From positions 3,100,001 to 3,164,000 of the forward strand of contig NZ_CP061721.1 of the NCBI RefSeq assembly GCF_014764445.1: a DNA stretch of 64,000 bases, written 5' to 3'. A program made the position numbers and the translations under genes. The stretch comes from Pseudarthrobacter sp. BIM B-2242. GTDB lineage: Bacteria; Actinomycetota; Actinomycetes; Actinomycetales; Micrococcaceae. Positions 1-64,000 of the stretch are shown here, piece after piece; positions within the stretch are counted from its first letter, which is position 1; every line of letters begins with the position of its first letter. Below the pieces are notes generated by a model. It saw only the letters and a program-made list of their open reading frames with translations, was not told the origin of the DNA and did no database searches.

Positions 1-19
1 CCAGAGCAGTTTTGAGAGC

Positions 20-799
20 GTGGAAAAACCGAGCCTCGGCCAGGTTCTCCGGGATACCAAATACGTGTTCTGGCGGGAGATGCTGCTGCCGCTCCGCGAC
101 CCGTTCTCGCTGGTCTTTTCGCTGCTCCAGCCGCTTGTGTTCCTGGGGCTGTTCGGGCCGCTTTTAGGCGCGGCTGTGGGCGCACCGGCGTTCGGCGGGC
201 AGTCCACCCTCCAGTGGTTCCTGCCCGGCGTGGTGGTGATGATCGCCCTGTTCGGCACGTCCATGACCGGTTCCAATTTGCAGTACGAGCTCATGACGGG
301 TTCCTACGAGCGGATTCTTGCCACGCCGTTGTCCCGCTCCTCGCTGATGATCGGCCGGGCCCTGAAGGAGTGGGCTCCGCTGGTGGTGCAGGGCCTGCTC
401 ATTGCCCTGGTCTGCATCCCGTTCGGGTTCGTCTTCCATCCCCTGCACGTGCTGTTCGGCCTGGTGATCCTGGGGATCTTCGGCATCGGACTCGGCGCGC
501 TGTCCTACGCTTTGGCGCTGGTCTCGCAGAACAAGGAGTGGATCTTCTGGGGCGTCCAGCAGACGCTGCTCTTCCCGTTGATGATCCTGTCCGGCATCAT
601 GCTGCCCATCGAGGCCGGACCGGACTGGATGAAGACGGCCAGCCTGTTCAATCCCCTGACCTACCTGGTCAACGCCGAGCGGGAACTGTTCGCCGGGAGT
701 GTCGGGACGGACACCCTCCTGGGCCTGCTCGCCGCAGCGGCGACGGCCGCCGTCGGACCTGTAGTTGGCGTGCGGGCCATCAACCGGAACATCAGCTGA
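20..799 (+). CDS. ABC-2 type transporter permease (DrrB-like)
   Basis: This is a 259-residue integral membrane protein with about six hydrophobic segments and the layout of ABC-2 type permeases of the daunorubicin-resistance (DrrB) kind. Such permeases pair with an ATPase to export drugs, lipids or polysaccharides. The usual ABC-2 core is seen in the middle (a membrane segment, then the ELMTGSYERILATPLSR cytoplasmic stretch, then conserved hydrophobic helices). The partner ATPase would lie just left of the window: a TGA in another frame at 13-15 could be its end. The GTG at 20 is the first start seen, but the frame stays open to the window edge, so the true start may be further upstream. The substrate is unknown. 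Confidence 0.8.
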   Translation: MEKPSLGQVLRDTKYVFWREMLLPLRDPFSLVFSLLQPLVFLGLFGPLLGAAVGAPAFGGQSTLQWFLPGVVVMIALFGTSMTGSNLQYELMTGSYERILATPLSRSSLMIGRALKEWAPLVVQGLLIALVCIPFGFVFHPLHVLFGLVILGIFGIGLGALSYALALVSQNKEWIFWGVQQTLLFPLMILSGIMLPIEAGPDWMKTASLFNPLTYLVNAERELFAGSVGTDTLLGLLAAAATAAVGPVVGVRAINRNIS

Positions 800-885
800 C
801 GACGGCCGGGGCAGTTCTGCCCATCCCTTTCCCCGGCGTCGTGTCATAGGCTTCCTGAGACGCAGCAACGGCATTTGGGGGAATA

Positions 886-2379
886 GTGGCAGGCATCTAT
901 GGCGCCGACGTGGTCCAGCTCCGGGCACTCGGCAAACAACTCAGCACCTCGTCCGCGAGGCTGATGTCAACTCAGAGTGCCCTATCCCGGCAAGTGCGCG
1001 GCTCCACACCGTGGAAAGGTTCCGACGCCGACCGCTTCCGCCGCGACTGGGAAGGGACACACAGCGCCCTGTTGGCGAAAGTCGTGGAGGCCCTTGCCGC
1101 CGCCGGCAAGGCCGTGGCCCTACACACAGACGAGCAGGATAAGGCCAGCGGCGCCGGCAGCAGCCAAGGCGGCGCTGTGCACGGCACAGCCGGGAGCGCC
1201 GGCCGGAACGCCGGAACCTTCGACGGGCTATTCGACCGACCGGATCATTCGGTTCCCCGCCACCCGGACAAAGGACACGCGGACCTCAGCGGTGAAGAAC
1301 TGAAGAAGCTGCAGGACCTTGTCCGGGACGCCGGAGATAACAACGACTTCTTCGAGGGGAACGACAGGGACGTCAATGAACTCCGCGATGCCCTTGCTGC
1401 CCTGAAACCTGCCCAGCTGGACCAATTCCTCAAGACGCTGTCGGACAACGAGTTAAGAAAGTTGGCCGAGGGGTCCGCCTCGGACGGCAAAGGTCTGTTC
1501 AACCGGGAGGGCACCACGCCCTTCGAGAGACACCAACTGCTGGACCAGCTGCTGTCCAAGGCCTCCGCCGAACAGGTGGACCGCCTGACGGGCCTGATCC
1601 CGTGGGCGCAGCCAAACGGCGAATCCATGGGTGACGCTGCCCGGCCGGGAGGTGCCAAAGGAAGCACAACGAATGACTGGCTGGAACCTACTGCGCCCGT
1701 GATCGGCCTGCACCCCGGCAAGGACGACATCCGCCAGACGGGATACGGCGACTGCGTGGTTCTGTCCGCTGCCGGCGCCATGATTAACGCGGACTCAGAG
1801 TGGGCCCGCAACCACGTGACCGACAACGGAAACGGCACTGTCTCCGTCAAGCTGTTCGATTCCCAAGGCCAGGAACAGTGGGTGACCGTGACCACCGATC
1901 TACCGGCCAACGAGGCCGGAGACCAAAAGGGCGCCCTGCCCGGTGACAATGGGAATTGGCCTGCCTACATTGAAAAGGCCCTCGCGCAGGTGTACACGGA
2001 AGATGACGCCCGGGACGGCACACCTCCAGGTGCTCCGCCCGACATTGCCCATGGACCCGGCAACTACAAGGCCATCGAAGGAAACTGGGGACCCGACGCC
2101 TTCAAGTACCTGGCGGGGCCGGACGTCGAACAGACGGAAGATGCTGAAAGCCTCTGGAAAGCAGCCGAGGAAGGACGTCCTGCCCTGGTAACCACTCTTG
2201 GTGATCTGCCCGACGGCGCACCGATGGGATACTTCACCGGTCATGCCTACTTTGTGACAGGTCAGGACGAGCAGGGAAACCTCCTTCTGCAAAACCCTTG
2301 GAGTCAGCACTACCCCATCCTGTCCATCACCAAAGAGCAGTTTGAACAGCAGTACCAGAACGCATCGGTGGCAGGCTGA
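886..2379 (+). CDS. WXG100-headed calpain-like cysteine protease, putative type VII secretion effector
   Basis: This 497-residue protein has three parts. Residues 1-90 form a helical hairpin-like region with a W-K-G motif at 43-45, as in WXG100/ESX proteins. Residues about 130-235 are charged and helical. Residues about 250-490 resemble a calpain-type (C2 clan CA) peptidase: Cys290 in GYGDC, His453 in GHAYFV and Asn470 in LQNPW line up as the catalytic triad. There is no signal peptide, which fits export by a type VII system, although no ESX gene lies in the window. The GTG start at 886 follows a GGGGGA ribosome-binding site. Its TGA overlaps the ATG of the next gene (TGATG), so the two are translationally coupled. 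Target and toxicity are inference; it could also be a housekeeping secreted protease. Confidence 0.75.
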   Translation: MAGIYGADVVQLRALGKQLSTSSARLMSTQSALSRQVRGSTPWKGSDADRFRRDWEGTHSALLAKVVEALAAAGKAVALHTDEQDKASGAGSSQGGAVHGTAGSAGRNAGTFDGLFDRPDHSVPRHPDKGHADLSGEELKKLQDLVRDAGDNNDFFEGNDRDVNELRDALAALKPAQLDQFLKTLSDNELRKLAEGSASDGKGLFNREGTTPFERHQLLDQLLSKASAEQVDRLTGLIPWAQPNGESMGDAARPGGAKGSTTNDWLEPTAPVIGLHPGKDDIRQTGYGDCVVLSAAGAMINADSEWARNHVTDNGNGTVSVKLFDSQGQEQWVTVTTDLPANEAGDQKGALPGDNGNWPAYIEKALAQVYTEDDARDGTPPGAPPDIAHGPGNYKAIEGNWGPDAFKYLAGPDVEQTEDAESLWKAAEEGRPALVTTLGDLPDGAPMGYFTGHAYFVTGQDEQGNLLLQNPWSQHYPILSITKEQFEQQYQNASVAG

Positions 2380-2813
2380 TGCGTCTGCTCCGACAGGCAG
2401 CCATGCCGGCGGCCGTGACGCTCGCGCTGCTCACCATCAGCTCATGTAGCGCCGGCCCCCAGGCAGAACCGACCACCCCTCCCACCTCACAGGAGTCCAC
2501 CGTGACCACCAGCAGCTGCACCGGATCCGGTGCGTACCGGATTGTCCCGTCGATAAATGGATCCACACCACCGCTCCCGCACTCGGGGCAGGGCAGGGAG
2601 TTTACGCCGCGCATTGGGCTGGCCGGAACCAAGGTGGACGCGATGCCCCCGACGGCAAACATTTCCATCGCCGCCGACGCCCCTGACCCGGCGCCCGTGT
2701 TCTACGACGGCATGGAAGTGGGCTCCGAGGCCACACACAACGGCTACACCATCAAAGTGACCTCGATCTGCGACAAGGAAGTTCTTTTCGATCTCGTGTC
2801 GCAGCCGAAGTAA
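2379..2813 (+). CDS. Small lipoprotein coupled to the calpain-like protease
   Basis: This 144-residue protein starts with a signal peptide that ends in a lipobox (LTISSC, Cys at about residue 23), so it is probably anchored on the outer face of the membrane. The mature part is short, Thr/Pro-rich at first, with a Cys pair (TSSCTGSG and TSICDKE) that could form a disulfide. I recognise no family. Its ATG overlaps the stop of the protease gene (TGATG at 2377-2381), which implies coupled synthesis. The arrangement resembles effector/immunity or protease/inhibitor pairs, in which the partner protects the producer's own envelope. That role is inference from position only. Confidence 0.7.
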   Translation: MRLLRQAAMPAAVTLALLTISSCSAGPQAEPTTPPTSQESTVTTSSCTGSGAYRIVPSINGSTPPLPHSGQGREFTPRIGLAGTKVDAMPPTANISIAADAPDPAPVFYDGMEVGSEATHNGYTIKVTSICDKEVLFDLVSQPK

Positions 2814-2849
2814 GTTGTAGCGGCCCTGGTTCGAACAGGAAACGGCGGG

Positions 2850-4526
2850 TCAAAGCCCGAGGCGGGCCACGGCTTCCTCGCGCATCTCCACCTTGCGGAT
2901 CTTCCCGGAGACAGTCATCGGGAAGCTTTCGCGGACGTCCACATAGCGCGGGATTTTGTAGTGCGCCAGTTTCCCGCGGCAGAAGTCGGCGACGGCACCC
3001 GTGTCCAGTGGTTCCGCCCCGGGTTTGAGGATGATGCAGGCCATAAGTTCTTCGCCGTACGTGTCATCCGGGACGCCAATCACCTGCACGTCCTGGATGG
3101 CGGGATGGGTGAAGAGGAATTCCTCGATCTCGCGGGGGTAGATGTTTTCGCCGCCCCGGATCACCATGTCCTTGATCCGGCCTTCGATGACCACGTAGCC
3201 GTCCTGGTCCATCCGGGCGAGGTCGCCGGTGTGCATCCACCCGTCGGCGTCGATGGCTTCCGCGGTTTTGTCCGGCTGGTCCCAGTAGCCCTTCATCACG
3301 GCGTAGCCGCGGGTGCAGAGCTCGCCGATCTCTCCGCGCTCCAGGACTTCGCCCGAGCCGGGATCCACAATCTTGCTTTCCAGGTTCGGCATGGTGCGCC
3401 CCACGGTCTCGGTGCGCTGCCGCATGGTGTCACCGTTCCGGGTCATGGTGGACACCGGCGAGGTCTCGGTCATGCCGTAGCAGATGGCCACATCCACCAT
3501 GTGCATCTCCGCAATGACCCGGTTCATGACCTCGACGGGGCACACGGATCCGGCCATGACCCCGGTGCGGAGCGTGGAAAGGTCGTAGGACGGGAAGTCC
3601 GGCAGAGCCAGCTCGGCGATGAACATGGTGGGCACACCGTACAGGGATGTCCCGCCGAAGTCCTGGACGGCCTCCAGCGCAGCCGCCGGGGTGAAGCCGC
3701 GGCCGGGAATGATGGTGGCGGCGCCATGGCTGAGGGCAGCCAGGTTCCCGATCACCATCCCGAAGCAATGGTAGAACGGCACCGGAATCACCACCCGGTC
3801 GTGCTCGGTATAGCCCAGCAGTTCGCCGATGGAGTAGCCGTTGTTCAGGATGTTGTGGTGCGTCAGCGTTGCGCCCTTGGGGAACCCGGTGGTCCCGGAC
3901 GTGTACTGCAGATTGATGGGATCGTGCGGGTCCAGTTCCGCCATCCGCGCCTTCAGGCCGGAATGCCCGACGGCGTCAGCCCGCTTGAGCAGCTCGGCGT
4001 ACGTCAGCTCTTGATCGCTTTGGGGGTCGCCGGCGTCGAGCCCTTCCACCAAGTGGTCCGGCAGGAAGACCAGCTCCTGAAGGTCCGGGCAGCCGGCCAG
4101 CGCCTGCCGGGCCATGCCCACATAATCGCTGTTCCGGTCTGACGGTGCGGCCACCAGCACCCGCATCCTGTTCTGCCTCACCACGGATTCCAATTCGTGG
4201 CTGCGGTAGGCGGGGTTCACGTTCACAAGGATGGCCCCGGCCTTGGCAGTGGCGTACTGCAGGAGGGTCCATTCGGCGCAGTTCGGGCTCCAGATGCCCA
4301 CACGGTCCCCCTTGGCAACACCGGAGGCGAGGAGCGCACGCGCCAGGCGATCGACGTCGTCGTTCATCTTGGTGTAGCTCCAGCGGCGGGCGTCCCCGCC
4401 CGGCACTGCCGCCGCCTCGATCAGCGCGTCGTGGAAGGGAAACTCTGCTGCCACCCGCTCAAAATTCTCGCCGATGGTCTCTTCGAGTAGCGGAACGTCA
4501 GTGTCCCCGGCTGTGTAAGCGCGCAT
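2850..4526 (-). CDS. AMP-binding acyl-CoA synthetase (fatty-acid-CoA ligase)
   Basis: This 558-residue member of the ANL superfamily activates a carboxylic acid with ATP to an acyl-adenylate and then forms the CoA thioester. The P-loop-like motif YTSGTTGFPKGATLTH, the YGMTETSP motif, the GWMHTGDLA hinge region and the C-terminal catalytic lysine context SGKIRKVEMRE are all present. The length is normal for medium/long-chain acyl-CoA synthetases. The gene stands alone, convergent with the lipoprotein gene and divergent from the ABM-domain gene. The acyl chain preference cannot be read from sequence, so I give no fadD number. Confidence 0.9.
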   Translation of the reverse strand: MRAYTAGDTDVPLLEETIGENFERVAAEFPFHDALIEAAAVPGGDARRWSYTKMNDDVDRLARALLASGVAKGDRVGIWSPNCAEWTLLQYATAKAGAILVNVNPAYRSHELESVVRQNRMRVLVAAPSDRNSDYVGMARQALAGCPDLQELVFLPDHLVEGLDAGDPQSDQELTYAELLKRADAVGHSGLKARMAELDPHDPINLQYTSGTTGFPKGATLTHHNILNNGYSIGELLGYTEHDRVVIPVPFYHCFGMVIGNLAALSHGAATIIPGRGFTPAAALEAVQDFGGTSLYGVPTMFIAELALPDFPSYDLSTLRTGVMAGSVCPVEVMNRVIAEMHMVDVAICYGMTETSPVSTMTRNGDTMRQRTETVGRTMPNLESKIVDPGSGEVLERGEIGELCTRGYAVMKGYWDQPDKTAEAIDADGWMHTGDLARMDQDGYVVIEGRIKDMVIRGGENIYPREIEEFLFTHPAIQDVQVIGVPDDTYGEELMACIILKPGAEPLDTGAVADFCRGKLAHYKIPRYVDVRESFPMTVSGKIRKVEMREEAVARLGL

Positions 4527-4641
4527 GGTGGCACGCTACCAACTGGCCCCCGGCAATGAAAGCACAAGAGCAGCGCAACAGGAGGGTGTCCGCGCGTAAA
4601 CCGGACGGGCCAGCGGCGTGCGGCCCGGTATTGTGAAATCC

Positions 4642-4920
4642 ATGAGTGCACCCATCGACCTGCAGGCAACGTTCATCCCCAACGACGGCGAGTTCTTCCG
4701 CGTGAAGCTCGCCCTGGAAATCGCCATCGACGAGGTGGTGAACGAGCCCGGCTGCATCCGCTACGAGCTGACCGAAGCCACCGAGGAGAAGCTGGTCCTC
4801 ACCGAGCAGTGGGCGTCCGAGGAAGACCTCGAGAAGCACTCCAAAGGCATCGCTGTGCAGGACCTCAACGAATCGCTGAGCGCGCTGCTGGCCGAGCCCG
4901 TGAAGGTCGAGCGCATCTAA
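4642..4920 (+). CDS. Antibiotic biosynthesis monooxygenase (ABM) domain protein
   Basis: This small protein of 92 residues has the ferredoxin-like ABM fold seen in quinol monooxygenases and heme-degrading enzymes. The pattern GCIRYELTEATEEKLVLTEQW followed by a helix with EDLEKHSKG is typical of the family. I chose the ATG at 4642 because homologues begin a few residues before the first strand; a GTG 9 bases upstream is also possible. No clear ribosome-binding site is seen, so the mRNA may be leaderless. The substrate is unknown. Confidence 0.8.
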   Translation: MSAPIDLQATFIPNDGEFFRVKLALEIAIDEVVNEPGCIRYELTEATEEKLVLTEQWASEEDLEKHSKGIAVQDLNESLSALLAEPVKVERI

Positions 4921-4928
4921 CCCTCGTC

Positions 4929-5000
4929 TTAACCATCGATTGCTCCGTAACTGCCGTTTTGAACGATCAAAAAGGCACCTACGGAGCAATCGATGTTTAA
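4929..5000. repeat. Long intergenic palindrome, family B copy 1
   Basis: This is a nearly complete 72-base hairpin lying exactly between two convergent genes (stops at 4920 and 5005). Outer arms 4934-4949 and 4980-4995 (CATCGATTGCTCCGTA) match perfectly over 16 bases, and pairing continues outward with one mismatch and inward to the core TTTTGA-ACGA-TCAAAA. It shares the CGTTTTGA core with the palindrome at 59388-59453 but not its arms. It may act as a bidirectional terminator, although it lacks a clean T tract. Confidence 0.85.
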
Positions 5001-5004
5001 GGGG

Positions 5005-5439
5005 CTATGCTCCGGGGATCTGCGTGCCGTCCTGGGGTCCGGAAGTCTTTGCACCGGCCGGGGATCCTGCTGCGGCTTCCGCCTGCGAGCGCGCCACGTG
5101 GGCGTGGACCTCGTCCATGTCCAGGGCCTTGACGGCGTCCACAACCTGCTCCAGCTGCTGGGCGTTCAGGGCACCGGGCTGGGAGAAGACCAGGACTTTT
5201 TCGCGGAAGGCCATCAGCGTGGGGATGGACGTGATGCCGGCCTCGGCGGCGAGCTGCTGTTCGGCCTCGGTGTCCACCTTCGTGAACAGGACGTCGGAGT
5301 GCTTCTCCGACACGGCGCTGTACGTGGGCCCGAACTGCTTGCAGGGGCCGCACCATTCAGCCCAGAAGTCCACCAGGACAATGTCGTTGCCTTCGATGGT
5401 CGATGCGAACTGTTCACCTGTGATGTCTACGGTTGCCAT
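5005..5439 (-). CDS. Thioredoxin
   Basis: This 144-residue thioredoxin-fold protein has the classical active site WCGPC (Cys30, Cys33) and the cis-proline stretch TSIPTLMAF. It is a cytoplasmic disulfide reductant that would be recycled by thioredoxin reductase. It is longer than E. coli TrxA because of an Ala/Gly-rich C-terminal tail of about 35 residues with no recognised function. The start at 5439 (MATVDITGE) is chosen by alignment to the family; an in-frame start 23 codons upstream would add an atypical basic leader. No trxB lies nearby. Confidence 0.88.
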   Translation of the reverse strand: MATVDITGEQFASTIEGNDIVLVDFWAEWCGPCKQFGPTYSAVSEKHSDVLFTKVDTEAEQQLAAEAGITSIPTLMAFREKVLVFSQPGALNAQQLEQVVDAVKALDMDEVHAHVARSQAEAAAGSPAGAKTSGPQDGTQIPGA

Positions 5440-5599
5440 GATGTCAACGGTACGCGAGGCCCGGGCGGATGTCCCGGCCGCGAAGGCCCTGTTCGCTGCC
5501 CGCGTCATCGGGAATAACCGCTGCGGTGCCGTGTACAGCGGGCGGCACGGGGCCTAACGTAGGGGCATCAGCCGCTGACTGCCGCACACAGGAGGGACT

Positions 5600-6535
5600 A
5601 TGGCCCAGGCTATTTCCACCAGGTCCCTTACCAAGAAATTCGGTCACCGCGAGGTGCTCCACGGGGTTGATTTCGTTGTCGAGAGTGGCTCCGTGTTCGG
5701 CGTGATCGGCCCGAACGGCGCCGGCAAGACCACCACCATGCGCTGCCTGCTGGACATCATCCGCCCCACGTCCGGTGAGGTCCGCGTCCTGGGCAAGGAC
5801 CCGCGGCTGGGAGGCCCGAAGCTTCGACGCAGGATCGGCTATCTGCCCGGCGAACTGTTCCTTGAGGGCCGCGTGACCGGCCGGAAACTGCTCTCCCACT
5901 ATGAGGCCATCTCCGGCCCGGTGCCTCCGGGCCGGATCGACGCGCTGGCCGAACGGCTGGGACTGGACCTCGACAGGCACACCCGCAAGCTGTCCAAGGG
6001 CAACAAGCAGAAACTCGGCCTGGTCCAGGCCTTTATGCACCATCCCGAGCTTCTGGTCCTCGATGAGCCCACCAGCGGGCTGGATCCGCTGGTCCAGCAG
6101 GAATTCCATGCCATGGTGCGCGAAGCACAGCACCAGGGGCAGACCATTTTCCTCAGTTCCCATGTGCTCAGCGAAGTCCAGCAGACGGCGGACACCGTGG
6201 CCATCCTCCGCGACGGCCGGATCATCGCGGTGGAGTCCGTCAGCGGGCTCCGGGAAGGCGCGGTCCGGCACCTGCGGTTGACGGCGAACGGCATCACAGC
6301 GCACGACGCCGGTGCGCTGCTGCGTGGGGTACCCGGCGTCGGGCACGTGGAGGTACTGGAGTCCAACGGCACCCTCACCCTGTCCGCCACGCTGGAGGGT
6401 GCCATCCAGCCGCTGGTCAAGGCCTTGGCGACGCTGCAGTTGAAGGATCTGGTCCTGGAGGAGCCCGACCTTGAGGAATCGGTGCTGCAGATGTATTCGA
6501 TGCCCGGAGATTCGCGTTCCAAGGAGGCCCGGTGA
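5600..6535 (+). CDS. ABC transporter ATP-binding protein (ABC-2 exporter)
   Basis: This 311-residue ATPase has Walker A GPNGAGKTT (Lys43), signature LSKGNKQKLG, Walker B LLVLDEPTSGLDP and the switch histidine in LSSHVLSE. The C-terminal extension of about 90 residues is typical of DrrA/CcmA-like drug or lipid exporter ATPases. A GGAGGGA ribosome-binding site precedes the ATG. The next gene starts 4 bases before its stop, and together they form a two-gene exporter. The substrate is unknown. Confidence 0.9.
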   Translation: MAQAISTRSLTKKFGHREVLHGVDFVVESGSVFGVIGPNGAGKTTTMRCLLDIIRPTSGEVRVLGKDPRLGGPKLRRRIGYLPGELFLEGRVTGRKLLSHYEAISGPVPPGRIDALAERLGLDLDRHTRKLSKGNKQKLGLVQAFMHHPELLVLDEPTSGLDPLVQQEFHAMVREAQHQGQTIFLSSHVLSEVQQTADTVAILRDGRIIAVESVSGLREGAVRHLRLTANGITAHDAGALLRGVPGVGHVEVLESNGTLTLSATLEGAIQPLVKALATLQLKDLVLEEPDLEESVLQMYSMPGDSRSKEAR

Positions 6536-7332
6536 GCACCGCCCTGCCGCTGTTTCGCCGTGCGTTCTTCGACAGCTGGCGCTCCACGCTCGCCTGGGCG
6601 GCCGGGATGGCTGCTGCCGTGTTCCTGTACCTGCCGCTGTACCCGTCCATCGGCGGGAGCGCGCAGATGGAGGACCTGATGAACGCCCTCCCGGCCGAGA
6701 TGACCAAGGCACTGAACTACGACCAGATCGCCACCGGCCCGGGCTATACCCAGGCGACGCTCTTTGGCCTGCTCGGGTTCGTCCTGATGACCATCGCCTC
6801 GGTGGGATGGGGTGCTGCGGCGGTGGGCGGCGACGAGGAGTCCGGCCAGCTTGAGCTCACCCTCGCCCACGGCGTGACCCGCGTGCAGGTGGTACTGGAA
6901 CGCGCACTGTCCCTGGTATTGAGAGTGGTCCTGCTCGCTGCGCTGGTCTTTGTACTGGTCCGGGCGCTGAACGATTCTGCCCTGCTGGATATCGTGCCGG
7001 AGAACCTCTTCGGCGCAGCGGTGCTCTTCGCCGGGCTGGCGCTGCTGACCGGAACCGCAGCACTGTGCGGCGGTGCCGTGTCCGGCCGGCGGACCTACGG
7101 TCTTGCGGCGGGTGCGGGCGTGGGCGTTCTGGGGTATGTCTTCAACGCCGTCGGCAGGCAGAGCCCGGATGTCGAGTGGCTGCTGAACCTGAGCCCGTAC
7201 CACTGGGCGTACGGGAACTCGCCGGTGGCCAACGGTGCCGACTGGGCTGCGGCGGGGTGGATCTGGGGCATCTCGGCGGCCTTGGTGGCTGTGGCGGCCT
7301 TCGCTGTAGACAGGCGCGACGTCGGCGCCTGA
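6532..7332 (+). CDS. ABC exporter permease
   Basis: This 266-residue polytopic membrane protein begins with a GTG that overlaps the stop of the ATPase gene (GTGA), so the two are translationally coupled. It has about six hydrophobic helices and the loop DEESGQLELTLAHGVTR after the second helix, the conserved cytoplasmic element of ABC-2 permeases. It forms the membrane part of an exporter with the preceding ATPase. It appears to be a half-size version of the two-repeat permeases found with similar ATPases in other actinobacteria. Confidence 0.85.
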   Translation: MSTALPLFRRAFFDSWRSTLAWAAGMAAAVFLYLPLYPSIGGSAQMEDLMNALPAEMTKALNYDQIATGPGYTQATLFGLLGFVLMTIASVGWGAAAVGGDEESGQLELTLAHGVTRVQVVLERALSLVLRVVLLAALVFVLVRALNDSALLDIVPENLFGAAVLFAGLALLTGTAALCGGAVSGRRTYGLAAGAGVGVLGYVFNAVGRQSPDVEWLLNLSPYHWAYGNSPVANGADWAAAGWIWGISAALVAVAAFAVDRRDVGA

Positions 7333-7372
7333 GTTGTGCAGGCCGGTCGCGGGGATCGCGCGCGCTGGGACG

Positions 7373-7927
7373 TCAGACCGTGGCGTCCCACAGGTGCGGC
7401 GCGGGGGTCCGGCTGCCCGGCAGGGCGTTGGTCTCCCGCCATTCGTGGATCCACTCCGGGAGCACCAGATCGGCAGGCGGGTTGCCGAACTCCCGCAGGA
7501 TCTCCTCCTGGCTGACAGGCTTGCCCTTGTTGACCAGGCGGGTGGCGATGTAGGCACGGGCGTAGATCTCGCCGTCGGACACCATGCGCTGCTCAAAGTA
7601 GATGGCCTTTGCGTCCAGGCCAATGATCTTCGTTTCGATGGTGTACTGCTGCCACAGCTGCAGCGACTTCCGGAAGGCGATTGTCTCCCCCGCCGCCACC
7701 GGACTCCAGCCCCGCCGGCGCATTCTTTTCCAGACGCCGCTGCGGACCATAAGGTCGAACCGGCCCAGGTCCATCAGGGAGAAGTACATGCCGTTGTTGA
7801 CGTGCATGGCGATGTCGATGTCCGTGGGCAGGACCCGCAGCGGCAGGGACGAGGTGTCCCAGATGGTCAGCGGGGAACGGCGGGTGGATGTGAACAGCAT
7901 CAGGAGTGTGCGCAGAAGCAGGTGCAT
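7373..7927 (-). CDS. Hot-dog fold acyl-CoA thioesterase-like protein
   Basis: This 184-residue protein belongs to the 4HBT-like hot-dog family. The motif DIDIAMHVNNGMYFSLMDLGR is the typical substrate-binding start of the central helix (D-x-x-x-H-V-N-N-x-x-Y). It resembles the THEM6/YbgC-like group that hydrolyses acyl-CoA thioesters. The N-terminus is hydrophobic (MHLLLRTLLMLF), which may attach it to the membrane. It is convergent with the exporter genes and divergent from the ion channel gene. The substrate is not predictable. Confidence 0.82.
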   Translation of the reverse strand: MHLLLRTLLMLFTSTRRSPLTIWDTSSLPLRVLPTDIDIAMHVNNGMYFSLMDLGRFDLMVRSGVWKRMRRRGWSPVAAGETIAFRKSLQLWQQYTIETKIIGLDAKAIYFEQRMVSDGEIYARAYIATRLVNKGKPVSQEEILREFGNPPADLVLPEWIHEWRETNALPGSRTPAPHLWDATV

Positions 7928-7996
7928 CCCATCATGTTACCCGTCGGTAACTTTGTGGCAAGCCCGAGTATTTGGAAGCCGCGTAGGATGTGGAAA

Positions 7997-8740
7997 ATGA
8001 CGCAACAACGCTACCGGGATCTTGCCGAGTGGCCGCTGATGGGGACGGCACTGGTGTTCCTGGCGGCCTACGCGTGGCAGGTGGTGGGCCGCGTTGAGAG
8101 CAGCGGCGCGGGATGGCTTGAGACGGTGATGTGGCTGACCTGGGGGATCTTCGCGCTGGATTACGCGGCCAATCTGTGGCTCGCGGAAGACCGCCGCCGC
8201 TGGTTTCTTTGGAACCTGCACGAGCTCCTCATCGTGGCGCTCCCGTTCTTCCGCCCGCTCAGGCTCCTGCGGCTGGTGACCCTGCTCTCCGTGCTGCACC
8301 GCACTGTCGGGGAGACCCTCCGCGGCCGCGTGGTCACGTATGTGGCCGGCTCAGCTGCACTCCTGGTTTTTGTCGGGGCGCTGGCGGTGCTGGACGTTGA
8401 ACAGTCAGCGCCCGACGCCAAGATCCTGACGTTCGGTGACGCTGTGTGGTGGGCCGTCACCACCATCACGACCGTGGGTTACGGCGACATGTACCCCGTG
8501 ACGCCCATTGGCCGCATGGTGGCAGCGGCCCTCATGATGAGCGGCATAGCCGTGCTGGGCGTGGTCACAGCGTCCATCGCCTCCTGGCTGGTCCAGCGCG
8601 TAGAAGAATCCACCGAGGCTGCCGCGGAGTCCGCCGAGGAACCGGTCCGGGCCGAGCTGGCTGACCTGGTGTCGGAGATCGCAGCACTGCGGCGCGAGCT
8701 GGCCGAGCTGGCCGAGCTCAAGGATCCCCGTTCCTCCTGA
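7997..8740 (+). CDS. Voltage-gated-type potassium channel
   Basis: This 247-residue membrane protein carries the selectivity filter TVGYGDMYP between the last two membrane helices and a preceding helix with spaced arginines (RPLRLLRLVTLLSVLHR) like a voltage-sensor S4. The order of helices fits a compact six-helix Kv-type channel that passes K+ across the cytoplasmic membrane. The C-terminus is a charged, Glu/Ala-rich coiled-coil segment that may help tetramer formation. The ATG at 7997 is preferred; an ATG three codons upstream is equally possible. Confidence 0.88.
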   Translation: MTQQRYRDLAEWPLMGTALVFLAAYAWQVVGRVESSGAGWLETVMWLTWGIFALDYAANLWLAEDRRRWFLWNLHELLIVALPFFRPLRLLRLVTLLSVLHRTVGETLRGRVVTYVAGSAALLVFVGALAVLDVEQSAPDAKILTFGDAVWWAVTTITTVGYGDMYPVTPIGRMVAAALMMSGIAVLGVVTASIASWLVQRVEESTEAAAESAEEPVRAELADLVSEIAALRRELAELAELKDPRSS

Positions 8741-9057
8741 CAACAGGCCGCCGCCAGATTAGGTAGCCAGAACGAATAGTTGGGTATCCCTTATTCGTGC
8801 ATTCGGAGCATTGGAAGACTCATACTTGGATTCCCTGGGGGTGTACAAGTGCAGGCGCATCTTCCAAAGCTGGGTCGATGATGCCGCTCCATAAGGGAAA
8901 TCCGTATTTTCTGGGTATACGGGCCCATCGTGCGAGCGCAGTGCTGGCTTCAACCAGCCACCGCGCTCGCGTCAATCTTTGATCCGTCCAGCATCCGGAG
9001 ACAGTGGCACCGCCGCAACAACCCTCTTGCCGGGCCGACCCACGATGGGCCCCAGCC
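8741..9057 (+). promoter_or_regulatory. Structured gene-free leader upstream of the LysM protein
   Basis: These 317 bases hold no convincing gene but contain three ordered inverted repeats: 8772-8778 with 8792-8798 (ACGAATA), 8811-8818 with 8860-8867 (TTGGAAGA), and a strong hairpin 8932-8947 with 8954-8970 (GCGAGCGC arms plus GCTGG). This looks like a folded 5' untranslated RNA. Cell-wall LysM and Rpf genes in actinobacteria often carry c-di-AMP riboswitches, but I could not match the known consensus by eye, so the identity is open. Confidence 0.45.
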
Positions 9058-9990
9058 ATGGAACAGTCGCCTCTCAACACATCCGAATCCCCGCACCGAC
9101 TCACCCCAGGCCGTAAACCAGTCAACAACAAGCTGTGGGCAGGCATGGCGAGCGCCGTCGTGGTCGCCTCCGTCACCGTTGCATCATTGGCAGGACCCAT
9201 AGCTACAACCCCCGGAGCACCTGCCCCGGCGGGTGCCATTACGACGGCGGACCCGGCAATTGTGCGCGTGGCCCGGCCGCTCGCCCCGGCACTGTTGGAT
9301 GACCCTTACCTGGGCGCGGTCCAGGCAGGCGCTGCCGATGCCGCCGCAGTTCCACCTCCAGCGGCCCCGCCGGCTGAGGCACCGCCGGCTCCTGAAGCGC
9401 CACCGGCGGCCGACACCAATCTCTACACCGTTGTGTCCGGTGACACTGTAGGGTCGATCGCGGCCAGGCATGGCGTGGATATGAACGCGATGCTTGCCGC
9501 CAACGGCCTTGGCGGTTACAGCACCATCGTTCCCGGCCAGGTCCTCAAGCTGACGGGTCCGGCCGTCGCAGCCCCGGCGCCGGTGCCGGTGCCTGCGGCC
9601 GCGCCAGTGGCGGCCGCCGCTCCTGCCCCTGCGCCGGCTCCCGTGGTGCCGGCCGCGCCGCCTGTCCGGACGATCTACGTTGCGGGCGCCGGCGGCCAGT
9701 CCATGGTGGACGCCTGCATCGGCCCGATCCATTACACGCCCAATGACGGCTATTCGCTGTTCATCACCGAACACGACTTCTGTGGCGGCTGGGCGCGGTT
9801 CTCCGGCATCGCCGTGGGTGAAACTGTCAGTATCCCCGGCTATGGCACGTACACGGCAACGGCGAGGGGCCAGGTACCCAATCCCGGCACCACGAACGAC
9901 GTCATCCGGGTCTTTGGCGGTTTCCCACGGGCGATCCTGCAGACCTGCATCCCCGGGACCAGCCAGATGTTGCTGATCGCCCTGAACTGA
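9058..9990 (+). CDS. Secreted LysM protein with sortase-like C-terminal domain
   Basis: This protein of 310 residues has a long positively charged start, a signal-type hydrophobic helix (about residues 30-50), a Pro/Ala-rich linker, one LysM domain (about 120-168, YTVVSGDTVGSIAARHGV) that binds peptidoglycan, a second Pro/Ala linker, and a C-terminal domain (about 206-310). The last domain ends in ILQTCIPGTSQMLLIAL, which matches the TLxTC active-site strand of sortases (Cys297), with a candidate His239. The conserved sortase arginine after the Cys is absent, so activity is doubtful. The ATG at 9058 is chosen; a GTG at 9004 with GGAG close by would add 18 residues. Confidence 0.75.
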   Translation: MEQSPLNTSESPHRLTPGRKPVNNKLWAGMASAVVVASVTVASLAGPIATTPGAPAPAGAITTADPAIVRVARPLAPALLDDPYLGAVQAGAADAAAVPPPAAPPAEAPPAPEAPPAADTNLYTVVSGDTVGSIAARHGVDMNAMLAANGLGGYSTIVPGQVLKLTGPAVAAPAPVPVPAAAPVAAAAPAPAPAPVVPAAPPVRTIYVAGAGGQSMVDACIGPIHYTPNDGYSLFITEHDFCGGWARFSGIAVGETVSIPGYGTYTATARGQVPNPGTTNDVIRVFGGFPRAILQTCIPGTSQMLLIALN

Positions 9991-10033
9991 GCATCCCGCG
10001 CCACGACGCCGGCGCTGGAACGACGCCCGCCCT

Positions 10034-10070
10034 GGAACGGGGGCGAAGTGGAACGGGGTCGAAGCGGAAC
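10034..10070. repeat. Short direct repeat after the LysM gene
   Basis: Two 16-base units, GGAACGGGGGCGAAGT at 10034-10049 and GGAACGGGGTCGAAGC at 10050-10065, are followed by the start of a third. They lie between the LysM gene and its terminator. Function is not apparent. Confidence 0.7.
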
Positions 10071-10074
10071 GACG

Positions 10075-10106
10075 GGGGCCTGGGAGCTGAACTGCTCCCA
10101 GGCCCC
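10075..10106 (+). terminator. Hairpin terminator of the LysM gene
   Basis: A perfect 13-base stem (GGGGCCTGGGAGC with its complement) encloses a 6-base loop (TGAACT), 85 bases after the LysM stop codon. There is only a weak T-rich stretch after it. Confidence 0.7.
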
Positions 10107-10175
10107 GTTCCTCGGCCTGTGCCCGGTTCGCGGCCATTAAGGCAGGGAGCCGCGCACAGAGCCTTTTAGTGTTAG

Positions 10176-10607
10176 CTAGGCCGACATGTGGTGGCGCTCG
10201 GAAATGTGCTCCACCAGTTCACCTACACGCTCCTCGGTGTAGTTGCGTGCGATGTCACCCTGACTGAGGATGCCAACCAGTTTGTGGTCGGCAATGACCG
10301 GGAGGCGCCGGACCTGGTGCCGTTCCATAATTTCGATGGCGTCATCAACACTTGCATCCGCGTCGACCCAGTGGGGTTTGCCGGAGGCGAGCTCGCGGGC
10401 CATCATCTCGCGGGGGTTGTGTCCGGCGGCGACGCACTTGAGCACAATGTCGCGGTCGGTGATCATGCCCTTCAATTTGCCGTCATCGCCGCAGATCGGC
10501 AATGATCCGCAATCCAGGTCCTGCATCATGCGTGCGGCGTCTTCGAGCGTCTGGTCTTCCTTGATACACCGCGCGTCCGTCGTCATAAATTCACGTACTG
10601 CACTCAT
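10176..10607 (-). CDS. Two-CBS-domain protein
   Basis: This 143-residue protein consists of two CBS motifs (about residues 5-60 and 70-130), a Bateman module that binds adenine nucleotides or related ligands. The typical GMITDRDIVLK and GILSQGDIAR strand-helix ends are visible. Stand-alone CBS proteins of this kind are common in actinobacteria and often stress- or dormancy-linked, but the partner is unknown. The ATG at 10607 follows an AGGAGA ribosome-binding site, which decides against an in-frame start 13 codons upstream. Confidence 0.88.
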   Translation of the reverse strand: MSAVREFMTTDARCIKEDQTLEDAARMMQDLDCGSLPICGDDGKLKGMITDRDIVLKCVAAGHNPREMMARELASGKPHWVDADASVDDAIEIMERHQVRRLPVIADHKLVGILSQGDIARNYTEERVGELVEHISERHHMSA

Positions 10608-10811
10608 CGGTTCTCCTTCATCGATTGGTGTATCGACGCAAGGCATCGGGGTACATGCGCCGATGCTGCCAGACTACGCCCGGCCCGGAGCACCTGTCGA
10701 CGACGGTTCCTCCCCTGATTTCCCCCTCCTCCGGCAGGCCTGTCACGGCACAAATCCCAGGCTTGTTCGCACTGACCCCGCGCATTCCAGCCGGCCCCTG
10801 ATCCAAGGCAC

Positions 10812-10850
10812 AAAAAAGCCTCCGGAACCTGGTGGTTCCGGAGGCTTTTC
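10812..10850 (-). terminator. Rho-independent terminator after tRNA-Tyr
   Basis: A 12-base perfect stem (GCCTCCGGAACC, 10818-10829 with 10834-10845) with a 4-base loop is followed, on the minus strand, by six T residues. It lies just downstream of the tRNA gene. Confidence 0.9.
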
Positions 10851-10856
10851 CAAGGG

Positions 10857-10938
10857 TGGCAGATGAGGGATTCGAACCCCCGTAGGCGTTGCCAGCTGAT
10901 TTACAGTCAGCCCCCTTTGGCCGCTCGGGTAATCTGCC
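10857..10938 (-). tRNA. tRNA-Tyr (anticodon GTA)
   Basis: The minus strand folds as an 82-base tRNA: acceptor stem GGCAGAT with ATCTGCC, discriminator A, anticodon loop CTGTAAA giving GTA, T-loop GGTTCGAATCC, and the long variable arm that bacterial tRNA-Tyr has. CCA is not fully encoded (CC follows the discriminator A). A strong terminator follows. Confidence 0.96.
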
Positions 10939-11116
10939 GAACTTCAAAAGAAGTACCCGCTGATGCAGTCTGTGGAACGTCCGTTTCCGGGCCGTTCCGC
11001 TTCCAGTAACCGCGGGCAAGACAACTTTACAGAACTTCTGCCGAAGAATCGAATCGAGCCTCCTCGCCATCGAAAATGGGCTCAAAACCCCTGCAAATCC
11101 GGGGAAAACAAAGGAA

Positions 11117-11371
11117 TCAGACGTCGCCGAGAATACGGCCCGCCAACCGTGCCTCGAACTTCAGGGCCTGCTCCTCGGTGATCTGGTTCAGCTCGACCGC
11201 CCGCTTCAGGTCCTCGCTGATGCCATTCATCCGGGCAGACGCGTCCGGTACGGGGCTGAAGATGATGGAGCCTGCCAGGGCTGCAGCGGCGACTGAGGTG
11301 GCAGCGGTGGCAACTGCCCCGGCGGCAGCGGCGGTGGTTCGGGTGACGTAACGGACGGCGTTGTTCTGCAT
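11117..11371 (-). CDS. Small hypothetical membrane-anchored or secreted protein
   Basis: This 84-residue protein has a short basic start, an Ala-rich hydrophobic segment (about residues 12-40) that looks like a signal peptide or anchor, and a charged C-terminal helix (EDLKRAVELNQITEEQALKFEARL). A GGGAAG ribosome-binding site precedes the ATG, and codon use is GC3-rich like its neighbours. I do not recognise the family. It stands alone between tRNA-Tyr and the yajQ-like gene. Confidence 0.6.
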   Translation of the reverse strand: MQNNAVRYVTRTTAAAAGAVATAATSVAAAALAGSIIFSPVPDASARMNGISEDLKRAVELNQITEEQALKFEARLAGRILGDV

Positions 11372-11570
11372 TGCTTCCCTTTCGTACTTCTTCCAACTGG
11401 TTCAACTCTTCCCCGTCCGGCTTCGTTCCCGCAGTGCGTCCGCTAGGAGGGAACTGTGAATCGCGCGCCGGCGCCGCGGTACCCTCACAGCCGATCCGTA
11501 TTAGGCTGGAATGCAGAGATCCACGCCCTGCAGAGGCATTTCAGGGCATCCATCAGCACAAAGGAGAGTC

Positions 11571-12062
11571 ATGGCAGGCGAGTCAACGTTCGATGTCGTA
11601 AGCAAAGTGGACAAGCAGGAAGTAGCCAACGCGCTGCACCAGGCGCAGAAGGAACTTGTCCAGCGCTACGACTTCAAGGGTGTAGGCGCCGAGGTCGATT
11701 TCAGCGGCGAGAAGATCCTGATGAAGGCCAACTCCGAGGAACGCGTCCTGGCTGTGCTGGACGTGCTCCAGTCCAAGCTGATCCGCCGGGGCATCTCGCT
11801 GAAGTCCCTGGACACCGGCGAGCCGTTCGCCTCCGGCAAGGAGTTCCGCCTGGAAGCCACCATCAAGGAAGGCATCGAGCAGGATCTGGCCAAGAAGATC
11901 AACAAGCTGATCCGCGACGAAGGGCCGAAGGGCGTCAAGTCACAGATCCAGGGCGACGAACTCCGTGTCTCGTCCAAGTCCCGCGATGACCTGCAGTCCG
12001 TGATGGCACTGCTGAAGGACTTTGACGAGGCCGACCTGCAGTTCGTCAACTTCCGCAGCTAG
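11571..12062 (+). CDS. YajQ family nucleotide-binding protein
   Basis: This 163-residue protein matches the YajQ/UPF0234 family along its length, from STFDVVSKVDKQEVANAL to FDEADLQFVNFRS. Members have two RNP-like ferredoxin folds; some bind cyclic di-GMP or nucleic acid and act as regulators. The ATG at 11571 follows AAAGGAGAG at good spacing. It is monocistronic, with a strong terminator 20 bases after the stop. Confidence 0.93.
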   Translation: MAGESTFDVVSKVDKQEVANALHQAQKELVQRYDFKGVGAEVDFSGEKILMKANSEERVLAVLDVLQSKLIRRGISLKSLDTGEPFASGKEFRLEATIKEGIEQDLAKKINKLIRDEGPKGVKSQIQGDELRVSSKSRDDLQSVMALLKDFDEADLQFVNFRS

Positions 12063-12082
12063 CACACAGCCAGGACACGGAA

Positions 12083-12125
12083 ACGGGCCGGGGACACCTG
12101 AACTTAGGTGTCCCCGGCCCGTTTG
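12083..12125 (+). terminator. Rho-independent terminator of the yajQ-like gene
   Basis: A 17-base stem (12083-12099 with 12106-12122, ACGGGCCGGGGACACCT) encloses a 6-base loop and runs into a short T-rich end. It separates the gene from the convergent htpX. Confidence 0.92.
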
Positions 12126-12190
12126 TGCGTCCTGAGCCCGGACCGGTGTCCTCAACGCGGACGACGGCGGCACCGGGTTACCGGGGAATG

Positions 12191-13057
12191 TCACCGCAGC
12201 GGCCGGCCCGCCATCCGCTCCAGCCGGGCAATGCGTTCCCGCATGGGCGGATGGGTGGCAAACAGTTTGGTCATGGCGCCGCCGCGGAAGGGGTTGGCGA
12301 TCATCAGGTGCGAGGTATTGACCAGCTTCTGGTCCTGCGGCAGCGGCGCAATCCGCACCCCTTGCTCGATCTTGTTCAGGGCTGAGGCGAGCGCCAGCGG
12401 ATCGCCCGTGAGCTGCGACCCATCCTCGTCGGCGTCGTACTCCCTGGTCCTTGAGATGGCGAGCTGGATCAGCGAGGCGGCAAAGGGCGCCAGCAGCGCC
12501 ATGGCAATCATGGCCAGCGGGTTCGAATTGCGCCTGTCGCCACCAAAGAACAGCAGCATCTGGCCCACCGAGGTAATCACCCCGGCCACAGCGGCTGCCA
12601 CCGAGGATGTCAGGATGTCCCGGTTGTAGACGTGCATCAGCTCGTGACCCAGGACGCCGCGGAGCTCCCGGGCATCGAGCAGTTGGAGGATCCCTTCGGT
12701 GCAGCAGACTGCCGCATTTTTGGGGTTCCGACCTGTTGCGAACGCGTTCGGATTCATGGTTGGCAAGAGGTAGATCCGCGGCATCGGCTGGTTGGCCCGG
12801 ACCGAGAGCTCCCGGACAATCTGGTAGAGCTGCGGCGCCTGCGCTTCCGTGACAGGGTAGGCAGCCATGGAGCGGATGGCGATCTTGTCGCTGTTCCAGT
12901 AGCCGTACGCCGTGGTGGCCACGCCCACCAGCGCCATGATCCAGATAGGAGCCGAGCTGCGGGTGTTGAGCCCGATCAGGCCGCCCAGCCCCAGCAGCAC
13001 GGCCCACAGCACACCGAACAGCGCCGCAGTTTTCAGTCCGTTGTAATGCCTGTGCAT
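12191..13057 (-). CDS. htpX: HtpX-like zinc metalloprotease
   Basis: This 288-residue membrane protease of family M48 has two N-terminal membrane helices, the zinc motif HELMH (His138, Glu139, His142), further hydrophobic helices and the third ligand region REYDADEDG. HtpX takes part in membrane protein quality control under stress, with the active site facing the cytoplasm. An AGGAG ribosome-binding site precedes the ATG. The gene is followed by a convergent terminator. Confidence 0.95.
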   Translation of the reverse strand: MHRHYNGLKTAALFGVLWAVLLGLGGLIGLNTRSSAPIWIMALVGVATTAYGYWNSDKIAIRSMAAYPVTEAQAPQLYQIVRELSVRANQPMPRIYLLPTMNPNAFATGRNPKNAAVCCTEGILQLLDARELRGVLGHELMHVYNRDILTSSVAAAVAGVITSVGQMLLFFGGDRRNSNPLAMIAMALLAPFAASLIQLAISRTREYDADEDGSQLTGDPLALASALNKIEQGVRIAPLPQDQKLVNTSHLMIANPFRGGAMTKLFATHPPMRERIARLERMAGRPLR

Positions 13058-13105
13058 GTCCGCTCCTCCATGTCACCCCGGCGGGGCCGTCCCAACGGGC
13101 AAGGC

Positions 13106-14377
13106 CTACGGCACCGGGTTATGGGCATCGTACTTCCGGAAGCCCGGCTGCAGCTGCGCGGCCAACCAGGCCACCAGCACGCACAACGCCCCGCCCAGGA
13201 GCAGGACCCAGCCCTCACTCAAAATCTTAGTCCCGCCGCCCGCCAGCAGGTCCCCCACCCGGGGTCCGCCGGCCACCACCACAATGAAGACGCCCTGCAG
13301 CCGTCCGCGCAGGTGGTCAGGGGTGGCGGCCTGCAGGATGGTGTGGCGGAAGACGGCGCTGATGGAGTCCGCGATGCCGGCCAAGGCACAGCACAAAGCT
13401 GCCGGCAGCAACCAAAGGGTGGCTCCGCCGTCGTCCGTCCGGCCTGCAAGGAGCACCACCAGACCGAACCCCGCAATGGACGCGCCCCACCCCATCACCG
13501 ACCACACCACCGCGCTCCCCTGCCACCGGACCCGGCCCAGCGGTCCGGAGAACAGGCCGGCGAGGAAGGCGCCCACGGCGGTGGACGCCAGCAGGATGCC
13601 CACCGTAGCTTCACCGCCGCCGATCATCAGCGCACCGATGGCCGGCATCAGTGCCCGCGGCTGGGCGAGGATCATCGCAATGAGGTCGATAATGAAAGTC
13701 ATCCGCAGGTTGGGCCGGGTGCCCAGGAACCGGAACCCTTCGATGACAGACCGTAGGCCCGCCCGGCCGGCTTTCCCCGAGGGCGGGACCGACGGCAGCC
13801 GGAAAATGGCCCACAGCACAAAAGCGAAGCAGATGAAATCAATGGTGTAGGTCCAGCCGAAGCCCACCCAGGCCACCAGAACCCCTGCCAGCAACGGGCC
13901 CACCGTCATGGCCAGTCCGAACGACATCATGCTGAGCGCGTTAGCTGCAGGAAGCATTTCCTTCCGGATCAGGGTTGGGATGATGGCACTTCGGGCAGGC
14001 TGGTTAATGGACTGGGCGCCGCTCTGCAGTGCCACCAGAAGGTACAGGACCCAGACGTTTCCCAGCTGCAGCCAGGATTGGAGCGCGATCATGCCTGTCG
14101 TGAGCCACAGGACGGAGGTGGCCGTGAGCGCCACCGTCCGGCGGTTGTGGGCATCGGCGATGGACCCGCCGAGCAGGCCGCCGAACACCAGCGGCACCAG
14201 CGCGAAGACGCCCAGCAGGCCCACGTAGAAGCTGTCCTGCGTCAGCCGGTAAACCTCCAGGCTGACGGCCACCAGCGTCAACTGGCTGCCGACGGCGGCC
14301 ACAGCGGACCCCAGCCAGAGCCGGCGGAAGGCAGGGCTCTCCCGCAGCGGCGTGATGTCAGCGAGTAATTTCCCCAC
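13106..14377 (-). CDS. MFS transporter (EntS-like exporter family)
   Basis: This 423-residue protein has 12 predicted membrane helices and the MFS loop motif GGSIADAHNRRTVAL between helices 2 and 3. The overall pattern (start LADITPLRESPAFRRLWLGSAV, two halves joined by a short loop) fits the enterobactin-exporter-like MFS_3 family, which exports siderophores or drugs. The GTG at 14377 is the start; the gene stands alone on the minus strand. The substrate is not predictable. Confidence 0.88.
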   Translation of the reverse strand: MGKLLADITPLRESPAFRRLWLGSAVAAVGSQLTLVAVSLEVYRLTQDSFYVGLLGVFALVPLVFGGLLGGSIADAHNRRTVALTATSVLWLTTGMIALQSWLQLGNVWVLYLLVALQSGAQSINQPARSAIIPTLIRKEMLPAANALSMMSFGLAMTVGPLLAGVLVAWVGFGWTYTIDFICFAFVLWAIFRLPSVPPSGKAGRAGLRSVIEGFRFLGTRPNLRMTFIIDLIAMILAQPRALMPAIGALMIGGGEATVGILLASTAVGAFLAGLFSGPLGRVRWQGSAVVWSVMGWGASIAGFGLVVLLAGRTDDGGATLWLLPAALCCALAGIADSISAVFRHTILQAATPDHLRGRLQGVFIVVVAGGPRVGDLLAGGGTKILSEGWVLLLGGALCVLVAWLAAQLQPGFRKYDAHNPVP

Positions 14378-14455
14378 CCCGCAACCCTAATGTGGACAGG
14401 CCCGTCCGGAATGTCCCCCACGCTTGGTATCCTCAGGCGGGGAAGGGAGTGGCTC

Positions 14456-15223
14456 ATGAGTATGTCCAGGCGGCTTCTTTACGCATCGGAGATCTGGGAG
14501 GTTGTCCGGCCGCGGACCGCACTGACCCCCGGCCATGTGCTCATCCGGCTCACCAACCCTGCCATCGCCTTTGACCTGCGTTCCGCCGCAGACTGGCTGC
14601 TCTGCCATGAAGCCGCACGTCAGGCCCTCGCCGGTCTACTGGGTGCCACGCGCTGCACGGTGGTGTTTGCGCACCAGTGGCACCCCATCGGAGCAGCCAT
14701 CGGCGAGCCTGAAGTGGAATCTTCCACACCCACTTTCCATCTGTTCGGGCGTTGGGACGGCGAGCCGGTCACCCCTGGCGAACAGCTGCTGCTTCCCACC
14801 CAGCGACGCGTGCCCACCGCTGAGGACAAGCTCGAAATGTACGACGGCGGCCTCCGCGCCGCCCTGCGGCGCTCGGCTGAGGAGCGATCAGGAGAGTCCT
14901 CCCCGCCAGCGGAGGGCCCGTTGCCCGGGATTGTCGCGGTTCCACCCCCGGTGATGGCCGGACCCCACCATACGGTCCTGTCCCCTGCGCCCCTTTCCCC
15001 GGCGGCGGAGGACGCCGGGCTCACGCCCGGACACCTGCTGGCACTGGCCGCCTCGCTGCAGGGACTCACGGAACGCCGCGGGGTGACCGGCATCAGTTGC
15101 GTGGTGCCGGATCCGGGCCCGGGACGGCTGGAGGTCCACGCCTTGGGCCGGTCGGCGGGCGAATCCGTCAATCCACTGCAGGAATTCCTCGCGTTACCCA
15201 AAGTTAGCCAAGCCTTATTGTGA
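14456..15223 (+). CDS. Hypothetical protein with a degenerate HIT-like N-terminal region
   Basis: This 255-residue soluble protein has residues about 15-125 that follow the layout of HIT nucleotide hydrolases (TPGHVLIRL near the start, a helix, then TPTFHLFGRW), but the HxHxH catalytic triad is missing. After a Pro/Ser/Ala-rich linker, a shorter repeat of the same theme (LTPGHLLALAASLQGL to LEVHALGRSAGE) follows, suggesting an internal duplication. The ATG at 14456 is preceded by GAAGGGAG. Its stop codon lies inside the operator of the furA-like gene. The function is unknown. Confidence 0.6.
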   Translation: MSMSRRLLYASEIWEVVRPRTALTPGHVLIRLTNPAIAFDLRSAADWLLCHEAARQALAGLLGATRCTVVFAHQWHPIGAAIGEPEVESSTPTFHLFGRWDGEPVTPGEQLLLPTQRRVPTAEDKLEMYDGGLRAALRRSAEERSGESSPPAEGPLPGIVAVPPPVMAGPHHTVLSPAPLSPAAEDAGLTPGHLLALAASLQGLTERRGVTGISCVVPDPGPGRLEVHALGRSAGESVNPLQEFLALPKVSQALL

Positions 15224-15238
15224 TGAACTCATAATAAG
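15214..15238. promoter_or_regulatory. Palindromic operator upstream of the furA-katA pair
   Basis: The inverted repeat CTTATTGTGA (15214-15223) and TCATAATAAG (15229-15238) matches in 9 of 10 positions, is AT-rich in a GC-rich context, and sits 15 bases before the regulator's start. It is the expected place and kind of site for autoregulation by a FurA/CatR-type repressor. Confidence 0.75.
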
Positions 15239-15253
15239 TGCTTGAATAGAGGC

Positions 15254-15736
15254 ATGACGGAACACTCTGACGGCCACGAAGCATGGGCTGCCGCCCTGCG
15301 CGCCCACGGCCGCCGCGTGACTAAGCAGCGGCTCGCCGTGCTGGCCGCCGTCGAACACCACCCGCATTCACCGGCGGAAAGCATCCTGACTGCGGCCCGC
15401 GCCGAGCTCCCGGAGCTCACCGCACAGTCGGTCTACGTGGTCCTGGGGGACCTGACGGACCTGCACATGCTGCGCCGCTTCGAGCCCCCGCACTCCCCCG
15501 CCCTGTACGAGACGCGCGTCGGTGACAACCACCACCACGCCATCTGCATCAGCTGCGGCCGCGTGGAAGACGTTGAATGCGCCGTCGGGCACGCCCCCTG
15601 CCTCACCCCGCACTGGGATGAGAATGCGAAGCCTATGACCATCCAGATCGCGGACGTCATGTACCAGGGCATCTGCCAGGACTGCCAGCAGTCCCAAAAA
15701 CTTCCTTCCGAACGTAACCAAGTAATAGAGAAATAG
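15254..15736 (+). CDS. furA: Fur family regulator (FurA/CatR type)
   Basis: This 160-residue Fur-fold protein has an N-terminal winged helix (about residues 15-85) and a metal-binding dimerisation domain with [16 protein letters not shown] and the second Cys pair CQDC near the C-terminus. The location 7 bases before a catalase gene is the classical arrangement of FurA/CatR, a redox- and metal-sensitive repressor that controls the adjacent catalase. The ATG at 15254 follows AGAGGC. An AT-rich palindrome just upstream is the probable operator. Confidence 0.9.
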
Positions 15737-15743
15737 GAGAACA

Positions 15744-17228
15744 ATGACTGCCATTTCAACCACCCAGTCAGGTGCCCCCGTCACGTCCGACGCGCACTCC
15801 CAGTCAGTTGGTGCCGACGGTGCCATCATCCTGACTGACCACTACCTGATCGAGAAGCTCGCGCAGTTCAACCGCGAGCGCGTGCCGGAGCGCGTAGTGC
15901 ACGCCAAGGGCGGCGGCGCTTTCGGTACGTTCAAGACCACCTCGGACGTTTCCAAGTACACCAAGGCAGCCTTCCTGCAGCCGGGCGTTGACACGGACAT
16001 GCTGATCCGTTTCTCCTCCGTCGCCGGCGAGAGCGGCTCCCCTGACACGTGGCGCGATCCCCGCGGCTTCGCAGTCAAGTTCTACACCTCCGAGGGCAAC
16101 TACGACCTCGTGGGCAACAACACCCCCGTCTTCTTCATCCGCGACGGCATCAAGTTCCCGGACTTCATCCACTCCCAGAAGCGCCTGCCGGGTACCCACC
16201 TGCGCGATGCCGACATGCAGTGGGATTTCTGGACCCTGTCCCCCGAATCCGCACACCAGGTCACCTGGCTGATGGGTGACCGCGGCCTGCCGGCTTCCTG
16301 GCGGGAGATGCAGGGCTACGGCTCGCACACCTACCAGTGGATCAACGCCGAGGGCGAGCGCTTCTGGGTCAAGTACCACTTCAAGTCCAACCAGGGCGTC
16401 AAGGCCATGACCGGCGATCAGGCCGAGGAACTGGCCGGCTCGGACGCTGACTTCTACATCCGCGACCTGCAGGAAAACATCGCCGAGGGCAACTTCCCGT
16501 CCTGGGAACTGCACGTCCAGGTCATGCCCTACGAGGATGCCAAGACCTACCGCTTCAACCCGTTCGACCTCACCAAGGTGTGGCCGCACGCTGACTACCC
16601 GCTGATCCACGTGGGCACCATGGAGCTGAACAAGAACCCGGAGAACTACTTCGCGCAGATCGAGCAGGCCACCTTCGCGCCGTCGAACTTCGTGCCGGGC
16701 ATCGCCGCTTCGCCGGACAAGATGCTGCAGGCCCGCATCTTCTCCTACGCCGACGCACACCGCTACCGTGTGGGCACCAACCACGCCCAGATCCCGGTGA
16801 ACCAGCCCAAGAGCCAGGTCAACAACTACAGCCAGGACGGCGCCGGGCGTTTCCACTTCAACGCTCCCTCCGTTCCGGTGTACGCACCGAACTCCGTGGG
16901 CGGCCCCGCGGCTGTTGAGCCGGCATCCCCGGCCGGCGGCTGGGAGAACGACGGCGAGCTGACGCTCTCCGCGCACTCCCTCCGTTCCGAGGACGGCGAC
17001 TTCGTCCAGGCCGGCACACTGTACCGTGAAGTGTTCGACGACGGCGCCAAGGCCCGCCTGCTCGATACCATCACCGGTGCCGTGGGCGGCGTGAAGACCC
17101 CTGAAATCAAGGAACGCGCCATCCAGTACTGGACCAACGTTGACGCCGACCTCGGCGCCAAGCTGCGCGCCAACCTGGGCGCCGGTGTCACCGCTTCTGA
17201 CGCTGAGGCTGCCAACAAGGTGGGCTAA
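15744..17228 (+). CDS. katA: Monofunctional heme catalase
   Basis: This 494-residue clade-3-size catalase decomposes H2O2 to water and oxygen in the cytoplasm. The distal catalytic His53 ([13 protein letters not shown]), the Asn in [12 protein letters not shown] (125-126) and the proximal heme ligand Tyr335 in [12 protein letters not shown] are all present. An AGGAG ribosome-binding site precedes the ATG. It is co-transcribed with the furA-like gene, 7 bases upstream, and is therefore likely peroxide-induced. A strong bidirectional terminator follows. Confidence 0.97.
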
Positions 17229-17257
17229 TTCCCCCTTGCGGCCCTGAGCGAGCACGC

Positions 17258-17297
17258 AAAACACCCCGCCGCGGACTCCTCCGTGGCGGGGTGTTTT
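17258..17297. terminator. Bidirectional terminator between katA and the ABC operon
   Basis: Arms 17258-17275 and 17280-17297 form an 18-base stem with one mismatch, starting with AAAA and ending with TTTT, and a 4-base loop. It can therefore stop transcripts from both convergent units. Confidence 0.93.
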
Positions 17298-17314
17298 GAT
17301 TGGTGCAGTGAGGG

Positions 17315-18193
17315 CTAGGCGGCGTCCGTATGGCCCGGGCGGGTGGCTGGTGTTGTGACTGCCGCCGCGGGGCGGTGGCCCTTCTTGGCCAGCTGGATCT
17401 GTTCGTAGACGTGGTGGCGGAGCTCGGTGAAGCGGGGCAGGGACCGGGTCTCCAGCTGGTCGCGGTCCACCGGGAGGTCGATCACGATGTCCTCCTGGAT
17501 CACGGTGGGCGAGGACGACAGGATGATGACGCGTTCGCCGAGGTAGACGGACTCGTCGATATCGTGGGTCACGAACAGCACCGTCACCCCGAACTTCTTC
17601 CAGATGGCGCGGATCAGGTCCTCCAGGTCGGCACGGGTCTGGGCGTCCACGGCGGCAAAGGGCTCGTCCATCAGGAGCACCTCAGGCTGGTACGCGATGG
17701 CGCGGGCGATCGCCACGCGCTGCTGCATGCCGCCGGAGAGCTGCCAGGGGTAGGACCGGGGGACGTGGGACAGGCCCACGGCCTCGAGTGCCTCGTCCAC
17801 AAGCCTGTCCCGTTCCCCCTTGGGCACACCCTGGTTTTTCAGCGGCAGTTCCACGTTCTCGCGGACGCGCATCCAGGGGAACAGGGACCGGCCGTATTCC
17901 TGGAAGACCACGGCCATCTTCTTCGGCGGCCCGGACACGCGCTTCCCGTCCAGCATGACCTCCCCTTCGGTGGGGGCCATCAGCCCGGAGATGCATTTCA
18001 GGAGGGTGGTCTTGCCGGAACCGGACGGGCCCACGAGGCAGGCCAGTTCTCCGGCGCGAAGGTCGAAGGTCAGGTTGCGCACCGCCTCGATGTCGCCGCC
18101 GTCGGTCTGGTACACCTTCTTCAGTCCGCGGACGGAGAGCATCGCCTCCGGCAGCGTCTTTCCGGACGAAGCCGGGGTTGCGTCAGGCTGCAT
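17315..18193 (-). CDS. ABC importer ATPase, nitrate/sulfonate/taurine type
   Basis: This 292-residue ATPase has Walker A VGPSGSGKTTLLKC, signature LSGGMQQRVAIARA, Walker B VLLMDEPFAAVD and the switch VTHDIDE. The profile fits the SsuB/TauB/NrtD group that powers uptake of sulfonates, nitrate, or pyrimidine precursors. It is the last gene of a four-gene operon (binding protein, permease, permease, ATPase) and overlaps the preceding permease by 11 bases. The substrate is not certain. Confidence 0.9.
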   Translation of the reverse strand: MQPDATPASSGKTLPEAMLSVRGLKKVYQTDGGDIEAVRNLTFDLRAGELACLVGPSGSGKTTLLKCISGLMAPTEGEVMLDGKRVSGPPKKMAVVFQEYGRSLFPWMRVRENVELPLKNQGVPKGERDRLVDEALEAVGLSHVPRSYPWQLSGGMQQRVAIARAIAYQPEVLLMDEPFAAVDAQTRADLEDLIRAIWKKFGVTVLFVTHDIDESVYLGERVIILSSSPTVIQEDIVIDLPVDRDQLETRSLPRFTELRHHVYEQIQLAKKGHRPAAAVTTPATRPGHTDAA

Positions 18194-18956
18194 TTTCTAC
18201 CTCTTTCTGGCCGTGGTACCAGCGCAGGATGTTCCGCTCGGCCCACTGGAAGATGAACGACATGGCCACGCCCAGGAGGCCGAGCACCACAATGCCGGAC
18301 CACATTTCCGGGATGGCGAAGGACCGCTGGAACTGGACGATGGTAAAGCCAAGCCCCGATGACGAGGCGAACATTTCGGAGATCACCATCAGGATCAGCC
18401 CGAGGGACAGGGACTGGCGCACTCCGGCCATGATCTGCGGACTTGCCGAAGGCAGCACCAGGTACCGGACCCGGGCCCAGCCGTCGATGCCGTAGGTGTG
18501 CGCGGAATCCGAGAGCACCCCGTCGACTGCCCGGACACCTTCAATGGTGTTCAGCAGGACCGGCCAGACACAACCGGAAATGATCACCGCCACCTTCATG
18601 GAATCCGTAATGCCCATCAGCAGGATCAGAACCGGGACCAGGACAGGCGGCGGAATCGCACGGAAGAACTCCAGCGTGGGTTCCAACAACGCCCGGAGCC
18701 ATTTGATGGATCCAATCAGCACACCACCGACGACGCCGATGATGATTGCCGCAACGACGCCGATCAGGAGCCGGCCGACGCTGGGCAGGACGTCGGAGAA
18801 GAAGCGGGGCCCGAACCAGACCTCGCCAAAAGTCCCGACGAGCGCGGCCGGGGTGGGGACAAAGAAGTTGACTGCCCCGAGGGTTGAGGCCCACCAAATC
18901 AGGACCAGCAGCACCGGCAGGGCCAGGATGTAGCCGAGAGTCTTGAGCGCATTCAC
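18183..18956 (-). CDS. ABC importer permease (SsuC/TauC type), second of two
   Basis: This 257-residue protein has six hydrophobic helices and the binding-protein-dependent transport EAA-like loop (DGWARVRYLVLPSASPQIMAG). It overlaps the upstream permease by 4 bases and the downstream ATPase by 11 bases. With the other permease it probably forms a heterodimeric channel in the membrane. Confidence 0.9.
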   Translation of the reverse strand: MNALKTLGYILALPVLLVLIWWASTLGAVNFFVPTPAALVGTFGEVWFGPRFFSDVLPSVGRLLIGVVAAIIIGVVGGVLIGSIKWLRALLEPTLEFFRAIPPPVLVPVLILLMGITDSMKVAVIISGCVWPVLLNTIEGVRAVDGVLSDSAHTYGIDGWARVRYLVLPSASPQIMAGVRQSLSLGLILMVISEMFASSSGLGFTIVQFQRSFAIPEMWSGIVVLGLLGVAMSFIFQWAERNILRWYHGQKEVENAA

Positions 18957-19795
18957 ACGATCACCTCGGAACGGACGGAGGAATGCCAGGACAGCGTTTT
19001 CTTCTCGATGAAGCGCATCAGGACATTGATCAGCACTCCTATCAGGCCGGTGGCCAACACCAGGGCATACATGCCAGAGATGGCGCCGCCGGACTGGGCC
19101 AGGGCGATTTCACGGCCAAGGCCAGGTGAACCGATCACAAGTTCGGCCGTGATGGCCAAGACCAGCGCCACCGTGGCGGCAAGCCGGACGCCCGTCATCA
19201 GGTAGGGCAGTGCTGTTGGGAAGACGACGTAGCGGATCCGCGCCATCCTGCCCAGGCCGTAGGTCTTCGCGGTGTTGTTTGCGACCATATCGACGTCGGC
19301 CACGCCGTAGAGGACCTGGATCAGGACCTGCCAGAACGCGGCATAGGTAATCAGCATCAGCGACGATTCAATCTTTACCCCGAAGAGCAGCACCGCCAGC
19401 GGGATCAGCGCAACCGACGGGATGGGGCGCAGGAATTCCACCGTGGAGTTCGTGGCCTTCCGCAGGAAGTCGCTGGAGCCGATGACAAATCCCAGCAGCA
19501 CGGCCAAGGTGACGGCGATGACCAGTCCCAGGAACCAGGCCATCATGGTTTCGCCGACCGCGATCCAGAATGCTGTCAGGCCGAAATCCCGCAGCAGCGC
19601 GAGGATAACTTCGCTGGCCGGCGGGAGGAAGCGTTCATTGATGATGCCCAACCGTGGAATAAGTTCCCACGTGCCCAGGAATCCTACGATCCCGGCCAGG
19701 CCCAGCAGCTGTTTTGCCGGCAGCCTGCGGACCGGCCTGCGGTCCCGCCCCACAGTGGAGTCGGGACCGCCGGAGGTTGGAGCGTCTGTACTCAC
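18953..19795 (-). CDS. ABC importer permease (SsuC/TauC type), first of two
   Basis: This 280-residue protein has a basic cytoplasmic start, six hydrophobic helices and the EAA-like loop LGRMARIRYVVFPTALPYLMTG. It overlaps the binding-protein gene and the next permease gene by 4 bases each (ATGA-type junctions), which implies tight coupling. It is related in sequence to the neighbouring permease, so the pair probably arose by duplication. Confidence 0.9.
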   Translation of the reverse strand: MSTDAPTSGGPDSTVGRDRRPVRRLPAKQLLGLAGIVGFLGTWELIPRLGIINERFLPPASEVILALLRDFGLTAFWIAVGETMMAWFLGLVIAVTLAVLLGFVIGSSDFLRKATNSTVEFLRPIPSVALIPLAVLLFGVKIESSLMLITYAAFWQVLIQVLYGVADVDMVANNTAKTYGLGRMARIRYVVFPTALPYLMTGVRLAATVALVLAITAELVIGSPGLGREIALAQSGGAISGMYALVLATGLIGVLINVLMRFIEKKTLSWHSSVRSEVIV

Positions 19796-20781
19796 GGCAG
19801 GAGGTCGCCGGCGTTCGGTGCCTTGGTCAGCGTGCCGTACTTTGCCGCGGCATCGCCGAGGGTCTTGAAGGCGTCCTGATTAAATTCGACGCGGTAGCGC
19901 GGCAGGAGCATCTTGGCGCGGGTGGCCTCGTCGATCTTGGTGTAAGTGCCCACGATGTCGCGGACCTCCTGGGGATGTTCCTGGGCGTACTCAAGGGACT
20001 TGTTCATGGCACGGGTGAACTTCTCGGTGAGCTCAGCCTTGCCTGTGATGGTGTCCGCTTTGGTGAAGTAGCCCGCGATGTCCAGTTCCGGGCTCATCTC
20101 CACGAAGTTCGAGGAGACGATGGTGCCGCCCTCGTCCACAGCCTTCGAGAGGAAGGGCTCCAGGATCCACGCTGCATCCACCTGCTTGTTGGCCAGAGCC
20201 GCCGGGGCGTCCGGGAAGGCCACCTCTACAAACTTCACGCTGTTGGGGTCGCCGCCGTCTTTTTCGATGACCGATTTGATGGTGGTATCACCGATGTTGG
20301 AGAGGTTGTTCACCGAGACAGTTTTACCGGCCAGGTCTATGGCGGAGGCGATGCTGGAGCCGGCGGGCACCACCACGCCGCCGATATCCTTGCCCTCTTC
20401 ACCGGTGGTGGACGCGCCGTTGGCGACGAACTTCAGGTCAAGGCCCTTGTCCTTGGCAACCATGACGGAAATCAGGTTGGAAAACGCGAAATCGAAGCTG
20501 CCACTGACGACGCCCGGGACGATTGCCGCGCCGCCGGTGGCTGTCTGGATATCCAGCTGCAGGCCCTCATCCTTGAAAAATCCCTGTTTGTCGCCCAGGT
20601 AAATGGGTGCGCAGTCGACGATCGGGATGACGCCGACGCTGACCTTCGTCAGGTCCGTGCTTCCGGTGGCACCGGCGGTGGACGTGCCGCCTCCGGGGGC
20701 GCTCGGCGAACCGGATCCGCATGCGGATAAGCCCAGGACTGCTGCTGCGGCGAGGGCGGCGATAACTGTACGACGTTCCAT
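19792..20781 (-). CDS. ABC importer substrate-binding lipoprotein (SsuA/NMT1-like)
   Basis: This 329-residue protein has a lipoprotein signal peptide (lipobox LGLSAC) followed by a two-lobed type II binding fold with the NMT1/SsuA pattern (VSVGVIPIVDCAPIYLGDKQGF near the start and DLAGKTVSVNNL after the first lobe). It would capture the substrate outside the membrane. The start at 20781 (MERRTVIAAL) follows AAGGAGT, whereas a longer version would spoil the signal peptide. The ligand may be a sulfonate, nitrate or a thiamine precursor. Confidence 0.9.
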   Translation of the reverse strand: MERRTVIAALAAAAVLGLSACGSGSPSAPGGGTSTAGATGSTDLTKVSVGVIPIVDCAPIYLGDKQGFFKDEGLQLDIQTATGGAAIVPGVVSGSFDFAFSNLISVMVAKDKGLDLKFVANGASTTGEEGKDIGGVVVPAGSSIASAIDLAGKTVSVNNLSNIGDTTIKSVIEKDGGDPNSVKFVEVAFPDAPAALANKQVDAAWILEPFLSKAVDEGGTIVSSNFVEMSPELDIAGYFTKADTITGKAELTEKFTRAMNKSLEYAQEHPQEVRDIVGTYTKIDEATRAKMLLPRYRVEFNQDAFKTLGDAAAKYGTLTKAPNAGDLLP

Positions 20782-21057
20782 GTCACTCCTTTGTGCACGG
20801 GCAAGGGAGCAACGGCACTCCCAAGCCGACGCTGTCCGCATTCGGAACAGACGTTCAAGTGAAAGCTTCTGCCACCGGACGTTGAAGCGTCAACCAGATC
20901 CGCCCATCGTTACCCTCATGATACGTATGCAACCGCATGGTGGACAGGGGTACGCATTTGGCTGCATCCCGGGCTTTCCGGTACGTCTTCCCCGGCGCTG
21001 TCCACATACGCGCGATTGTCTCTGGCTGGAGTCAACTCCGGTACCTAGGATCGCAGC

Positions 21058-21693
21058 ATGAGTACATTCGAGGGGATCCCCGCGGGGGCTTTTGAGTTCT
21101 ATGCCGAGCTGGAGCACAACAACAACCGGGAGTGGTGGCTGGAGCACAAGGACAGCTACAACGCCCTGGTCCGGGACCCTGTCACGGCGCTGCTGGCCGA
21201 GCTGGAACCGCGGTTCGGGCCGGGCAGGATTTTCCGGCCCAACAGGGATATCAGGTTTTCGCAGGACAAGTCGCCGTACAAGACGGCCCAGGGTGCCTTC
21301 GCATCGGCCCAGGAGGGCGTGGGCTACTACCTGCAGATCAGCGCTGACGGGCTGTTGGTCGGCGGGGGCTACCATTCCCACACCCCTGCCCAGCTGGCAC
21401 GGTTCCGGAATTCCGTGGATGCTTCCGGTACAGGTGAGTCGCTGCGGCACATCGTGGACAGCGTGACCGCAGCGGGCTTTGCAGTTGAGGGGGAGAAACT
21501 CAAGACCGTGCCGCGCGGGTACGACCGGGACCATCCACGGGGCGAGCTGCTCAAGTACAAGTCACTTTCGGGCGGCATCGAATTGGGCCGGCCGGAGTGG
21601 GTTGAGACACCGGACGCCGTCCGGAAGATCGCCGGAATGTGGGACCAGCTCCGGCCCCTGGTGGAGTGGGTAGGCCGCCACGCCGCGCCCTGA
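21058..21693 (+). CDS. DUF2461 family protein
   Basis: This 211-residue protein matches the DUF2461/TIGR02453 family from end to end: FEFYAELEHNNNREWWLEHK at the start, then NRDIRFSQDKSPYKT, and a C-terminal basic/aromatic part. The function of the family is not established. The gene is monocistronic and its stop lies 6 bases from the stop of the convergent TetR gene. Confidence 0.9.
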   Translation: MSTFEGIPAGAFEFYAELEHNNNREWWLEHKDSYNALVRDPVTALLAELEPRFGPGRIFRPNRDIRFSQDKSPYKTAQGAFASAQEGVGYYLQISADGLLVGGGYHSHTPAQLARFRNSVDASGTGESLRHIVDSVTAAGFAVEGEKLKTVPRGYDRDHPRGELLKYKSLSGGIELGRPEWVETPDAVRKIAGMWDQLRPLVEWVGRHAAP

Positions 21694-21699
21694 ATCCGT

Positions 21700-22323
21700 C
21701 TACCGAACGCCTTCGCGCCCAGGCTCTTGTTCGGCGGCCGCCAGCCGGTATTCGAGATTATTGAAAAACACCGTCAGCATCAGTTCAAAAGCCTGGGTTG
21801 CCGCCTCCGGCTGGTTCATCACAACAAAATCGAACTGCAGCCCATAGAAGGTCGATGTGAAAAGCCGTGCATCGGTATCAGCAAACTGCTCGGCAACGCC
21901 CTGGACCATTAGCCAGTCACGGGTTTTGTGGTGCAGCAGTCGGAAGTGCTCCTGGGCCGTCCCCCGCGGTTCTGCGGCCACAATGTCCTGTGCCGTCGCT
22001 TCGAACTCCAGCCGGGCAAGGTGCCGGTTCCGTTGCGCCATGGTCCATTGCCAGGACTCAAGCAGATAGGACCGCCAGGCCTCCGTGCTGATCTCGCGAA
22101 CATCCGTACTGCGCATGCTGTCGAGCCGGGACTCGATGGAACGGATGACCTCGGTGATCAGCTGTTCGCGGTTGCCGAAGTGGTAAACCAGCACGTAAGT
22201 GCTGATTCCCAGCCCTTCGGCGAGGGAGCGGAACGTCAGTTCGGCCAGCGTTTTGTCCATTAGGTAGTCAAGGATCGCGCTTAGCAGCTCTGCTTTGCGC
22301 TCCGGTTTTGCGGGGCGGGCCAT
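21700..22323 (-). CDS. TetR family transcriptional regulator
   Basis: This 207-residue protein has an N-terminal TetR helix-turn-helix (about residues 10-55, LTFRSLAEGLGISTYVLVYHFGNREQLI) and a variable all-helical ligand domain. The neighbouring amino-acid permease gene is the likely target: the 9-base motif GTGTTGGAA occurs upstream of both genes. The ligand is unknown. Confidence 0.88.
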   Translation of the reverse strand: MARPAKPERKAELLSAILDYLMDKTLAELTFRSLAEGLGISTYVLVYHFGNREQLITEVIRSIESRLDSMRSTDVREISTEAWRSYLLESWQWTMAQRNRHLARLEFEATAQDIVAAEPRGTAQEHFRLLHHKTRDWLMVQGVAEQFADTDARLFTSTFYGLQFDFVVMNQPEAATQAFELMLTVFFNNLEYRLAAAEQEPGREGVR

Positions 22324-22343
22324 GCAGCTAACGATATAGCGTG

Positions 22344-22352
22344 TTCCAACAC
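22344..22352 (-). promoter_or_regulatory. Candidate TetR operator half-site upstream of its own gene
   Basis: TTCCAACAC on the plus strand (GTGTTGGAA on the minus strand) lies about 20 bases upstream of the TetR start codon. The same 9-mer stands just before the permease gene at 24018-24026. Confidence 0.4.
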
Positions 22353-22399
22353 CAAAGGCACCCGGCCGCCTGGCGGCGGGCGGATGCCTCTGGTGTTGT
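22349..22399 (-). terminator. Inverted repeat between the permease and TetR genes
   Basis: Arms CAACACCAAAGGCA and TGCCTCTGGTGTTG (13 of 14 pairs) enclose a GC-rich centre that can itself fold. It lies after the permease stop and before the TetR start on the minus strand. There is no T tract, so it could be a terminator or part of an operator. Confidence 0.5.
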
Positions 22400-22447
22400 T
22401 ACAGGCCGTTGCGGGCCGCGTTCATCTCTGCGGCGCAGCCGTCCTGA

Positions 22448-23995
22448 TTACCGGCGGGTGAGCGTCCCGTCCCCGGCGTCGGCCCGGGCGGAGGAATTTC
22501 CGCCGTCCACGGCGGACCTGGCCGCGGCGAACTTCTCGTTCAGGCGAGAGTGTTTCTGGCCGTAGGCGAAGTAGATGATGATGCCGATCACCAGCCAGCC
22601 GGCGAAGAAGATCCAGGTCTCCACCGCCAGGTTGGTCATCAGGTACAGGCACAGCACTGCGGACACGATGGGCAGGACCTTGCCGAAGGGAACCTGGAAG
22701 GACGGCTTCAGGTCGGGCCGCTTCTTCCGCAGCACCAGGATGCCCAGGCTGACCATCACGAATGCAGACAGGGTACCGATGTTGATCATTTCTTCAAGCA
22801 GATCCACGTTGGTCAGGCCTGCCACAAGTGCCACGGCAGCACCGCAAATGATCTGGAGGCGGACCGGCGTCGAACGCTTGTCGCTGGTCTTGGACAGGGC
22901 CCGCGGCAGCAGACCGTCGCGGCTCATCGCCAGCACCACACGTGAAAGTCCCATCAGCAGCACCATGATGACCGTGGTGAGGCCGATCAAGGAACCGAAC
23001 GCGATGACCTTGGCGGCGGTGGTGTTTCCCACAGCCTCGAACGCGGTGGTGAGGGTGGGGTTCTCCGCTGCGGCGAGATCGGTGTAGGACACCATGCCGG
23101 TCAGCGCGAGGGACACCAGGATATAAAGGACGGTCACAACGGCGAGGCCGCCGAAGATGCCGCGCGGCAGCGTCTTCTGCGGGTTTTTCACTTCCTCCGC
23201 GGAGGTGGCCACAACGTCGAACCCGATGAAGGCAAAGAACACGAGGGCGGCACCGGCGAAAACGCCGAGCGTGCCGTACTGGGCCGGCGCCGCGCCGGTG
23301 AGGAAGCCGAAGAAGGACTGCTTCAGGACATCGGCGGCACCGCCTGAGGTGGGCTCGGCGGCGGGCACGAACGGAGTGTAGTTCTCGAATTTGACGTAGG
23401 TGAAGCCCACCACGATCACAAACAGGACAACGCCGATCTTGATCAGCGTGAACACGTTACCCACCCGGGCCGAAAGCTTGGTGCCAAGCACCAGCAGGAC
23501 GGTGAAGATGGCAACGATCAGGAAGGCACCCCAGTAGAGGTCGACGCCGCCGATGGACAACGCCGGCGGAACGTCGGCCCCCATCAGTGCGAAGACGTTA
23601 CTGAGGTAGATGCCCCAGTACTTGGCGATTACTGCCGCCGCGGTGAACAGTTCCAGGATCAGGTTCCAGCCGATGATCCACGCGAGCAGTTCGCCCATGG
23701 TGGCGTAGGTAAAGACATAGGCTGACCCGGCGACCGGAATGGCGGTGGCAAACTCGGCGTAGCACATGATCGCCAGGGCGCAGGTCACGGCGGCGATCAG
23801 GAACGAGACCGTCACCGCCGGGCCGGCGAAGTTGGCAGCGGCCTTGGCGCCGACTGAGAAGATACCGGCGCCGACGGCGACGGCGACACCCATGATCATC
23901 AGGTCCCAGGTGCTGAGTGAACGCTTGAGCTTGCGTCCGGGTTCATCGGCGTCAGCGATGGACTGCTCAATGGATTTGGTCCGGAGAAGGTTCAT
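22448..23995 (-). CDS. APC superfamily amino-acid permease
   Basis: This 515-residue protein has 12-14 predicted membrane helices and the amino acid-polyamine-organocation layout, with the conserved start RSLSTWDLMIMGVAVAVGAGIFSVGAK (unwound helix 1 GAGIF). It resembles the cationic-amino-acid (YfnA/CAT) subgroup that takes up amino acids by proton symport. The start at 23995 (MNLLRTKSIEQS) is chosen by homology; a longer reading frame upstream has non-coding composition. A palindrome directly upstream suggests control by the adjacent TetR protein. Confidence 0.88.
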   Translation of the reverse strand: MNLLRTKSIEQSIADADEPGRKLKRSLSTWDLMIMGVAVAVGAGIFSVGAKAAANFAGPAVTVSFLIAAVTCALAIMCYAEFATAIPVAGSAYVFTYATMGELLAWIIGWNLILELFTAAAVIAKYWGIYLSNVFALMGADVPPALSIGGVDLYWGAFLIVAIFTVLLVLGTKLSARVGNVFTLIKIGVVLFVIVVGFTYVKFENYTPFVPAAEPTSGGAADVLKQSFFGFLTGAAPAQYGTLGVFAGAALVFFAFIGFDVVATSAEEVKNPQKTLPRGIFGGLAVVTVLYILVSLALTGMVSYTDLAAAENPTLTTAFEAVGNTTAAKVIAFGSLIGLTTVIMVLLMGLSRVVLAMSRDGLLPRALSKTSDKRSTPVRLQIICGAAVALVAGLTNVDLLEEMINIGTLSAFVMVSLGILVLRKKRPDLKPSFQVPFGKVLPIVSAVLCLYLMTNLAVETWIFFAGWLVIGIIIYFAYGQKHSRLNEKFAAARSAVDGGNSSARADAGDGTLTRR

Positions 23996-24004
23996 AAGGA
24001 GTTC

Positions 24005-24026
24005 CACAATCCTGATTGTGTTGGAA
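24005..24026. promoter_or_regulatory. Palindromic operator candidate upstream of the permease
   Basis: CACAATC (24005-24011) and GATTGTG (24014-24020) form a perfect 7-base inverted repeat only 10 bases before the permease start, followed by GTGTTGGAA (24018-24026), the motif shared with the TetR gene's own upstream region. Confidence 0.5.
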
Positions 24027-24121
24027 ACAGACTTATCAACTTTACCGTCCATCCACTGGACGGTCGTAATTGTCCCGTATGGTGAGACACCCCTAATGCC
24101 GAAGATTATTGTGGGAAACAC

Positions 24122-24152
24122 CTTGGGGCCCTCCATTTTGGAGGACCCCAAG
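24122..24152 (-). terminator. Terminator after the alcohol dehydrogenase operon
   Basis: A 13-base stem (CTTGGGGCCCTCC with GGAGGACCCCAAG, one mismatch) with a 5-base loop lies about 20 bases past the stop of the DUF779 gene on the minus strand. Confidence 0.75.
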
Positions 24153-24170
24153 GTCAAAGCACCGAACCGG

Positions 24171-24578
24171 CTAAACCGGCCAGTCCATCAGGGCGGACCG
24201 GATCAGGAAGCGTTTGCCTTCGGGGGCTTCCACCGAAAAGCCGCTCCCCCGGCCCTGGACCACATCCACGGTCAGGTGCGTATGGCTCCAGTAGTTGAAT
24301 TGCTCCTTCGACATCCAGAACTCCAGGGGCTGCGGCTGCAGGCCGTCGGCGATGTCGAACAGCCCCAGGAGAACATCCGCATCCCCGGTGATGAACTCCC
24401 CGGCCGGGTAGCACATGGGCGAGGAGCCGTCGCAGCAGCCGCCGGACTGGTGGAACATCAGCGGACCGTGCTGGAGCCACAGCATCCTGAGCAGTTCCAT
24501 GGCCTCGGCGGTGAGCGCCACCCGGGAGAAATCCTCCCCGGGCAGCGTCACCGCGGCGTCGAGCCTGGTGTGGGGCAT
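24171..24578 (-). CDS. DUF779 family protein
   Basis: This 135-residue protein belongs to DUF779, with the Cys-containing motif HQSGGCCDGSSPMCYP and a conserved SHTHLTVDVV strand. The family is repeatedly found next to aldehyde or alcohol dehydrogenase genes and its function is not established; the Cys/His pattern suggests metal binding. Its ATG overlaps the stop of the alcohol dehydrogenase gene (TGATG), so the two are translationally coupled. This supports a role in the same aldehyde/alcohol oxidation pathway. Confidence 0.88.
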   Translation of the reverse strand: MPHTRLDAAVTLPGEDFSRVALTAEAMELLRMLWLQHGPLMFHQSGGCCDGSSPMCYPAGEFITGDADVLLGLFDIADGLQPQPLEFWMSKEQFNYWSHTHLTVDVVQGRGSGFSVEAPEGKRFLIRSALMDWPV

Positions 24579-25600
24579 CAGAACCTCAGCACCACACGGC
24601 CGTCGATCTTCGCGTGCTTCATTTCGTCGAGGACGGCGTTGACTTCCCCCAGCCCCCGGACCGAGACGGTGGGATGGATCTTGCCCTGGGCGTAGAAGTC
24701 CAGTGCCTCCTCCAGATCCTGCCGGGTACCCACGATTGAACCGCGGACGGTCAGGCCCTTGAGCACAATCTCGAAGATGGGTGCCGGAAAGTCGCCCGGC
24801 GGCAGGCCATTGAACACAATCGTCCCGCCACGGCGGGCCATCCCGATCGCCTGCCCGAAGGCTGACGGGTGCACTGCGGTGACCAGGACACCATGGCAAC
24901 CTCCTGTTTCGCGCTGGATGACTTCCGCTGGATCTTCGTGCAGGGCATTGACGGTCAGTTCGGCGCCGTGGGACTTTGCCAGGGCGAGCTTGTCGTCCGC
25001 GATGTCCACGGCGGCAACGCGCAGTCCCATGGCCACCGCGTACTGGACGGCGATGTGCCCGAGGCCGCCGATCCCCGAAATGGTGACCCACTGGCCCGGC
25101 TTGGCTTCGGTCATCTTGAGGCCTTTGTAGACCGTAACTCCGGCGCAGAGGACCGGTGCCACCTCAACCGGGTCCGAGCCTGCCGGGATCCTGGCCGCGT
25201 AACGGCTGTCCACCAGCATGTACTCGCCGAAGGAACCGTCCACGCTGTAGCCCGCGTTTTTCTGCGCTTCGCACAGGGTTTCCCAGCCGGTGCGGCAATA
25301 CTGGCAGTCGCCACACGCGGACCAGAGCCACGCGTTGCCCACCAGGTCGCCGACGGCAAGATCCGTGACGCCCTCACCGAGGGCCACCACTTCACCGACG
25401 CCTTCGTGGCCCGGGACAAACGGCGGGGACGGCTTGACGGGCCAGTCACCCTCTGCCGCATGCAGGTCTGTGTGGCAGACGCCGGTGGTGAGCACCTTGA
25501 CCAGGGCCTGGCCCGGCCCCGGGGTGGGGATGGCGATCTCCTTGACCTGGAGGTCCTTGCCGAATTCGGTTACTACTGCTGCTTGCATTGTCGTCGTCAT
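24578..25600 (-). CDS. adhP: Zinc-dependent alcohol dehydrogenase (AdhP-like)
   Basis: This 340-residue medium-chain dehydrogenase oxidises primary alcohols to aldehydes with NAD+. Catalytic zinc ligands are seen in TTGVCHTDLH and GHEGVGEVV, structural zinc cysteines in CGDCQYCRTGWETLC, and the Rossmann motif in GIGGLGHIAVQYA. It lies downstream of an aldehyde dehydrogenase gene and is coupled to the DUF779 gene, making a two-step alcohol-to-acid route likely. A stack of 19-base repeats and a terminator separate it from the aldehyde dehydrogenase, so it probably has its own promoter. Confidence 0.93.
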   Translation of the reverse strand: MTTTMQAAVVTEFGKDLQVKEIAIPTPGPGQALVKVLTTGVCHTDLHAAEGDWPVKPSPPFVPGHEGVGEVVALGEGVTDLAVGDLVGNAWLWSACGDCQYCRTGWETLCEAQKNAGYSVDGSFGEYMLVDSRYAARIPAGSDPVEVAPVLCAGVTVYKGLKMTEAKPGQWVTISGIGGLGHIAVQYAVAMGLRVAAVDIADDKLALAKSHGAELTVNALHEDPAEVIQRETGGCHGVLVTAVHPSAFGQAIGMARRGGTIVFNGLPPGDFPAPIFEIVLKGLTVRGSIVGTRQDLEEALDFYAQGKIHPTVSVRGLGEVNAVLDEMKHAKIDGRVVLRF

Positions 25601-25616
25601 TGGCGAAATCCTTGCG

Positions 25617-25688
25617 TCGTTGAAACAGTACTGAGTTGTTGAAACGGTGATGAGTTGTTGAAGCGGTGATGAGTTGTTGAAACGGTGA
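25617..25688. repeat. Tandem 19-base repeat upstream of adhP
   Basis: Three consecutive 19-base units (TGAGTTGTTGAAACGGTGA; 25632-25650, 25651-25669 with one change, 25670-25688) are preceded by a partial copy at 25617-25631. They lie immediately upstream of the adhP start. The repeats could be multiple binding sites for a regulator or a slippage product. Confidence 0.9.
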
Positions 25689-25692
25689 TGAA

Positions 25693-25723
25693 GGGCAGGG
25701 GCGGCCCTGGGCCGCCCCTGCCC
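25693..25723 (-). terminator. Terminator after the aldehyde dehydrogenase gene
   Basis: A perfect 14-base stem (GGGCAGGGGCGGCC, 25693-25706 with 25710-25723) with loop CTG lies 7 bases after the aldehyde dehydrogenase stop on the minus strand. Confidence 0.88.
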
Positions 25724-25730
25724 GCCGGGC

Positions 25731-27257
25731 CTAGAAGAAGCCGAGCTTGTTTTCGTTGTAGCTGACCAGCAGGTTCTTGGTCTGCTGGTAGTGGTCCAGC
25801 ATCATGGAGTGGTTTTCACGTCCGATGCCTGAGGACTTGTAGCCGCCGAACGCGGCCCCCGCCGGGTAGGCGTGGTAGTTGTTGACCCAGACCCGGCCTG
25901 CCTGGATTTCGCGGCCGGCGCGGTACGCGACGTTGCCGTTGCGTGACCAGACACCGGCGCCGAGGCCGTACAGGGTGTCGTTGGCGATGCCCATGGCGTC
26001 GTTGTAGTCGCTGAACCTGGTCACCGAAACCACGGGGCCGAAGATCTCTTCCTGGAAGATCCGCATCTTGTTATGGCCTTCGAAGACCGTGGGCTGGACG
26101 TAGTAGCCGCCGGCCAGGTCGCCGGGGAGTTCCGCGCGGCCGCCACCGATGAGCACCTTGGCGCCCTCCTGCTTGCCGATGTCGATGTAGGAGAGGATCT
26201 TTTCGAGCTGGTCGTTGGATGCCTGGGCGCCCACCTGGGTGTCGGTGTCCAGCGGGTTGCCCTGGATCATCTTCCCCACCCGGGCGATGGCGTCGGCCAT
26301 GAAGGAGTCATAGATGTCCTCCTGGACCAGGGCACGTGACGGGCAGGTGCAGACTTCGCCCTGGTTGAAGGCGAAGAGGGCGAAGCCTTCCTGGGCCTTG
26401 TCGTAGAACGCGTCGGAGGTGTCCGCCGCGACATCGTTGAAGAAGATGTTGGGGCTCTTGCCGCCCAGTTCCAGGGTGACCGGGATCAGGTTCTGGCTGG
26501 CGTACTGGCTGATCAGCCGGCCCGTGGTGGTTTCGCCGGTGAAGGCGATCTTGCGGATCCGCGGGCTGGAGGCAAGGGGCTTACCTGCCTCGACGCCGAA
26601 GCCGTTGACCACGTTCAGGACGCCCGCCGGGAGAAGATCACCGATGAGCTCCATCAGGACCAGGATGGAGGCCGGCGTCTGCTCGGCCGGCTTGAGGACC
26701 ACGGCGTTGCCTGCGGCCAGCGCCGGGGCGAGCTTCCAGACGGCCATCAGGATGGGGAAGTTCCACGGAATGATCTGGCCCACGACGCCCAGCGGCTCGT
26801 GGTAGTGGTAGGCGGTGGTGTCGTCGTCGAGCTGGGACAGCCGGCCTTCCTGGGCACGGACGGCGGAGGCGAAGTAGCGGAAGTGGTCCGCGGCGAGCGG
26901 CATGTCCGCATTCAGGGTTTCGCGGACGGGCTTGCCGTTGTCCCACGATTCGGCGACGGCCAGCATCTCCAGGTTCTCGTCGATCCGGTCGGCAATCTTG
27001 TTCAGGATTGCCGCACGCTCGGCCACGGAGGTCTTGCCCCAGGACGGCGCGATCTTATGGGCGGCGTCCAGCGCCAGCTCAATGTCCTCGGCGGTGCCGC
27101 GGGCCACCTCGCAGAAGACCTTGCCCGTGACGGGCGTGATGTTTTCGAAGTACTGGCCCTTGACGGGGGCCACCCACTCGCCGCCGATCCAGTTCTCGTA
27201 GCGGTCCTTGAACGTGACCTTCGAACCCTCGGTACCGGGCTGTGAGTAAACAGTCAT
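25731..27257 (-). CDS. Aldehyde dehydrogenase (acetaldehyde dehydrogenase type)
   Basis: This 508-residue NAD(P)+-dependent enzyme oxidises aldehydes to carboxylic acids. The general-base Glu region [13 protein letters not shown], the catalytic Cys in [12 protein letters not shown] and the typical C-terminus [20 protein letters not shown] are present; the last is characteristic of the ExaC/AldA acetaldehyde dehydrogenase group. An AGGAG ribosome-binding site precedes the ATG. It stands between a GAF-domain regulator, which probably controls it, and adhP. Confidence 0.93.
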
Positions 27258-27376
27258 TGCTAGCTCCTTTGCTGTGCATGAGGCGGGGCCCTGATGCTGG
27301 CGGCCGCCGTTGGAATCAGCGTAGGAGTGCGAGGGTTGCAGTCAGGTTGCGACCGTGTGAGCCAGCTCACGGAATT

Positions 27377-27453
27377 GGTTTCGACAGGCTCAACCACCGG
27401 CTCGGTGATTGAGCTCGTCGAAATCCGGTTTCGACAGGCTCAACCACCCGGGG
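27377..27453. repeat. REP-like palindromes, family C
   Basis: GGTTTCGACAGGCTCAACC... (27377-27399) pairs imperfectly with 27403-27426, and a second copy of the left arm stands at 27427-27449. This is the GTTTCGACAGGCTCAACCACC-type extragenic palindrome seen in many actinobacteria. It occupies the 199-base gap between the aldehyde dehydrogenase start and the regulator's stop, and a further copy is at 62543-62566. Confidence 0.85.
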
Positions 27454-27456
27454 CGG

Positions 27457-28863
27457 TTACGCGCGGAGTTCGGCTTCCAGCCGCTCAAGGTCGGCGACGA
27501 CGGCGGCCCGCTTGGGTGAGCGCGGCGGCAGCAGCTTGAGCGCGGCAGTCCGGACGTCGACGTCGTCCCTCGCCTCCGGAAGGGCCGCGTACTTGAGCAG
27601 CGTCTCGGCACTGCCGTCAGTCAGCACCGCTTCGCGCATCAGGGAGGAGACACGTTCCCGGAGCCTGACGATGCCGGGCGCTTCGGAGCGCGGCAACACG
27701 GCGCCGCGGTAGATTTCCAAGGCGATCCGGTGGGCGCCCCGCTGCAGGCAGTTCAGCACCTGGCCGCTGTCCGGGACCAGGTCCATGCTGATTTTGTAGG
27801 GCCGGGATTCGGGGACTGCGGCCGGGTTGAGCTGCTGGAGCACTTTCCGGAGCCGTACCATTTCCGGGCGCAGCGTCATGGCGGAACCGCCGCCGGGGTA
27901 CAGCTGGTCACTGAGTTCCTCTGCCGTCAGACCATCCGGGTGGGTGCTCAGCAGGGCCAGAATTTCGCTGTGCCGGGCGGACAGCACAACGGTCTTGCCT
28001 TCGATGCTGAGCACAGCCTGGTCGCGGCCCAGAAGCTGCAGGCTGTTGCGGTACAGGCTGCCTTCCTTGCCGCCGCCCGCTCCCCCGGCCCGCGCCGAAT
28101 CCTGCCTCGCCGCCGAACCGGAGTTCCGCCGTCGGGAGGGCCGGCTGGCAAGGGTCGCGGCCAGCTGCAGCCGCTCAACCCGGAGCTGCGCCTGCGCCGC
28201 AGCGACGGTCGCCTCCACGAGCGACAGCGTGTGGGGCGCCACCGCTGTGGCCTTGCCCGTGATGTCCACAACGCCCAGCAGCGCGCCGGAATCGGGATCA
28301 TGGAACGGGACGGCGGTGCAGCTCCAGGCGTGCAGGGACCGCTGGTAGTGCTCCGCCCCGGAAATCTGGATGCCGCGTCCCAAAGCCAGGGCCGTGCCCG
28401 GTGCGCTGGTGCCAACGGTGGCTTCTGACCAGTCGGCACCAGGGACGAACATCATGCCTTCGGCGCGGCGTTGCAGGGCCGGATCGCCTTCCACCCACAG
28501 CAACCTGCCAACCTCGTCCCCCACAGCCACAAGCAGGCCGCTGTCGTGACTGGGCAGGACCAGCAGCTTCTGGATCACGGGCATGATGCTGGCCAGGGGG
28601 TGCTGCCGACGGTATTCCTCAAGCTCGTCAGTGTCCAGGGCAAGGGGCGCCTCAGGGTTGTCCGGGTTGGCCTGCAAATTGGCGGAGCGCTGCCACGATT
28701 CCCGGATCAGCCTGCGCAGGCCGGGGATTTCCGGTGCGTCCGGAAAGGCGGAGGCGTCCGGAAAAGTCCGCGCGTCGAGGTCCTCGTGGGCTGCCAGGGC
28801 ATGCCGCTGGGCCACAGCAGTTGCTTCACCGCCGGACATCGGCGGCACGATCAGGTTCCTCAT
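27457..28863 (-). CDS. GAF-domain transcriptional regulator with winged-helix C-terminus
   Basis: This 468-residue protein has an AcoR-like N-terminal region (LRRLIRESWQRS), a GAF-type sensor (about residues 80-245, ending ALLGVVDITGKATAVAPHTLSLVEATV) and, instead of the sigma-54 AAA+ module of AcoR, a C-terminal segment resembling a winged-helix DNA-binding domain (SIEGKTVVLSARHSEILALLSTHPDGLTAEELSDQLY). It lies next to the aldehyde/alcohol dehydrogenase genes, which such regulators usually control. It starts 26 bases after the xylB stop on the same strand and might also be read from there. A GGGAG ribosome-binding site supports the start. Confidence 0.82.
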   Translation of the reverse strand: MRNLIVPPMSGGEATAVAQRHALAAHEDLDARTFPDASAFPDAPEIPGLRRLIRESWQRSANLQANPDNPEAPLALDTDELEEYRRQHPLASIMPVIQKLLVLPSHDSGLLVAVGDEVGRLLWVEGDPALQRRAEGMMFVPGADWSEATVGTSAPGTALALGRGIQISGAEHYQRSLHAWSCTAVPFHDPDSGALLGVVDITGKATAVAPHTLSLVEATVAAAQAQLRVERLQLAATLASRPSRRRNSGSAARQDSARAGGAGGGKEGSLYRNSLQLLGRDQAVLSIEGKTVVLSARHSEILALLSTHPDGLTAEELSDQLYPGGGSAMTLRPEMVRLRKVLQQLNPAAVPESRPYKISMDLVPDSGQVLNCLQRGAHRIALEIYRGAVLPRSEAPGIVRLRERVSSLMREAVLTDGSAETLLKYAALPEARDDVDVRTAALKLLPPRSPKRAAVVADLERLEAELRA

Positions 28864-28888
28864 CGAACTCCCCTCGGTGCTGCACAGT

Positions 28889-30283
28889 CTAGTGGCTTGC
28901 CCAGCTTTCCGTCCGGTCACGGAGCTCGGCATAGCGCTCGTACACCTGGGGCTGCGGGGTGTCTTCAAAAACGACGGACTCGGCTCCCGGCCATGCCGGC
29001 GGCTGGTCGGCGCCACTGAGTGCCCAGGCAGCCTGGCGGGCTGCGCCCAGCGCCACATACTCCCCCGGCGCCGGGACGTTTACAGCCACACCGAAGACCT
29101 GGGGCGCGATACGGCGCAGCGCTTCCGACTGTGATCCGCCGCCGATCAGCATGATGCGCCGGGTGGGCACCCCGGTGGCACTTTCGAGGGCCTTAACCGC
29201 GTCCTGCAGCGAACACAGCAGGCCCTCGATGACGGCCCGTGCCAGGTCTTCCCGGTTCGTTGCAGAGGTCAGTCCATGCATGGTGCCGCTAGCCTCCGGC
29301 CGGTTGGGCGTCCGCTCCCCGTCCAGGTAGGGCAGCATCACGGCACCGCCCGCGCCGGGCCGGGCGGACAGGGCCAGCCTGGCGAATTCGGCATGGTCCA
29401 CGCCCAGAAGGCGTGCCCCGAACTCCAGCACGCGGGCGCCGTTCAGGGTGCAGGCCAGCGGCAGGTTCCGGCCGGTGGCGTCGACGAATCCCGAGACCAG
29501 CCCGCTGCCGTCATGCACACTGGCATCAACGACGGCGGACGCCACGCCGGACGTGCCGATGGACACGCACACATCACCGGGACCAAGTCCCAGGCCGAGG
29601 GCTGCTGCCATGTTGTCGCCGGTGCCGGCGGCAATGGCCTTGCCGTCGCGGGTGGTGCCGACCACTTCGTTCGGGCCCGCTACCCGGGGCAGGCCGACGG
29701 CGTGGCCCAGTGCCAGCCCGGCGAGTTCCGGCATGAACTCACGTGCCGACGTCGAATAGTAGCCCGTGCCTGATGCGTCGCCGTGGTCGGTGGTCATCTG
29801 CTCGCTGCCGCCCAGCTGCCAGGTCAGGTAGTCATGTGGCAGCAGCACGTGCTCTGTCCGTGCTGCGCTGTCGGGCTCGACGTCCCGGAGCCAGCGGAGT
29901 TTGGACGCGGTCAGCGAGGCCACCATGACGCTGCCAACGGCGTCTGCGCAGGCCTGCGGTCCGCCGAGCTCGTCGATCAGCTGGCGGGCCTGCGGTGCGG
30001 CGGCGGTATCGTTCCAGAGGATGGCGGGCCGGACCACCCGGCGGCCGGAATCGAGCGCCACCATGCCATGCTGCTGGCCGGCCACAGACACGGCGCCGGC
30101 CTGCGGGAGCAGTTCGCCGGCGGAGTCGGCCAGGGCCGCTACCCACGCTTCGGGGTCCACCTGCGTGCCGTCCGGGTGGGCGGCGCGGCGCAGGGTATGG
30201 ACTTCACCGGTCTCGGCGTCCACCAGGGCGGCTTTGCAGGACTGGGTGGACGAATCGATGCCAAGGACGTACTGGGGACTCAC
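28889..30283 (-). CDS. xylB: Xylulokinase
   Basis: This 464-residue FGGY carbohydrate kinase phosphorylates D-xylulose to xylulose 5-phosphate. Phosphate motif GIDSSTQSCKAALVD, the substrate signature AGQQHGMVALD and LLIGGGSQSEALRRI-type C-terminal ATP loop (MLIGGGSQSE) identify it. A GTG start follows CAGGAGC. It is 49 bases downstream of the DeoR regulator gene and together with the divergent transporter and dehydrogenase forms an arabitol-type polyol pathway: polyol to xylulose to xylulose 5-phosphate, feeding the pentose phosphate pathway. Confidence 0.92.
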   Translation of the reverse strand: MSPQYVLGIDSSTQSCKAALVDAETGEVHTLRRAAHPDGTQVDPEAWVAALADSAGELLPQAGAVSVAGQQHGMVALDSGRRVVRPAILWNDTAAAPQARQLIDELGGPQACADAVGSVMVASLTASKLRWLRDVEPDSAARTEHVLLPHDYLTWQLGGSEQMTTDHGDASGTGYYSTSAREFMPELAGLALGHAVGLPRVAGPNEVVGTTRDGKAIAAGTGDNMAAALGLGLGPGDVCVSIGTSGVASAVVDASVHDGSGLVSGFVDATGRNLPLACTLNGARVLEFGARLLGVDHAEFARLALSARPGAGGAVMLPYLDGERTPNRPEASGTMHGLTSATNREDLARAVIEGLLCSLQDAVKALESATGVPTRRIMLIGGGSQSEALRRIAPQVFGVAVNVPAPGEYVALGAARQAAWALSGADQPPAWPGAESVVFEDTPQPQVYERYAELRDRTESWASH

Positions 30284-30332
30284 GAAAGCTCCTGAAGAAT
30301 GAGGGGACGCTCGGTCCGGCGGGTGCCGTGCC

Positions 30333-31154
30333 TCACGGTGCGGGCGCGGTGTGAATTGTCAGGCCCAGCCGCTCCAGCCGGGCCCGGTGCGGGGCGGGCA
30401 GGTCCGCCTCGACCACGATGTCGTCAAAAACCTCCAGGTCAACCACATGGTAGAGGCCGTTGGATTCGAACTTGCTGGTGTCGGCCAGCAGGACCTTGCG
30501 TTCGGCCACTTCGATGATGGCCTTCTTGGTCAGGGCAGCCTCCGCGTCAGGGTGGAAAAGTGCCCCGTTTTTCAACGCCGTGGTGGACACGAACACCACG
30601 TCCGCGGCAATGCGCCTGACCTGGTCCACCACCACGGTGCCGAGGAAACTGTCCGTCTCGGAGTAGTACTGGCCACCCAGGCCCACCAGCGCGATGGCCG
30701 GGTGCTGGGCGACCGCACCCATGAGGCCCAGCGAGTGCGTGAACACCGTGGACGGCTGACGGTCCGCGATGTACCGGCCCATGGCCCCGACGGTGGTGGA
30801 GTCATCGAGGCATACGATGGCGCCGGCGGGGATGAGCCCGGCGGCGGTGCGGGCCAGGAGGTCCTTCTGGGCCGAGTTCATATGACGCCGAAGCCTGACA
30901 TCGCGTTCAGCGAACCGGCGCGGAATTGCCCGGGCACCGCCACGGATGCGTTCCAGCCGTCCATCCTTGGTCAGCTGGTCCAGGTCGCGATGGATGGTCA
31001 TGATGCTGACGCCGAAGGTCTCGGCCATCGCTTCCAGCTTGGCAGTGGTGCGCTCCTCCACGAACCGGGCCAAGGCGTGGCGGCGAGCGTCGGGCGGCAG
31101 GCCCTGGACGGCTGTTCCGGCGCTGGATTCCACACCTCGTTGTTCGGTAGTCAC
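30333..31154 (-). CDS. atlR: DeoR family repressor of polyol catabolism (AtlR-like)
   Basis: This protein of about 273 residues has a DeoR N-terminal helix-turn-helix (ARRHALARFVEERTTAKLEAMAETFGVSIMTIHRDLDQL) and a C-terminal DeoRC sugar-phosphate-binding domain (LDDSTTVGAMGRYI and TKKAIIEVAERKVLLADTSKF). Divergence from rbtT-mtlD and co-direction with xylB match the C. glutamicum arabitol repressor AtlR. The GTG at 31154 is favoured; the frame is open up to 31190. A nested palindrome between it and rbtT is the expected operator. Confidence 0.87.
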   Translation of the reverse strand: MTTEQRGVESSAGTAVQGLPPDARRHALARFVEERTTAKLEAMAETFGVSIMTIHRDLDQLTKDGRLERIRGGARAIPRRFAERDVRLRRHMNSAQKDLLARTAAGLIPAGAIVCLDDSTTVGAMGRYIADRQPSTVFTHSLGLMGAVAQHPAIALVGLGGQYYSETDSFLGTVVVDQVRRIAADVVFVSTTALKNGALFHPDAEAALTKKAIIEVAERKVLLADTSKFESNGLYHVVDLEVFDDIVVEADLPAPHRARLERLGLTIHTAPAP

Positions 31155-31211
31155 ATTCCAGATGGTAGATCCAAACCCGAAGTGAATCAAACATCGGGGT
31201 TATTTCTCATT

Positions 31212-31252
31212 TCTAACATCAAACATGTTATGTTTGTGAAATTGATGTTAGA
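31212..31252. promoter_or_regulatory. Nested palindromic operator of the arabitol regulon
   Basis: An outer perfect inverted repeat TCTAACATCAA (31212-31222) with TTGATGTTAGA (31242-31252) encloses an inner perfect one CAAACAT (31220-31226) with ATGTTTG (31230-31236). It lies between divergent atlR and rbtT in AT-rich sequence and is the best candidate for AtlR binding to both promoters. Confidence 0.82.
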
Positions 31253-31289
31253 TTGACCACACGGATTCACAGCGACGCAAGGAAGCGAC

Positions 31290-32654
31290 ATGAGCCCTGA
31301 TGCACTGGCCCGGGAGGCCGCAAACACACGCCCCGACTCGTTCTTCGACCGGCTGGGGCTTCCCCGGCCGCTGATCTGGGGATTCGTCGGTCTGACGCTG
31401 TTTATGATCGGCGACGGCGTCGAGACCAACATCCTGGCGCCCTACCTCACCGATGCCCACGGGTTCTCGATCCCCCTGGCAGGTTCGCTGGTCACTGTCT
31501 ACGGGATTGCTGTCGCCATCGCAGCATTCTTCTCAGCGGCCCTGTCCGACCTCTGGGGTCCGCGGAAAGTCATGATCATCGGGGCCGTGATCTGGATCGT
31601 GTTCGAGGTCCTGTTCCTCGCCGTTGCCCTGGCCGCCAGCTCCAACACGGTCCTGATTTTCGTCAGCTACGGGCTCCGCGGATTTGGCTACCCCTTCTTC
31701 GCCTACGGCTTCCTTGTCTGGATCAGCGCCACGGCCAATGCCAAAAGGCTGGCCATGTCCATCGGCTGGTTCTATGTCGCATTCAGTGCCGGCCTGCCCA
31801 CGCTCGGCGCCGCCACGGCCAGCGTATCCCTGGACCTCTTTGGCCTCTCCTACTACCAGACCCTGTGGATCTCGCTGATCCTGGTGGTGGCCGGCGCTGC
31901 CGTGGCGCTCATCGGAGTCAAGGAAAAGACGGGCCGCGCCCCGCTGGTGGAAAATTCCGATCAGGTCTGGTCCACCCTGACGTTTGGCCTGAAGCTGCTG
32001 GTGACTGATCGAAGGGCCCTGCTGGTGATGCTGACGCGCATGATCAACTCGATTCCCACGTACGGCATGGCCATCTTTTTTCCGGCGCTGTTCGTGGACC
32101 GTTTCCAGTGGTCCGTGGGGCAGTTCCTGATCCTGACCACAGTGATCTACGCGGTGAACATCCCCTGCAACCTGTTCTTCGGATGGCTCGGCGACCGCCT
32201 GGGCTGGAGCCGGACCGTGACCTGGTGCGGCGCACTCGTCTGCGCCGTGTCCATGCTGGGCCTCTATGTCGTGCCGGACTACGCAGTCAGCCAGGGCTGG
32301 GCGGCCGCCTACCCGCTCACCCTGCTGATCGGCGCCGTCTTCGGCATCGGCCTGGCCGGTTTTGTTCCGCTCTCAGCCATTGCCGTGTCCCTGGCCCCCA
32401 AACACCCGGGCGCCGCCATGAGCTCCTACAACCTGGGCATCGGCGCCGCCGTATTCGCCGGACCGCTGCTCGTGGCACTCCTTTACGGGACACTGGGGGC
32501 AGCAGGAATGGTGTATCTCTTCGCCGCCCTCTACCTCGTCGCAGGTCTCTTCGCCGCCGCCCTGCGCGGAACCCAGCCCGGCTTCCACGGCGTCCCCGCT
32601 CCGGCCGCGGACGCCCCGGCCGCACCCGCCCCCGTGGCCGCCACCACCACCTGA
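31290..32654 (+). CDS. rbtT: MFS polyol transporter (RbtT-like)
   Basis: This 454-residue protein has 12 membrane helices, the MFS motif ALSDLWGPRKVMIIG between helices 2 and 3, and overall similarity in context to ribitol/arabitol transporters of actinobacteria. It would import a pentitol by proton symport. An AAGGAAG ribosome-binding site precedes the ATG. It forms an operon with mtlD, 38 bases downstream. The Pro/Ala-rich C-terminal tail is short and without recognised function. Confidence 0.85.
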   Translation: MSPDALAREAANTRPDSFFDRLGLPRPLIWGFVGLTLFMIGDGVETNILAPYLTDAHGFSIPLAGSLVTVYGIAVAIAAFFSAALSDLWGPRKVMIIGAVIWIVFEVLFLAVALAASSNTVLIFVSYGLRGFGYPFFAYGFLVWISATANAKRLAMSIGWFYVAFSAGLPTLGAATASVSLDLFGLSYYQTLWISLILVVAGAAVALIGVKEKTGRAPLVENSDQVWSTLTFGLKLLVTDRRALLVMLTRMINSIPTYGMAIFFPALFVDRFQWSVGQFLILTTVIYAVNIPCNLFFGWLGDRLGWSRTVTWCGALVCAVSMLGLYVVPDYAVSQGWAAAYPLTLLIGAVFGIGLAGFVPLSAIAVSLAPKHPGAAMSSYNLGIGAAVFAGPLLVALLYGTLGAAGMVYLFAALYLVAGLFAAALRGTQPGFHGVPAPAADAPAAPAPVAATTT

Positions 32655-32692
32655 CCCGCGCCAATTCCTTCAACCCCTCAGAGGAGAGCACC

Positions 32693-34180
32693 ATGGAACT
32701 CAGCAACAGCAGCCTGGCCGACGTCCGCGAAACGGTCGCAACGCCGTCGTACGACCGCTCCGCCGTCACCGCCGGCATCATTCATTTTGGGGTCGGCGGT
32801 TTCCACCGCGCCCACCAGGCGATGTACCTGGACCGGCTCATGAACCAGGGCAAGGCCCTGGACTGGGGAATCTGCGGCATGGGCGTCATGCCTTCGGACA
32901 CCAGGATGCGCGATGCCCTCAAAGCCAGCGACGGGCTGTACACCCTGGTGGTCAAGAACCCGGACGGCAGCCGCGACGTCCGGATCATCGGTTCGATCAT
33001 CGACTACGTCTTCGCCCCGGATGATCCGCAGGCCGCCGTAGAACGGCTGGCCGATCCCGCCATCCGGATCGTCTCCCTCACCGTCACCGAAGGCGGCTAC
33101 AACGTCCACCCCGTGACGGGCGAATTCGACATTGGCAACCCGCAGGTGCAGGCCGATCTTGCCAACCCGGAGCGGCCGCAGACCACCTTCGGCCTGGTCT
33201 GCGCCGGCCTCAAGCTGCGCCGCGAACGCGGGATCGCCCCGTTCACAGTGATGAGCTGCGACAACATCCAAGGCAACGGCGAAGTGGCGGAACGGATGTT
33301 CACCGCGTTTGCCACGGCCATGGACCCGGAGCTTGGTGCCTGGCTTGAGGCCAACGTGCCGTTCCCGAACTCGATGGTGGACAGGATCACGCCGGTTACC
33401 ACCGATGCCGACAGGGCCGATGTCACCACGGAGTATGGCATCGATGACGCCTGGCCGGTGGTCAGCGAGGACTTCGTCCAGTGGGTGCTGGAGGACAAGT
33501 TCGCCGCGGGCCGCCCGGCTTTCGAAGAAGCCGGCGTCCAGCTCGTGGACGACGTCGTTCCGTACGAGCTGATGAAACTGCGGCTGCTCAACGCCAGCCA
33601 CCAGGGCCTGTGCTACTTCGGCTACCTGGCCGGGTACCGCGCGGTGCACGATGTTGTCCGGAACCCGCTGTTCGCCGAATTCCTGCTGCGCTACATGGAC
33701 CAGGAGGCCACCCCCACGCTGTCCCCGCTTCCCGGCGTCGATCTGCAGGCCTACAAACGCAAACTGATCGAACGCTTCAGCAACGAATACGTGGCGGACA
33801 CTGTAGCCCGGCTGTGTGCCGAGAGTTCGGACCGCATCCCCAAGTGGCTGATGCCCGTGGTCCGCGAAAACCTGGCCGCGGGCCGGCCGGTGGAACTGTC
33901 CGCCGCGATCGTTGCCAGCTGGGCGCGGTACGCCGAAGGCGTGGACGAAAGCGGCGAGCCGATCGCCGTCGTCGACCGTCTGGCCGAACAGCTGACGGCA
34001 GTGGCGCAGCGCAACCGGGAGGACCTGGACGCCTTCATCGCCAACCGCGAACTGTTCGGCGACGTGGTGGATGATGAACGCTTCCGCAGCGCCTACCGGG
34101 ACACGCTCGCCTCACTGCACAGCAGGGGCGCCATCGCCACTTTGGAGAGACTGGTGGGCACTCCAGTCTCTGCTGCGTAG
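32693..34180 (+). CDS. mtlD: Polyol (mannitol/arabitol) 2-dehydrogenase
   Basis: This 495-residue long-chain polyol dehydrogenase has the N-terminal NAD-binding motif FGVGGFHRAHQAMYLD and the catalytic region ELMKLRLLNASHQGLCY with the conserved Lys and Asn-x-x-His. It oxidises D-arabitol to D-xylulose or mannitol to fructose; the pairing with xylulokinase favours arabitol. A GAGGAGAG ribosome-binding site supports the ATG at 32693. Its stop lies 5 bases from that of the convergent fprA. Confidence 0.92.
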   Translation: MELSNSSLADVRETVATPSYDRSAVTAGIIHFGVGGFHRAHQAMYLDRLMNQGKALDWGICGMGVMPSDTRMRDALKASDGLYTLVVKNPDGSRDVRIIGSIIDYVFAPDDPQAAVERLADPAIRIVSLTVTEGGYNVHPVTGEFDIGNPQVQADLANPERPQTTFGLVCAGLKLRRERGIAPFTVMSCDNIQGNGEVAERMFTAFATAMDPELGAWLEANVPFPNSMVDRITPVTTDADRADVTTEYGIDDAWPVVSEDFVQWVLEDKFAAGRPAFEEAGVQLVDDVVPYELMKLRLLNASHQGLCYFGYLAGYRAVHDVVRNPLFAEFLLRYMDQEATPTLSPLPGVDLQAYKRKLIERFSNEYVADTVARLCAESSDRIPKWLMPVVRENLAAGRPVELSAAIVASWARYAEGVDESGEPIAVVDRLAEQLTAVAQRNREDLDAFIANRELFGDVVDDERFRSAYRDTLASLHSRGAIATLERLVGTPVSAA

Positions 34181-34185
34181 CGCTA

Positions 34186-35631
34186 TCAGGCGCGGGAAAT
34201 ATTGATCATTTCCTCGCGCGGGACTACTTTGATGCGTTCACGCACGACGGCCGCGGTCCCGTCGTCACCGACCCATTCCGCACCGAGGGCTGCTTCGTGC
34301 GCGTCGAGCTTGATCCAGCCCTCCCACGTGGTGAACTCGATGCCCCGGTCCTGGAGGAGGTCGATGATGGCCTGCGGGTCCGGGTTCTGGGCCGGGGGCA
34401 ACGATAGCCTGTCCTCGAGCAGGAAACCGATGGTTTCCAGCGCGTCGCCCTTGGTGTGCCCGATCAGGCCGACGGGACCGCGCTTGATCCAGCCGGTGGC
34501 GTAGATCCCCGGCACCGGGTTGCCTTCAGCGTCCAGGACCCGGCCGCCCTCGTTGGGGACCACGCCGCGTTTGGCGTCGTATTCCAGTTCGTCCAGGGGC
34601 GAGCCGTGGTAGCCGATGGCGCGGTACACGGCCTGGACCGGGTAGTCCACAAACTCGCCGGTGCCTTTAACGTTGCCGGTGCCGTCCAGCTCCATGCGCT
34701 CGAACTTGATGCCGGCGACGTGACCGGACCCGCCGTCGGTGCCCTCGCTCCCGAATATCTCGACCGGGCTGTGCAGGAAGTGCAGGTGCAGGCGGCGGGA
34801 GGACGGTTCGTCCGCTTCCGCGTGCTCTTCCACAAGCCAGTTGGTGAGGGTGTTCACCATGGTTTTGATCTGGTTGTTGCTCCGGATGGCGTCATCGGAG
34901 GCTTCGTCGAATTCGAAGTCTTCCGGGTACAGCACAATGTCCACGTCCTTCATGTGGCTCAGTTCGCGCAGTTCCAGCGGCGTGAACTTCACCTGGGCGG
35001 GACCGCGGCGGCCAAACACATGGACATCAGTCACCGGGGAGTTTTTCAGGCCGCGGTAGACGTTGTCCGGGATCTCCGTGGACAGGAGTTCTTCGGGGTG
35101 CTTCACGAGCATCCGGGCGACGTCCAGCGCTACGTTGCCGTTGCCGATCACGGCAATCTCTTTGGCGTCCAGCGGCCACTCCCGCGGGACATCCGGGTGG
35201 CCGTCGTACCAGGAGACAAAGTCCGCCCCGCCGAAGGAGCCGGGGAGGTCGATGCCCGGGATGGGCAGGTCCGCGTCCTTGATGGCACCGGTTGAGAAGA
35301 TGACAGCGTCATAGAAGGCGCGGAAGTCATGCAGGGTCAGGTCACGGCCATAGGTGACGTTACCCAGGAAGCGGATGTCGCCGCGGTCCAGGACCTTGTG
35401 CAGCGCATTGACGATGCCCTTGATGCGCGGGTGGTCAGGCGCCACGCCGTACCGGATCAGGCCGTAGGGCGCGGGGTAGGCCTCGAACAGGTCAATGCTG
35501 ACCTCGAAGTCGCCGTCCTTGACTCCGTTGGACTTGGTCAGGATGTCCGCCGCATAAACCCCTGCCGGTCCTGCGCCCACAATGGCAACGCGGAGTGGAC
35601 GTTTGGAGGTGGTTTCGCCTGTGTTGGACAC
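34186..35631 (-). CDS. fprA: Ferredoxin-NADP+ reductase FprA, copy 1
   Basis: This 481-residue FAD-dependent oxidoreductase of the adrenodoxin reductase type moves electrons between NADPH and ferredoxin. The FAD-binding motif VAIVGAGPAGVYAADIL, NADPH motif VIGNGNVALDVAR and C-terminal GWIKRGPVGLIGHTKGDA are present. The GTG start follows AGAAGGG. A second, closely similar paralogue lies at 57895-59361, near siroheme synthase. This copy stands alone and convergent with the polyol genes, so its ferredoxin partner is not evident. Confidence 0.93.
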   Translation of the reverse strand: MSNTGETTSKRPLRVAIVGAGPAGVYAADILTKSNGVKDGDFEVSIDLFEAYPAPYGLIRYGVAPDHPRIKGIVNALHKVLDRGDIRFLGNVTYGRDLTLHDFRAFYDAVIFSTGAIKDADLPIPGIDLPGSFGGADFVSWYDGHPDVPREWPLDAKEIAVIGNGNVALDVARMLVKHPEELLSTEIPDNVYRGLKNSPVTDVHVFGRRGPAQVKFTPLELRELSHMKDVDIVLYPEDFEFDEASDDAIRSNNQIKTMVNTLTNWLVEEHAEADEPSSRRLHLHFLHSPVEIFGSEGTDGGSGHVAGIKFERMELDGTGNVKGTGEFVDYPVQAVYRAIGYHGSPLDELEYDAKRGVVPNEGGRVLDAEGNPVPGIYATGWIKRGPVGLIGHTKGDALETIGFLLEDRLSLPPAQNPDPQAIIDLLQDRGIEFTTWEGWIKLDAHEAALGAEWVGDDGTAAVVRERIKVVPREEMINISRA

Positions 35632-35757
35632 CGGGAGCCCTTCTGGAAGGAGGATTTCGCGCCGAAGGCGCTTCGTACAGCGCACAGTGCGGTTTGCGCA
35701 CAGTGTCCCTATTCTAAATGTGCGCGGGTTCGAAGTGTGCGCGGCTGAAGGCGGCGG

Positions 35758-36756
35758 TCAGCCACTCTTTTGCAGCGGAACAACGTCGCCTTCCTGGTAT
35801 AGCAGCGCGCGGAGCTCGGACTCGGCGGCATGCACCCGGCGGGGATCGATGGTGGCGCCGGCAGCAAAATGGTCCAGCAGGCGCGGATCAACATAGCTCT
35901 TGCGGGCGATCGAAGGCGTGTTCCCCAGGACCGCCGCTGCCTGCGCCATGGCTTCACTGATGGCACTCTTACGCGCCCCGACTTTGTTCTGCGGTCCGGT
36001 GCGCGCCAGGCTCACGGCTGCCGCCACGGTCCCGTGCAGGGTCCGGAAGTCCTTGGCCGTAAAGTCCGATCCCGTGCGTTCCTTGACGTAGCCGTTGATG
36101 TCGGCGGCGGTGACCGGATGCCAGGCCCGGCCGTTCTTGTACGCCAGCAGCCGGGCGTTACCCCCGCGCCGCTTGAGGGTACGCACCAGGGCGGCGAGGT
36201 CGGCGTCGTGGATCTCCGATTCCCAGTCCTTGCCGCTCTTGGCGGGAAACCTCAGCTCCAGGCAATCCTTGCGCACCTGGACGTGTGCACACAGGAGCGT
36301 GGCAAGGCCGCGGCTGCCATTCTCGTTTGTGTACCGCTCGGACCCCACCCGCAACGATCCGCTGTCCAGCATCCTGAAGGCCGCTGCCAGGACACGTTCG
36401 CGGCCGACGCCGTCGCTGCGCAGGTCCAGGGTGACCAGCCGCCGGGCCGTAGGCAGCGATTCCGCCAACTGCAGGGCGCGGTCGAACTTCACCCGGTCTT
36501 TCCGCTCGCGCCACTCCGGATGGTAGATGTACTGCCGGCGCCCCACCGCATCCAGGCCTGTGGCCTGGATGTGCCCGTTCTCGAACGGGGCAATCCACAC
36601 GTCCGTCCAGGCCGGCGGGATCCCGATGCTTTCGAGCCTGTCCCGGATAGGTCCCGGGGGCAGCGTGGAGCCGTCCAGGTCGCGGTAGCTGAAGCCCGTC
36701 CCCGCGGCCACGCGCCGATAGCCCCGGCCGTTGGCGTTACTGCGGCGGAGCCTCAC
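35758..36756 (-). CDS. Bacterial type IB DNA topoisomerase
   Basis: This protein of about 332 residues matches the poxvirus-like topoisomerase IB family of bacteria. It relaxes supercoils through a 3'-phosphotyrosyl intermediate. Catalytic residues are visible in KDFRTLHGTVAAA (Arg), the Lys-containing loop RRGGNARLLAYKNGR, and the nucleophile Tyr in ARKSYVDPRLLDHF. The GTG at 36756 (RLRRSNANGRGYRR) is chosen by alignment to family starts; TTG at 36795 and another GTG are in frame upstream. It stands alone. Confidence 0.9.
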   Translation of the reverse strand: MRLRRSNANGRGYRRVAAGTGFSYRDLDGSTLPPGPIRDRLESIGIPPAWTDVWIAPFENGHIQATGLDAVGRRQYIYHPEWRERKDRVKFDRALQLAESLPTARRLVTLDLRSDGVGRERVLAAAFRMLDSGSLRVGSERYTNENGSRGLATLLCAHVQVRKDCLELRFPAKSGKDWESEIHDADLAALVRTLKRRGGNARLLAYKNGRAWHPVTAADINGYVKERTGSDFTAKDFRTLHGTVAAAVSLARTGPQNKVGARKSAISEAMAQAAAVLGNTPSIARKSYVDPRLLDHFAAGATIDPRRVHAAESELRALLYQEGDVVPLQKSG

Positions 36757-36839
36757 GGCGGCCACCCTTCCGGTTCGTCCGTTCCATAAAGGCAAGCCTA
36801 CTGATGATTTGGCGGAATACCCGCCGGGAGCATGATGTT

Positions 36840-37859
36840 ATGGAAGGCGTGCCTACTCCCCACGGTTCGACGTCCGCCACCCAAGCCACTGCTCCAGCGG
36901 GCCGTTCCGGCGCCGCGGGCCTGAAGGCTGTGGACAAAGAAACGACGGCGGGAATCCTGTTCGGTTTCGGCGCGTACGGGCTGTGGGGGCTGCTCCCGTT
37001 GTACTTCTTCGCGCTGCTGCCCGCCGGAGCCGTGGAGATCGTGGCCAACCGTGTGGTCTGGTCACTGCTGTTCTGCGTCCTGCTGATCACCGTCACCCGG
37101 TCCTGGGGAGCGCTGGCGAATGCCTTCCGGAACCGCGCGGTCTTCGGGGCCCTGACCATTGCCAGCGCCCTCATCGCCGTGAACTGGCTGACCTATACGT
37201 ACGGCGTGACCACCGGCCAGGCCGTCGAGGCCTCGCTGGGATACTTCATCAACCCCCTTGTCTCGGTGCTCCTCGGCGTGATTGTCCTCAAGGAGAAGCT
37301 GCGCGCCCTGCAGTGGGCCGCCGTCGGGATCGGTTTTGTGGCGGTGGGCGTCCTCACGGTGAGCTACGGCAAACTGCCGTGGATCGCCCTGACACTGGCC
37401 TTCAGCTTCGGGCTGTACGGCTTCGTGAAGAAGCGTGTTGGCCCCAAGGTGGATGCCGTGACCAGCCTCAGCGTCGAGACCATGGTGCTGGCTCCTGTAG
37501 CCGGGGCCACGATGGTGTTCCTGGGCATAAGCGGCTCGGCCACCCTGACCAGCCAGGGCCCGGGGCATTTCTGGCTCCTGGCGGCGTCGGGTGTCCTCAC
37601 CGCGGTGCCGCTGCTGTTCTTCGGCGCGTCAGCGAGGCGGTTGCCGTTGACCACCATCGGGCTGCTCCAGTATGTGGCCCCGGTGCTGCAGTTCATCGTG
37701 GCGCTGGTGGTGTTCCGCGAAGTCATGACCCCGGACCGCTGGATCGGGTTCGGGGTGGTGTGGCTGGCGCTGCTGGTCCTCACGGTGGATATGCTTCGTG
37801 CGACACGAAAGAAGTCCGTAGCGAAACGGCGCACCGGCCAGGCGGCTGCCCGGCCTTAG
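36840..37859 (+). CDS. rarD: RarD-like EamA family permease
   Basis: This 339-residue protein has ten predicted membrane helices in two EamA halves and the RarD start pattern TAGILFGFGAYGLWGLLPLYF followed by EIVANRVVWSLLFCVLL. Members are drug/metabolite-type transporters associated with chloramphenicol sensitivity; the real substrate is unknown. The ATG at 36840 is chosen over one 12 codons upstream because the extra stretch is not conserved in composition. It is convergent with the polysaccharide operon. Confidence 0.88.
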   Translation: MEGVPTPHGSTSATQATAPAGRSGAAGLKAVDKETTAGILFGFGAYGLWGLLPLYFFALLPAGAVEIVANRVVWSLLFCVLLITVTRSWGALANAFRNRAVFGALTIASALIAVNWLTYTYGVTTGQAVEASLGYFINPLVSVLLGVIVLKEKLRALQWAAVGIGFVAVGVLTVSYGKLPWIALTLAFSFGLYGFVKKRVGPKVDAVTSLSVETMVLAPVAGATMVFLGISGSATLTSQGPGHFWLLAASGVLTAVPLLFFGASARRLPLTTIGLLQYVAPVLQFIVALVVFREVMTPDRWIGFGVVWLALLVLTVDMLRATRKKSVAKRRTGQAAARP

Positions 37860-37897
37860 CGGGCCGCCCCGGCCGGTCGCCGGGTCAGCCGGCAGAG

Positions 37898-39586
37898 TCA
37901 GCCGCCCAGCTCGCGCTTTATCGCCTCGTACGCGGGCGTCGGCTTGCCGTCCTCGAACAGGAAGTCGTGGCCCTGCTGCAGCCCGCCGTCGTCGTCGATC
38001 CACCAGTCGTAGCGGCCGTCCACGCCCCACGTTGTGTAGGAGACGCAGGTGCGCGAGCCCAGGCAGGTGGCCAGCACCGTGGCGTACTGCTTCGCCTGAA
38101 CGTCCCTCCCCTCGTCGTCGGAGACGTCGTTCTCCGAGATACGGGCATGCAGCCCCGCCGCCCCGATGCTGTCGAGGGTTTGGCTGAGGTCCTCGGCGGA
38201 GATGGAGTCGGTCTCAAGGTCGTAGACGTGGGCCTGGAGGCCCACGCCATAGATGTGCCCGCCCAACGCGTTAGTGTCGACGGCGAGCTTCAGCAGGGCA
38301 TCCTGCCGTGGCCCCGGGACGTCGGCCCCGTTCTCGTTGATGAACTGCTTGACGTCCGGGTCCGCGTCGAAGACGGCACGGGAGACAACCGCCGGGTAGG
38401 AGGGCCCGAAGACGCGGTACCAGATGTTCTCTTGGAGGCTGGTTCCCTGATAGATGTCGAGCGGTTCGTTGACGACATCAAGGGAGTCAAGCCTTCCCTT
38501 GAAGTGCGTCACCACGGTTTTGACGAAGTCCAGCAGGGCCTCAGCGCTGGCACGGCGTTCCTGCTCGGAGCCGCTGGGGAGCTCCTGCATCCAGCGCGGC
38601 ATCGCCTCCGTGAAGGCGATCGTGTGACCGTGTACCGCGATGCCCTTGCTTTCGGCGATCGCGAGGATCGCATCGGCTTCTTCAAACGTGTAGACGCCCT
38701 GCTGCGGCGAAAGGAACTGCGGCTTCATCGCGTTCTCCGGCGTGAGGGCGCCGAAGTTGCCGACGAGCTCCCGCGCGTAGTCCGCGTCTGATGCCAGCGG
38801 ACCGAGGGCCACTGCCGCACCGATTTTGAAATCCGGCCGGATCCTTGCAGCCAGTGCCTGCAGTCCGTCCGCTGCCTGTTCGGCCGCAGCCACCGCGGGG
38901 CCGGCCGTGGTCAGCGAGGTGCCCTTCGGGGCGGTGGCGGTGAGTGATCTGACCTGGAACGAACCGTCGTCGCTCGACAGGCCCAGCCAGAGCTTCCCTG
39001 AGTCGAATACGCCGCCCAGGGGCAGCGACAGCACGGTGTCCCCGCCGCTGTCGACCTCGAGTGTTTTACCGGACCGCCGCACCGAGAGCTCCGCCTCCGG
39101 ATCGGCGACCTTTACGTGTTCCTCATGCGCGGGCCGGGGGTTGGTCACGTCTTTTTGGACCGAGCCGTCAAAGACCGCAATCCCCAGATCGTCGCTGCGG
39201 AGGGTCAGCCGCAGTCCGGCCGGCTCGATCCTGAACTCGTCGGCGATCACCGGCGGGCTGTCGTAGACGGTCCAGGTCGCGTCGGCTGTCACATCGGTGA
39301 AGGAAACACTGAGGGAGAAGTCCCCCCCGGCTACCAGGTGCGTGCCTGCCAGGTTCAGCGGCGGGTTTGGCTGGCCTCCCCCGCCGTTCTGCTCAACGAT
39401 GCTCCGTGTTGTGGCGGCGACCTGCAGCGTGCCGCCGCCGGCCGCCACGCCCGGCGTGTGCTGCCAGTCCTGCTGGAGCAGGTCAACGATCACGTCGGGC
39501 TCCGGGTTCGGATCGCCGGTACAGCCTGCGATGGTGAGAAGGAGGCAGGACGCCAACACCATGAGCACGCGCGGGCGCTTGGCCAT
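37898..39586 (-). CDS. GH10-family glycoside hydrolase lipoprotein
   Basis: This 562-residue lipoprotein (lipobox TIAGC) has a beta-rich N-terminal region of about 220 residues and a C-terminal GH10 (endo-xylanase type) barrel. GH10 landmarks are ALTPENAMKPQ, the acid/base Glu374 in DVVNEPLD, and the nucleophile Glu485 in ISENDV, which departs from the usual ITELD. A strong AAAGGAGG ribosome-binding site precedes the start. It is the last gene of the polysaccharide operon, so it may trim or release the polymer made by the neighbouring GT2 enzyme rather than digest plant xylan. Confidence 0.85.
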   Translation of the reverse strand: MAKRPRVLMVLASCLLLTIAGCTGDPNPEPDVIVDLLQQDWQHTPGVAAGGGTLQVAATTRSIVEQNGGGGQPNPPLNLAGTHLVAGGDFSLSVSFTDVTADATWTVYDSPPVIADEFRIEPAGLRLTLRSDDLGIAVFDGSVQKDVTNPRPAHEEHVKVADPEAELSVRRSGKTLEVDSGGDTVLSLPLGGVFDSGKLWLGLSSDDGSFQVRSLTATAPKGTSLTTAGPAVAAAEQAADGLQALAARIRPDFKIGAAVALGPLASDADYARELVGNFGALTPENAMKPQFLSPQQGVYTFEEADAILAIAESKGIAVHGHTIAFTEAMPRWMQELPSGSEQERRASAEALLDFVKTVVTHFKGRLDSLDVVNEPLDIYQGTSLQENIWYRVFGPSYPAVVSRAVFDADPDVKQFINENGADVPGPRQDALLKLAVDTNALGGHIYGVGLQAHVYDLETDSISAEDLSQTLDSIGAAGLHARISENDVSDDEGRDVQAKQYATVLATCLGSRTCVSYTTWGVDGRYDWWIDDDGGLQQGHDFLFEDGKPTPAYEAIKRELGG

Positions 39587-39627
39587 CCTGCCTCCTTTTT
39601 CTCCCATCCTGCATTCTCGTCCTCGAC

Positions 39628-41424
39628 TTAGGACCTGGTCCAGCGGACGTCGTCCACATAGGCCAGCACGCCCGAATTGCCGGTCACATACACCTGCAGA
39701 CTGGCCCTCGCGACGTTGGTGGTGCTCGGTGAATAGGTCAGGTCGACGTTGCTGGCGCCCACCGTGGTGCTCGCGAGCTTCCACTGCCCGGAGATCCAGT
39801 TGCCGTTGGCATCGTACTCGTCGATGTACCAGCCCAGCTCACCGGCGGTGCGGTTCCTGATGCTGAGGTAGGCGGCGATCTTGTAGCTGCCCGGGGTGAC
39901 GTTCACCTGCGGTGAGAACAGGTGGATGTTGGCCGCGGTGGACTGCATCTTCACGGAGTTCACCGGGTTTGCCGGCGCGCCGTTGTTGGCGCCGTCGGCC
40001 ACGATGGCCGTCCCGGCGTCGCTCCTCCAGCCGCCGCTGATGCCGGCGTCGAAGGTGCCGTTGGCCACGAGGTTCGAGGCCGGCGGCTGCTGGGTCTCCG
40101 CGCTCAGCGCCATCATCTGCACGTTGTCGAGGTAGGCGGTGATTCCTGTGCCGGCCACAATGACCTGCAGGCTTGCGGTGGCCACGTTGGTCGAACTCGG
40201 CGTATAGGTGAAGTTGAGCGCTTCCACCCACCGCGTGTTCTCCCGCTTGCGGTACTGGCCCGAGATCCAGGTCCCGGCGGCGTTGTACTCGTCGACGTAG
40301 AAGGCCACCTCGCCGCTGGTAATGGCTGCGACGTTGAGGAACGTCTTGTACAGGTAGTTGGTCCCCGGGGTGACCGGGACCCGCGGCGAAAACAGGTGGC
40401 CCTGCCCTGTGCCGGAGACGAGCTTCACTGACCTCGCGGAGTCCGGGAAGCTGCCGTTGTTGCCAGTATCGGCAGTGATGGTCGCCGGGGCGTCGGTCCG
40501 CCAGCCGTCCCCGAGTCCGTTGTTGAACGTGGGGTTCGGCATCTTGTTCGGCGAACCCGTCACGAGGCCCTTGCTGACGTTGACGTTCTTGATCTGGCCG
40601 GCCGCCACCTTGGTCTTCACATACGCAGCCAGCTCGTCGAGCTCGGCGGTGCCGTACTGGTAGTCGTCCGGGTTCCGGCTGGGATTCGGCCGGATGTCGT
40701 GGAAGGTGAACACCACCCAGTTCTTGTTCGCAATCGCCTCGTCAACCTTCGCCTTCAGCGTGGCCACCGGCGTGGTCACCTCCTGGACCGGGACGTTGCG
40801 TAGCAGGTAGTCGCCGAGCGGCCAGATGTTGTTGCCCGTGTCGGCGAAGCCGCGCATCGAGCTGTAGTACTTGGCCACCTGGGCAATCACCGGCATGTCA
40901 TAGTCGCCGTACGGCGGGGCGAACGCCGTCGCGTTGATGCCGCGCGCTGCGAGGGCGGACTTGCTGTTTGCCAGTTCGGCGTTGACCTGGGCGGCCGTCA
41001 GCTTGGTGGCCTGGCAGTCGTCGCCGACGCTCACAAGGCACTGGTGGGAGACGGTGTGTGAGCCGATTTCCCACCCGTAGGTGTTCTGCAGCTGCACGAT
41101 CTGGTCCCACGTCATGTAAGGCACATCCGTGTCAGCCCGGCAGGTATTGGGCACGGTGGTCATGCCGACGCAGTTGGTGGTGACGTAGTTCGTGCCCGTT
41201 AGCCCGTGCTTCTGGAGCGTCGGCGCGGCCTGCGTCAGTGAACTGAGGGCCCCGTCATCGAAGGTGAAGGACACCAGCGGTCCGGGCGCCGGGTTGTCCA
41301 CGGCTGCGTTCGCCACCCCTGGCGTCAGCAGCGCGGCGGCCATGGCTGCCACAGCCACCCCAATGGTCACGAGCCTGGCGTGCCCCCGCGCCAAGCTGGA
41401 TCTGGTTATGGTCATGAGTTCCAT
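39628..41424 (-). CDS. Secreted polysaccharide deacetylase with two C-terminal CBM-like modules
   Basis: This protein of about 598 residues has a signal peptide, an N-terminal NodB/CE4 deacetylase domain (VSFTFDDG metal site; EIGSHTVSHQ with the His pair), and two beta-sandwich modules of about 130 residues that resemble each other (PNPTFNNGLGDGWRTD and ANGTFDAGISGGWRSD starts), like CBM4/9 modules. It would remove N- or O-acetyl groups from a polysaccharide outside the cell. The ATG at 41424 follows AAAGGAA; a GTG at 41478 overlapping the previous stop is the alternative start. It sits in the polysaccharide operon. Confidence 0.88.
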   Translation of the reverse strand: MELMTITRSSLARGHARLVTIGVAVAAMAAALLTPGVANAAVDNPAPGPLVSFTFDDGALSSLTQAAPTLQKHGLTGTNYVTTNCVGMTTVPNTCRADTDVPYMTWDQIVQLQNTYGWEIGSHTVSHQCLVSVGDDCQATKLTAAQVNAELANSKSALAARGINATAFAPPYGDYDMPVIAQVAKYYSSMRGFADTGNNIWPLGDYLLRNVPVQEVTTPVATLKAKVDEAIANKNWVVFTFHDIRPNPSRNPDDYQYGTAELDELAAYVKTKVAAGQIKNVNVSKGLVTGSPNKMPNPTFNNGLGDGWRTDAPATITADTGNNGSFPDSARSVKLVSGTGQGHLFSPRVPVTPGTNYLYKTFLNVAAITSGEVAFYVDEYNAAGTWISGQYRKRENTRWVEALNFTYTPSSTNVATASLQVIVAGTGITAYLDNVQMMALSAETQQPPASNLVANGTFDAGISGGWRSDAGTAIVADGANNGAPANPVNSVKMQSTAANIHLFSPQVNVTPGSYKIAAYLSIRNRTAGELGWYIDEYDANGNWISGQWKLASTTVGASNVDLTYSPSTTNVARASLQVYVTGNSGVLAYVDDVRWTRS

Positions 41425-41474
41425 CCGTTCCTTTTGTGTGGCTGACGGCACCGGGTTACGCCGCCGATTGGTGG

Positions 41475-43280
41475 TCACGGGCCCTGCAATTGCTGATAGG
41501 CCTGAGCGACCGTCTGCACCTCGATACCGCTTTGGTGGATGAGCGTCAGTTGGGCTGCGAGGGCGTCACTGGTGATGGTGCTCCGGTCCGCCGCGATGGT
41601 GCCGTTTTGCTGGGTGCCGGTCGAGTCGGGGGCCGCGATCTGGTGGTAAACGAGGATGAGCCAGCCGTTCATCCGGGATGTCTCGGCGAGCGCCTCGGCC
41701 AGGATCTCCGGGGTGGTCTCGTCGGTCACGTAGAAGACTTTCAGATCGTGCGGCTCCAGGTTCTGCCGGGTGTTGATGCCATCCTCTGTCCCGCGAACAA
41801 TGTCGAAGTACTTGCTCGCGTACCAGTCAACCTGGGGGTCGGACCGTCCGTAGGGGGGTGCCAGGTTATTGGTGCCGAGGCCGGCGGCGGCAAGGGCTTC
41901 GTCGCTCTGCCGCATCTCATCGTGCAGCCGGTCGGCACTGATTGAGGTGAGATCGACGTGGTTGTAGCTGTGGGAGCCGAATTCATGCCCTGCCTCGGTC
42001 ATCTGCTGCACCTGGGCGGCCGTCATAAAGTTCTGCGTCTCGATGGAACTGGGATTGACGTACTGGGTGGACGGGAAGTTGTGCCCGTCCAGCAACGGCA
42101 GGGCACGGTCGTAGACAGACTGCCAGCCGTCGTCGAACGAGATCGACACCATGGGCTTGGACCAGCGGAGAGGACCTGGCTTGGTGATATCCGTGAGTGA
42201 ATAGTCACGGACTCCGGTGGTGCCGTCACCGTGCGAAACCAGGGTGACCATCACCGACTTTGCCCCGACCGGCACCTGGAACGGTTCCCTGATGGTTGTC
42301 CACTCCCCTGCCGGCGGGACGGTCTCCAGGTTAAGGAACGAGCGCCCGCCGTTCACGAGCTCAAACTCGGCCACGACGTCCACCTCCCGCTCGGACCTGT
42401 ATGTCGCGCCGAACTCGAGATAGCGGTCGACGGCGACCGGGACCGGCGGGTACTGCCACTTGGCCTCGCCGTTCCGATAGTTCGCGATCCGGGTCCAGAG
42501 GAAGCTTCCGTCCTCGTCCTCGGTGCGCCCGGACGCCACGTTCAATGCCCCGGAGGTATACGGGGACCATGAGTAGGGTACGCCCGGCTGCGGGGCGGCG
42601 AGCCCGGAGTTGGGGATGAGGTTGGTACCCACGGCCGAAGCGGTCCGCAGCCGGACGTCCTCCGCAGCTTCGAGGTAAGCGCCCTCGACAGTGATAACGC
42701 CCGTTGTCGCGAGCCGGAAGACGTACTCCACCGCGGTGGTCGTTTCTCCGCTGTCGAACGCGTCGCTCACCGTGAAGGCGGCATTACCCGGCCGTTCGAG
42801 GGGATTCCGCAGCTGCTCCAGGGAGGTGCTGCCATCGGCGTAGTGCTTGCGGGCGAGCAGCGTGAAGTCCGTGTCGCTGGTGGTGAATGCTTTGAAAAGG
42901 TAGGTCTTCCCGGGCTGCACATCCACCCGCGGGCTCGTCAGTGTGATGTCGCCCGAGGCGTAGCGGGTGATATCGAGCTTCAGCGCGTCGTCGTTCATCT
43001 GTCCGTTGACCAGCTCCAGCGAGGTCTGGGCGTCCCCATTGTTGTTCACCTTCCATCCCCCTACAAGGCCCGCGGGCGCCGACGGCGCGGAGGCCATCGA
43101 GGCGCCGGCCGTGGTCGGATCGAGCGGGGGGAGCAAATTCGCGCCGGCCCGCGCTCGGGCCATGCTGTTGGTCCCACCGGTGTACAGGAGCCATCCTGAC
43201 GTGGCAAGGATGACCACTACGGTAATGGCTACGAACGGGTTCAGCAGGAAACGGCGAAGGCGGTGTCGTTTATGCTGCAC
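41475..43280 (-). CDS. Membrane-anchored polysaccharide deacetylase with CBM-like modules
   Basis: This 601-residue protein has a cytoplasmic basic start (MQHKRHRLRRF), one membrane helix (about 14-32), two beta-rich modules (about 50-190 and 215-365) and a C-terminal CE4 deacetylase domain with SISFDDGWQSVYD and HEFGSHSYNHVDLT metal sites. The domain order is the reverse of the next deacetylase, although both share module types. The start overlaps the GT2 gene by 11 bases. It probably modifies the nascent polymer at the outer membrane face, comparable in role to IcaB/PgaB deacetylases. Confidence 0.88.
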   Translation of the reverse strand: MQHKRHRLRRFLLNPFVAITVVVILATSGWLLYTGGTNSMARARAGANLLPPLDPTTAGASMASAPSAPAGLVGGWKVNNNGDAQTSLELVNGQMNDDALKLDITRYASGDITLTSPRVDVQPGKTYLFKAFTTSDTDFTLLARKHYADGSTSLEQLRNPLERPGNAAFTVSDAFDSGETTTAVEYVFRLATTGVITVEGAYLEAAEDVRLRTASAVGTNLIPNSGLAAPQPGVPYSWSPYTSGALNVASGRTEDEDGSFLWTRIANYRNGEAKWQYPPVPVAVDRYLEFGATYRSEREVDVVAEFELVNGGRSFLNLETVPPAGEWTTIREPFQVPVGAKSVMVTLVSHGDGTTGVRDYSLTDITKPGPLRWSKPMVSISFDDGWQSVYDRALPLLDGHNFPSTQYVNPSSIETQNFMTAAQVQQMTEAGHEFGSHSYNHVDLTSISADRLHDEMRQSDEALAAAGLGTNNLAPPYGRSDPQVDWYASKYFDIVRGTEDGINTRQNLEPHDLKVFYVTDETTPEILAEALAETSRMNGWLILVYHQIAAPDSTGTQQNGTIAADRSTITSDALAAQLTLIHQSGIEVQTVAQAYQQLQGP

Positions 43281-44613
43281 GGGCTACCACCAGGCTGCCT
43301 GCGCGCTGTGGCGACTTCCATGTGGTGTGCTCGGAACGCTTGAAGAGACCCTTGGAGCGTGCGATACAGCGGAACGCTGCCGACAACTGCACCAGGTCCA
43401 TAACGTAAAACAGGAAGTAGGCGGTCGGGGCGTACACGGACAGGCGGGCGCGTTCGCTCACCGACAGGTTCTCATCCATCCAGATAGTCAGCAAAGTGTA
43501 TGCGGTGATGGTGGCGTACGCTCCGAGGACCAGGGCGGGCGTCTGTGTGACCACCGACCAGTAGGCAGCATAGGTCCAGGCAAGCGGCGAGACGAGCAGC
43601 GTGAACTCGCTGAGCACGGCCATCGGCATCCGATAGTAGGTCAGCGTGCCGGTGTACCGGCGACTCGGGTTCATCACCATTCCGCGATACTTGATCAGGT
43701 TCTGCAGGCTTCCGAACTTCCACCGATAGCGCTGCTTTGCCAAGGCTCGGAAGGTGAGGACGCCCTCGGTCTTGGCGACCACGTCAGCGCCGTAGATCAT
43801 GCGGAACCGGCGGTTGCCCAGACTGGTGATTTTTGTGCTCAGGCCGATGTCCTCCGTCAGGGTGTCCGTATCGTAGAAGCCCACCTTGCGCAGCACGCGC
43901 ATCCGATAGGTAGAGGCCACTCCACCCACCACAAATTCGCAATTAAGCAGCGAGTAGAGCTTTTTCGAGCGGTATCCGATCATGTGCTCGAACCGCTGCA
44001 GGATGCCCAGGCCCGTCGTCTCTTCTAAGATCTGCACGTTGGCAGCGACGCCAGCCACATGCGGATCGTCAAAGTAGGTCAGCGCGTTGGCAATGGCGGT
44101 CGGCTCGAGGATGGAGTCGGCGTCCATCGTCATGACGAATTGGCCGCGTGCGTGCCTGCGAAGCGCCTCGTTGAGCGCGGCGCCTTTCCCAACGTTCTTG
44201 TGCATTCGCACGATGCGCAGATCCATATCGGGGTGCCGCACCTGGTAGTCGCGGACCAGCCGGCCCGTCAGGTCGGTGGAGGCGTCGTCCGCAACGAGGA
44301 CCTCAAAAGAACGGTATGTGCTGCGCCGGAGGGAGTCGAGGGTCCGAACGATTACGGTCTCCTCATTGTGTGCTGCGATGGCAACAGAGACCAGCCCGGG
44401 CACCTCGGGGCGGGCACGGCGGGTCCATGTCGCCGTCGCCGCGCACTCCGCCTGGTACTCGGCCGGTAGCCGGACCCCGCTCATCCCTTTCCGGCGCTGC
44501 TGCCAGATGTCATAGAAGTTGGCACCCACCAGGTACAGGCCGAAGTGTACGACGTAAAGGATGCTGACACCGGCGAACAGCCAGAAGACCACCAGCGGGA
44601 TATCCATACTCAT
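43270..44613 (-). CDS. Processive GT2 glycosyltransferase (polysaccharide synthase)
   Basis: This 447-residue membrane enzyme has one N-terminal membrane helix, a cytoplasmic GT-A domain and three or more C-terminal helices. All processive GT2 motifs are visible: VADDAS, MDADS (DxD), TEDIGLS and QRYRW (QxxRW). It is like N-acetylglucosamine or hyaluronan/chitin synthases, which polymerise and extrude a beta-linked glycan. Overlaps of 4 and 11 bases with its neighbours place it in one operon with two deacetylases, pointing to a poly-N-acetylglucosamine-like product. The exact sugar is inference. Confidence 0.9.
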   Translation of the reverse strand: MSMDIPLVVFWLFAGVSILYVVHFGLYLVGANFYDIWQQRRKGMSGVRLPAEYQAECAATATWTRRARPEVPGLVSVAIAAHNEETVIVRTLDSLRRSTYRSFEVLVADDASTDLTGRLVRDYQVRHPDMDLRIVRMHKNVGKGAALNEALRRHARGQFVMTMDADSILEPTAIANALTYFDDPHVAGVAANVQILEETTGLGILQRFEHMIGYRSKKLYSLLNCEFVVGGVASTYRMRVLRKVGFYDTDTLTEDIGLSTKITSLGNRRFRMIYGADVVAKTEGVLTFRALAKQRYRWKFGSLQNLIKYRGMVMNPSRRYTGTLTYYRMPMAVLSEFTLLVSPLAWTYAAYWSVVTQTPALVLGAYATITAYTLLTIWMDENLSVSERARLSVYAPTAYFLFYVMDLVQLSAAFRCIARSKGLFKRSEHTTWKSPQRAGSLVVARAA

Positions 44614-45140
44614 CCCTCAGTAGAGTTGGCGGCGAGCGCAGGCACGTGCGTGGCGGTCCGGCGCTCGCTGCGCCAGTGGCGAAGCGAGCGCCGGGACACC
44701 TGCACGGACGTGGCGGCGACAGCCGGTGCCTCGTCCGGCTGCCGGAGCTGGTCGAACGTGGCGGGCGTGACGACGTCAGTCCTTAGCGTGTGGACGGCAT
44801 CCTTTCCGGCGATGGTGGCGTGCACTGTCTCCTTCAAGGCCATGGCGGCCGGAACCGTGTCCTTGGTAGCCGCGTTGACCGTAGTGAGTGTGTTTAGCGT
44901 GTTGACTGGCACGACGGTCGGCACGACAGCGGCAATCGGGGTCAAGGCCACGACGCGTGCCTTGCGGTCGGCACCGCGCCGATACATCCAAATGCCGACG
45001 AAGCGCACCACCACGGTGAGGATCACGAGCGCCCATAAAGCGACGCTGAGCTGAGCTACAAAATCGACCAGGCCTTCGAAGAGCGCACTGTCCCGACCGA
45101 AGGTCGCCTGGGCAGGCACAGAGCTCATGATGTGCGTCAT
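44610..45140 (-). CDS. Small membrane protein, first gene of the polysaccharide operon
   Basis: This 176-residue protein has a clear membrane helix near the N-terminus (LSVALWALVILTVVVRFVGIW) and a possible second weak one, then a Thr/Val-rich region and a basic C-terminal tail (RRSLRHWRSERR). I recognise no family. Position and size recall IcaD or PgaD, the small partners of GT2 polymer synthases. The ATG follows GAGAGGGG; its stop overlaps the GT2 start by 4 bases. Confidence 0.6.
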   Translation of the reverse strand: MTHIMSSVPAQATFGRDSALFEGLVDFVAQLSVALWALVILTVVVRFVGIWMYRRGADRKARVVALTPIAAVVPTVVPVNTLNTLTTVNAATKDTVPAAMALKETVHATIAGKDAVHTLRTDVVTPATFDQLRQPDEAPAVAATSVQVSRRSLRHWRSERRTATHVPALAANSTEG

Positions 45141-45790
45141 CGGAGGCCCCTCTCTTCTGCATAGGTGTTGTCAGTTGTGGCGCGCCCGTGACCGGGCCGG
45201 CATGGTTTGTCCACGAAGGTTGGCGCCGGAGCAGATGTGCCACCGGTCCAGTCCACGGCTCCCGTAAGTAGTCGAGTCATTGCATTTCCCCTGTCTCGTG
45301 CAAGATGTTGTCATTGGCCGTGGGGCGAGACGTCCAGTCCCAGGGCTAAGCCGTGTCTGCGTCCATGCATCTTGCGCAGGACCTCCGCAAGCGAGGGCAC
45401 CATTGCCGCGTTGCGAAAAAATTATGGGCGGGGTGGCGTCTCCGCTTCCGACAGCGGGCACCGGAACATGACCTAAAGCAATCTCGTCTACCGCCCTTGG
45501 CATTGCCGTAAAGCAGTCGACAGCTTCGAGGAATGTCATCACGAATCTCCGCATAGTTAAGCCTTCCAGGAGCCGCTGCATAGCTCACCGATGTGTCCAA
45601 ACTACGAGTCGTCCCTAAGGCCATACACGAGTAGCCGGTACTCTAATAGTTTCTTTGGGGTACTTACTCAAAGAGCCTCGCGGCTGCAGTTCATTAGGGA
45701 GTTACCCGCTGGAAGAGCGGGTGCATTAGGTATCCGTGCCCCTTTCGGCGCAAAGTCGTTAGGTAGTTCCCCTAGCTGGAATGTCCGGAC
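45141..45790. promoter_or_regulatory. Gene-free region upstream of the polysaccharide operon
   Basis: These 650 bases hold no gene I can support: open stretches in all frames lack the GC-rich third positions of the neighbours. The base composition is visibly lower in GC. On the minus strand GCAAGATG (complement of 45368-45375) pairs with CATCTTGC (complement of 45300-45307) around 60 bases, suggesting a folded leader RNA, and a T6 run lies at the complement of 45416-45421. I could not match a known riboswitch consensus. Confidence 0.4.
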
Positions 45791-45797
45791 AACAAAA

Positions 45798-45830
45798 AAG
45801 CAGCACCCCCGTTGCTGGGGGATGCTGCTT
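45798..45830. terminator. Terminator after gabT
   Basis: A strong stem (AAGCAGCACCCCC with GGGGGATGCTGCTT, one bulge) with a short loop is preceded on the plus strand by A6, giving a T tract on the minus strand about 50 bases after the gabT stop. Confidence 0.92.
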
Positions 45831-45880
45831 CTTGTTGCTGTTTATTGCAGGCCCACTTACTACAGGCCAGCCTGCTTCCG

Positions 45881-47263
45881 TCAGGCGTTAGCCTTGATGG
45901 CCGCAGCCAGGACGTCCAAACCGTCGTTCAGCAGCTCATCCGTGATAACCAGCGGCGGCAGGAGCCGGATGACGTTTCCGTAAGTGCCACAGGTGAGGAT
46001 GATGACGCCGTCCTTGAGGCACGCAGCCGCCACATTCCTGGTCAATTCCGGATTCGGCTCCTTGGAGCCGGCCTGGACCAGCTCGATGGCCAGCATGGCG
46101 CCGCGGCCGCGGATATCGCCGATGACGGCGCTTCCCGAAGCGGCGAGCCGTGCCTGCAGCTCGCGCAGGCGGCCCGTGGCCAGCTCCTCGATGTGGCGGG
46201 CCCGGCCGGCGAGGTTGTATTCCTCCATGGATCCGATGGCCGCGAGGGCGGCGGCGCACGCCACCGGGTTTCCGCCGTAGGTGCCGCCCAGTCCGCCCGC
46301 GTGGACGGCGTCGAGCAGGTCGGCGCGGCCGGTGATGGCGGACAGCGGCATGCCGCCGGCGATTCCCTTGGCCATGGTGATGATGTCCGGGACGACGCCT
46401 TCGTGGTCAACGGCGAACCATTCGCCGGTGCGGCAGAATCCGGACTGGACCTCATCGGCGATGAAGACGATGCCCTTGTCCTTGGCCCAGGCGGCCAGTT
46501 CCGGCAGGAAGCCTTCGGCCGGGACGATGAAGCCGCCCTCTCCCTGGATCGGTTCGATGATAATGGCGGCCACCAGGTCCCCGCCGATCTGCTTTTCGAT
46601 CATGGTGATGGCGCGCCGGGCAGCCTCGGCCCCGGTGATCTCCGGGTTTTCCTCGCGGTACGGGTAGCTCATCGGCAGGCGGTAGACCTCCGGGGCGAAC
46701 GGGCCGAAGCTGCCTGCCGGGCCTGACTTGTACGGCATGGCCTTGGCGGTAAGTGCCATGGTGAGGTTGGTGCGGCCGTGGTAGGCATGGTCAAAGGCGA
46801 CGACGGCGTCGCGCCCCGTGGCCAGTCGGGCCACCTTGACGGCGTTCTCCACTGCCTCGGCGCCGGAGTTGAACAGCACCGTCCGTTTCTCGTGGTCGCC
46901 GGGAGTGAGCCGGTTGAGCTGCTCCGCGAGGGCCACATAACTCTCATACGGGGTGACCATAAAGCAGGTGTGCGTGAAGTGCTCCACGGCTTCCTTCACG
47001 GCACCGACGACGGCGGGATCGGACGCGCCGACGCTGGTCACCGCGATGCCCGAGCCGAGGTCGATGAACGAGTTGCCGTCTACGTCGTGGATGATCCCGC
47101 CGTCGGCATCCGCCACGTACACGGGGACGCTTGAGGCGACGCCGGCGGCGACCACGGCCTTGCGGCGTTCGGTCAGGGCGATGGACTTAGGGCCCGGGAA
47201 GTCGGCCTGGACACGGCGCTTCTGCTCCAGGCGGAAGGTGATGTCGTTTGTGGTGGCAGTCAT
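45881..47263 (-). CDS. gabT: 4-aminobutyrate aminotransferase
   Basis: This 460-residue class III PLP aminotransferase moves the amino group of GABA to 2-oxoglutarate, giving succinate semialdehyde. The PLP-binding stretch GIVFIADEVQSGFCRTG and the lysine context TMAKGIAGGMPLSAITG are present, with GGTYGGNPVACAAALA near the end. It lies 50 bases downstream of an aminobutyraldehyde dehydrogenase gene and near a divergent PucR regulator, which fits putrescine/GABA breakdown. A terminator follows. Confidence 0.94.
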   Translation of the reverse strand: MTATTNDITFRLEQKRRVQADFPGPKSIALTERRKAVVAAGVASSVPVYVADADGGIIHDVDGNSFIDLGSGIAVTSVGASDPAVVGAVKEAVEHFTHTCFMVTPYESYVALAEQLNRLTPGDHEKRTVLFNSGAEAVENAVKVARLATGRDAVVAFDHAYHGRTNLTMALTAKAMPYKSGPAGSFGPFAPEVYRLPMSYPYREENPEITGAEAARRAITMIEKQIGGDLVAAIIIEPIQGEGGFIVPAEGFLPELAAWAKDKGIVFIADEVQSGFCRTGEWFAVDHEGVVPDIITMAKGIAGGMPLSAITGRADLLDAVHAGGLGGTYGGNPVACAAALAAIGSMEEYNLAGRARHIEELATGRLRELQARLAASGSAVIGDIRGRGAMLAIELVQAGSKEPNPELTRNVAAACLKDGVIILTCGTYGNVIRLLPPLVITDELLNDGLDVLAAAIKANA

Positions 47264-47313
47264 GGTGGTTCTTTCTCTAAGTTAAGGTGCCGGTGGCGGC
47301 CGGAGGAACGTGG

Positions 47314-48744
47314 CTAGGCGTCGAGCGCGGACATAACGTGCTTGATGCGTGTGTAATCCTCCACGCCGTACATGGACAAATCCTTGCCGTAGCCCGACTG
47401 CTTGAAGCCGCCGTGCGGCATTTCGGCCGTCAGCAGGATGTGCGTGTTGATCCAGACCGCGCCGAAGTCCAGGTCGCGGCTCATCCGCATGGCCGTGCCG
47501 TGGTCGGATGTCCAGACGCTGGATGCGAGGGCGTAGTCGACGTCGTTCGCCAGCTCCAGGGCCTCCGCTTCGGTGCTGAACTTCTGCACCGTGATGACCG
47601 GGCCGAAGGTTTCCTTCTGGACGATGTCGTCTGTCTGCTTGGCGCCGGTGACGATGGTGGGCTCGAAGAAGTAGCCCTTCTCCCCCGCCCGGTGGCCGCC
47701 GGTGACAATCCTGCAGTTGTCCGGGAGGTGCTCCACCACGGACGTCACGGCATTGAAGTGGTTCACGTTGTTCAGCGGGCCGAAGTAGTTGTCTTCATCG
47801 TTCTGCGAGCCGGTGTGCAGGGTCTTGGTGTGCTCCACCATGGCTGCCACAACGTCGTCGTGCACGGAGTCCTCCACGAGGACCCGCGTGATGGCGGTGC
47901 AGTCCTGGCCGGCGTTGAAGAACGCGAATTCGGCAATGGCCGCGGCGCTCTTCTTGATGTCGGCGTCCTTGAACACGATGGCCGGTGCCTTGCCGCCGAG
48001 CTCCAGGTGGGCCCGTTTGAGGCCCTTCGCGGCGCCGGAGGCCACAGCGATGCCCGCGCGGACGGAGCCGGTGATGGAGACCAGGCCGGGGACCTTGTGA
48101 TCCACCATCAGGGCGCCGGTTTCGCCGGTTCCCAGCACAACGTTCAGCACACCGGCGGGCAGGATCTCACCGGCCAGGCGGGCAAGCACCAAGGTTGATT
48201 CCGGCGTCGTGTCCGAGGGCTTGAGGACCACGGCGTTGCCGGCGGCGAGCGCGGGGCCGATCTTCCAGATGGCCATGAGGAACGGGTAGTTCCACGGCGC
48301 CACCTGGGCAACCACGCCGATGGGTTCGCGGCGCACGTAGGACGTGTGGCCCTCAAAGTACTCGCCGGCGGACTTGCCTTCCAGGATCCGGGCAGCGCCG
48401 GCGAAGAAGCGGAGCTGGTCGGCGCCGGCGGCAACTTCCTCGGAGGCGATGAGCGAACGCACCTGGCCGGTGTTGCGGTGCTGGGCCTCCACAAGTTCGT
48501 CGCTGTTGGCCTCGACGGCGTCTGCGAGCTTCAGGAGCATCAGCTGGCGCTGGCCGGGGGTGGCGTGCTTCCAGGTCTTGAAGGCATCCTTCGCGGCGGC
48601 CATGGCGGCGTCAACATCTGCCTGCACTGACACGGGCGATTTCGCCACCACCTCGCCGTTGGTGGGATTGACGATGTCCAGCAGGCCTGTGCCGGCCGGG
48701 GTGACAAACTCACCGTTGATGAAGTTTTGCAAGGTCTGGACCAC
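47314..48744 (-). CDS. patD: Gamma-aminobutyraldehyde dehydrogenase (PatD-like)
   Basis: This protein of about 476 residues is a NAD+-dependent aldehyde dehydrogenase of the PatD/YdcW group, which oxidises gamma-aminobutyraldehyde to GABA. The general-base region LELGGKAPAIVF, the catalytic Cys in FFNAGQDCTAITR, and the C-terminal EMPHGGFKQSGYGKDLSMYG typical of the group are seen. The GTG at 48744 is chosen with AGAGG about ten bases upstream; a TTG three codons earlier is possible. The product feeds the adjacent GabT. Confidence 0.88.
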   Translation of the reverse strand: MVQTLQNFINGEFVTPAGTGLLDIVNPTNGEVVAKSPVSVQADVDAAMAAAKDAFKTWKHATPGQRQLMLLKLADAVEANSDELVEAQHRNTGQVRSLIASEEVAAGADQLRFFAGAARILEGKSAGEYFEGHTSYVRREPIGVVAQVAPWNYPFLMAIWKIGPALAAGNAVVLKPSDTTPESTLVLARLAGEILPAGVLNVVLGTGETGALMVDHKVPGLVSITGSVRAGIAVASGAAKGLKRAHLELGGKAPAIVFKDADIKKSAAAIAEFAFFNAGQDCTAITRVLVEDSVHDDVVAAMVEHTKTLHTGSQNDEDNYFGPLNNVNHFNAVTSVVEHLPDNCRIVTGGHRAGEKGYFFEPTIVTGAKQTDDIVQKETFGPVITVQKFSTEAEALELANDVDYALASSVWTSDHGTAMRMSRDLDFGAVWINTHILLTAEMPHGGFKQSGYGKDLSMYGVEDYTRIKHVMSALDA

Positions 48745-48897
48745 GATGTACAACCTCTTTCAGGGGGAAACAGCACCGTCGGTGCGGTGGGCGACTGCTC
48801 TGAGCCTATGCTGCCCCCCGCACCGAGGGAATAGCCACCTGCACACCGTTCCTCGACCTCTTTAGTGCGGTCGCCCAACCTTGCCTATCCTAGGAGT

Positions 48898-50334
48898 ATG
48901 GCCATTTCCCTCGCGATGCTCCTCGGCGTTCAGTCCCTCCACCTGTCCAAGGCCGGGCTGGCCGAAACGACATGGCACCATGACATTAACTGGGTGGCCG
49001 TCACGGAGCTGGAAGACCCGCAGCGCTTCCTCAACGGCGGCGAACTGGTGCTGACCACCGGGATACGCCTGCGGTCCGCGCCGGAGCAGCGGAGGTTCGT
49101 CCGGCAGGTCCAGCGCGCGGGTGCCGTGGGGATCGGGTTCGGCACCGGGCTTACGCACGACGATGTTCCGCCGGCCCTGGTTGCAGAGGCCAACCGGTGG
49201 GGGCTTCCGGTGGTCCGGGTACCTTACGAGACGCCCTTTATTGCCATCGGAAAGCTGGTGGCCGATGCGCAATCCGCAGACCACGTCGCCAAGCTGGAGC
49301 GGCTGATTGCGGGCCACCAGATCCTGGCCAGGGCACTCCTCACCGGCGGCGGTCTGGGCCAGCTCCTGAAGCACCTCGGCGGCATGCTGCGCACCGACAT
49401 TGCCCTCACGCAGTTCACCGCCCCGCTGTACAACAGCAGCATCGAACTTCCTACCGCGGACACGTGGGCGTCCTACCCGATTCCCACAGGCCGCCGCGAC
49501 GCATGCACCCTGTGGGTCCGCCAGCCCTTCGAGGATTCCGGCATCATCGGCTATGCCCAGAACCTGATCAGCGTGGAGCTGAACAACATGGTGAAACAAC
49601 GCCAGGCCCAGCGGGCCTTGTGCGGCCAGGTCCTGGAGGACGTCATCCACGGCGCCCTGGAGACCAGCGAGGCCCAGCGCCGGCTGGCCGGTGTCGGTCT
49701 GAACAGCACGCGCCGGAACGTGGTGCTGCTGGCAGTATCCGCCGCCCATCACAAGGCACTGGTGAGCACCTCGGTACCGCAGGTTCTGGAGGACGCGGTG
49801 GCCGCCGTCGTCGGGCAGGACCTGGTAGTGGTGGTGCACGACGACGGCGGCGCGGCACCTGCGCTGGCGCGGCAACTCAGCGATCACCTTGCGGAGGCGG
49901 GGATCCATGCGACCATCGGCATCGGCGGCGCGTACACAAAGCCGAACGGCCTGCGCTGGAGCTACTTCGAGGCGCGGGACGCCGCCAGCCACGGCCTGCC
50001 GGTGAACGAGCCGGAACGCCTCAGCCTGACGTCCCTGCTGCTGGCAAGCGAAGACGTGCCCCTCGCGGACATGGCCAATGAATCCCTCAGCCCGCTGCGC
50101 GCCTTTGATGCGGCCCACGGCTCCGAACTGATGACCACGCTGGAAAGCTACCTGACCAACAACGGTTCAGTGGCCGCCGTCGCCGAAGCCCTGACCCTGC
50201 ACCGGAACACCGTGCGCTACCGCCTGGCGCAGATCACTGAACTGACCGGCTATGACCCCGCGGTCACGGCCGACAGGGTTCAGCTGTGGCTCGCGCTGGC
50301 GGTTGCGCGGCTCGGCGCGCGGCAAGGCAAGTAA
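48898..50334 (+). CDS. PucR family transcriptional regulator
   Basis: This 478-residue protein has an N-terminal PucR ligand domain (about residues 1-125, with LEDPQRFLNGGELVLTTG), a central CdaR/GGDEF-like region, and a C-terminal PucR helix-turn-helix (SVAAVAEALTLHRNTVRYRLAQI). It is divergent from patD-gabT, which it probably activates in response to GABA or a related amine. AGGAG lies only one base before the ATG at 48898 and TATCCT just upstream resembles a -10 box, so the transcript may be leaderless. Confidence 0.9.
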   Translation: MAISLAMLLGVQSLHLSKAGLAETTWHHDINWVAVTELEDPQRFLNGGELVLTTGIRLRSAPEQRRFVRQVQRAGAVGIGFGTGLTHDDVPPALVAEANRWGLPVVRVPYETPFIAIGKLVADAQSADHVAKLERLIAGHQILARALLTGGGLGQLLKHLGGMLRTDIALTQFTAPLYNSSIELPTADTWASYPIPTGRRDACTLWVRQPFEDSGIIGYAQNLISVELNNMVKQRQAQRALCGQVLEDVIHGALETSEAQRRLAGVGLNSTRRNVVLLAVSAAHHKALVSTSVPQVLEDAVAAVVGQDLVVVVHDDGGAAPALARQLSDHLAEAGIHATIGIGGAYTKPNGLRWSYFEARDAASHGLPVNEPERLSLTSLLLASEDVPLADMANESLSPLRAFDAAHGSELMTTLESYLTNNGSVAAVAEALTLHRNTVRYRLAQITELTGYDPAVTADRVQLWLALAVARLGARQGK

Positions 50335-50350
50335 TCCACCCCTGCTCTCA

Positions 50351-50420
50351 CAGCAACGCGGGGTCACTCCGCGTCTAATAGAGGGCCTCCGAGGGACGCT
50401 AAATGACCCCGCGTTGGAGT
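50351..50420. repeat. Intergenic palindrome, family A copy 1
   Basis: CAACGCGGGGTCA (50354-50366) and TGACCCCGCGTTG (50404-50416) form perfect outer arms; the interior pairs partly (GCGTC) around a GAGGGCCTCC centre. It lies between convergent genes and its right arm encodes the last codons and stop of the CYTH-CHAD gene. Confidence 0.85.
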
Positions 50421-52018
50421 ACCGTGCGGGACTTCTTGCGCGCCTTCCAGTACGCGGCCTCCGCCTCGGCCGCCAGCTGGACCTGCCGGGTCTCAAGCGT
50501 GACGAAGGCCGACGCCACCTCTTGGTTCAGGTCCGGCGCTGCCGCCAGCCTGGCCAGAACACCGCGGGCCACCACACTGTCCTGAAAATCGCCGAGGATC
50601 TTCTGCTGGCGGTGCGCGGCCTTGACGATCTTCCTGGCGCGTTTGCCGTGCACGGGGCCCACGGACTCCGCGACGTGGCGCAACCGCTTGGCATCCTTGC
50701 GGACCTGGTGAAGGGCGGTCTCGTGCTGGGTTCCGCGGCGGGCCCGCTTGGCTGTCCGGGCCGCCCGCTGCAGCCGCTTGGCCGCTTTCCCCACCAGTTT
50801 GCCGGCTGCCTTGCGGGCCGTGGCCTGCCCGGCCGGCCGTGTTGGCGGATGGTCGCGGAACGCCTCGAGGTCATCCAGGAGCCGGAAATACCGTTCGGAA
50901 AGCAGCGTCTTTTGGAGCTTCCGGTAGGCCGTGTCCAAAGTATTGCCGAGTTCCTCTTCCAGCCGGTCCGCCGCGGCTTTGGACGCCGGGCCCGGGGGCA
51001 GCTCCGCGGCCTGCCCGCGCAACCGGTCCAGCATCACTTCGGCGTCACGCGGTGCCCCCAGCATCCCGCCGAGCCACTTGAGCTCGTCCCGGAGCCGCCG
51101 CACTGTGGCTGCGCTGTACAGCCGCCGGTAGGCCGCGAGCGCCGAGCGGGCCCGGCGCGTGGCCGAGCGCAGGTCATGAACCGTTTCGGGCTGCTCCAGC
51201 CGCACCCCCGGATCATTGGCCAGGATTTCGCTGATCTGCGCATCCAGGTAGGCAATGAGCAGATCCGAGACCGGCCCTTTCTTGCGGGGCGGTTCGGGCG
51301 CCGGGCGGCGGCCTCCGGTGCCGGCGCCTCCGGGGCCGGCGCTTTCGGTGCCGGCCGCCGCGTCCTCGCTGCCCTGCAGGGCCTTTGCCAGCTTTGACGC
51401 GTGTCCTGCCGGCCGGGCCCCTGCGGAGGCAAGGACCTCCCCGGCCGCCGGGAACAGGTCCGGGCTGCCATGGACAAGTTCCAGTTCCCATTCCCGCCAT
51501 TGCTGCGTGCGGGCCCCCTCGTCGGCCGGCACCGTGCCGCCAAGGACATGGGCCGTGACGCGGTCGTCGGCGAGATCCGCCAGGTGGACACCGTCGTCGG
51601 CGTAAAGCGCGTACGTGGTCCGCCGCGTTTCCAAGCGGACAGCCGGCACCGGTTCATCGCCGCGGAGGTACACCAGCACATGAGCCAGCAGGCTGTCGGG
51701 CACGACGTCGGGCTGGCCCAGCGGGGCGTGCAGCTCACGGCGCCGCTGAGGTGCTGAAGCCGGCTCCGCCTCGTGTGAAACCTCCGGCGGCAACTTCAGG
51801 TGCCAGCCGGCATCAGCGCCGCCGGTGCGGCGGCGAAGGGTGATGCCGCGGGCGGCGAGCGCGTGGCGCTCCGTATCGAAGTACACCGCCTGCAGCGCAT
51901 CCACACGGGGTTCCCCTACGCGCGCCACCCCGGGAAGCCCGGCGAGATCGGGCACCTCCGCCTCCCCGCCGACGTCGTACTTCTTTTCGACCTCAACGTT
52001 CTCGGAAGCCATAACCAT
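50399..52018 (-). CDS. CYTH and CHAD domain protein
   Basis: This 539-residue soluble protein has an N-terminal CYTH triphosphate tunnel domain (about residues 5-205, with the ExExK signature Glu9, Glu11, Lys13) and a C-terminal helical CHAD domain (about 250-510) rich in conserved His and Lys/Arg, separated by an Ala/Gly/Pro-rich linker. CYTH-CHAD proteins bind inorganic polyphosphate or hydrolyse tripolyphosphate. The start is supported by GGAGGGACG. The last residues are encoded by a palindromic repeat. Confidence 0.92.
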   Translation of the reverse strand: MVMASENVEVEKKYDVGGEAEVPDLAGLPGVARVGEPRVDALQAVYFDTERHALAARGITLRRRTGGADAGWHLKLPPEVSHEAEPASAPQRRRELHAPLGQPDVVPDSLLAHVLVYLRGDEPVPAVRLETRRTTYALYADDGVHLADLADDRVTAHVLGGTVPADEGARTQQWREWELELVHGSPDLFPAAGEVLASAGARPAGHASKLAKALQGSEDAAAGTESAGPGGAGTGGRRPAPEPPRKKGPVSDLLIAYLDAQISEILANDPGVRLEQPETVHDLRSATRRARSALAAYRRLYSAATVRRLRDELKWLGGMLGAPRDAEVMLDRLRGQAAELPPGPASKAAADRLEEELGNTLDTAYRKLQKTLLSERYFRLLDDLEAFRDHPPTRPAGQATARKAAGKLVGKAAKRLQRAARTAKRARRGTQHETALHQVRKDAKRLRHVAESVGPVHGKRARKIVKAAHRQQKILGDFQDSVVARGVLARLAAAPDLNQEVASAFVTLETRQVQLAAEAEAAYWKARKKSRTVLQRGVI

Positions 52019-52109
52019 CCCGTCCCTCCACTTCGATAGCCCTAGCGGCCCGCTGGCCCGAGTCTATGCCCGCCAGCTGAACAGCCGGGAGATTTTTGCC
52101 ACACAACCC

Positions 52110-52133
52110 TAGACATCAAACGTCTAACGTCTA
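52110..52133. promoter_or_regulatory. Candidate operator upstream of the MFS/GntR pair
   Basis: TAGACATCAAACGTCTA (52110-52126) is an inverted repeat of TAGAC/GTCTA, and GTCTA is repeated directly at 52129-52133. It lies 10 bases before the transporter start and could bind the FCD-type regulator encoded downstream. Confidence 0.5.
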
Positions 52134-52143
52134 ACCTGAAGAG

Positions 52144-53367
52144 ATGACTGCCGCCGCAACCGCTCCGCCCGCGCCGCCCGCCGTACCGCCCAAGCAACGT
52201 ACGGTCGTTGTCTTCGGCGTTGTGGCGTTGGTGCTTATCGGGCTGAACCTGCGGACCGGTATCTCCGGCGCGTCCGCACTCCTGCACGATCTGCAGCAGG
52301 TCCTGGGCTACGGGCCGCTGGTCGCAGCGATCATCCCGTCCATCCCCACCCTCTGTTTCGCGGTGGCAGGGGCCGGGACGTCCTGGCTGACCGGACGCCT
52401 GGGAGTTGAGAAGGCCATCCTGCTGGCGCTGGCATTTTTGGCCGGCGGGTTGCTGCTGCGCGGAATACCCGCTACCGGCATGCTGCTGGCGGGCACGGTG
52501 GTGGGGATGTCCGGGCTGGCGGTCTGCAACGTCGCCATGCCGTCATTCATCCGCGAGCATTTTGCGCACCGCACCTCGGTGATGACCGCACTGTATACCG
52601 TCACCATGACCACGGGCGCCACTGTGGCCGCCGTGACGGTGGTTCCCTTGTCCCAGGCGCTGGGCTCCCCTTCCTCCGCCGTGGGTGCGCTCGGTTTCCT
52701 GGCGGTGGCAGCGTTCCTGGGCTTCCTGCCCATGGTCCTGCATACGCACCGCAACCGCGCCCTTAACACGACGCCGCACATCTCACCATGGCCTCTGCTG
52801 CGCACCCGAAAGGGCCTGCTCCTCACCGCCATTTTCACCTTGCAGGCACTGATTGCCTATGCGCTGATCAGCTGGTTCCCGTCGATGCTGACCAGCATGG
52901 GCCTCAACGCGGCGGACAGTGGCCTGCTGTTCGGGCTGCTGCAGCTGGTGTCGGTACCGGCAGGCATGCTGATCCTCGCCATCGGCTCAAGGCCCCGGAT
53001 GCTCCGGCCCGCACTGTATCTGGTCAGCATCATTATGGTCTCCGGCCTGGTTTCGCTCCTGGTCATGCCCGTGCACCTGGCCGTCATCCCCGCGGTCCTG
53101 CTTGGCTTCGGCCTGGGCATCTTCCCGCTCGTGATGGTACTGATCAGCCGAAGCGGGACCAGCACCGCCGAGACCACCGCCCTGTCCACGCTGGCGCAGT
53201 CCACCGGTTACCTTTTGGCGACAGCGGGACCGTTCGGCACGGGGCTCCTGTACGGAATGACCGGCAGCTGGACCTTGCCCGTAGCACTGCTTCTGGGGCT
53301 TGCAGTGGTCCAGGTTGCAGTGGCCCACCTGATCTCGCGCAGTCCCATCGGGACGCGGAAGAAGTAG
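52144..53367 (+). CDS. MFS transporter, CynX/NimT family
   Basis: This 407-residue protein has 12 membrane helices and the family start GLNLRTGISGASALLHDLQQ. Members of the CynX/NimT group move cyanate, nitroimidazoles or other small anions. It is followed after 6 bases by a GntR regulator, so both are in one operon and the regulator probably senses the transported compound. The substrate is unknown. Confidence 0.88.
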   Translation: MTAAATAPPAPPAVPPKQRTVVVFGVVALVLIGLNLRTGISGASALLHDLQQVLGYGPLVAAIIPSIPTLCFAVAGAGTSWLTGRLGVEKAILLALAFLAGGLLLRGIPATGMLLAGTVVGMSGLAVCNVAMPSFIREHFAHRTSVMTALYTVTMTTGATVAAVTVVPLSQALGSPSSAVGALGFLAVAAFLGFLPMVLHTHRNRALNTTPHISPWPLLRTRKGLLLTAIFTLQALIAYALISWFPSMLTSMGLNAADSGLLFGLLQLVSVPAGMLILAIGSRPRMLRPALYLVSIIMVSGLVSLLVMPVHLAVIPAVLLGFGLGIFPLVMVLISRSGTSTAETTALSTLAQSTGYLLATAGPFGTGLLYGMTGSWTLPVALLLGLAVVQVAVAHLISRSPIGTRKK

Positions 53368-53373
53368 GACGAC

Positions 53374-54054
53374 ATGACCCTGAGCACCTCACACCGCCAG
53401 CCCCTCGCCGAAGAAGTCACCGCCAAACTCCGCCAGATGATCCATACCGGCGAATGGCAGCTGCAGCAGCGGATCCCCTCCGAGACTGAACTAATGCAGG
53501 CCCTGGGAGTTTCCCGCGGAACCCTCCGCGAGGCCGTCAAGGCCCTGGCCCACAGCGGGATGCTGGAAGTCCGCCGCGGTGACGGCACCTATGTCCGCGC
53601 CACCAGCGAAATTTCCGGCGCCGCCCGCCGGATGTACCAGGACCACACGGATGAACACATCCTCGAGGTCAGGCTCGGCCTCGACACACAGGCCGCCCGG
53701 CTTGCCGCCCGGAATGCAACGCCCGACGACGTCGCCGCCCTGCGTGCCGTCCTCGCCGCCCGGGAGGTGGCCTGGAACGCTGCCGACATCGAGGGCTGGG
53801 CCCGGGCGGACTGGGCCTTCCACGCCCGCGTGGCCCAGGCAACCGGGAACCCGCTGCTGCATGAGCTCTACGTCAGTTTCGGCGACGTCTTCCACCAGGA
53901 CCTGCTGAGGCAGCAGCGCAAGGGCCGCCTGGACGGCCTCACCCACGAGGGCCACGGGGCCGTGGTGGATGCCATCGAAGCCCACGACGCCGAAGCCGCC
54001 GTGGCCAGCGTCAACCAGAACCTCAACTCCTGCGCCGAGTGGCTGCGGGCGTAG
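53374..54054 (+). CDS. GntR family regulator, FadR/FCD type
   Basis: This 226-residue protein has a GntR winged helix (about residues 8-75; RIPSETELMQALGVSRGTLREAVKALAHSGMLEVRRGDGTYV) and an FCD ligand domain with the Asp/His metal pattern (RADWAFHARVAQATGN). It starts 6 bases after the transporter stop and probably controls that operon from a site near 52110. Confidence 0.92.
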   Translation: MTLSTSHRQPLAEEVTAKLRQMIHTGEWQLQQRIPSETELMQALGVSRGTLREAVKALAHSGMLEVRRGDGTYVRATSEISGAARRMYQDHTDEHILEVRLGLDTQAARLAARNATPDDVAALRAVLAAREVAWNAADIEGWARADWAFHARVAQATGNPLLHELYVSFGDVFHQDLLRQQRKGRLDGLTHEGHGAVVDAIEAHDAEAAVASVNQNLNSCAEWLRA

Positions 54055-54190
54055 GGCTGCCTACGCCAGGTCGCGTCCGGTAGCGCGGCGGCTTCGCGGC
54101 GGGCCAATCCAGTCAGTAGGCTTACTTTCTGAAAGGTACTGAGCCCGGAATGCCCCGACGCTCCTGTTACCCGCCGATCGAGGAGTACAC

Positions 54191-55417
54191 ATGGCGAAAG
54201 CAACCGATCTATCCGGCCAGGAGCAGTTTCCAAAGCGGCCATCCACTGCAGCCGGACCTTTGACGGCAGAAGGTTCACCGGCCGCTTCCACCAGCGCGGC
54301 CGCGCCGCGGAAGGCCCCGCGGAGGGCGCCGGCTGAGCTCTGGGCCGACGGCCTGGGCAGGGTGGGCATCCGCTCGGCCCAGATCCTGCTGCTCCTGACG
54401 GTGGCCGTCGTCTCCGTGTACGCCCTGATGCAGATCAAGCTCCTGGTCATCCCGATCCTGATCGCGCTGATCCTGGCCGCGGCCATCGGTCCGTTTGTGA
54501 ACATGCTGCGCCGGCGCGGGCTGCCTGGCGCCGCAGCCACGGGGGTGGCGTTTGTGGCCCTTCTGCTCCTGCTGGCAGGAGTTGGCACCGTCATTTACTT
54601 CTCCGTCCGGAGCCAGTGGGCTGAACTGGCGCAGCAGGCATCCTCCGGCCTGGACGAACTGGAGCAGTTCCTGCTCAACGGACCCGTTCCGATCGAGAAG
54701 GAGCAGCTGGACCAGGCGCGGGAAGGCCTCATCCAGTTCGCCACCAGCAGCCAGGTCCGTTCGGGTGCCATCACCGGGCTCTCCGTGGTGACCGAGTTCC
54801 TGGCCGGGAGCATCCTGATGGTGGTCATCCTGTTCTTTTTCCTCAAGGACGGCGCCAAGATCTGGACCTTCTTCCTGCGGCCGTTCTCGGGGGAACGCGA
54901 AGCGAAGCTCCGCCGGTCCGGCAAGCGCACCCTGGAGGTCCTGGGCGGCTACGTCCGGGGCACCGCCATCGTGGCACTCGTGGACGCCGTGGCCATCGGC
55001 GCAGCGCTCCTGATCCTCCAGGTGCCGCTGGCATTCCCGCTTGCCATCATCATCTTCATGACCGCGTTCATCCCGCTCGTTGGAGCCACCGTGGCCGGCA
55101 TCCTTGCCGCCCTTGTCGCCCTTGTGGCCAACGGTCCAGTGGTTGCACTGATTGTGGTGGCCGTGGTCATCGCCGTCAACCAGCTCGAGGGCGACCTGCT
55201 GCAGCCCATCGTCATGGGTAATGCCCTGAAGCTCCACGCTTTGGTGATCCTGATGGCGCTGACCGCCGGCACCATCCTGGCCGGCATCGTGGGCGCCGTG
55301 CTGGCTGTCCCGCTGGCGGCAGTCATCTGGGCGGTCATCCAGGTGTGGACGGCCGAGGACCCCAACCTCCAGGACATGAACCCCGACCTCCCGCCACCTG
55401 ACACCCAGCCCGTCTGA
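54191..55417 (+). CDS. AI-2E family transporter
   Basis: This 408-residue protein of the PF01594 family has an Ala/Pro-rich cytoplasmic start, about eight membrane helices and the family's conserved C-terminal half (GNALKLHALVILMALTAGTILAGIVGAVLAVPLAAV). Members were named for autoinducer-2 export, but several act as sodium/proton antiporters; the role here is open. AGGAG precedes the ATG. The gene is monocistronic with a terminator after it. Confidence 0.9.
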   Translation: MAKATDLSGQEQFPKRPSTAAGPLTAEGSPAASTSAAAPRKAPRRAPAELWADGLGRVGIRSAQILLLLTVAVVSVYALMQIKLLVIPILIALILAAAIGPFVNMLRRRGLPGAAATGVAFVALLLLLAGVGTVIYFSVRSQWAELAQQASSGLDELEQFLLNGPVPIEKEQLDQAREGLIQFATSSQVRSGAITGLSVVTEFLAGSILMVVILFFFLKDGAKIWTFFLRPFSGEREAKLRRSGKRTLEVLGGYVRGTAIVALVDAVAIGAALLILQVPLAFPLAIIIFMTAFIPLVGATVAGILAALVALVANGPVVALIVVAVVIAVNQLEGDLLQPIVMGNALKLHALVILMALTAGTILAGIVGAVLAVPLAAVIWAVIQVWTAEDPNLQDMNPDLPPPDTQPV

Positions 55418-55477
55418 GGATTTGTCCGACTTTCGACGCGGACCTTCAATAAGTGACCCACGGTTCGGTTGTAGCGC

Positions 55478-55517
55478 ACGACGGCGGTCCGGCAACCACG
55501 TGCCGGACCGCCGTCGT
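55478..55517. terminator. Bidirectional hairpin terminator
   Basis: A perfect 17-base stem (ACGACGGCGGTCCGGCA, 55478-55494 with 55501-55517) with a 6-base loop lies between the convergent AI-2E and membrane-protein genes. Confidence 0.88.
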
Positions 55518-55542
55518 TCGTTAACTGCTTGGGATTGTGACC

Positions 55543-56079
55543 CTAGGAGCGGAGCCCTGCGAACACATTCTTGGGACGCTGCATTTCGCCGTGCTTCGCA
55601 CCGAGGATGACCACCGCGCCGGCAAAGGCGGGGATGGCCCACTGCAGCAGCTTTAACTGCTGCTGGGCTGCTTTCAGCTCATCGGACGCGCCCGGCCTGG
55701 GCTCGGTGGCACCTTCGCCGCCCTGGTCCGCGAGCTTGTCCACCTTCTTGCCGAGGATGCCGGCGTACAGGGTCACGGCGGCGCCGGCCACCGTCACCGC
55801 CGTCTTGATGGCCGTATCCCGGGCCACGCCGTCCTGCTTAGCGATGCGCTCCTTGTTTTCCCAGGCGATGGCGAGGTCCGCGAGCAGATGTGAAGCGAAG
55901 GCTGCCGTCTGGACGGGTGCCCACTTCATCCAGCCCGCACTCGAGAGCCGGGTACGTTCTGCCGGGTCTTTTGCCTCGGCCGCCGCCCCGTTCAGCCCGA
56001 TGGCACCCATCAGCGAACCGCCGAACCAGGCCGCGGCCGTCAGGTCGTGAATGGAGCGGGCAACAAGATTTCCTGCCAT
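55543..56079 (-). CDS. Hypothetical membrane protein
   Basis: This 178-residue protein has about four hydrophobic helices: near LTAAAWFGGSLMGAIG, AAFASHLLADLAI, AVTVAGAAVTLYAGILG and LLQWAIPAFAGAVVIL. It is common as an uncharacterised protein in Arthrobacter-like genomes as far as I can judge, and I cannot assign a domain. AGGAAA lies upstream of the ATG. An open frame extends further upstream but without matching composition. Confidence 0.7.
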   Translation of the reverse strand: MAGNLVARSIHDLTAAAWFGGSLMGAIGLNGAAAEAKDPAERTRLSSAGWMKWAPVQTAAFASHLLADLAIAWENKERIAKQDGVARDTAIKTAVTVAGAAVTLYAGILGKKVDKLADQGGEGATEPRPGASDELKAAQQQLKLLQWAIPAFAGAVVILGAKHGEMQRPKNVFAGLRS

Positions 56080-56228
56080 GATGTGTTTCCTCACGTTTGG
56101 TTCCAATGCCGCTGGTGCCGTTTTCTTACTGGCCACCGCGAAGGTCTTAGTCACGCTATCGTAAGCACACTTACTAATGTTACGGAACCCCGCCTTCAGC
56201 AGGCTGGATACCGCGTAATATCGTCGGC

Positions 56229-56516
56229 ATGGAAACAGGGACTTTGTTCGGCTGGGCATTCGGGGACCCAGCCCGCGAAAATGACGGCTCATATATTTCA
56301 AACCTGGAGAAGGAAGCATTCGAAAACGCCAGCCAGACCGCCAAGGCAAGGGGTGTCACGGTGGTGGCAGGCTCTGAAGTCTTCACCTCCCTCAGCGCGA
56401 ACGACAGCCTGGTGGAACTGGACCACGCTCCGGGCAAGCTGGTGGTCCGCTGCACGATTCATGTTGAAGGTCCAGGAGCCGGCAAGCTGCACGCAGAGGG
56501 GCCCATGAACGGCTAG
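56229..56516 (+). CDS. Small hypothetical protein
   Basis: This 95-residue soluble protein has no signal peptide and no motif I recognise. It is rich in small and charged residues, with a plausible alpha/beta pattern (KARGVTVVAGSEVFTSL then KLVVRCTIHVEG). Its stop lies 3 bases before the ATG of the DUF1206 gene, so the two are probably co-transcribed. Confidence 0.6.
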   Translation: METGTLFGWAFGDPARENDGSYISNLEKEAFENASQTAKARGVTVVAGSEVFTSLSANDSLVELDHAPGKLVVRCTIHVEGPGAGKLHAEGPMNG

Positions 56517-56519
56517 GCC

Positions 56520-57347
56520 ATGGCAGACGGCGAATCGGGCATCAGCGAGGCGGCAGACGCCGTGGAGGAAGCGTCGGATACCAAGGCGCTGGACATTGTG
56601 GCGCGCACCGGGTTTGCCGTAATGGCCTTGCTCCACATCATTGTGGGTGCCATCGCCATCGCCATCGCCTTCGGGCAGCCGGGACAGGCTGAAGCCACCG
56701 GCGCCATCGAGCAAATGGCCGCGAACATCTGGGGGCCTGCAGTGCTCTGGACGTGCGTGGTGGCGTGCACCGGCCTGGCGTTATGGCAACTGAGCGAAGC
56801 CACGCTCCGGGCCCGGCACCTGCCCCGTAAGCAGCAACTCGGCAAGCTGGTCTCCTCCGGGTTCCTGGCCATCGCGTACGGCAGTGTGGGCTTAAGCTTT
56901 GCCGGGTTCGCCGTTGGCCTGCGCGGGGATTCCGGGGACACCACCCGGGATTTCAGCACCGCCCTCCTGAACACGCCTGTCGGGCTGCCCGTGCTGATAG
57001 CCCTGGGCCTGACCATCATGGGCGTGGGGATCTACTTTGTGGTGAAGGGAGTGCGGCGCGGTTTCAAGGAAGAGCTCTTCCATTTCGACGGGACCCGCCG
57101 CGGCAAGCTCATCGACTCCCTGGGCGTCACCGGGCACGCGGCCAAAGGCATCGCGTTGAACCTCGCAGGGCTGCTCTTTGTCATCGCTGCTGCGAAGCGC
57201 AGCCCCGAAGAATCCACCGGCCTGGACGGCAGCCTGAAGGCCCTCCGCGACCACCCGTTTGGCCCGTATCTTTTGGTAGCGATCGGCGCCGGCTTCATCT
57301 GTTACGGCGTGTTCGCGCTGGTCCGTGCCCGGTTTGGCCGAATGTAG
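56520..57347 (+). CDS. DUF1206 membrane protein
   Basis: This 275-residue protein has six membrane helices arranged as three two-helix repeats, each starting with a Gly-rich helix (ARTGFAVMALLHIIVGAIAI, SSGFLAIAYGSVGLSFAGFA and VTGHAAKGIALNLAGLLFVI), which is the DUF1206 pattern. The function of the family is unknown. It follows a small hypothetical gene by 3 bases and is followed by an SRPBCC gene 57 bases on. Confidence 0.9.
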   Translation: MADGESGISEAADAVEEASDTKALDIVARTGFAVMALLHIIVGAIAIAIAFGQPGQAEATGAIEQMAANIWGPAVLWTCVVACTGLALWQLSEATLRARHLPRKQQLGKLVSSGFLAIAYGSVGLSFAGFAVGLRGDSGDTTRDFSTALLNTPVGLPVLIALGLTIMGVGIYFVVKGVRRGFKEELFHFDGTRRGKLIDSLGVTGHAAKGIALNLAGLLFVIAAAKRSPEESTGLDGSLKALRDHPFGPYLLVAIGAGFICYGVFALVRARFGRM

Positions 57348-57404
57348 CCCGACGCCGGGAGCCATCTGTGAGCGAGATGCTTTACCCAATGGAAGGAACG
57401 CACA

Positions 57405-57845
57405 ATGTCCACCGTTTCCCGCGTATTCAATTCCCCGGCCGAGGATGTCTGGAAGGTGATCGCCAACGGATGGCTGTACTCGGGCTGGGTGGTGGGGGCC
57501 TCCCGGATCCGCGCGGTTGATGCGCACTGGCCCGAAGCCGGCTCCCGGCTCCACCACTCCGTGGGCGCCTGGCCGCTGGTGATCGACGACAGCTCCCGGG
57601 TGACCGCCGTCGAGCCCGGACGCTCACTGGAACTGGTGGCACGCGGCTGGCCGCTGGGCGAAGCCAAGGTGCTGATCACCCTGGAGGATATGGGCACACA
57701 ATGCCGGGTCACCATTGCCGAGGACGCCATCCGGGGACCCGGCAAGCTGGTTCCCAAGGCGGTGCGCGACCCCCTGATCGACGTGCGCAACAAGGAAACG
57801 CTCAAGCGGCTGGAGCTGATGGCCGCTGGCGGCGCCGGGAGTTAA
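57405..57845 (+). CDS. SRPBCC family protein
   Basis: This 146-residue protein has the START/Bet v1-like helix-grip fold pattern (STVSRVFNSPAEDVWKVIANGWLYSGWV at the start, a long C-terminal helix after DPLIDVRNKETLKRL). Such proteins bind hydrophobic ligands. A GGAAGGAA ribosome-binding site precedes the ATG. The ligand is unknown. Confidence 0.88.
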   Translation: MSTVSRVFNSPAEDVWKVIANGWLYSGWVVGASRIRAVDAHWPEAGSRLHHSVGAWPLVIDDSSRVTAVEPGRSLELVARGWPLGEAKVLITLEDMGTQCRVTIAEDAIRGPGKLVPKAVRDPLIDVRNKETLKRLELMAAGGAGS

Positions 57846-57849
57846 AGGC

Positions 57850-57885
57850 AGGAGCGCGGGACCACCAAGGTGGTCCGGCGCTCCT
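57850..57885. terminator. Bidirectional terminator between the SRPBCC gene and fprA copy 2
   Basis: AGGAGCGCGGGACCACC and its near-complete complement (one mismatch) form a long stem with a 3-base loop between two stop codons. Confidence 0.85.
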
Positions 57886-57894
57886 AACTATGTC

Positions 57895-59361
57895 CTAGAC
57901 CGCGGCGGTGACGCCGTCGCGGGAGATGGCAACCATGTCCTCGCGCGGCACCACCTTGATGCGCTCACGCTTGACCTCAACACCGTGGGATCCGCCGGCC
58001 TCGGTGGCCGCGGCGCCCAGCGCCAGTTCGTGGGCGTCCAGGGCCAGCCAGCCTTCCCAGCTGGTGAACTTCACGCCGCGGGCATCAAGGAGTTCGACGA
58101 CGGCGTCCTCCGCGGGAACGGCGGCAACCGGCAGGTTTTCGCGGTCTTCGAGCAAGTACGTGACGGTCTCGAGCGCGTCGCCCTTGGTGTGGCCGATGAG
58201 GCCGACGGGGCCGCGCTTGATCCAGCCGGTGGCGTAGATGCCCGGCACGTGGGTGCCGGCGGCATCCAGGACGCGGCCGCCGTCGTTCGGTACGACGCCC
58301 TTCTTGTGGTCGAATTCGATCTCCGGCAGCGCCGAACCGAAGTAGCCGATGGCGCGGTACACGGCCTGCACAGGGTAGTCCACGAACTCGCCGGTGCCGC
58401 GGGCGTTGCCCGTGCCGTCCAGCTCGGTGCGCTCGAACTTCATCCCGGCAACCTTGCCCGGCGTCTCGGCGTCGTCGTAGATCTCCACCGGGCTGTGCAG
58501 GAAGTGCAGGTGCAGGCGGCGGGAGGCGGTGAGCTCGGAGAGGTCCTCGGGCTGTTCGGCGATCCAGTTGGTGAGGGTGCCCACCATGGTCTTGGTCTGG
58601 TTGTTGCTCTGGATCTGGCGGTCCGATTCCTCATCGAACTCGAAGTCCTCGGCGTAGAGGATGATGTCCACGTCCTTGGAGTGGGACAGCTCGCGAAGCT
58701 CCAGCGGCGTGAACTTCACCTGCGCGGGGCCGCGGCGGCCGAAGACGTGGACGTCTGTGACGGGTGAGTTCTTCAGGCCGGCGTAGACGTTGTCCGGGAT
58801 TTCGGAGACCAGCAGGTCGTCGGCGTGCTTGGAGAGGACACGGGCCACGTCCAGGGCCACGTTGCCGTTGCCGATCACAGCGATTTCCTTCGCGTCCAGC
58901 GGCCATTCGCGGGAGACGTCCGGGTGGCCGTCGTACCAGGAGACGAAGTCCGCGCCGCCGTAGGAGCCGTCCAACTCGATGCCCGGGATGTTCAGGTCCG
59001 CGTCCTTGATGGCGCCGGTGGCGAAGATGACGGCGTCGTAATGGGTGCGAAGGTCCTCGATGGAGATGTCCGTGCCGTAGTCCACGTTGCCGAAGAAGCG
59101 GATGTCGCCGCGGTCCAGGACCTTGTGCAGGGCGTTTACGATGCCCTTGATGCGCGGGTGGTCCGGTGCCACGCCGTAGCGGATCAGGCCGTAGGGTGCC
59201 GGGTAGCGGTCAAAGAGGTCGATGCTCACGGTCAGCTCACCGCTCTTGACGGCTTCGCTCTTGGTGAGGATGTCCGCGGCGTAGACGCCGGCCGGGCCGG
59301 AGCCCACAACGGCAACGCGCAGCGGACGCTCGGCAGATCCTACGGAGGTGCTTGATGACAC
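57895..59361 (-). CDS. fprA: Ferredoxin-NADP+ reductase FprA, copy 2
   Basis: This 488-residue paralogue of the enzyme at 34186-35631 shares the same FAD (VAVVGSGPAGVYAADIL) and NADPH (VIGNGNVALDVARVL) motifs and nearly the same sequence in long blocks. The GTG start at 59361 follows AAGGAA. It lies next to siroheme synthase and an ssu-like importer, so it probably supplies reduced ferredoxin to a sulfite or nitrite reductase encoded outside the window. Confidence 0.93.
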   Translation of the reverse strand: MSSSTSVGSAERPLRVAVVGSGPAGVYAADILTKSEAVKSGELTVSIDLFDRYPAPYGLIRYGVAPDHPRIKGIVNALHKVLDRGDIRFFGNVDYGTDISIEDLRTHYDAVIFATGAIKDADLNIPGIELDGSYGGADFVSWYDGHPDVSREWPLDAKEIAVIGNGNVALDVARVLSKHADDLLVSEIPDNVYAGLKNSPVTDVHVFGRRGPAQVKFTPLELRELSHSKDVDIILYAEDFEFDEESDRQIQSNNQTKTMVGTLTNWIAEQPEDLSELTASRRLHLHFLHSPVEIYDDAETPGKVAGMKFERTELDGTGNARGTGEFVDYPVQAVYRAIGYFGSALPEIEFDHKKGVVPNDGGRVLDAAGTHVPGIYATGWIKRGPVGLIGHTKGDALETVTYLLEDRENLPVAAVPAEDAVVELLDARGVKFTSWEGWLALDAHELALGAAATEAGGSHGVEVKRERIKVVPREDMVAISRDGVTAAV

Positions 59362-59387
59362 GGCTGTGTTCCTTTTCTTCGTTCCAT

Positions 59388-59453
59388 CCCAACTAGGTAG
59401 CACTATCTGTCGTTTTGAGGGCTCATAACGACAGATAGCGCTACCTAGTTGGG
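59388..59453. repeat. Long intergenic palindrome, family B copy 2
   Basis: Arms 59388-59419 and 59422-59453 are complementary over 32 bases with two mismatches around a 2-base spacer. The centre CGTTTTGAG-GG-CTCATAACG matches the core of the 4929-5000 palindrome; the arms (ACTAGGTAGC, CTATCTGT) differ. It lies between cysG and fprA. Confidence 0.88.
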
Positions 59454-59460
59454 TTGGTGG

Positions 59461-60756
59461 CTAGGTGGTGAGGACGCGGGTGGTGCTTTGGTTTGTGCGG
59501 GGACTGGGGGTGGTACGGGGCTTGTTCGGGGTGGTGGTGCTGTAATCGGCGGTCTTGAAGTGCGACGGCGCGAACGGGCTGACGCGGACAACGTCGCCGA
59601 TCACAATCACGGCGGGATTCGCGACGCCGGTGGCTTCCGCCTGGTCAGCGATGGAACCGAGCGTGCCGATGGTCACGCGCTGATTCGGCAAATAGCCGTT
59701 TTCAACAATACCAACCGGCGTGTCCCGGGGCAGACCGGCTTTGCCCAGGGCGGACGCGGAATCGCGCAGCGCGGCAACGCCCATCAACAGAACGATCGTG
59801 TGGTCCGGGCGGGCAGGAACCTCAGACAGTTCCTCGTGGCCGGTCACCACGCTGAATCCCTTGGCCAGGCCGCGGTGCGTGACGGGGATGCCTGCGGCGG
59901 CCGGGACGGAGATCGCGGACGTGACGCCGGAGACCACTTCGACCTCGACGCCGTGCTGCCGGCAGTATTCGGCTTCCTCGCCGCCGCGGCCGAGGACATA
60001 CGGGTCCCCGCCCTTGAGCCGGACAACGCGGTGCCCCTGCAACGCTTCGTCGACGAGGATGCGGTTGATCTCTGCCTGCGGCACGGGGTGGTGGCCGGGG
60101 GTCTTGCCCACTTCGATGACGCGGACGTCCGGGGCGAGTTCGTTGAGCAGTTCGCGGGGGCCGAGGCGGTCTGCAACCACGACGTCGGCCTGGCCGAGGA
60201 GCCGGCGGCCGCGGACGGTGATGAGGCCGGTGTCGCCGGGTCCGCCGCCCACGAGGGCGACACTTCCACGGTGGGCGCGCTGGCGGCGCAGCGGGAGGTC
60301 GCCGGTCTCGAGTGCGGTGGCGACGGCGTTGCGCAGGGCCATGGCGCGGCGGGGGTCTCCCCCGGCGTTGACGGCGATCTGCACGTCATCAACCACGGCG
60401 ACGGCGGGAGTCCAGGCGGCTGATGCTTCGTGATCAGAGGCGTTAACGCACCAGATCCGCTGCGCTTCGGCGTCTTGTGAAACGCGGGTGTCCACGGCGG
60501 AATCGCCGGTCGCAGTCTGGACGAACCAGACGCCGTCGACGTCCTCCGGGCGGTACGGGCGCGGCTCCCAAGTGAGGAGCCCGGCGTCGGCCAGTTCTAA
60601 AAGTGCGGGGCAGGCAACGGGAGCCACGACGGTAACCCGGGCACCGGCGTCGAGCAGGCCCTTGGCGCGGCGGGCAGCCACCGGACCGCCGCCAACCACC
60701 AGCACCGGGCGGCCGAGCAGCCGCAGCGCGGTGGGGTATATATCCTGAATTGCCAT
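59461..60756 (-). CDS. cysG: Siroheme synthase / uroporphyrinogen-III C-methyltransferase
   Basis: This 431-residue protein joins an N-terminal Rossmann domain of the precorrin-2 dehydrogenase/ferrochelatase type (VLVVGGGPVAARRAKGLL, about residues 1-150) with a SAM-dependent methyltransferase (about 170-400; VALVGGGPGDTGLITVRG and VVRLKGGDPYVLGRGGEE). It makes siroheme, the cofactor of sulfite and nitrite reductases. A Thr/Pro/Ser-rich C-terminal tail of about 30 residues is unusual. Its position between fprA and an ssu-like importer points to sulfur assimilation. Confidence 0.92.
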   Translation of the reverse strand: MAIQDIYPTALRLLGRPVLVVGGGPVAARRAKGLLDAGARVTVVAPVACPALLELADAGLLTWEPRPYRPEDVDGVWFVQTATGDSAVDTRVSQDAEAQRIWCVNASDHEASAAWTPAVAVVDDVQIAVNAGGDPRRAMALRNAVATALETGDLPLRRQRAHRGSVALVGGGPGDTGLITVRGRRLLGQADVVVADRLGPRELLNELAPDVRVIEVGKTPGHHPVPQAEINRILVDEALQGHRVVRLKGGDPYVLGRGGEEAEYCRQHGVEVEVVSGVTSAISVPAAAGIPVTHRGLAKGFSVVTGHEELSEVPARPDHTIVLLMGVAALRDSASALGKAGLPRDTPVGIVENGYLPNQRVTIGTLGSIADQAEATGVANPAVIVIGDVVRVSPFAPSHFKTADYSTTTPNKPRTTPSPRTNQSTTRVLTT

Positions 60757-60875
60757 GAATCAACGGTAGGGCCGCGTCACACTGGCCAACAACGGTACGG
60801 AAACACCCGGTAACGCTAGGTAATCCTGCGTCACATAGACCGCGCCACCGTCGTGCTCCCACAGCGCCCCAGAAC

Positions 60876-60932
60876 CACCGAGGGGTCACATCAGACGATG
60901 GATATTGAGCCTAATCTGACCCCGCGTCGGTG
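60876..60932. repeat. Intergenic palindrome, family A copy 2
   Basis: CACCGAGGGGTCA (60876-60888) and TGACCCCGCGTCGGTG (60917-60932) are the ends, differing from each other by a small gap, with TCAGA/TCTGA pairing inside. The right arm encodes the C-terminus of the SRPBCC gene that ends at 60911. Confidence 0.7.
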
Positions 60933-61399
60933 GGAGGCAGGGAGCTGGCATCCAGTGGCGCAGCGGCGAGGAACCGTCCGCGGTCTTCGATGAGGCGCTG
61001 CAGATAGCGGCGGAGGATGAGCCTTTCTACGAGGCGGCCTGCCGGACCGAACGGCGCAGTGAACTCCACGCGGTCCGTCATGATGCAGCCGGCGGCAGTG
61101 GCTTCGAACTCGTGGACGTGGCGGAAGGCCTTTAACGGCCCTCTCACCTGCTCATCCGTGAAGCTCGCTGGGAAGTTGAGCGCCGTAATGCGGCTGGTCA
61201 TCCGCAGGGGCACGCCGAAATGCCGGGCCTGCCAGGTCACCTCTTGGCCTTGACCGATGAGGCCTGTCGTGACGCCGGCGACCGCGCGCTCCCCGGCCCG
61301 CTGCTGGGACTCGAGGTGGACATCAACACTCCGGGCGAGATCGAACAGGCGTTCACGCGGGAGCGCGGACTCGGTGCGGCACACAAAGCTGACGGTCAT
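60911..61399 (-). CDS. SRPBCC-like ligand-binding protein
   Basis: This 162-residue protein looks like a polyketide cyclase/SRPBCC fold (FVCRTESALPRERLFDLARSVDVHLESQ at the start, HEFEATAAGCIMTDRVEFTAPFGPAG, then a basic C-terminal helix RLVERLILRRYLQRLIEDRGRF). The ATG at 61399 is chosen because the sequence upstream is not conserved in type. The C-terminal residues are encoded by a family A palindrome. The ligand is unknown. Confidence 0.8.
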   Translation of the reverse strand: MTVSFVCRTESALPRERLFDLARSVDVHLESQQRAGERAVAGVTTGLIGQGQEVTWQARHFGVPLRMTSRITALNFPASFTDEQVRGPLKAFRHVHEFEATAAGCIMTDRVEFTAPFGPAGRLVERLILRRYLQRLIEDRGRFLAAAPLDASSLPPTDAGSD

Positions 61400-61553
61400 G
61401 GCGCCAGTCTGCCAGAGTCCCTGCTCGCCGGCGGGCAGCGCAAATGCGTAACTATTGCGGGCAAGCGCCTCTGGGTTCCCCGGATTCTCGGGGTTGTGGC
61501 TACAAGGCGAGGCCAAGAATTACGCAAAGTGGTTGCCATGTGCCCGGCAAAGG

Positions 61554-61618
61554 CCAACGCGGGGTCAGGTTTTGCCCAATAACCATCGTTTATTGGGCAA
61601 AACCTGACCCCGCGTTGG
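61554..61618. repeat. Perfect intergenic palindrome, family A copy 3
   Basis: A perfect 29-base inverted repeat (61554-61582 with 61590-61618) has a 7-base spacer and starts with CCAACGCGGGGTCA. It lies 8 bases after the stop of the ABC permease gene. Confidence 0.95.
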
Positions 61619-61626
61619 AGGGAAAC

Positions 61627-62592
61627 CTAGCGGGTGCTGCCGGCGAGGAGGCCGCGGCTGCGGAGGAGGCGCTTCTCGATCGGGGCGAACACCAGCAGCT
61701 CGATCAGGATGCCGACCCCAAGGATCAGCAGGATGGCAGCCATCACGATGGTCATGTCGGACAGGACGCGGCCCTGGTCAAGCAGCGAGCCCAGGCCGAA
61801 CCCGATGGTGCCGCCCACCGCGATGATTTCCGCCGCCATAAGGGACCGCCAGGAGAAGGCCCAGCCCTGCTTGAGGCCCCCGAGGTAGCCGGGGAGGGCC
61901 GCGGGCAGGATGATCTGGATGGCCATCTGCAGCCGGTTCGCGCCCAGGACCGTGCCCACGCGGCGGTACTGCGGCGGGATCTGGTCCACGCCCGAGATGA
62001 GGCCGTTGATGATGGACGGGATCGCACCCATAAACACTACGAAGTAGACGGTGGCGTCGGTCAGTCCGAACCAGATGATCGCGGCAGGAACCCATGCGAC
62101 GGACGGCAGGACCTGCAGACCCGAAATCAGGGGTCCAAAGGCACGGCGCAGCGGCGCAACCTGAGCCAGCAGCAGCCCCACCGGAGTGGCGATGGCAACC
62201 GAAATCAGGAAGCCGACAATGCCTCGCTGCAGCGACGTCCAGACGGCTTCCTGCAGTTTCGCATCGCCCCAGAGCACCCCGAGCTGGCCGAGCACGTCGA
62301 GCGGGCCGGGGACCAGGTCGCGGCGCTTCACACCAAGGGAGACGTAGAACTGCCAGACCAGAACCAGGATCACCAGGGCGGCCACCGGCAGGAGGACCCG
62401 GCTCCAGTCGATCCGGTGCTTGCGGGCGGCGTCGGACTGCAACGAATCCAGCCCGGCCTCAAGCTCGCGCAGGTCCTCGTGCCCGGTGGAAGTGCGGGTC
62501 AGCGCGGCGTGAATATGACGGGTTTCCGGTTCAGCCACCGGTTTGGTTTCGACAGGCTTAACCACCGGATCAGATACTGAGTTATTTGGCAT
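61627..62592 (-). CDS. ABC importer permease (SsuC-like)
   Basis: This 321-residue permease has about six membrane helices and the EAA-like loop YRRVGTVLGANRLQMAIQIILPAALPG. It is the channel of an aliphatic sulfonate/nitrate-type importer with the adjacent ATPase and binding protein. The soluble N-terminus is longer than usual and residues about 6-17 (VSDPVVKPVETK) are the translation of a family C palindrome. The start overlaps the ATPase stop by 11 bases. Confidence 0.9.
   Translation of the reverse strand: MPNNSVSDPVVKPVETKPVAEPETRHIHAALTRTSTGHEDLRELEAGLDSLQSDAARKHRIDWSRVLLPVAALVILVLVWQFYVSLGVKRRDLVPGPLDVLGQLGVLWGDAKLQEAVWTSLQRGIVGFLISVAIATPVGLLLAQVAPLRRAFGPLISGLQVLPSVAWVPAAIIWFGLTDATVYFVVFMGAIPSIINGLISGVDQIPPQYRRVGTVLGANRLQMAIQIILPAALPGYLGGLKQGWAFSWRSLMAAEIIAVGGTIGFGLGSLLDQGRVLSDMTIVMAAILLILGVGILIELLVFAPIEKRLLRSRGLLAGSTR
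62543..62566. repeat. Family C repeat inside a coding region
   Basis: GGTTTCGACAGGCTTAACC followed by ACCGG lies within codons 6-17 of the ABC permease gene and is the same element as at 27377-27399 with one change. Confidence 0.85.
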
Positions 62593-63307
62593 GGCGGCGA
62601 ATCTCCTCCCGCAGCCGGGCGGTGATGACCCCGGTCAGCTGTCCGGCGAGGCCGGCGTCGGTTCGGTGTTCCTCGGTGACGGCCCATTCCCGGACCACCC
62701 GGCCGGGGCGGGAGGACAGCAGCAGCACCCGCTGGCCCAGGCGCACGGCCTCGCGGACGTTGTGCGTGACGAAAACGATGGTGCGCCCGGTTTCCTTCCA
62801 GATGCGTTCCAGCTCGTCGTGGAGGAGGTCGCGGGTGATGGCGTCAAGGGCGGCGAACGGCTCGTCCATCAGCAGCAGCTGCCTGTCCTGCGACAGTGCC
62901 CGGGCCAGTGCCACGCGCTGGCGCATGCCGCCGGAAAGCTCGTGCGGGCGCTTGTCCCCTGCCTCGCCGAGGTGTACCAGGTCCAGGAGTTCGTCGGCCT
63001 TGATGCGGCGCTCAGCTTTCCCCACACCGCGCAGCTTCAGGGCCAGCTCGATGTTCTCCCGCGCGGTCAGCCACGGGAACAGGGCGGCGTCCTGGAACAT
63101 AAACGCTGCTCCGTCGCTGGGTACTTCGAGGGCGCCCGACGTCGGGGCCTCCAGTCCCGCCATGATGTTCAGGAGGGTGGATTTGCCGCAGCCGGACGCA
63201 CCGAGGAGGGCGACGAACTCGCCCGAGCCGATGGTGGCGTTGACATCCTCCAGCACCGGGGCGCCGTCGCCGAAGCGCTTGCCCAGCTGTTCCAGTACGA
63301 CTGGCAT
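62582..63307 (-). CDS. ABC importer ATPase (SsuB-like)
   Basis: This 241-residue ATPase has Walker A GASGCGKSTLLNI, signature LSGGMRQRVALARA, Walker B LLLMDEPFAALD and the switch VTHNVREAV. It belongs to the SsuB/TauB/NrtD group. It lies between the binding-protein gene and the permease gene, overlapping the latter. The substrate is probably an aliphatic sulfonate or nitrate. Confidence 0.92.
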   Translation of the reverse strand: MPVVLEQLGKRFGDGAPVLEDVNATIGSGEFVALLGASGCGKSTLLNIMAGLEAPTSGALEVPSDGAAFMFQDAALFPWLTARENIELALKLRGVGKAERRIKADELLDLVHLGEAGDKRPHELSGGMRQRVALARALSQDRQLLLMDEPFAALDAITRDLLHDELERIWKETGRTIVFVTHNVREAVRLGQRVLLLSSRPGRVVREWAVTEEHRTDAGLAGQLTGVITARLREEIRRHAK

Positions 63308-63348
63308 GGTCCCGTCCTTAGGTTGGTGGTGGTGCGGTGGCGGCGCGG

Positions 63349-64000
63349 TCAGTCCTGGCCGAGGTCCGCGGCGGAGATGGGCTGGCCTGACGTGCCGATG
63401 ACTTCGTTCAGGGCGCGAAGGTCAAACAGGCCGGTGATGTCGGCTTCCTTGGTGGTGCCGGCGTCCGCCCCGTCCTGGAGCAGTTTGGGGTACGTTCCGG
63501 CGAGCGGATCCACGGTGAAAATGACGTTCTGCAGGGACCGGTCGAGGACATCGGCGGAAAGAGCCGCACCGGCTGATTCCAGCAGGGCGGAGTTGATGAC
63601 GTCCGCCTTCTCAGCAGCGGGTGCGCTGTTCAGCCAGGCCACGGCTTCGGCGTGGCCGCGGAGGAGGGCCTTCACGGTGTCCGGGTGTTCGGCGGCGAAC
63701 TTCTTGTTCACAATCAGGATGGTGGTGGGGAATTCGCCTGCCTTGCCGGAAAGGGAACCGTCCCAGAGGTCCTTTTCATCCACCAGCACCTTTGCTCCGG
63801 CGGTCAGCACCAGGCGGGACGCCCACGGCTCAGGCAACCACGCGCCGTCGAGCTTTCCGTCCTGGAACAGCTTCAGGGTCTGCGCGTTGTCGGTGGGGTT
63901 GATGGCGACGTCGCCGCTGCCGTCCACGTTGGTTTTGTATCCCTGCGAAGACAGCCACGCGCGCAAGGCCACGTCCTGCGTGCCGCCAAGCTGCGGGGAC
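63349..64000 (-). CDS. ABC importer substrate-binding protein (SsuA-like), 5' part outside the window
   Basis: The C-terminal 216 residues of a periplasmic-type binding protein of the SsuA/NMT1 family are visible; the frame continues past the window end, so the signal peptide is missing. Recognisable parts are PTDNAQTLKLFQDGKLDGAWLPEPWASRL and FPTTILIVNKKFAAEHPDTVKALL. It is the first gene of the ssu-like operon with the ATPase and permease. Confidence 0.88.
   Translation of the reverse strand, partial: SPQLGGTQDVALRAWLSSQGYKTNVDGSGDVAINPTDNAQTLKLFQDGKLDGAWLPEPWASRLVLTAGAKVLVDEKDLWDGSLSGKAGEFPTTILIVNKKFAAEHPDTVKALLRGHAEAVAWLNSAPAAEKADVINSALLESAGAALSADVLDRSLQNVIFTVDPLAGTYPKLLQDGADAGTTKEADITGLFDLRALNEVIGTSGQPISAADLGQD

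What the first reader, a model, noticed from the sequence alone, without database searches (positions are those of the whole stretch)
37898..45140. Five-gene operon for an extracellular deacetylated polysaccharide, with a GH10-family enzyme
The genes overlap or nearly touch in one direction: a small membrane protein, a processive GT2 synthase, two CE4 deacetylases with CBM-like modules in opposite domain order, and a GH10 lipoprotein. The layout recalls ica/pga poly-N-acetylglucosamine systems (synthase, small partner, deacetylase), but with two deacetylases and a GH10 hydrolase in place of the usual hydrolase. A GH10 catalytic site with ISENDV instead of ITELD suggests a substrate other than xylan. 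I know of no described system with exactly this set.
Basis: partly seen in the sequence, partly recalled or inferred. Interest (0 to 1): 0.72.

Follow-up and report, generated by a model that had tools for sequence, protein, structure and literature searches.

The report
Actinobacterial matrix-sugar operon with GH10 cutter
A compact set of five genes, carried by only some soil actinobacteria, probably builds, trims and cuts a sticky surface sugar polymer, and the cutting enzyme alone also turns up in bacteria in which the building genes were not found.

Summary
Five minus-strand genes (37898-45140): a small membrane protein, a GT2 synthase, two CE4 deacetylases with accessory modules in opposite order, and a GH10 lipoprotein (true start 39586, 562 aa). 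The order is kept in 28 of 28 related loci examined, except that one lacks CE4a, one lacks CE4b and one GH10 is cut by a contig end. Hosts include Arthrobacter, Cryobacterium, Arachnia, Geodermatophilus and Blastococcus. In the window's genus it sits between gabT and rarD; 10 of 10 non-carriers examined lack it there. The GT2 is a clade of its own, far under the PgaC/IcaA cut-off (144 of 422 bits); whether PgaC or fused CE4-GT2 (MatB-like) proteins are its nearest kin is unresolved. Best reading: a synthase-dependent, partly de-N-acetylated matrix polysaccharide with GH10 as its hydrolase. GH10 keeps both catalytic glutamates but replaces xylanase W-H-x-Q by F-[TSG]-E-[AS]. New beyond the finding: 11 genomes carry this GH10 with no synthase found, and these orphans nest among operon copies (p-AU 0.006 against one operon clade). 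Glycan chemistry and GH10 substrate are unproven. New variant of a known kind.

The parts
44610..45140 (-). Small membrane protein (176 aa): conserved first ~55 residues with a strong hydrophobic helix (27-45); a weaker hydrophobic stretch (61-79) lies in the variable Ala/Thr/Arg-rich rest; possible synthase partner
   Evidence: no Pfam; no similarity to E. coli PgaD
43270..44613 (-). GT2 synthase (447 aa), DxD, TED and QxxRW motifs kept; hydrophobic segments 5-23, 361-379, 400-418
41475..43280 (-). CE4a deacetylase (601 aa): N-terminal membrane anchor, two beta-sandwich modules, C-terminal CE4 domain
39628..41415 (-). CE4b deacetylase (595 aa from the conserved ATG; listed ORF begins at 41478): N-terminal hydrophobic signal, CE4 domain, then a CBM_4_9-like module and what reads as a second, repeat-like one
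   Evidence: (CBM_4_9 24.6 bits, just under the 25.9 cut-off); second module by eye from the sequence
37898..39586 (-). GH10 lipoprotein (562 aa; listed ORF begins at 39784): lipobox, N-terminal beta domain without Pfam match, GH10 barrel about 239-562; E374 and E485 catalytic by family
45137..45280 (-). Possible leader ORF (47 aa) whose stop overlaps the ATG of the small protein; of variable length in relatives, fused in frame with it in L040/L045
   Evidence: reading of upstream DNA by eye

Best explanation
The operon makes a secreted, partly de-N-acetylated, beta-linked amino-sugar polymer that serves as an adhesive surface or biofilm matrix. The GT2, perhaps assisted by the small membrane protein, polymerises an N-acetylhexosamine from the cytoplasm and passes the chain through the membrane (inferred from family). 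On the outer face the membrane-anchored CE4a and the secreted CE4b, both with carbohydrate-binding-like modules, remove acetyl groups (families and metal-ligand residues shown; substrate inferred). The GH10 lipoprotein, held at the surface, cuts the deacetylated stretches, as the hydrolase half of PgaB does for PNAG (PgaB part recalled), to trim, release or recycle the polymer (inferred). Retained GH10 subsite residues favour a beta-1,4 link; the loss of Gln at the xylanase W-H-x-Q motif would leave room for a C6 hydroxymethyl group (inferred). The operon is an on/off trait: it lies in different surroundings in different families, which suggests movement as a block, and is present or absent at one fixed site in the window's genus. 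GH10 also occurs without the operon in genomes where no synthase was found, and could there be used on others' matrix (inferred).
For: Families and architecture. Synteny in 28 of 28 loci with the stated exceptions. Purifying selection. GT2 motifs DAD, TED, QRYRW. Fused CE4-GT2 proteins exist among its relatives, and one such protein, MatB, with MatA makes PNAG in Streptomyces (PMC5972031, passages read). CE4b D53/D54, H120, H124, H239 invariant in 14 of 14 rows. GH10 E284, N285, K288, H321, N373, E374, Q451, H453, E485, D487, W520, W528 in 39 of 39, with F325 and E327 also invariant and A328 in 90% or more. Fixed site: 19 of 28 carrier loci show both gabT and rarD around the operon; 10 of 10 non-carriers examined (of 88) have those two with no operon gene between, 5 of 10 with only 84-180 bp. 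Orphan GH10.
Against: No chemistry. GH10 action on an amino-sugar polymer is without precedent that I know of. MatAB's product is reported as beta-1,6-linked, which would not suit a beta-1,4 hydrolase. CE4 proteins can also act on peptidoglycan or O-acetyl groups. The Blastococcus CE4a (L055) has Asp for the second His of the HxxxH motif, so CE4a activity may not be needed everywhere. GH10 occurs where no synthase was found, so its target could be an unrelated glycan. The two orphan GH10 pairs tried evolve faster (dN/dS 0.33-0.34 against 0.08-0.14 in two operon pairs).
Confidence: 0.57

Rival explanations
1. It is a rearranged PNAG (ica/pga/mat-like) operon making ordinary beta-1,6-GlcNAc polymer, and the GH10 is a dispersal enzyme of new linkage specificity or a side passenger.
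For: Best NCBIfam model for the GT2 is PgaC_IcaA; a joint clade of the system GT2 with PgaC is not rejected when their close partners are kept with them (p-AU 0.18, 0.42, 0.25); fused CE4-GT2 relatives include the MatB type, which with MatA makes PNAG; public names include 'biofilm PGA synthesis N-glycosyltransferase PgaC'.
Against: 144 of 422 bits; in the free trees the system GT2 lies outside PgaC; small protein unlike PgaD; no IcaC- or PgaA-like gene among the five; GH10 is known for beta-1,4 links (recalled).
Confidence: 0.28
2. The GH10 and CE4 proteins are plant-polymer enzymes (xylanase and acetyl-xylan esterases) and the GT2 makes an unrelated surface glycan; the set is an operon for attachment to, and feeding on, plant matter.
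For: The commonest source name in the list is endo-1,4-beta-xylanase; CBM4-like module; main catalytic and subsite residues of xylanases kept; one orphan GH10 lies near genes resembling a sugar transporter and a LacI-type regulator (L123, my reading, not scanned).
Against: GH10 sits with the synthase in all 28 carrier loci (cut by contig end in L051); xylanase W-H-x-Q replaced; no sugar transporter among the five genes; the CE4 proteins match HfsH, a polysaccharide-biosynthesis deacetylase, best, though far under its cut-off.
Confidence: 0.1
3. The set remodels a cell-wall or capsule glycan rather than making a free matrix polymer; the CE4 proteins deacetylate peptidoglycan or wall glycan.
For: CE4 structural neighbours include peptidoglycan deacetylases; CE4a and GH10 are predicted to be membrane-held.
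Against: A processive-type GT2 is the core; patchy presence (12 of 101 same-genus genomes) does not suit an essential wall function.
Confidence: 0.05

Closest known systems
Streptomyces MatAB (PNAG, fused CE4-GT2)
   Same: Actinobacterial; GT2 plus CE4; a gene before the synthase that may assist it; fused CE4-GT2 proteins are next to the system clade in the free tree (joint support 87/81, not firm).
   Different: GT2 and CE4 are separate proteins here; usually two CE4 proteins; a GH10 is added.
icaADBC / pgaABCD poly-N-acetylglucosamine operons
   Same: Synthase, small membrane protein, deacetylase; a hydrolase in the PgaB sense (recalled).
   Different: GT2 far under the PgaC/IcaA cut-off and outside PgaC in the free trees, though a joint clade is not excluded; no PgaD-like protein; no IcaC or PgaA among the five; GH10 in place of the PgaB hydrolase.
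HfsH holdfast deacetylase (Caulobacter)
   Same: Best NCBIfam match of both CE4 proteins (63.6 and 59.4 bits).
   Different: Far under its cut-off of 400 bits.
GH10 xylanases/Cex
   Different: W-H-x-Q to F-[TSG]-E-[AS], an extra N-terminal beta domain, and the operon context.
NodC/NodB
   Same: GT2 plus CE4 logic on GlcNAc chains (recalled).
   Different: NodC lies apart on a long branch, with GED and QQxRW in place of TED and QRxRW.

Membership tests
ica/pga PNAG synthesis system | Synthase passes the PgaC/IcaA equivalog cut-off | tested here: not met
   TIGR03937: 144 bits, cut-off 422
ica/pga PNAG synthesis system | Synthase in one clade with PgaC | tested here: inconclusive
   Free trees place it outside. 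One test rejected a joint clade (p-AU 0.0019), but it split both groups from close partners; three fairer tests did not (p-AU 0.18, 0.42, 0.25)
ica/pga PNAG synthesis system | PgaD/IcaD-type partner | tested here: not met
   hhalign against E. coli PgaD, probability 0.3%; IcaD was not compared
ica/pga PNAG synthesis system | IcaB/PgaB-type deacetylase | tested here: not met
ica/pga PNAG synthesis system | Product is beta-1,6-GlcNAc | not testable with these tools
   needs chemistry
MatB-type fused CE4-GT2 | CE4 and GT2 in one chain | tested here: not met
   separate genes in the window and in the loci; fusion seen in relative L018
GH10 glycoside hydrolase family | GH10 fold and profile | tested here: met
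GH10 glycoside hydrolase family | Acid/base and nucleophile glutamates | tested here: met
   E374 and E485 invariant in 39 of 39
Xylanase (activity) | Cuts xylan | not testable with these tools
   only the sequence change at W-H-x-Q is known
CE4 deacetylase family | Pfam profile and Asp-His-His metal site | tested here: met
   CE4b 14 of 14 rows; CE4a 17 of 18 rows, L055 has Asp for the second His

The most novel reading that the evidence does not exclude
The operon makes a bacterial chitosan-like beta-1,4-glucosaminan, and its GH10 is a deacetylation-gated glucosaminidase, an activity not known for GH10 to my knowledge. That enzyme has left the operon and is kept by non-producing actinobacteria as a tool to attack or eat the matrix of producers.
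Probability: 0.25. Interest if true: 0.75.

Novelty: new variant of a known kind. Interest (0 to 1): 0.52.

Why it matters
It would add a matrix-polysaccharide system for soil actinobacteria whose own hydrolase sits in a family otherwise named as xylanases; the 120 relatives listed (70-98% identical; 436 proteins passed the threshold, the rest not shown) are, where a source names them, mostly called endo-1,4-beta-xylanase and may be misnamed. Natural carriers, empty sites and orphan hydrolases give ready material to test what the polymer does and whether non-producers exploit it.

Tried and rejected
GH10 'missing' in ten loci was an artefact of my overlap filter and the over-long GH10 start; corrected. 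The first GT2 tree used wrongly cut rows (a bug in my script); replaced and not used; one search shares that bad input. My first claim that a joint clade with PgaC is rejected (p-AU 0.0019) did not survive a check: that test also tore the system from its Lacticaseibacillus sister and PgaC from the L. brevis row; with these kept together the p-AU values are 0.18 and 0.42 (the latter with the Listeria row added), and 0.25 without the longest rows. I lowered the main reading from 0.60 to 0.57 and raised the PNAG rival from 0.25 to 0.28 for this. The gene caller missed the GH10 of L091; found by tblastn. No Rfam family at gathering score in the window other than a tRNA; one sub-threshold match overlaps the terminator-like hairpin after gabT. 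No sigma-70-like promoter found, which says little in this phylum. The GH10 N-terminal domain has no Pfam match at E <= 1; its fold was not tested alone, as the barrel fills the structure lists. GT2 relatives on plasmids: 365 records, all under 60% identity. Papers: one search gave one listing (PMC5855634, not opened); some gave none; some gave listings, of which PMC5972031 and PMC6408826 were seen in passages; the Q88 in PMC6408826 belongs to another comparison and was not used. The Cex Q87/W84 equivalence rests on recall plus the alignment to two other GH10 xylanases.
Full report
WHAT IS THERE. On the minus strand, 37898-45140, five genes follow each other: a small membrane protein, a GT2, CE4a, CE4b and GH10. 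The GH10 frame as listed begins too early; the start shared with relatives is ATG 39586, giving a 562-residue lipoprotein with lipobox TIAGC. CE4b probably begins at 41415. Upstream, on the same strand, lie genes that I read as gabT and gabD (names by my reading); downstream, convergent, rarD and then a topoisomerase IB gene. A 47-residue leader frame ends in the ATG of the small protein; by eye its length varies among relatives and in L040/L045 it is fused in frame.

CONSERVATION. A scan of genome contigs with the GT2 gave 22 loci. One (L057, A. liuii; L065 is the same region) keeps the small protein's conserved part and an intact GH10, but has only a GT2 fragment overlapping the tail of CE4b, and no CE4a. 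The other 21, and 7 further same-genus loci (L058-L064), make 28; some are near-duplicates (L042 and L060 have identical GH10). All 28 have the small protein, GT2 and GH10 in the same order (L051 GH10 cut by the contig end). CE4a is missing in L053 (Arachnia) and CE4b in L054 (Geodermatophilus). GT2 identity to the window is 72-88%. Pairwise dN/dS from a few chosen pairs is 0.04-0.13 for GT2, 0.11-0.17 for CE4a, 0.06-0.07 for CE4b, 0.08-0.14 for operon GH10 and 0.05 for the first 60 codons of the small protein. Protein lists add names such as Kocuria (GT2 and GH10) and Kineosporia, Microbacterium, Labedella and Klenkia (GH10) (120 shown of 436 and of 891).

DISTRIBUTION. GT2 orthologues above 800 bits occur in 12 of 101 same-genus genomes, the window's included, plus one remnant; above 900 bits in 2 of 394 class genomes and 2 of 396 order genomes (the same two). 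Of the 28 carrier loci, 19 show gabT and rarD around the operon, one gabT only, and eight neither, two of these on short contigs. In 10 of 10 non-carriers that I picked from the 88, gabT and rarD are there with no operon gene between: 84-180 bp apart in five, 1.3-5.7 kb in five. So in this genus it is a presence/absence trait at one place; elsewhere it lies in other surroundings. Whether the genus gained or lost it repeatedly was not resolved.

THE SYNTHASE. DAD, TED and QRYRW are kept. The tree (33 rows, 295 columns) puts the twelve system GT2s in one clade (100/99), with a Lacticaseibacillus plasmid GT2 as a long-branched sister and then a clade of fused CE4-GT2 proteins (joint support 87/81, not firm). 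PgaC of E. coli and A. baumannii lie elsewhere in the free trees. A first test rejected a joint clade with these two (p-AU 0.0019), but it also broke up well-supported pairs; with the close partners kept in, a joint clade is not rejected (p-AU 0.18; 0.42 with the Listeria row; 0.25 without the three longest rows). So the system GT2 is a distinct clade on a long stem, whose sister group is unresolved. Only two PgaC and no IcaA, hyaluronan or cellulose synthase were in the tree. MatB of Streptomyces is a fused GT2-CE4 protein, and MatAB makes PNAG according to PMC5972031 (passages); that the fused rows here are MatB orthologues was not tested.

ORPHANS. GH10 orthologues above 900 bits: 11 of 396 order genomes and 4 of 394 class genomes. 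The same two carriers are in both; 9 + 2 = 11 others, of six family codes, have no GT2 match. For G177 and G214 this was confirmed with all candidates scored; for the nine order genomes it rests on a search that scores at most four candidates each plus the absence of any GT2, CE4 or small-protein match (E <= 1e-4) in the stretch fetched around GH10, up to 10 kb each side and less at contig ends. Neighbours share little: eight groups of similar genes, none in more than three of eleven loci, with a rough gene caller of my own. In the tree (44 rows) orphans nest among operon copies, with Geodermatophilus and Blastococcus operon copies basal under midpoint/outgroup rooting; one operon-only clade is rejected (p-AU 0.006), a test named after the tree was seen. 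The orphans themselves form one group only weakly (71/21). All 11 keep both glutamates and ISENDV; L092 has lost the lipobox Cys. Loss of the synthase after the operon arrived, as in A. liuii, and transfer of GH10 alone are both possible.

READING. Shown: a conserved operon with a GT2 carrying processive-synthase motifs, two CE4 proteins and a GH10 lipoprotein, different surroundings in different families, a fixed site in one genus, and GH10 copies without a detected synthase. Inferred: the polymer, its linkage, the order of action, lateral movement and the role of the orphans. Deacetylase followed by a hydrolase for deacetylated chain would parallel PgaB (recalled). GH10 has a plain Glu nucleophile (family knowledge), so it should prefer GlcN over GlcNAc at the cut; this is why deacetylation may gate it.

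NOVELTY. No paper describing the set was found in searches of the open library; most subscription papers are not held. It is a new variant of synthase-dependent matrix operons, not a new kind.

Noticed in passing
window 45137-45280 (-): Leader ORF coupled to the small-protein start; a 45-bp block around its ribosome site is 91% and 98% identical in L040 and L045.
   Followed up: partly
L057 / L065 (A. liuii): Natural remnant: GT2 fragment overlapping the CE4b tail, no CE4a, with GH10 intact and constrained (dN/dS about 0.1).
   Followed up: partly
L055 CE4a (11343-13058): Second His of the CE4 HxxxH motif is Asp in this Blastococcus copy, so one deacetylase may be inactive.
   Followed up: no
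P0091 and P0103: A Microbacterium strain name (W4I20) appears with two different system-type GH10 proteins.
   Followed up: no
L093-L095, L132: Full-length, 34-36% identical GH10 cousins with SEMD/SEAD at the nucleophile; substrate unknown.
   Followed up: partly
L109 (L. brevis plasmid): A GT2 next to a polysaccharide deacetylase gene on a mobilizable plasmid, grouping with PgaC in the trees.
   Followed up: no
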